Shown in pieces: positions 1-15,202 of a stretch of DNA of 15,202 nt (positions within the stretch are counted from its first letter, which is position 1; the number at the start of each line of letters is the position of its first letter). The notes under the pieces are model-generated. The model was not told where the DNA came from and did not search any database. It was given only the letters and a program-made list of their open reading frames with translations. Made by a program: the position numbers and the translations under genes. This stretch comes from Vicinamibacteria bacterium (lineage in GTDB: Bacteria; Acidobacteriota; Vicinamibacteria; Vicinamibacterales; 2-12-FULL-66-21). The stretch lies in NCBI GenBank assembly GCA_025937075.1, contig JAICSD010000050.1, positions 1 through 15,202 of the forward strand. The letters run 5' to 3'.

Positions 1-958
1 AGGTCGCCTTCAGCTTGATCGTACCCGTTGTCGCATCGACGGAGTTGTCGATGAAGTTCACCTGGCCGACTTCGAGCGGCCCCTTGGCAGCGGTTGGCTG
101 CACGGCGGGTGCCGGCGCCTCCGGATTGGACCCCGCGGCAGTCGAATCGTGCGACGGAGGCCCGCCGCTGCCCGCCGCCGGAGCGCTCTGGATGCGCGCC
201 TGGACGTCGAGCGGCTTCTGCGCCTGGTACCGGCGGATCTCCGTCAAGTAGCGGCCCGGGACGGCGAACGTGACGTAGATGGGAGAAATCTGGTTGATGA
301 CCAGCAGAGGCGTGGTGTCGTTGGCACGCACGAGATCCCCGACGTGCAGGCTCACCGCTCCGGCGCGGCCGGAAATCGGAGACGCGATCTTCGTGTACTG
401 AAGATTGAGCCGCGCCGTCTCGACCGCTGCCTGATCGGCCTGAAGGGTTGCCTGCTGAGCGGAGGCCGTGGCGGTCTGTGTCTCGTACTGATCGCGCGGA
501 ATCAGACCGCGTTTATAGAGGTCCTCGTAGCGCGCCTGCTGCGAGACCGAATTCTTGGCAGTCGCGGTGTCGCGTGCCAGGACGGCCTGTGCCTGCTGGA
601 GCGCCGCCTCGAACGGACGCGGATCCAGAGTAAAGAGGAGCTGTCCTTTTCGAACCTCCTGCCCTTCGATGAAATGAATTGCGCTCAGCTGGCCGGTGAC
701 TTGCGCGCGGATCTGAACAGTCTGAAGGGCTTCCGCGGTCCCGACGGCCGGGATCGTCAGCGGCACGGCTCTCGTGACCACGCGGGTCGTCGTGACCGGC
801 ACCGGTCCGCCAGCGCCACCGCGGCCTCCGCGTCCGCCTCCGCGGCCCTGCTGAGCTGTCGCGGCGGCGGAGGGTTTCTCGGACGAGCAGCCGGCCAGCG
901 TCAGGCTGAGGATCGCGACGACAAATACGAACAGGTTACGGGGGAGATGATTACGCAT
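1..958 (-). CDS. RND efflux periplasmic adaptor lipoprotein (MdtA/AcrA-like), 3' end off window
   Basis: Membrane-fusion subunit that would link an inner-membrane RND pump to an outer-membrane channel. The visible 319 residues start at ATG 958-956. They open with a hydrophobic stretch (about 9-22) and the lipobox LAGC (Cys24), so the mature protein should be a lipoprotein. A Gly/Arg run at 39-51 follows, then a lipoyl half (QIRAQVTGQLSAIHF, GQEVRKGQLLFTLDPRPF at about 82-116), a helical hairpin rich in Gln and Ala (about 117-188), the second lipoyl half (YTKIASPISGRAG, about 188-200) and the start of the beta-barrel (SPIYVTFAVP). This order is diagnostic of the family. An Ala/Pro/Ser-rich insert at about 258-293 sits before GQVNFIDNSVD, where relatives have a short loop. 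No good Shine-Dalgarno is visible, and an in-frame TTG directly precedes the ATG. The pump gene is presumably further left. It is divergent from the ROK gene. Confidence 0.93.
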   Translation of the reverse strand, partial: MRNHLPRNLFVFVVAILSLTLAGCSSEKPSAAATAQQGRGGGRGGRGGAGGPVPVTTTRVVTRAVPLTIPAVGTAEALQTVQIRAQVTGQLSAIHFIEGQEVRKGQLLFTLDPRPFEAALQQAQAVLARDTATAKNSVSQQARYEDLYKRGLIPRDQYETQTATASAQQATLQADQAAVETARLNLQYTKIASPISGRAGAVSLHVGDLVRANDTTPLLVINQISPIYVTFAVPGRYLTEIRRYQAQKPLDVQARIQSAPAAGSGGPPSHDSTAAGSNPEAPAPAVQPTAAKGPLEVGQVNFIDNSVDATTGTIKLKAT

Positions 959-1058
959 CAAGGCAGAAAGAGGGCTGTGTTGCTAGACGACCGCCGCGAA
1001 ACATCCGTTTACCGCGAACGCTAAGGATCTCACTGACGAGCAGTTGGCACAACATCGG

Positions 1059-1064
1059 TATACT
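1059..1064 (+). promoter_or_regulatory. Candidate -10 box (GGTATACT) of the ROK gene
   Basis: TATACT is preceded by GG, in the 85-bp-plus gap between the divergent adaptor and kinase genes. No convincing -35 hexamer stands at 16-18 bp. A start of transcription about 7 bp downstream would fall near 1071, only 3 nt before TTG 1074, giving a nearly leaderless message. A similar GGTACACT stands before the lipoprotein gene at 5630. Confidence 0.35.
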
Positions 1065-1073
1065 ACGGGTGCC

Positions 1074-2105
1074 TTGCCCTCACGACGTGTCTACATTGGC
1101 ACCGACGGCGGCGCCACCACCTCGAAAATCGGCGCAGTCTGGAGCGATACCGCAGCCGTCGTATCCACACGCCTGCTGCAGCGGCCCACACGGGCGGATG
1201 CCGGGCCGCTCGCCATGGTGCGGGGCTGGGTCGAGGCCATCAGCGAGTATCTGGACGCAAACGGCCTGACCTGGGCCGCGATGGATGGGGTCGGTCTGGC
1301 GATTCCAGGTCCCTACGAGCGCTACGGCGTCTTCGGCCACTCGCCGAATCTGCCGTCAAGCTTCGAAGGCTTTGACGTGCACACGGCCTACGAGGATTCG
1401 CTCTCGCAGCAGGCCGGCCGCGCGATTCCACTCGTCGTCGGCAACGACGGCAACATGGGCGGCGTGGCCGAGGCGCAGCGCGTGCGCGGCAACTCGACCG
1501 CGACGGTGATGATGCTGGCGCCTGGCTCGGGCCTCGGCTGCGCGTTCGTGGACGGACACGGACTGCCGCTCGACGGCGACACGCTCTCGGGCATGGAAGC
1601 CGCGCACATGCCGGCGCCGCTGCATCTGCTGAACATCGCGCCGTATCCCTGCGGTTGCGGACGGACGTGGGGCTGCGTCGAGGTGTACACGACCATCTCA
1701 GGACTGCCCTATCTGCTCGAGGAGACGCTGACGCGATTTCCTGACCATCCTCTGCGCCGCGCGGGCGGCGATCCGAAGGCGCGCGTGTTGAGCCTTCGCG
1801 GCCTCGCGCAGAAGGAAGATCCGCTCGCGCTCGAGATCTTCGATTTCCAGGCGCGCGCGCTCGGCCTGCACGTCGCGAGCCTGGCGATGGCGCTCGATCC
1901 GGCATTCGTCGTGATCGGCGGCGGGCTCATGGATCCCGAAGCAACCACGCCATCATTCCGCGAACGGTATCTGTCGATCCTCCGCGATACCGCCGCTCCG
2001 TATCTCTGGCCGACACAGCGCAGCGGTATCACGATCGTTCCCGCCGCGCTCGGAGATCTCTCGCAGGCGATCGGCGCCGCGCTCGTCGCGCTCTATCGCC
2101 GCTGA
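1074..2105 (+). CDS. ROK-family sugar kinase (glucokinase-like)
   Basis: ATP-dependent cytoplasmic sugar kinase or N-acetylglucosamine kinase-like protein. Counting from TTG 1074 (343 residues), the phosphate-1 loop is GTDGGATTSKIGAV at about 9-22, the catalytic Asp lies in VVGNDGN (about D125), LAPGSGLGCAF at about 149-159 resembles the ROK signature, and HMP (about H178) plus a Cys cluster (about 193-201) forms the zinc site. The adenosine-site stretch VVIGGGLMD is near the C-terminus. Length is normal for ROK kinases without a DNA-binding domain, so it is not a ROK repressor. The Cys cluster reads CGCGRTWGCVE, one residue longer between the last two glycines than the usual CxCGxxGCxE. The start is uncertain: TTG 1044 is also in frame and adds ten residues. 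I prefer 1074 because the product then begins just before the nucleotide loop and the TATACT box lies between the two candidates. Substrate cannot be told from sequence. Confidence 0.9.
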   Translation: MPSRRVYIGTDGGATTSKIGAVWSDTAAVVSTRLLQRPTRADAGPLAMVRGWVEAISEYLDANGLTWAAMDGVGLAIPGPYERYGVFGHSPNLPSSFEGFDVHTAYEDSLSQQAGRAIPLVVGNDGNMGGVAEAQRVRGNSTATVMMLAPGSGLGCAFVDGHGLPLDGDTLSGMEAAHMPAPLHLLNIAPYPCGCGRTWGCVEVYTTISGLPYLLEETLTRFPDHPLRRAGGDPKARVLSLRGLAQKEDPLALEIFDFQARALGLHVASLAMALDPAFVVIGGGLMDPEATTPSFRERYLSILRDTAAPYLWPTQRSGITIVPAALGDLSQAIGAALVALYRR

Positions 2106-2116
2106 CGCGGCGACGT

Positions 2117-2172
2117 CAACCGACAACCCTCAACCGATTACCGACAACCGATAACCGTCAGCCTTCAACCGA
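2117..2172. repeat. Eight-unit heptamer array, consensus CAACCGA
   Basis: Eight contiguous 7-bp units run from 2117 to 2172: caaccga, caaccct, caaccga, ttaccga, caaccga, taaccgt, cagcctt, caaccga. Four are exact and the others keep the phase, so the period is strictly 7 with no slippage. It begins 12 bp after the kinase stop codon and ends 86 bp before the next start. Neither strand gives a strong hairpin. It is too short and degenerate for a CRISPR. The remaining 2173-2258 shows only a run of C and the GGAGG of the next gene. Confidence 0.85.
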
Positions 2173-2243
2173 CCTCCTCAGTATTCCCGCCCCCCGGGCA
2201 TGCGCCGTGCACCCTCATCCAGACCGGGAGCGAGTATCCAATT

Positions 2244-2248
2244 GGAGG
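2244..2248 (+). promoter_or_regulatory. Shine-Dalgarno GGAGG
   Basis: GGAGG ends 10 nt before ATG 2259 and is among the strongest ribosome-binding sites in the window. It fixes the start of the sorting-signal protein and suggests good translation of the first gene of the sortase cluster. Confidence 0.75.
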
Positions 2249-2258
2249 CAGAAAACTG

Positions 2259-3101
2259 ATGGGAATCAAATTCAAACTCGGCCTGGCCTGTGCGGCGATT
2301 CTGATGAGCGCCGGGCTGGCGGCCGCGCAAGGGGTGATCAACGACGACCGCTCGACGTACGTGACGTTCAGCGGACCGGTGTCGCTGCCGGGGGTGACGT
2401 TACCTGCGGGCGAATACCTCTTCCGGCTCGCGGACTCGCTGTCGAACCGCAGCATCGTGCAGGTATTCGACAAGGACCGCAACAAGATTTACGCGACGAT
2501 CCTCGCGACTCCGGCGCGGCGCCCCGAGCCCACGGATCAAGCGGTCGTGACGTTCCGCGAAACGCCGTCCGACCGGCCGCCCGCCGTGCACTATTGGTAC
2601 TACGCGGGCGAAAGATCCGGGCAGGAGTTCGCCTATCCGAAGGCAGAGGCGATGCGGATAGCGAACGCATCCGGCGAACCGGTGCTGGCGGTCGACAGCG
2701 ACTCGGCGAACATCGAGGACATGCAGAAGGGCGAAATCTCGCGCGTGCAGCCGAACCAGGCAACCATCACACAGCCTGAGCAGAGCGCGGCACCTGCGCC
2801 ACCCGCGCCAGCGCCGCAGGAAACGACTGCTCCGCCGGCGCAACCGCAGGAGACGGCACGTCCGGCGAACACGAGCGAGCCGCAGTCCAGCAAGACCGGA
2901 ACATCCGGCACCCGCGCGCCGGCCGCAACCGGCACAACCGGCACGACGCCGCAGACGGCTCCCGCGACGCCGCAAGCAACGCAGCCGCGGCGCACCGAGC
3001 TTCCGAAGACCGCTAGCGAGTTGCCGCTCGTCGGCTTCATCGGCCTCTCCGCGCTCGTGGCCGCACTGGGTCTCGGCGCACTTCGTCGTAGACTCGTATA
3101 G
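2259..3101 (+). CDS. Secreted protein with C-terminal LPKTA cell-wall sorting signal
   Basis: Predicted sortase substrate of 280 residues. A signal peptide spans about 1-23, with cleavage after LAAA before Gln24. An N-terminal domain (about 24-140) is sheet-rich and contains LPAGEYLFRLADS, IVQVFD and GQEFAYPKAEAM. I recognise it as a recurring secreted acidobacterial domain of unknown function. A disordered linker rich in Pro, Thr, Ala and Gln (about 168-247) would span the envelope. The tail is a complete sorting signal: LPKTA at 248-252, a hydrophobic segment at about 257-274, and RRR at 276-278. Class D sortases are known to accept LPxTA-type motifs such as LPNTA, and such a sortase is encoded two genes downstream. 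The next gene starts 4 nt after the stop, so they are probably co-transcribed. The final attachment site in a diderm envelope is unknown. Confidence is high for the sorting signal and low for the function of the N-terminal domain. Confidence 0.88.
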   Translation: MGIKFKLGLACAAILMSAGLAAAQGVINDDRSTYVTFSGPVSLPGVTLPAGEYLFRLADSLSNRSIVQVFDKDRNKIYATILATPARRPEPTDQAVVTFRETPSDRPPAVHYWYYAGERSGQEFAYPKAEAMRIANASGEPVLAVDSDSANIEDMQKGEISRVQPNQATITQPEQSAAPAPPAPAPQETTAPPAQPQETARPANTSEPQSSKTGTSGTRAPAATGTTGTTPQTAPATPQATQPRRTELPKTASELPLVGFIGLSALVAALGLGALRRRLV

Positions 3102-3105
3102 AGCC

Positions 3106-4059
3106 ATGCCGCGACCGCGCTTCCACCAGCTCCGCACGTTGAGTCTTGCGGTTTCGGTGTGGAGCGCGGCCGCGGCAGTCGGCCTGGCCGCTCGACCGCA
3201 GGATCCACCTCACGTTGTCTTCTCCTCCCGTACAGATCTCGTCGTCCTCCATGTGAGCGTGGTAGATCGGAAGTCGGGTTTCGTTCCAGGCCTGCCGCGC
3301 GACGCGTTCACGGTGTACGAGGATGGGAAGCCGCAAACGATTCAGTTCTTCCGCAACGAGGACACTCCTGTGACGGTTGGACTCGCGATCGACAACAGCG
3401 GCAGCATGCAGCACAAGCGCGATGCGGTGATTGCGTCGGGCCTCGCGTTCGCCGATTCGAGCCATCCGCAGGACGAGATGTTCACGATCAACTTCAACGA
3501 GCGCGTGTGGCCCGGGCTCCGGGGCCACCCGTTCACGAGCGATCACGGCGAATTGCGGGCGGCGCTCGCCGGATCGACCGCCCGCGGACAGACGGCGCTG
3601 TTCGACGCGATTGCAGCATCGCTCTCGCAGCTCGCCGCCGGTCACCAGCAGAAGCGCGTGCTGATCGTGATCAGCGACGGCGGCGACAACGCGAGCCGCA
3701 CGCGGTTCGATGACGTGCTGGATCGGGCGCTCCGAACGAACGTCGTCATCTACGCCGTCGCCTTGTACGACGAGTACGATGACGATGCGAATCCCAAGGT
3801 GCTGCGGGAGCTCGCGGCGGCAACGGGCGGAGAGGCGTTCTTTCCGCGGCACACGGAGGAGGTCACGCGGATTCTGCAGCGGATTGCGACCGACATCCGC
3901 AGCGGCTACAGCATCGGATACGTGCCCGGCGCGACCGGCGGGCACGGGTTCCGCTCGGTTCGCGTGAGCGTCCGCCCGCCCGACGGGCGCAAGGTCACCG
4001 TGCGTGCGCGCACCGGGTACGTTCTCCCCTCCACGGACGAAGACGATGGGCGGCACTGA
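3106..4059 (+). CDS. Secreted VWA-domain protein (VWFA-related acidobacterial type)
   Basis: Extracytoplasmic metal-dependent adhesion or protein-interaction domain, 317 residues. An Arg-containing N-terminus and a hydrophobic stretch (about 10-28) form a signal peptide. Residues about 37-88 make a short beta domain with LVVLHVSVVDRKSG and AFTVYEDGKPQTIQFF, typical of this acidobacterial group. The VWA fold follows. The MIDAS is complete: DNSGS (D96, S98, S100), Thr163 in GQTALFDA and Asp191 in ISDGGD. The C-terminal part (GYSIGYVPG and VRARTGYVLPS) also matches the family pattern. It lies 4 nt after the sorting-signal gene and overlaps the sortase start by 14 nt, so it looks like the middle gene of an operon. 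No clear Shine-Dalgarno is visible, so coupling to the upstream gene is plausible. It has no sorting signal of its own: LPSTD near the end is not followed by a hydrophobic stretch. Confidence 0.93.
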   Translation: MPRPRFHQLRTLSLAVSVWSAAAAVGLAARPQDPPHVVFSSRTDLVVLHVSVVDRKSGFVPGLPRDAFTVYEDGKPQTIQFFRNEDTPVTVGLAIDNSGSMQHKRDAVIASGLAFADSSHPQDEMFTINFNERVWPGLRGHPFTSDHGELRAALAGSTARGQTALFDAIAASLSQLAAGHQQKRVLIVISDGGDNASRTRFDDVLDRALRTNVVIYAVALYDEYDDDANPKVLRELAAATGGEAFFPRHTEEVTRILQRIATDIRSGYSIGYVPGATGGHGFRSVRVSVRPPDGRKVTVRARTGYVLPSTDEDDGRH

Positions 4060-4711
4060 CACGCGTGAGCGTGCGGGTGCGCGTGGGCGTGCACGGCTGC
4101 AGCTGATCCAGCTCGCGCTGTTCCTGATCGCCGGGCTCGCGCTCGGGTGGTACGCGGGTGTGTCGGCCGCGACCATCGTCGATCAACGATCGTGGCATCA
4201 GCGATCGTGGCTTCCGCCTTCAGGCGGAAGTGCGACGTGGACGGACGAGCTGCCGCGGCACGCGCCGCTTCCGCGGCGCGCGTACGTCGGCCGGCTCTCG
4301 ATCGAACGCCTCGGTCTGTCAACCGTGATCCGGGAGGGAGCGGACGATAGCGTCCTGCGGACGGCCGCCGGACACCTGTCTGACACGCCGCTGCCGGGGG
4401 ATCCCGGCAACAGCGCTGTCGCCGGTCATCGCGACACACTGTTCCGCAAGCTCGAGGACGTCCGGATCGGCGATCGGATTGCGATGGCGCGGCCGTCGGG
4501 AACGGTCTACTTCACCGTCCGCGATACGCGCATCGTGGCGCCGACGGATGTGTCCGTGCTCGCGCCCACCGAGCAGCGGACCCTGACGCTCGTCACGTGC
4601 TATCCCTTCCGCTACATCGGACCCGCGCCGAAGCGATTCGTCGTGACGGCCATCGAAGACGCGGGCGTGCCTGATCCTCCGCGCCTCGAGAGCGCGGTGC
4701 GGACGCGCTGA
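4046..4711 (+). CDS. Class D-like sortase (membrane cysteine transpeptidase)
   Basis: Membrane-anchored transpeptidase expected to cleave between Thr and Ala of LPxTA signals and join the Thr to an acceptor. Start chosen: ATG 4046, overlapping the VWA stop by 14 nt; an in-frame GTG at 4004 would add 14 residues lying over the end of that gene. Of 221 residues, about 18-40 form an N-terminal membrane anchor. The sortase core starts at VGRLSIERLGL. All three catalytic residues are present: His128 in AVAGHRDTLFRKL, Cys185 in TLVTCYPF and Arg197 in APKRFVV. A second conserved His lies in AAGHLSDTPLPG (H110). The TLVTCYPFRY pattern is class D-like. Residues about 43-62 are encoded by a repeat element with a perfect hairpin (see 4174-4230) and form a Trp/Pro/Ser-rich spacer between anchor and core. 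The last 100 nt are antisense to the convergent downstream gene. The likely substrate is the LPKTA protein two genes upstream. Confidence 0.93.
   Translation: MGGTDTRERAGARGRARLQLIQLALFLIAGLALGWYAGVSAATIVDQRSWHQRSWLPPSGGSATWTDELPRHAPLPRRAYVGRLSIERLGLSTVIREGADDSVLRTAAGHLSDTPLPGDPGNSAVAGHRDTLFRKLEDVRIGDRIAMARPSGTVYFTVRDTRIVAPTDVSVLAPTEQRTLTLVTCYPFRYIGPAPKRFVVTAIEDAGVPDPPRLESAVRTR
4174..4230 (+). repeat. Hairpin-capped ~15-bp repeat element inside the sortase gene
   Basis: Three ATCGTnnn units begin at 4175, 4189 and 4204 (periods 14 and 15). The last runs into a perfect stem: CTTCCGCC (4211-4218), loop TTCA, GGCGGAAG (4223-4230). The reading frame stays open through the element. The opposite strand translates to FRLKAEAT, a peptide I associate from memory with spurious frames in Vicinamibacteria genomes. 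The element resembles the array at 8573-8646 in unit start, period and hairpin cap. Confidence 0.75.
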
Positions 4712-5496
4712 AGCGTGAACGTCAACGAATCTTTTGGCACTTCCGTGATGAAGGGCTTGATCATCCAGCCGAGACCGAACGGCACGTCGCGCGAGAGCGT
4801 GATCGATTCGCACTGCACGTACGTTCCGCCGTCGCGCTCCAGAAAGCGCCAGTACGTGTTCAGCCGCCACATGAACCCGTGACCCTGTCCCGGCGGGAGC
4901 TCCTTTTCCGCAGGCGCGCCGGCGTCTTCCACTTCCGACACGCGCGTGCTTCGGATCGTGCTGTAGACGCGATCGGGCGCGACGGTCACGAACTGCGCGT
5001 CGTTCTCGGTGTTCAGCGTGACGCCGATCACCTTCTTCATGTAGAAGCGCAGGAAGACGCGGAAGTGATCGCCCCGATGCTCGAGAATTCTGGACCGGAC
5101 GACGTTGGGGGCAAAGAGCGCCGCGTGCCGGTCGTAGTCCTGCATCAGCCGCACCGCGTCACGAACGTGGACGGACGGTATGAAGATGATGCCGACCCAG
5201 TGATGCACGAGAGCGTCGGGGACGTCGATTTTCTCGCCGATGCGCAGCCGCTCGGTGACGACCTCACCGCGCTGCAGGCGTGTGCGCACGTCCTGCTGAC
5301 GCGCGGGCTCGAGCGTATCGAGCCAGAGGAACCCTGACGGCGATTTCACTTCGCCGCTCATGCGCCGCTCAGCTGCCGCTACGTACTGATCGAAGGCGGC
5401 GGCCGTCCGCGGGTGAAGCTCGGACGCCTCCATTGCCGCGCCGCCCACCGCGACCAATATCGCGAGCATCCCGATCAGGCGATGGATCACATTCAT
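4612..5496 (-). CDS. Secreted protein of unknown function, possibly START/SRPBCC-like
   Basis: Not assigned to a named family. The start is ATG 5496-5494, preceded at 7 nt by GAGGTG on the minus strand; upstream in-frame Met codons would add a basic, non-signal extension and are rejected. The 294-residue product begins with a signal-peptide-like stretch (MNVIHRLIGMLAILVAVGG). After about residue 50 come RLRIGEKIDVPDALVHHWVG, a long charged alpha/beta region, and WRLNTYWRFLERDGGTYVQC, then GLGWMIKPFITEVPKDSLTF, which looks like the last strand and C-terminal helix of a START/SRPBCC lipid-binding fold. That fold call is inference. About 24 basic, Gly/Ser-rich residues follow the helix. The last 33 codons, including the stop (residues 262-294), are antisense to the sortase 3' end. 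It is divergent from the lipoprotein gene, and its ribosome site lies in a small hairpin. Confidence 0.78.
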   Translation of the reverse strand: MNVIHRLIGMLAILVAVGGAAMEASELHPRTAAAFDQYVAAAERRMSGEVKSPSGFLWLDTLEPARQQDVRTRLQRGEVVTERLRIGEKIDVPDALVHHWVGIIFIPSVHVRDAVRLMQDYDRHAALFAPNVVRSRILEHRGDHFRVFLRFYMKKVIGVTLNTENDAQFVTVAPDRVYSTIRSTRVSEVEDAGAPAEKELPPGQGHGFMWRLNTYWRFLERDGGTYVQCESITLSRDVPFGLGWMIKPFITEVPKDSLTFTLQRVRTALSRRGGSGTPASSMAVTTNRFGAGPM

Positions 5497-5503
5497 CGAC
5501 GCG

Positions 5504-5520
5504 CACCTCTTTGTGAGGTG
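5504..5520 (-). promoter_or_regulatory. Inverted repeat enclosing the ribosome-binding site of the 4612-5496 gene
   Basis: CACCTC and GAGGTG form a perfect 6-bp inverted repeat around a 5-nt loop. On the minus strand the 3' arm, GAGGTG (5509-5504), is a good Shine-Dalgarno ending 7 nt before ATG 5496. In the mRNA the stem would cover the ribosome site. This is seen directly; any regulatory effect is inference. Confidence 0.45.
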
Positions 5521-5599
5521 CCGCGGTCCCACTCGACGCGCTCTCATTGATAGGCGTAATTCGCGGGCGCTGCGGCTCGCCCCCGCGAACCGCCTGGGG

Positions 5600-5605
5600 T
5601 ACACT
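5600..5605 (+). promoter_or_regulatory. Candidate -10 box (GGTACACT) of the lipoprotein gene
   Basis: TACACT, preceded by GG, lies 24 nt before ATG 5630, in the 133-bp gap between two divergent genes. No clear -35 element is seen. It resembles the GGTATACT before the ROK gene. Weak evidence on its own. Confidence 0.3.
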
Positions 5606-5629
5606 GCAGCTTACTTCGCGAGCGCTTTG

Positions 5630-6190
5630 ATGTGCCGGCGCATTCTCATCCTTGCGGCCGTGTTCGCAGGCGCGTGCGGCAGCAGTCCGGCCGCCCCCAC
5701 GCCGTCGGTGCCGGTCAGCAGCGGCGTCGCGCTGGGGACCGGCCGGCGCAATCTCACCTTCATCGGCGACTCGTTCAAGTGCGGGGACGTCCGGAACCCT
5801 CAGTCAGGCACAACCATCACTGTCGACGTGATGGTCACGTCCGAAGGCATGGCCTCGATGCTTCGCGCCGTCGACACCGACGGCGGCAGCTTCGAGATCC
5901 GCATCGAGCGCGCACCTGGCACCGGCATGTTCGGCGCCATCCCGCTCACGGGGTCGGCGCGCGGGTATGCGATCGACTCGCTCGACGATGACGTCCATAC
6001 GCCGACGGGGACGAAGCTGACCTTCGATCCCTCGGGCGCGCCGCCCGTGCCGCTGACGGGGCTCTCGCCGTTTTCCTCGTTTGCCACCGGCACCCTTCAG
6101 GGCGCCATCGAGTTCAGCCGCAACGGGATGGTCTCCTCCTGCCCGCCGGGGACTACGAGCTGGTCGTTGACGAGCAGTTCGATGGAATGA
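5630..6190 (+). CDS. Small lipoprotein of unknown function
   Basis: A 186-residue predicted lipoprotein. The start is ATG 5630, giving a short basic N-terminus (MCRR), a hydrophobic core and the lipobox FAGAC with Cys16 as the lipidated residue. A longer in-frame start at 5513 would place the lipobox about 55 residues in and is rejected. After a Pro/Ala/Ser linker (about 18-33) the mature part looks all-beta, with VTSEGMASMLRAV and GSFEIRIERAPGTG. It has two further cysteines, Cys51 and Cys171, that could form a disulfide. I recognise no family. No strong Shine-Dalgarno precedes it. It ends 101 bp before the convergent end of the 6292-8571 gene. That gap (6191-6291) is locally AT-rich and contains CACAA/TTGTG arms (6236-6254) but no hairpin with a T-tract that I would call a terminator. 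Confidence 0.75.
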   Translation: MCRRILILAAVFAGACGSSPAAPTPSVPVSSGVALGTGRRNLTFIGDSFKCGDVRNPQSGTTITVDVMVTSEGMASMLRAVDTDGGSFEIRIERAPGTGMFGAIPLTGSARGYAIDSLDDDVHTPTGTKLTFDPSGAPPVPLTGLSPFSSFATGTLQGAIEFSRNGMVSSCPPGTTSWSLTSSSME

Positions 6191-6291
6191 CCTGCTGATC
6201 ACGGTCGATGAAGGCCACAAAGATCACGATTGAGACACAAAATAATTCCTTGTGGTTGGCCGTCGGCCGTTGTCGTGGGCGGCCCTACAGT

Positions 6292-8571
6292 TCAGATCAC
6301 GATCACTTCATGATCCAGAATTGAATCCACCCGCACGACCAGCGTGCTGCCATCGATCTGGACGGGCCGCTCGACTCCCGCCACCAGCAGCCGTGCCTGC
6401 GACGGACGCGCGCCGCCACGACGCTCGATCCTGACCGTGAACGGGCCAACGGGGATCAGTTCATCGAGCGGGGCGCGCCAGGTCGCCTCGCTCGTGAGAT
6501 TCACGAGGTGAAGAATCCGGCGGTTCGGCTGCTCGTACAGGTGACAGTCGATCAGCCCTGGGCCCTGCACGGAAAGCGGAATCCTGTCCTCCGCGGCCCA
6601 TCGAACGACGTTGGCGAGCAGCGTCGCATGATCCGGCAGGTGCTCGCGCGCGTACCGCCGATCGATGTCGGCCGGCATAAAGGCGACGCGGCTCTTTCCG
6701 TGCTGCGACAGCACGAGACCTGCGACGTCGGTCTTCGGTACCCGCATCCACGACGTCTCGGGCGGATACGTCGGAAACGCGGGAACGAACGTCAGCGGAA
6801 CCGTGGCGGCGGGGTGGACCTTCAACGGCTCCAGCACGCCGCCATACGGCAGAATGTCCGTCTCGCCGAAGCCGCGAAGCACCGCGTGGCGCTTCCCCGT
6901 GACGGGCGGTTCGTCACCGATCTCGGGGCCATCGACGCGTGCGCGCAGTTCGGGACTGAGTCGCAGGTACGTGTGCACGCTGCCGGACGCCTGGCCACCC
7001 GATGGCAGTTTCGGCGTCTCGCCGATACGATGGCATGCAAAGAGGTCGGCCAGCAGGAAGTCGGCGCGCGGATCACCCCACTCGTCGTACAGACCCGTCA
7101 ATCCCGTCGCCACGAGCGATCCACCGCGCTGCACGAAGCGCCGGATCGCGGCGCCCTGCGCGTCCGACAACGCGCCGACGTTCGGGAGCACGAGCAGATC
7201 GAGGCCGGCGCCCTGCGCGTCGATGTCGTCCGCGTGGATCCCAAGGTAAGGGATGCGCGCCCGCACGAGCGCGTGCATGAACCCTGTATACGGCGCGTCT
7301 ACCCGATCGGCGGCCGCATCGCGTCCGAAGAAGTCCGTGTTCCGCTGCGACCACACGACGCCGATGCTGGCCACCGGCGTTCGATCGATCAAGTACTCCT
7401 GGTGCTGCTTCCACCAGCGCATCACCGGTTCCGCGGTGTGATACATGCGCCGGTCCTCGTGGTACGCGCCGACGTGATGCCACCACGGCTGGATGCCGCC
7501 CGCGATACCGGCAATCATCCACATCCGCGCTTCCGGAGCAGGCTTGCTCGCCAGACGGTAGTAGCCCGGACCTGATTGATACATCGCCATCGATTCGGGC
7601 GCGAGCTTCTCCCATCCGAGCAGCGCGTGCACGCGCTTTCCCGTGTCGCCGTTCTGCTGGAACCCCGTATCGTCGTCGCGCCGCTGGTGATCGAGCATCA
7701 TGATCGCGGCACGATGGCAGATCTCGCGCAGATCGCGGAACGAATGCGCCTGCGCCGTCACGGAGCCGCTGTTCATGCCGGCCCAGATGCAATCCTCGCC
7801 GCCCGATTCGCGGGTCAGGCGGTTGTTCATCTCCCAGACCTCGATCCGCCGCGCGTAGCTCCAGAGAATCCATTGCCGGTACGCCGGATCGTCCCAGTCC
7901 GCCTTGCGCGGGAGCGCCGCGCCGGTCTTCGCACGAAACCACCGATCGCAGTTGGCGCAGTAACAGATGCTCTCGCGTCCGAGCCCCGCCCAACTGTTGT
8001 CCGTGAAGCCGTCCGGATGCGAGCGCTGGATGATCTCGCGCAGGACGGAGGGCAGGTACTCGTCGTAGTACGGACTGTTGATACAGGCGACGTACTTGTC
8101 GCCGGCACGATAGGGACGCCCATCGAGATCCCGCGCGAACCAGTCCGGGTGCGCCTGGAAGAAGTCCTCCGCCGCGCGGTTCGAATCCATCCGCGCCATC
8201 ACGAAGAGGCCATCGTCGTGCGCCGCCTTCGTCAACTCACCAAAGAGATCCCGGCCATTCAGGAACTCCGCGCGATGCTGCAGTTGAAACCGGCTCGGGT
8301 AGTAGGCGACGATGCCGCCGGCGTTGATGATGACGGCCTGCACCGCTGTGCGCTTCCAGTACTCGCGCCACCACGCGATGTCGTAGCGCACGGGATCTTT
8401 CTCGGTAATGTTCGTCTGTCCCCAGAGGTACGCGCGCCGATACCACGGCGTCGCGGTGGCCGGTTGCTGCGCGCTTGCCGTGTCGATCGCACCGCGAACG
8501 GTCAGGGCGGCAGCAATGCTCCCGCGCAGGAAGGTCCGGCGAGCCATCCCTTCATCGCATTGCATGGTCAT
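6292..8571 (-). CDS. Tat-exported TIM-barrel glycoside-hydrolase-like protein with beta-galactosidase trimerisation-type domain
   Basis: Predicted exported carbohydrate-active enzyme, 759 residues from ATG 8571. Starts at 8565 or 8547 are also possible; 8547 gives MARRTFLRGS directly, a classic Tat signal ending near ASAQQ. Residues about 45-390 look like a (beta/alpha)8 barrel: VQAVIINAGGIVAYYPS, LFVMARMDSN, and HPDGFTDNSWAG (D187, D191) followed by CYCANC (C203, C205, C208). This resembles the 'hypothetical glycosyl hydrolase 6' group, related to amylase/GH42-type barrels. Residues about 400-510 (VASIGVVWSQR, DLLVLPNVGALSD and GGSLVATG) match the flavodoxin-like beta-galactosidase trimerisation domain. 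The remainder is beta-rich and ends in a small sandwich. Catalytic residues are not assigned: D187, D191 and nearby acids are candidates. It is the second gene after 8636-10108, 64 bp downstream, in the same orientation and probably the same transcript. Substrate unknown. Confidence 0.85.
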   Translation of the reverse strand: MTMQCDEGMARRTFLRGSIAAALTVRGAIDTASAQQPATATPWYRRAYLWGQTNITEKDPVRYDIAWWREYWKRTAVQAVIINAGGIVAYYPSRFQLQHRAEFLNGRDLFGELTKAAHDDGLFVMARMDSNRAAEDFFQAHPDWFARDLDGRPYRAGDKYVACINSPYYDEYLPSVLREIIQRSHPDGFTDNSWAGLGRESICYCANCDRWFRAKTGAALPRKADWDDPAYRQWILWSYARRIEVWEMNNRLTRESGGEDCIWAGMNSGSVTAQAHSFRDLREICHRAAIMMLDHQRRDDDTGFQQNGDTGKRVHALLGWEKLAPESMAMYQSGPGYYRLASKPAPEARMWMIAGIAGGIQPWWHHVGAYHEDRRMYHTAEPVMRWWKQHQEYLIDRTPVASIGVVWSQRNTDFFGRDAAADRVDAPYTGFMHALVRARIPYLGIHADDIDAQGAGLDLLVLPNVGALSDAQGAAIRRFVQRGGSLVATGLTGLYDEWGDPRADFLLADLFACHRIGETPKLPSGGQASGSVHTYLRLSPELRARVDGPEIGDEPPVTGKRHAVLRGFGETDILPYGGVLEPLKVHPAATVPLTFVPAFPTYPPETSWMRVPKTDVAGLVLSQHGKSRVAFMPADIDRRYAREHLPDHATLLANVVRWAAEDRIPLSVQGPGLIDCHLYEQPNRRILHLVNLTSEATWRAPLDELIPVGPFTVRIERRGGARPSQARLLVAGVERPVQIDGSTLVVRVDSILDHEVIVI

Positions 8572-8572
8572 T

Positions 8573-8632
8573 CAATCGTAACGCGGGCAATCGTAGCGCG
8601 GACAATCGTAACGCGGGCAATCGTAGCGCGGC
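8573..8632 (+). repeat. Four tandem 15-bp units filling the gap between two genes
   Basis: Units of 15 bp start at 8573, 8588, 8603 and 8618. Units 1 and 3 are identical (caatcgtaacgcggg); units 2 and 4 read caatcgtagcgcgg plus a or c. The alternation implies a 30-bp duplication. The array ends in a hairpin around GGCC-TTTCA-GGCC (8630-8642, longer arms roughly 8627-8646) whose loop holds the stop codon of the 8636-10108 gene. The array fills nearly the whole 64-bp spacer between that stop and ATG 8571. Confidence 0.9.
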
Positions 8633-8635
8633 CTT

Positions 8636-10108
8636 TCAGGCCCGCGTCAGGCGAATGGCGCGTCCGGCAGCGCGCAGGTTCTCGAGTCGCATCTCCGAGT
8701 ATTTACGCGACAGGATGATCCCGTGCGCGCCGCTCTCGAGCGCCGCACGCACCGCCCCGTACACGTCGTCGGGGCCGGACTTCTTTTCGTGCTCCCCGGT
8801 CGGAATATCGATCTCGATACCGGGCCAGATCTGCATCCGGCTGCCGGCACTCGCCACGGCACGTTTCGTTTCCCGGCGGACGTAATCGGCGCTCAGGCCA
8901 GCGGTCGGCAATCGGTCGAGCGGCGCTTCGTCGCCGTACTGCTGGATGCGGTACGTGAGCGCCGTCGTCTGCTCCGGGGTGAGATCCGCGAACACGGTCG
9001 AGTTGACGTTGCGGATGTACTGCGCCATGCGCGGGCCGCCGGAGTCGTGATACATGACCACCTTCAGAAAATCCGAGTACTCCGAGAACGCGCGATAGTC
9101 CTGCTCCGCGCGATAGAACGGCGCGAACGAATTCGTGTGCCACAGGTGCCATCCCATCGCCCGTGGCGCCGGCGCGTCGTGCGCCGTCCGGTACATCGCG
9201 CGGTATGTTTCGCGAAGCCCTTCGTTCCACAGGCGTTCCCACGCGAGCACCTCGGGGTGCTCGACGAGGATGCGCCAGAACGTCACGAACGCGCCGTCAA
9301 CCGGACGCGTCCCGTCCTTCATACCGCTGATCCATCGTTCGAGCGCCAGATACCCCTGCCGGGCGCGATCGACGTTGATGCCTTCCTTGCGCGCCGCCGC
9401 CTCGCAATAGGAACAGAAGCAGCCCGCCGTCGACGGGCTCGGGCCTCCACCGAGGCTCGCGCCGAGCGCGTTGTTCAGCGGTCGCTGCCGCTCACTCCCG
9501 AACATCAGGGCATCGAGCGCATACGACCGGAGGAAGTCCTGCGTGAGCCCGAGCCAGAAGTTCACTGCGTTCGGATTGCGATAGCACACGCGCGCGGCGG
9601 GCCGCCCGTGGACGTCCACCTCGAAGGCCTTGTCGAGGCCCGGCACGTCACGGCGAAAGACGTCCTCGTACCAGCCGATCACTTTCATGCCGCGCGCGTG
9701 CGCACGCGGCAGCACGTCGGCGATCACGTCGTAGCTCCCGTAATCCGGCGCCTTCTCCGGCGCGATGCTCGTGCCCTTGTAGTACTGCGGATGCGGCGTC
9801 GCGAAATTGCCGCCGTGGTAGTTGTCGTCGTACTCCTGCTTGCCGTGATCCGGCAGCGGTGTCCCGCGCGGCTGGCGACCGCCAATGCCTCGGCCGTACG
9901 TGAAGACGGCCAGGAAGAGCGTGTTGATTCCGTTCTCGGCAAAGAGATCGAGGACGCGATCGGTCCCTTCATCGAGAAACGAGACCGCGCCGACCTGAAT
10001 GCCCATCGTGCGCGCGGGCGTCTGACCCTGCATCTCTCCGGACCAGTTGAGCGCAGCGGCGCCCGCGGCGGCCGCGGCCGATCGCTCGATGAACTCGCGT
10101 CGATTCAT
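8636..10108 (-). CDS. Tat-exported TIM-barrel protein, glycoside-hydrolase-like
   Basis: Predicted exported protein of 490 residues. The start is ATG 10108-10106, with AGGGAGA (10121-10115) as ribosome site. The N-terminus MNRREFIERSAAAAAGAAAL is a Tat signal. The rest reads as a (beta/alpha)8 barrel: INTLFLAVFTYGRG, ARGMKVIGWYEDVFRRD, ALDALMFGSERQRP (E206 at a strand end, a catalytic candidate), CFCSYC (C230, C232, C235), FLKVVMYHDSGGPRM, MQIWPGIEIDIP and ALESGAHGIILSRKYSEM. This order (Glu/Asp-rich strand, then C-x-C-x2-C, then the WPGIEID strand) resembles uncharacterised GH-like barrels. No named family is certain. It precedes the 6292-8571 gene in the same orientation and shares its Tat export and Cys motif, which suggests a joint role in carbohydrate turnover. 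Its last codons and stop lie inside the hairpin that caps the repeat array. Confidence 0.82.
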   Translation of the reverse strand: MNRREFIERSAAAAAGAAALNWSGEMQGQTPARTMGIQVGAVSFLDEGTDRVLDLFAENGINTLFLAVFTYGRGIGGRQPRGTPLPDHGKQEYDDNYHGGNFATPHPQYYKGTSIAPEKAPDYGSYDVIADVLPRAHARGMKVIGWYEDVFRRDVPGLDKAFEVDVHGRPAARVCYRNPNAVNFWLGLTQDFLRSYALDALMFGSERQRPLNNALGASLGGGPSPSTAGCFCSYCEAAARKEGINVDRARQGYLALERWISGMKDGTRPVDGAFVTFWRILVEHPEVLAWERLWNEGLRETYRAMYRTAHDAPAPRAMGWHLWHTNSFAPFYRAEQDYRAFSEYSDFLKVVMYHDSGGPRMAQYIRNVNSTVFADLTPEQTTALTYRIQQYGDEAPLDRLPTAGLSADYVRRETKRAVASAGSRMQIWPGIEIDIPTGEHEKKSGPDDVYGAVRAALESGAHGIILSRKYSEMRLENLRAAGRAIRLTRA

Positions 10109-10329
10109 GACTCATCTCCCTGCCGAATGTTCACTCGCGTGATTCCCCCATCCCTGCATTGCGCCGGTCAAGCGAAAGGCGCACCCGCGTGCAATTTTGC
10201 GCAACGTCCAAATCCGTCACCAGTGCGCACATTTCGACGCGGGCCAGGGGCGAGCCCGTTGGAAAGTCGACGCACCGCGCGGGAATGGCAGCGGCATGCG
10301 CGTTGCCGTGAGCAGCCGTTCACGTACAT
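10109..10329. other. Divergent intergenic region
   Basis: The largest gap of the window, 221 bp, between the 5' ends of a minus-strand and a plus-strand gene, so it should carry both promoters. On the minus strand TTGACC (10171-10166) could be a -35 element, but no good -10 follows at 17 bp. A palindrome TTGCGCAA lies at 10197-10204 beside an AT-rich patch. I see no ribosome site before ATG 10330 and no RNA gene. Confidence 0.4.
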
Positions 10330-13300
10330 ATGCTGTCGCGAACCGACGTCCCCGCCACGCTCACGCACCCGCTCATCCTCACCCTCATTCTCGCGCCCGC
10401 CGCACTGCGCTGGTGGCTCGGAACGCGACTTCTTCGCCGCGTGGACGAAGCAACATTCCCGGAGCGGCTCGCGGCGCATCATCAGCTGAACCGCAGCGTG
10501 TTCGCCCTTACGGTGATCCTGCTTATCTGGGTGTTCCCACACTCCGCGTATTGGTCCCTGCCGCTGCTGATCCTGAGCCGGACGGCTGCAGGATTCCCGT
10601 TCCGGAAACAGATTTACAGCGAGACGTGGTCCCTCGGCGGGATGGTCTCGTTCTTCGGCAGACTGATTGTCGGCGTGTACGGCTTCTGGCTTCTTGCGCT
10701 GAACGCAACATATCTCGCGAGCCTCGCCGGAGGGTTCGACTGGTTCGTGGCCGCAGCGCTCGGCGCGATTCTAATCGCCTGGCACGAGCGGTACCCGGAC
10801 ATTCTGCTGTGGCTGCTCCGCACACGACCCATTCGGGATCGCCGTCTGCTCGAACGTTTCGAGCGAATGACAACCGCCGCGGCCCAGGGGCGACCATGTC
10901 GGTTCGAGTACGTGGACATGAAGGGCGGCGGACTCGCCAATGCGCTCGCGCTTCCGTCGCTGCGCCGATCCGCGGTCCTCTTCACGAGCACGCTGCTCGA
11001 GCGCCTCGACACCGACGAAATCACAGCGATCTGCGCCCACGAAATCGCGCACCTCGAGTACTACAACCCGGACCGGATGACGCGATACCGGCGCGTCGGC
11101 CTCTCACTGATCGCCCTTTCCGTGCTGGCGGCGCCCGTCAGCCGGCTCACGTTCCCCTCGGAAGCGGGCTATGCCTCGGTGCTGGTGCCGCTCGTGATCC
11201 TGTTCGCGCTGGGCGTGCGGGCGCGCGACCGTCAACGAAGCGAGACCGCGAGCGACCTACGCGCGGTCACGTTGTGCGGCGACGCGGATGCGCTCGCGCG
11301 CGCGCTGACGAAGGTGTATCAATTCGCGCGCGTTCCGCGCCGGTTCGATGCCTATCGCGAACGCAGCGCCACACATCCGAGCCTCGCGCGGCGCATCCGT
11401 GACATCCGTGCGGCGGCGGGACTCCAGCCGTCGCCGATCGTAGAAGCATCGACGTTCGCCGCTGCGCAGGGCCCCACGCGCGTCGTTTTCACACCTGCCC
11501 GGCTCGAGTGGCGGGAGCACGAAGGTGCGACTCACGCGCTCGAGTACAGCCACCTCTCGGAGCTGCGACTGCAGCCGCAGCGAGACGGCGCGCGGCTCAT
11601 CGCGATCGAACGGACGGGACGGCGCTGGCAGATGCCGGTTCAGGCGCGGGACCTCGCGGCCGTTCAGGCCACCCTCGACGCGGTCGACGGGCAGCTCGGG
11701 CCATTCACGGCGCCGCGCATCTCGCCTGGGTTCGCACGAGTCATGGCGCTGCTGGGCGTCCTCGTCGGCGCGGCCGCCGCACAGTTCGCGTGCGCGCTCG
11801 TCGCGTTTGTCGTATTCCTGAGGCCGAACGCAAACCTCGTCGCGGGCTCGGGCGCCGCGGCGCTGACGGCCGTCGCGCTTCTGCTCCGGGACGGTCTGGC
11901 CCGAACGGCATCGACACGGATCAGCGCGGCCGCGATGCTCGTCGTCGTCGGCCTCGGTCTGATGGCGCTCGCGTGGTTCATGCGCGGCGACAGGACCGAG
12001 TCGAGATCAATCGAGCCGGCGGCCGTCATTGGCCTTGCCGCCGCGATGGCACTGCTGGTCCTGGTGGCCGGCGGTCTCGATTCGGTTCGAATTCATCAAA
12101 GCGCTCGCGCATTGCCATCCGCAACGATCCTGCTGCTCGCCCTTGCAATGATGCTGGTGACCGACCGGTCTCGGGCGATGCGTGTGGCCGCCGTCGTGCC
12201 GCTTCTGCTCGGCGGCACAACCGCTGCCGCCGGATCGATGACCTTCCTCGATCGCTTCTGCACGGATCCGTTTCTCGTCGACAGCACGCCGGCTGCCCGG
12301 CGCTCGATCGACGTTCGCCCGCGGGTCACGTTCGAGATTCCGTTCGCGGCGCAGGAGCTCAGGCTGTCGCCCGCCGGACATCTGATGGCGATCGTCCCGG
12401 ACGAGGACAGCGATTCGGATCAGAACGTCCCGCGCACGTTCCACATCGGCGCCGCCGATGGAGCGCTCGTGCCGATCCAGGCGGACGACCTTGCGTTCGT
12501 CGACGAAGCGCACGTCCTGACGGTCAGGTTCGACGGCGCCGACGCCGAGCTTCGCGAGCTCAGCGCCGCGGCACCGCAAGACGTGCTGTGGCGCGAGCGC
12601 GTCGCTCGAATCAGGACGGGCACGCTCTCCTATTCGCCATCCACACAGGAGTGGCAGATCCGCGGCTGGTCGAACGGACGAACGCTCGTCAGCGTGCGCG
12701 GACGCCTCGAGTCAGGCGCCTCCGCGAAAACGGAATGGGCGGTGCCGAACAACGAGGGGTGGGTCAGCGCGGTAATGGCGTCGGACCGCCACGCGCTCTT
12801 CGTCGAAACATCGTACGATGCCGGCCTGTTCGACGAGGGGGATCCGTTTCGCGTGATTGATCGGCTGCTGGAGCCTCGGGCTTCTGCACGCATCTGGCGG
12901 ATGGACGAGCGCGCCGCGACACTTGCCGCCGAATCGCATCTCGACAGCGTGCGCTGCAGCACTGGCGACGCCGTTCCAGGGTCGCTCGTGTGCGCCGCGT
13001 TCGACGGGCTGAGAACGAGACTGCTGTCGGTCTCCGCAGAGACGGGCCGCGTCACGCCGCTCAGCGCAGTCGACGGTTGGTTCCTGCCGTCGAATCGGAC
13101 CACCGCCGGCTGGATCACCGGATCGATCAAGTGGACACCTGTTGCGCTGCGCACATCGACGAACGAAATGCTGCGGCTGCCCTCGCACACTCACGAATGG
13201 ACGCAGGCGATCGCGGCCGCGGCGGACACGATTGTCACGGTGTCCAGCGCTGATGCGAATGTCGTGAGGGTGTACACACTACCGGCGCTCGTCCTTCACT

Positions 13301-13356
13301 CGTCTCGCAGTATCACCACCGGATCCAATCGCGCCGCCGCGCGACTCGGGAGGTAA
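10330..13356 (+). CDS. Membrane M48-type zinc metallopeptidase with long C-terminal multi-TM and sensor-like extension
   Basis: Integral-membrane protease of 1008 residues, far longer than HtpX/Ste24-type enzymes (about 280-450). The peptidase part covers about 1-365: membrane segments near 12-30, 57-82, 109-158 and 255-297; zinc motif CAHEIAH (H237, E238, H241); third ligand probably E305 in RQRSETASD; and ATHPSLARRI at 347-355, matching the HPS motif of M48. Residues about 385-455 (VVFTPARLEW, LSELRLQPQRDG) resemble a small bacterial PH-like domain. A second membrane block follows at about 471-636. The end (about 650-1008) is soluble, with repeated short sheet motifs (LRLSPAGHLMAIVPD) suggesting a beta-propeller-like domain on the far side of the membrane. 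Domain calls after 385 are inference. ATG 10330 has no visible Shine-Dalgarno. The last 61 nt overlap the convergent permease gene. The natural substrate is unknown. Confidence 0.87.
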   Translation: MLSRTDVPATLTHPLILTLILAPAALRWWLGTRLLRRVDEATFPERLAAHHQLNRSVFALTVILLIWVFPHSAYWSLPLLILSRTAAGFPFRKQIYSETWSLGGMVSFFGRLIVGVYGFWLLALNATYLASLAGGFDWFVAAALGAILIAWHERYPDILLWLLRTRPIRDRRLLERFERMTTAAAQGRPCRFEYVDMKGGGLANALALPSLRRSAVLFTSTLLERLDTDEITAICAHEIAHLEYYNPDRMTRYRRVGLSLIALSVLAAPVSRLTFPSEAGYASVLVPLVILFALGVRARDRQRSETASDLRAVTLCGDADALARALTKVYQFARVPRRFDAYRERSATHPSLARRIRDIRAAAGLQPSPIVEASTFAAAQGPTRVVFTPARLEWREHEGATHALEYSHLSELRLQPQRDGARLIAIERTGRRWQMPVQARDLAAVQATLDAVDGQLGPFTAPRISPGFARVMALLGVLVGAAAAQFACALVAFVVFLRPNANLVAGSGAAALTAVALLLRDGLARTASTRISAAAMLVVVGLGLMALAWFMRGDRTESRSIEPAAVIGLAAAMALLVLVAGGLDSVRIHQSARALPSATILLLALAMMLVTDRSRAMRVAAVVPLLLGGTTAAAGSMTFLDRFCTDPFLVDSTPAARRSIDVRPRVTFEIPFAAQELRLSPAGHLMAIVPDEDSDSDQNVPRTFHIGAADGALVPIQADDLAFVDEAHVLTVRFDGADAELRELSAAAPQDVLWRERVARIRTGTLSYSPSTQEWQIRGWSNGRTLVSVRGRLESGASAKTEWAVPNNEGWVSAVMASDRHALFVETSYDAGLFDEGDPFRVIDRLLEPRASARIWRMDERAATLAAESHLDSVRCSTGDAVPGSLVCAAFDGLRTRLLSVSAETGRVTPLSAVDGWFLPSNRTTAGWITGSIKWTPVALRTSTNEMLRLPSHTHEWTQAIAAAADTIVTVSSADANVVRVYTLPALVLHSSRSITTGSNRAAARLGR

Positions 13357-15202
13357 GTGGCAAGCATGGCGACGAGAAACAAGACCGCGGCGACCGCGAC
13401 GTAGGTGGCGAAATCGAGCGGCGACACACCGAACAGGAAGCTGGCGAGGATCCCTGAGAGTGCGACGGCTCCGGCAAGCCCGGCGGCCACACCTGGCAGC
13501 GTCAGGCGCAGTCCGCTTCCCAGCAACATTCCGACGACGTCTTCGGACCGGGCGCCCAGCGCGAGACGAACGCCAATCTCACGGCTGCGCTGCGTGACGA
13601 TGTGGCCCATGAGCCCGTAGATGCCGATGGCCGCGAGCAGCAGCGCAAGGAGCGCAAAGGCCGTGACCAGAACGGTTTCGAAGCGCCGCCGCGCACGCGC
13701 GTCCGCCAGCAAGCTCTCCATCGTCTGGAACGCGGACACGGACTGATCCGGATCGAGTGCCGCAATCTGTTGGCGGATGGGCGCAATCACTCCCGCCGGA
13801 TCCCCCTGGGTGCGCACGACCAGCAGCATGAACGGCGAAGGTGCTTGTTGATGCGGAAGGTAGACTTCTGCCTTTTGCGGCGCCTCGAGTCCGAAATGAT
13901 GCGTCGCCTGCACGACCCCGACGATTTCACGCCAGCGTGGACGCCCATCCACCCATTCGGTCGCGAGACGTTTGCCCAGCGGATTCGCTCCCGGCCAGTA
14001 CATTCGAGCTGCCAGGTCGCTCACGATGGCGACGGGTCGAGAATCGCCGCGATCCCGGGCATCGAACAACCGGCCCTCGATGAGCCGCACACCAATCGTG
14101 TCGAAGTACTTCGCTGAAACGCGCGGCCGATTCGCGTGAGGACCGCTCGTGCCCGGGGCAGGATCGCGGCGTCCCTCGATCGCGAATCCCCCCTGATCGT
14201 TGATGCCAGTCAACGGAATGGAATCGCTGACGGCTGCGGACACGACGCCTGGGACCGCGTCGATCCGTCGAAGCGCATCCTCGAAGAAGGCGACCTGTTG
14301 CGCGGGTTCTCCGTAGCGGGCAGGCGGCAAGTTCAGGATGGCCGTCAACAGGTGAGGCACCTGAAACCCGAGGTCGAGGCTCGCGACACGAACGAAACTG
14401 CGCACCAGCAGGCCAGCGGCAACGAGGAGCATGACCGCCAGTGCCAGCTGCGCCGCCACGAGCACCTGGCGAATGCGCGCACCAATCGCAGTGCCGGAGA
14501 TGCTCCTGCCCCCCTCTTTCAACGCGCGCTGGACGTCGACGTGGGTGCCCCAATACGCGGGTGTGAGGCCGAACAGGATCCCGACACAACCGGTGACGAG
14601 CACCATGAATCCGAGTACCTGCGCGTCGACGCTGGTCTGCTGCAGCCGAGGAAGGTTCCGCGGCGCGAGAAGGATGAGCGCATGCGTTCCGTAGTAGGCG
14701 ATTACGAGTCCGGCCGCCGCGCCGCCCGCCGCGAGCAAAAGACTCTCGGTCAGCATCTGCGTGACAAGGCGCAGCCGGCGCGCGCCGAGCGCCTGCCGCA
14801 CCGCCATTTCGCGACGACGCTCCTCCGCGCGCGACAGAAGCAGATTCGCGATGTTCGCGCACATCAGCAGCAGCACGACTCCGATCGCGCTCAAGAGCAG
14901 CAGCAGCGCCTGGCGCGCCCTGCCTGCGACGTAGATGTCGAGCGGCAGGACGGTGACGGTGAAATCCTTGTTCGAGTCCGGATACTGGCGCGCCAGGTTG
15001 TCCGCGATCGTCCGCATGACGGCGCGCGCGCGATCCAGCGTGACGCCCGGCGCGAGGCGTGCGACGGCCCAGTAGTTGTGACTGCCTCGGTCTTGGAGAT
15101 CCTCCGAGGGCCGCATCGGAATCCAGAGATCTCTCGGAGCGACCTGTTCGCCGGGTATGTTGTTGGGAAAGCTGAACGCCGCCGGCATCACGCCGATGAT
15201 CG
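13296..15202 (-). CDS. ADOP/MacB-type ABC transporter permease, 5' end off window
   Basis: Permease with two FtsX domains. ADOP proteins ('acidobacterial duplicated orphan permease') are about 800 residues long and often lack an adjacent ATPase. About 634 residues are visible. The frame stays open to the right edge and reads IIGVMPAAFSFP there, a MacB periplasmic-core pattern, so the N-terminus lies outside; the GTG at 15191 is internal. Then come the first membrane block with VVLLLMCANIANLLLSRAEERRREMAVRQALGA (shown across TM and loop), a central membrane pair, a second periplasmic domain (YFDTIGVRLIEGRLFD, REIVGVV), and the final FtsX block with QRSREIGVRLALGA and the ending SRAAARLDPVVILRDE. 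ALGA after EMAVR and again after EIGVR shows the duplication. These features also support the acidobacterial assignment. It is convergent with, and overlaps by 61 nt, the M48-type gene. Transport cargo cannot be inferred. Confidence 0.92.
   Translation of the reverse strand, partial: IIGVMPAAFSFPNNIPGEQVAPRDLWIPMRPSEDLQDRGSHNYWAVARLAPGVTLDRARAVMRTIADNLARQYPDSNKDFTVTVLPLDIYVAGRARQALLLLLSAIGVVLLLMCANIANLLLSRAEERRREMAVRQALGARRLRLVTQMLTESLLLAAGGAAAGLVIAYYGTHALILLAPRNLPRLQQTSVDAQVLGFMVLVTGCVGILFGLTPAYWGTHVDVQRALKEGGRSISGTAIGARIRQVLVAAQLALAVMLLVAAGLLVRSFVRVASLDLGFQVPHLLTAILNLPPARYGEPAQQVAFFEDALRRIDAVPGVVSAAVSDSIPLTGINDQGGFAIEGRRDPAPGTSGPHANRPRVSAKYFDTIGVRLIEGRLFDARDRGDSRPVAIVSDLAARMYWPGANPLGKRLATEWVDGRPRWREIVGVVQATHHFGLEAPQKAEVYLPHQQAPSPFMLLVVRTQGDPAGVIAPIRQQIAALDPDQSVSAFQTMESLLADARARRRFETVLVTAFALLALLLAAIGIYGLMGHIVTQRSREIGVRLALGARSEDVVGMLLGSGLRLTLPGVAAGLAGAVALSGILASFLFGVSPLDFATYVAVAAVLFLVAMLATYLPSRAAARLDPVVILRDE

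Follow-up and report, generated by a model that had tools for sequence, protein, structure and literature searches.

A sortase, its LPxTA-type substrate and a separate VWA protein in Vicinamibacteria: a candidate dedicated anchoring module of the diderm phylum Acidobacteriota

Gram-positive bacteria are the textbook users of sortases, and the enzymes of class D are known from Gram-positive spore formers. The locus studied here raises the question of what such an enzyme serves in an acidobacterium, where it is encoded side by side with a protein bearing a sorting signal and with a von Willebrand factor A protein. The window, i.e. the whole stretch of 15,202 nt from a Vicinamibacteria bacterium that was analysed, holds the three genes on the forward strand: SUB (2259-3101, 280 aa), an exported sortase substrate composed of signal peptide, core, linker and sorting signal; VWA (3106-4059, 317 aa), a secreted von Willebrand factor A protein of the TIGR03436 family; and SRT (4046-4711, 221 aa when read from the ATG at 4046), a membrane-anchored sortase nearest to class D. 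If SRT started instead at the GTG at 4004, it would have 235 aa. The ATG of SUB is preceded by GGAGG at 2244-2248, and the coordinates agree with the initial annotation, which had placed the trio on one strand with a 4-nt gap between SUB and VWA and a 14-nt overlap between VWA and SRT. A trio of this kind is unusual for outer-membrane bacteria, and the pair or the trio is kept in many relatives.

SUB starts with a signal peptide, as judged by eye, followed by a beta-rich core domain (2331-2753, forward strand, residues 25-165), which AlphaFold2 modelled with a mean pLDDT of 90.0 and a pTM of 0.84. Fold comparison of this model gave no clear match. The family PF11138 (DUF2911) shows a weak and partial similarity to the core (31 of the 59 aligned members at E<=0.05, best 3e-5), but all ten SUB proteins scanned score under its gathering cut-off of 27, with at most 23.9 in nine relatives and no match for SUB of the window. 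In some SUB proteins (P0028, L023) the core domain is apparently repeated. The core is connected through a variable, low-complexity linker of about 80 residues, rich in Thr, Pro, Ala and Gln by composition (2754-2999, forward strand, residues 166-247), to the sorting signal (3000-3098, forward strand, residues 248-280) with LPKTA (248-252), a hydrophobic helix and RRRLV; the tail reads LPKTASELPLVGFIGLSALVAALGLGALRRRLV. Among the models of sorting signals, TIGR01167 gave 17.2 bits (cut-off 15.9, E 0.0062) and PF00746 14.8 bits (cut-off 20).

The layout of the sorting signal claimed for SUB, with LPKTA, hydrophobic helix and RRR, was confirmed in the sequence, and the tail is not a chance feature: [LM]PxT[AG] plus helix ends 119 of the best 120 of 735 SUB homologues (116 LPxTA, 2 LPxTG and 1 MPxTA), P0077 being the sole tail-less record in this set. 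The variable position of the motif is K, R or H in 106 of these 119 tails from the best 120 of 735 homologues, and the following residue is S or G in all 119. Across 30 aligned sequences, the columns of the motif average an identity of 0.84, compared to 0.35 for those of the preceding linker (residues 166-245). Tail-less homologues occur as well and are more distant from SUB of the window, to which P0002 is nearly identical. Two homologues, P0004 and P0055, are named Vicinamibacterales. Several SUB and SRT homologues agree in the length of their longest contig, e.g. P0031 with P0137 (5727) and P0038 with P0189 (71154), which suggests that they may share contigs.

VWA scores as a full member of TIGR03436, a family of acidobacterial VWA proteins (198.4 bits, cut-off 81.25), and also passes PF00092 (34.2 bits, cut-off 23.8). 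Its MIDAS is intact, as had been claimed, with DNSGS, Thr in ARGQT and Asp in ISDGG all kept, and the absence of a sorting signal from VWA bears out the proposed division of signal and VWA domain between two proteins. Besides TIGR03436, the ADOP family was matched in the window; together with the Vicinamibacterales names of the two SUB homologues, these families assign it to Acidobacteriota.

That SRT is a sortase is clear from the superfamily models PF04203 (103.5 bits, cut-off 26.6) and TIGR01076 (74.5 bits, cut-off 39.35) and from the proposed His/Cys/Arg triad, which is complete (His128, Cys185, Arg197) and invariant in 32 aligned sortases. Among the NCBIfam sortase models scanned with SRT only the general one passed. 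The designation as class D-like holds insofar as the class D models score best; both remain under their curated cut-offs, with 127.5 against 140 bits for NF058671 and 122.8 against 165 bits for NF033746. Five SUB-adjoining sortases of relatives behave similarly, three of them lying narrowly above 140 (NF058671) and none above 165 (NF033746). The class C model gave 68.3 bits (cut-off 160) and the class GN model TIGR03784 only 90.6 bits (cut-off 158.25). As SRT scores under the class D cut-offs, class D chemistry is assigned to it by analogy. The initial annotation had further matched enzyme and substrate on the ground that class D sortases use LPxTA-type signals. This applies to SrtC of Bacillus anthracis, which according to PMC3297441 cleaves the T-A bond of LPNTA and employs m-Dpm. 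It is not general, as the class D sortase of Clostridium perfringens prefers LPQTGS in the section of PMC4498605 cited here, so not all class D enzymes use LPxTA. The putative pairing of LPKTA with SRT rests on the genomic pairing of sortases and LPxTA-type tails.

This pairing was analysed at SUB loci of relatives. When species genomes were scanned with the SUB alignment, 103 relatives turned up; 80 of them were kept, yielding 79 loci. The two-by-two table comprises 68 scorable frames, all reached via SUB and none via a sortase, after dropping 6 truncated frames, 10 contig-end rows and all loci fetched through a sortase; A, G, S, N or D was allowed after the Thr of the tail (S or D in L003, L027, L046 and L051). 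Tail and adjacent sortase occur together in 31 frames and both are missing in 33, whereas four have the tail only and none the sortase only (Fisher p 2.4e-15, with relatives that are not independent). Two of the four tail-only frames (L024, L032) are second SUB genes on the strand opposite to that of the nearby module, and for the other two (L002 in G002, L054 in G225) the sortase lies on another contig. Since 10 of 16 genomes checked that have a tail-less SUB own a sortase somewhere (8/9 and 2/7), the tail tracks the adjacent gene rather than just the genome. Four contig-end rows carry a tail; a sortase is present in the genomes of L033 and L060, and none was seen for L021 and L044, in which VWA is soon followed by the end of the contig. 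The single sortase-adjoining SUB frame without C-terminal tail (L130) was fetched via its sortase and stands outside the table.

The linkage extends across the phylum. In a survey of 199 acidobacterial genomes, drawn evenly and of completeness not given, a sortase is present in 37 genomes at 49 places, and 28 of the 37 have exactly one. We scanned for tails with two profiles, A5, comprising 24 tails that were all reached through SUB and none via sortases (at least two of the genomes it matches, G003 and G006, contributed a row to it), and A3, built from 35 tails of which 11 were found via sortases; up to 38 candidates were scored per genome, so that tail counts are lower bounds. Among the candidates scored, A5 gave at least 29 matches at E<=1e-5, all of them in 23 of the 37 sortase genomes and none in the 162 sortase-free genomes. 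With A3, at least 36 matches among the candidates scored fall into 28 of the 37 sortase genomes and again none into the 162 others; per sortase genome, one to four strong A3 tails were found in 28, exactly one in 23 and none in 9. At relaxed thresholds, one sortase-free genome matches A5 at E<=1e-3 (G219, 2.6e-4, within a 3114-aa frame) and five at E<=0.01 (G044, G067, G157, G178, G219), and weak partial A3 matches are common at 0.1. Some tails lie apart from the enzyme: 6 of the 29 A5 matches are distant from any sortase, and A3 tails more than 2.5 kb away amount to 7/36 in the survey and 9/33 in the 27 locus genomes, in each case among the candidates scored. Conversely, 20 of 49 sortases in the survey and 7 of 31 in the 27 locus genomes have no strong A3 tail within 2.5 kb; some of these adjoin TIGR03788-like frames, have a weaker tail or sit at contig ends. 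Taken together, the proposed match of substrate and enzyme gains support, as far as sequence data can tell, from the tail-sortase linkage over the 68 loci and across the genomes of the phylum.

Gene order was counted on the same strand for 100 distinct SUB-core frames from the window and from loci reached through SUB or sortases, some of them cut by contig ends. SUB-VWA-SRT is found in 16 frames (window included), SUB-SRT in 30, SUB-SRT-VWA in one, SUB-VWA in five, and SUB stands alone in 48. The check for conserved order across related genomes thus upheld the claimed module, and VWA is optional, since 30 of the 47 SUB-SRT pairs have no VWA on the same strand. To look for a fourth conserved gene, the flanking frames of 92 sortase loci were clustered; apart from the clusters of SRT, SUB and VWA, none exceeds 13 loci, and the largest, with 13, is response-regulator-like by eye.

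The family of VWA is large, with 13-29 TIGR03436 matches per genome in six relatives; all genome-wide counts were made in the genomes of relatives. When 47 VWA rows were placed in a tree, the 19 sortase-adjoining VWAs all fell on one side of a branch (support 98/96) that holds 25 rows. Each of the remaining six rows on this side (L018, L021, L029, L044, L052, L071) is near a SUB; those of L018 and L029 are on the opposite strand facing away from it, and those of L052 and L071 adjoin a tail-less SUB. Of the 22 rows outside the branch, one (L021, 1393-2583) has a SUB on the opposite strand at a distance of about 1.1 kb. The tree includes two row pairs that are the same gene, leaves out the L022 VWA, which adjoins a tail-less SUB, and obtained a row from 15 of 30 fetched paralogue loci, the others falling below the filter in strength or length. 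VWA of the window belongs to the branch that adjoins SUB. Because members of this branch adjoin SUB, including tail-less ones, the VWA branch seems to be tied to SUB, whereas the sortase is tied to the tail.

Regarding the acceptor, the initial annotation had assumed an outer membrane, in line with which Omp85 was found in 22 of 22 relatives picked. In the same relatives a full MurE is present in 21 of 22, and all 21 carry DNPR, presumably the motif of the diaminopimelate-adding MurE. We used this motif because a search of the open-access literature for diaminopimelate in Acidobacteria gave nothing usable. With a diaminopimelate-type MurE in the relatives, the diaminopimelate side chain is the most likely acceptor, as for SrtC of B. 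anthracis, and by this analogy, i.e. class D precedent plus MurE type, SUB would most likely be linked to peptidoglycan diaminopimelate.

Together with the anatomy, conservation and genomic linkage established here, this leads to what we regard as the best explanation and as rather probable: a dedicated sortase anchoring pathway of a diderm phylum, in which SUB is attached to peptidoglycan and perhaps holds VWA. SUB would be exported, with its C-terminal helix keeping it in the inner membrane, and the active site of SRT should face the periplasm. After cutting LPKTA between T and A, SRT would carry SUB on Cys185 and transfer it to an amine; the most likely one is that on the side chain of meso-diaminopimelate, be it in lipid II or in peptidoglycan. 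A flexible linker, some 80 residues long, would then tether the beta-rich head to the wall, and the secreted, anchor-free VWA is probably what SUB holds or cooperates with. A periplasmic location, with SUB retained on peptidoglycan, fits as well as display at the surface. A more specific version, which we put forward tentatively and with clearly less confidence, is that Acidobacteriota have a wall-anchoring system of their own, in which a class-D-like enzyme ties the SUB domain, with no clear known fold, to diaminopimelate peptidoglycan under the outer membrane and SUB docks a separate, dedicated MIDAS VWA protein, anchor and adhesin being split.

Among the alternatives, the one with most weight, still unlikely in our view, is that SRT acts in processing and frees SUB to water, a small amine or an acceptor other than peptidoglycan, e.g. 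an outer-membrane or exopolysaccharide component, leaving SUB free or exported to the surface. It accords with the presence of an outer membrane, as indicated by Omp85, with an acceptor that is assigned by inference, and with the existence of tail-less, presumably soluble SUB homologues. A similar tripartite tail is tied to exopolysaccharide export in the exosortase/PEP-CTERM concept, as outlined in the cited part of PMC1569441. The class D precedent and the diaminopimelate-type MurE favour peptidoglycan instead. Wall-anchored proteins have a linker-plus-tail layout, and SUB shares it, which likewise speaks against release.

SRT could also join SUB proteins to each other or to VWA, giving a pilus-like or composite fibre. 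VWA tips are known from sortase pili, SUB and VWA are co-encoded and the core is seemingly repeated in some SUBs, but this reading is improbable given that the class C score of SRT is far worse than its class D scores, that VWA has no sorting signal and that most modules contain a single SUB gene. Least credible, and hardly to be expected, is a chance neighbourhood of three genes for secreted proteins with SRT serving other proteins. The many TIGR03436 paralogues mean that some VWA adjacency could be accidental, and SUB-SRT pairs without VWA are common; against it stand the tail-sortase linkage over the 68 loci, even if relatives are not independent, and over the 199 genomes, as well as the grouping of the sortase-adjoining VWAs in the tree. 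A conserved sortase system with one enzyme and few substrates in an abundant outer-membrane phylum offers a simple test of the attachment target when the wall underlies a second membrane, and suggests what one branch of the VWA family of acidobacteria, which is large and unexplained, may do.

Dedicated Gram-negative sortase cassettes and LPxTA class D systems are already known; distinct here are the anchor/VWA split and the substrate domain. Our search of the open-access literature found neither a paper on an acidobacterial sortase cassette nor an experiment with an enzyme of this kind from the phylum; a table in PMC3174227 gives 6 sortases for Candidatus Solibacter usitatus. The class D systems (B. 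anthracis SrtC; NF058671, NF033746) resemble the window in being the best-scoring class, in the LPxTA signal and in the diaminopimelate-type wall, but SRT scores under their cut-offs and the signal of SUB continues as ASELPLVG, compared to ATN in the class D model name. The class GN pair TIGR03784/TIGR03788, described in the cited section of PMC3237569 as gene cassettes with the sole LPXTG example of their genomes, likewise combines a dedicated sortase and its substrate side by side in outer-membrane bacteria and includes a VWA domain. There, VWA domain and LPXTG tail are on one protein, whereas in the window they are on two, and neither SUB (12.8) nor VWA (11.2) comes near the TIGR03788 cut-off of 551.65.

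Both systems are present in Acidobacteriota, the class GN sortases in a clade of their own. With labels for TIGR03788-like neighbours derived by phmmer, the 11 sortases that adjoin such frames form one clade in the sortase tree (100/97), which holds no SUB-linked sortase. All five sortases scanned from these loci pass TIGR03784; six TIGR03788-like targets were scanned as well, four of which reach the TIGR03788 cut-off while the other two stay somewhat below it. The deepest split of the tree, with a support of only 85/88, places 44 of the 45 SUB-adjoining sortases opposite the class GN side, the exception on that side being the SUB-linked sortase of L121. Within the tree, a clade of five sortases (L089, L090, L093, L094, L113; 99/89) is adjoined by MPxT[AG] tails only, a pattern that hints at, and would fit, joint evolution of enzyme and motif. 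An M in the first place of the motif also occurs outside this clade, e.g. in L014, L031, L097 and L105.

The family TIGR03788, in which a von Willebrand factor A domain and an LPXTG signal lie on one protein and which is the target family of the class GN sortases (TIGR03784), carries the label 'marine proteobacterial', but frames related to it were also found beside sortases in Acidobacteriota. By phmmer, 12 acidobacterial loci have such a neighbour (L101, L106, L110, L114, L116, L117, L118, L120, L122, L125, L132 and L133), and four of the six targets scanned from these loci exceeded the TIGR03788 cut-off. Hence, the sortase-TIGR03788 pair extends beyond Proteobacteria.

A different sorting signal accompanies one supported sortase clade (99/89 in the sortase tree), which comprises the enzymes of loci L089, L090, L093, L094 and L113. 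Neighbours of all five sortases carry C-terminal MPxT[AG] tails in place of LPxTA, possibly reflecting co-evolution of motif and enzyme. In L113, a large neighbour had no match in a family scan. The pairing of one sortase with one tail is not universal, as seen in two acidobacterial genomes: in G222, one sortase was detected, and the four strong tails lie on contigs that gave no sortase match (C46, C54, C116 and C178); G218 has four sortases. Among the homologues of the LPKTA-tailed protein, P0028 and the protein of locus L023 apparently have a repeated core domain with a single tail. In L130, the corresponding frame (5052-6065), which adjoins a sortase, continues for approximately 90 residues past a tail-like stretch, possibly due to a frameshift or a different architecture.

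The sortase gene of the window (4046-4711, plus strand) contains at 4182-4230 a 15-nt tandem repeat in two copies and the near-perfect palindrome TTCCGCCTTCAGGCGGAA, both in the portion that separates the membrane helix from the catalytic domain. An exact copy of the palindrome was not found in the 193 loci retrieved; related RSWLPPSG stretches are present in the close homologues P0124 and P0126. The stretch at 4182-4230 may represent a REP-like element incorporated into a linker. The 3' end of the gene is overlapped tail to tail by 100 nt of a minus-strand frame of 330 aa (4612-5604), which had no match in Pfam or NCBIfam. Further downstream, at 8573-8631, two minus-strand genes are separated by a tandem array of two copies of the 30-nt unit CAATCGTAACGCGGGCAATCGTAGCGCGGA with 100% matches.
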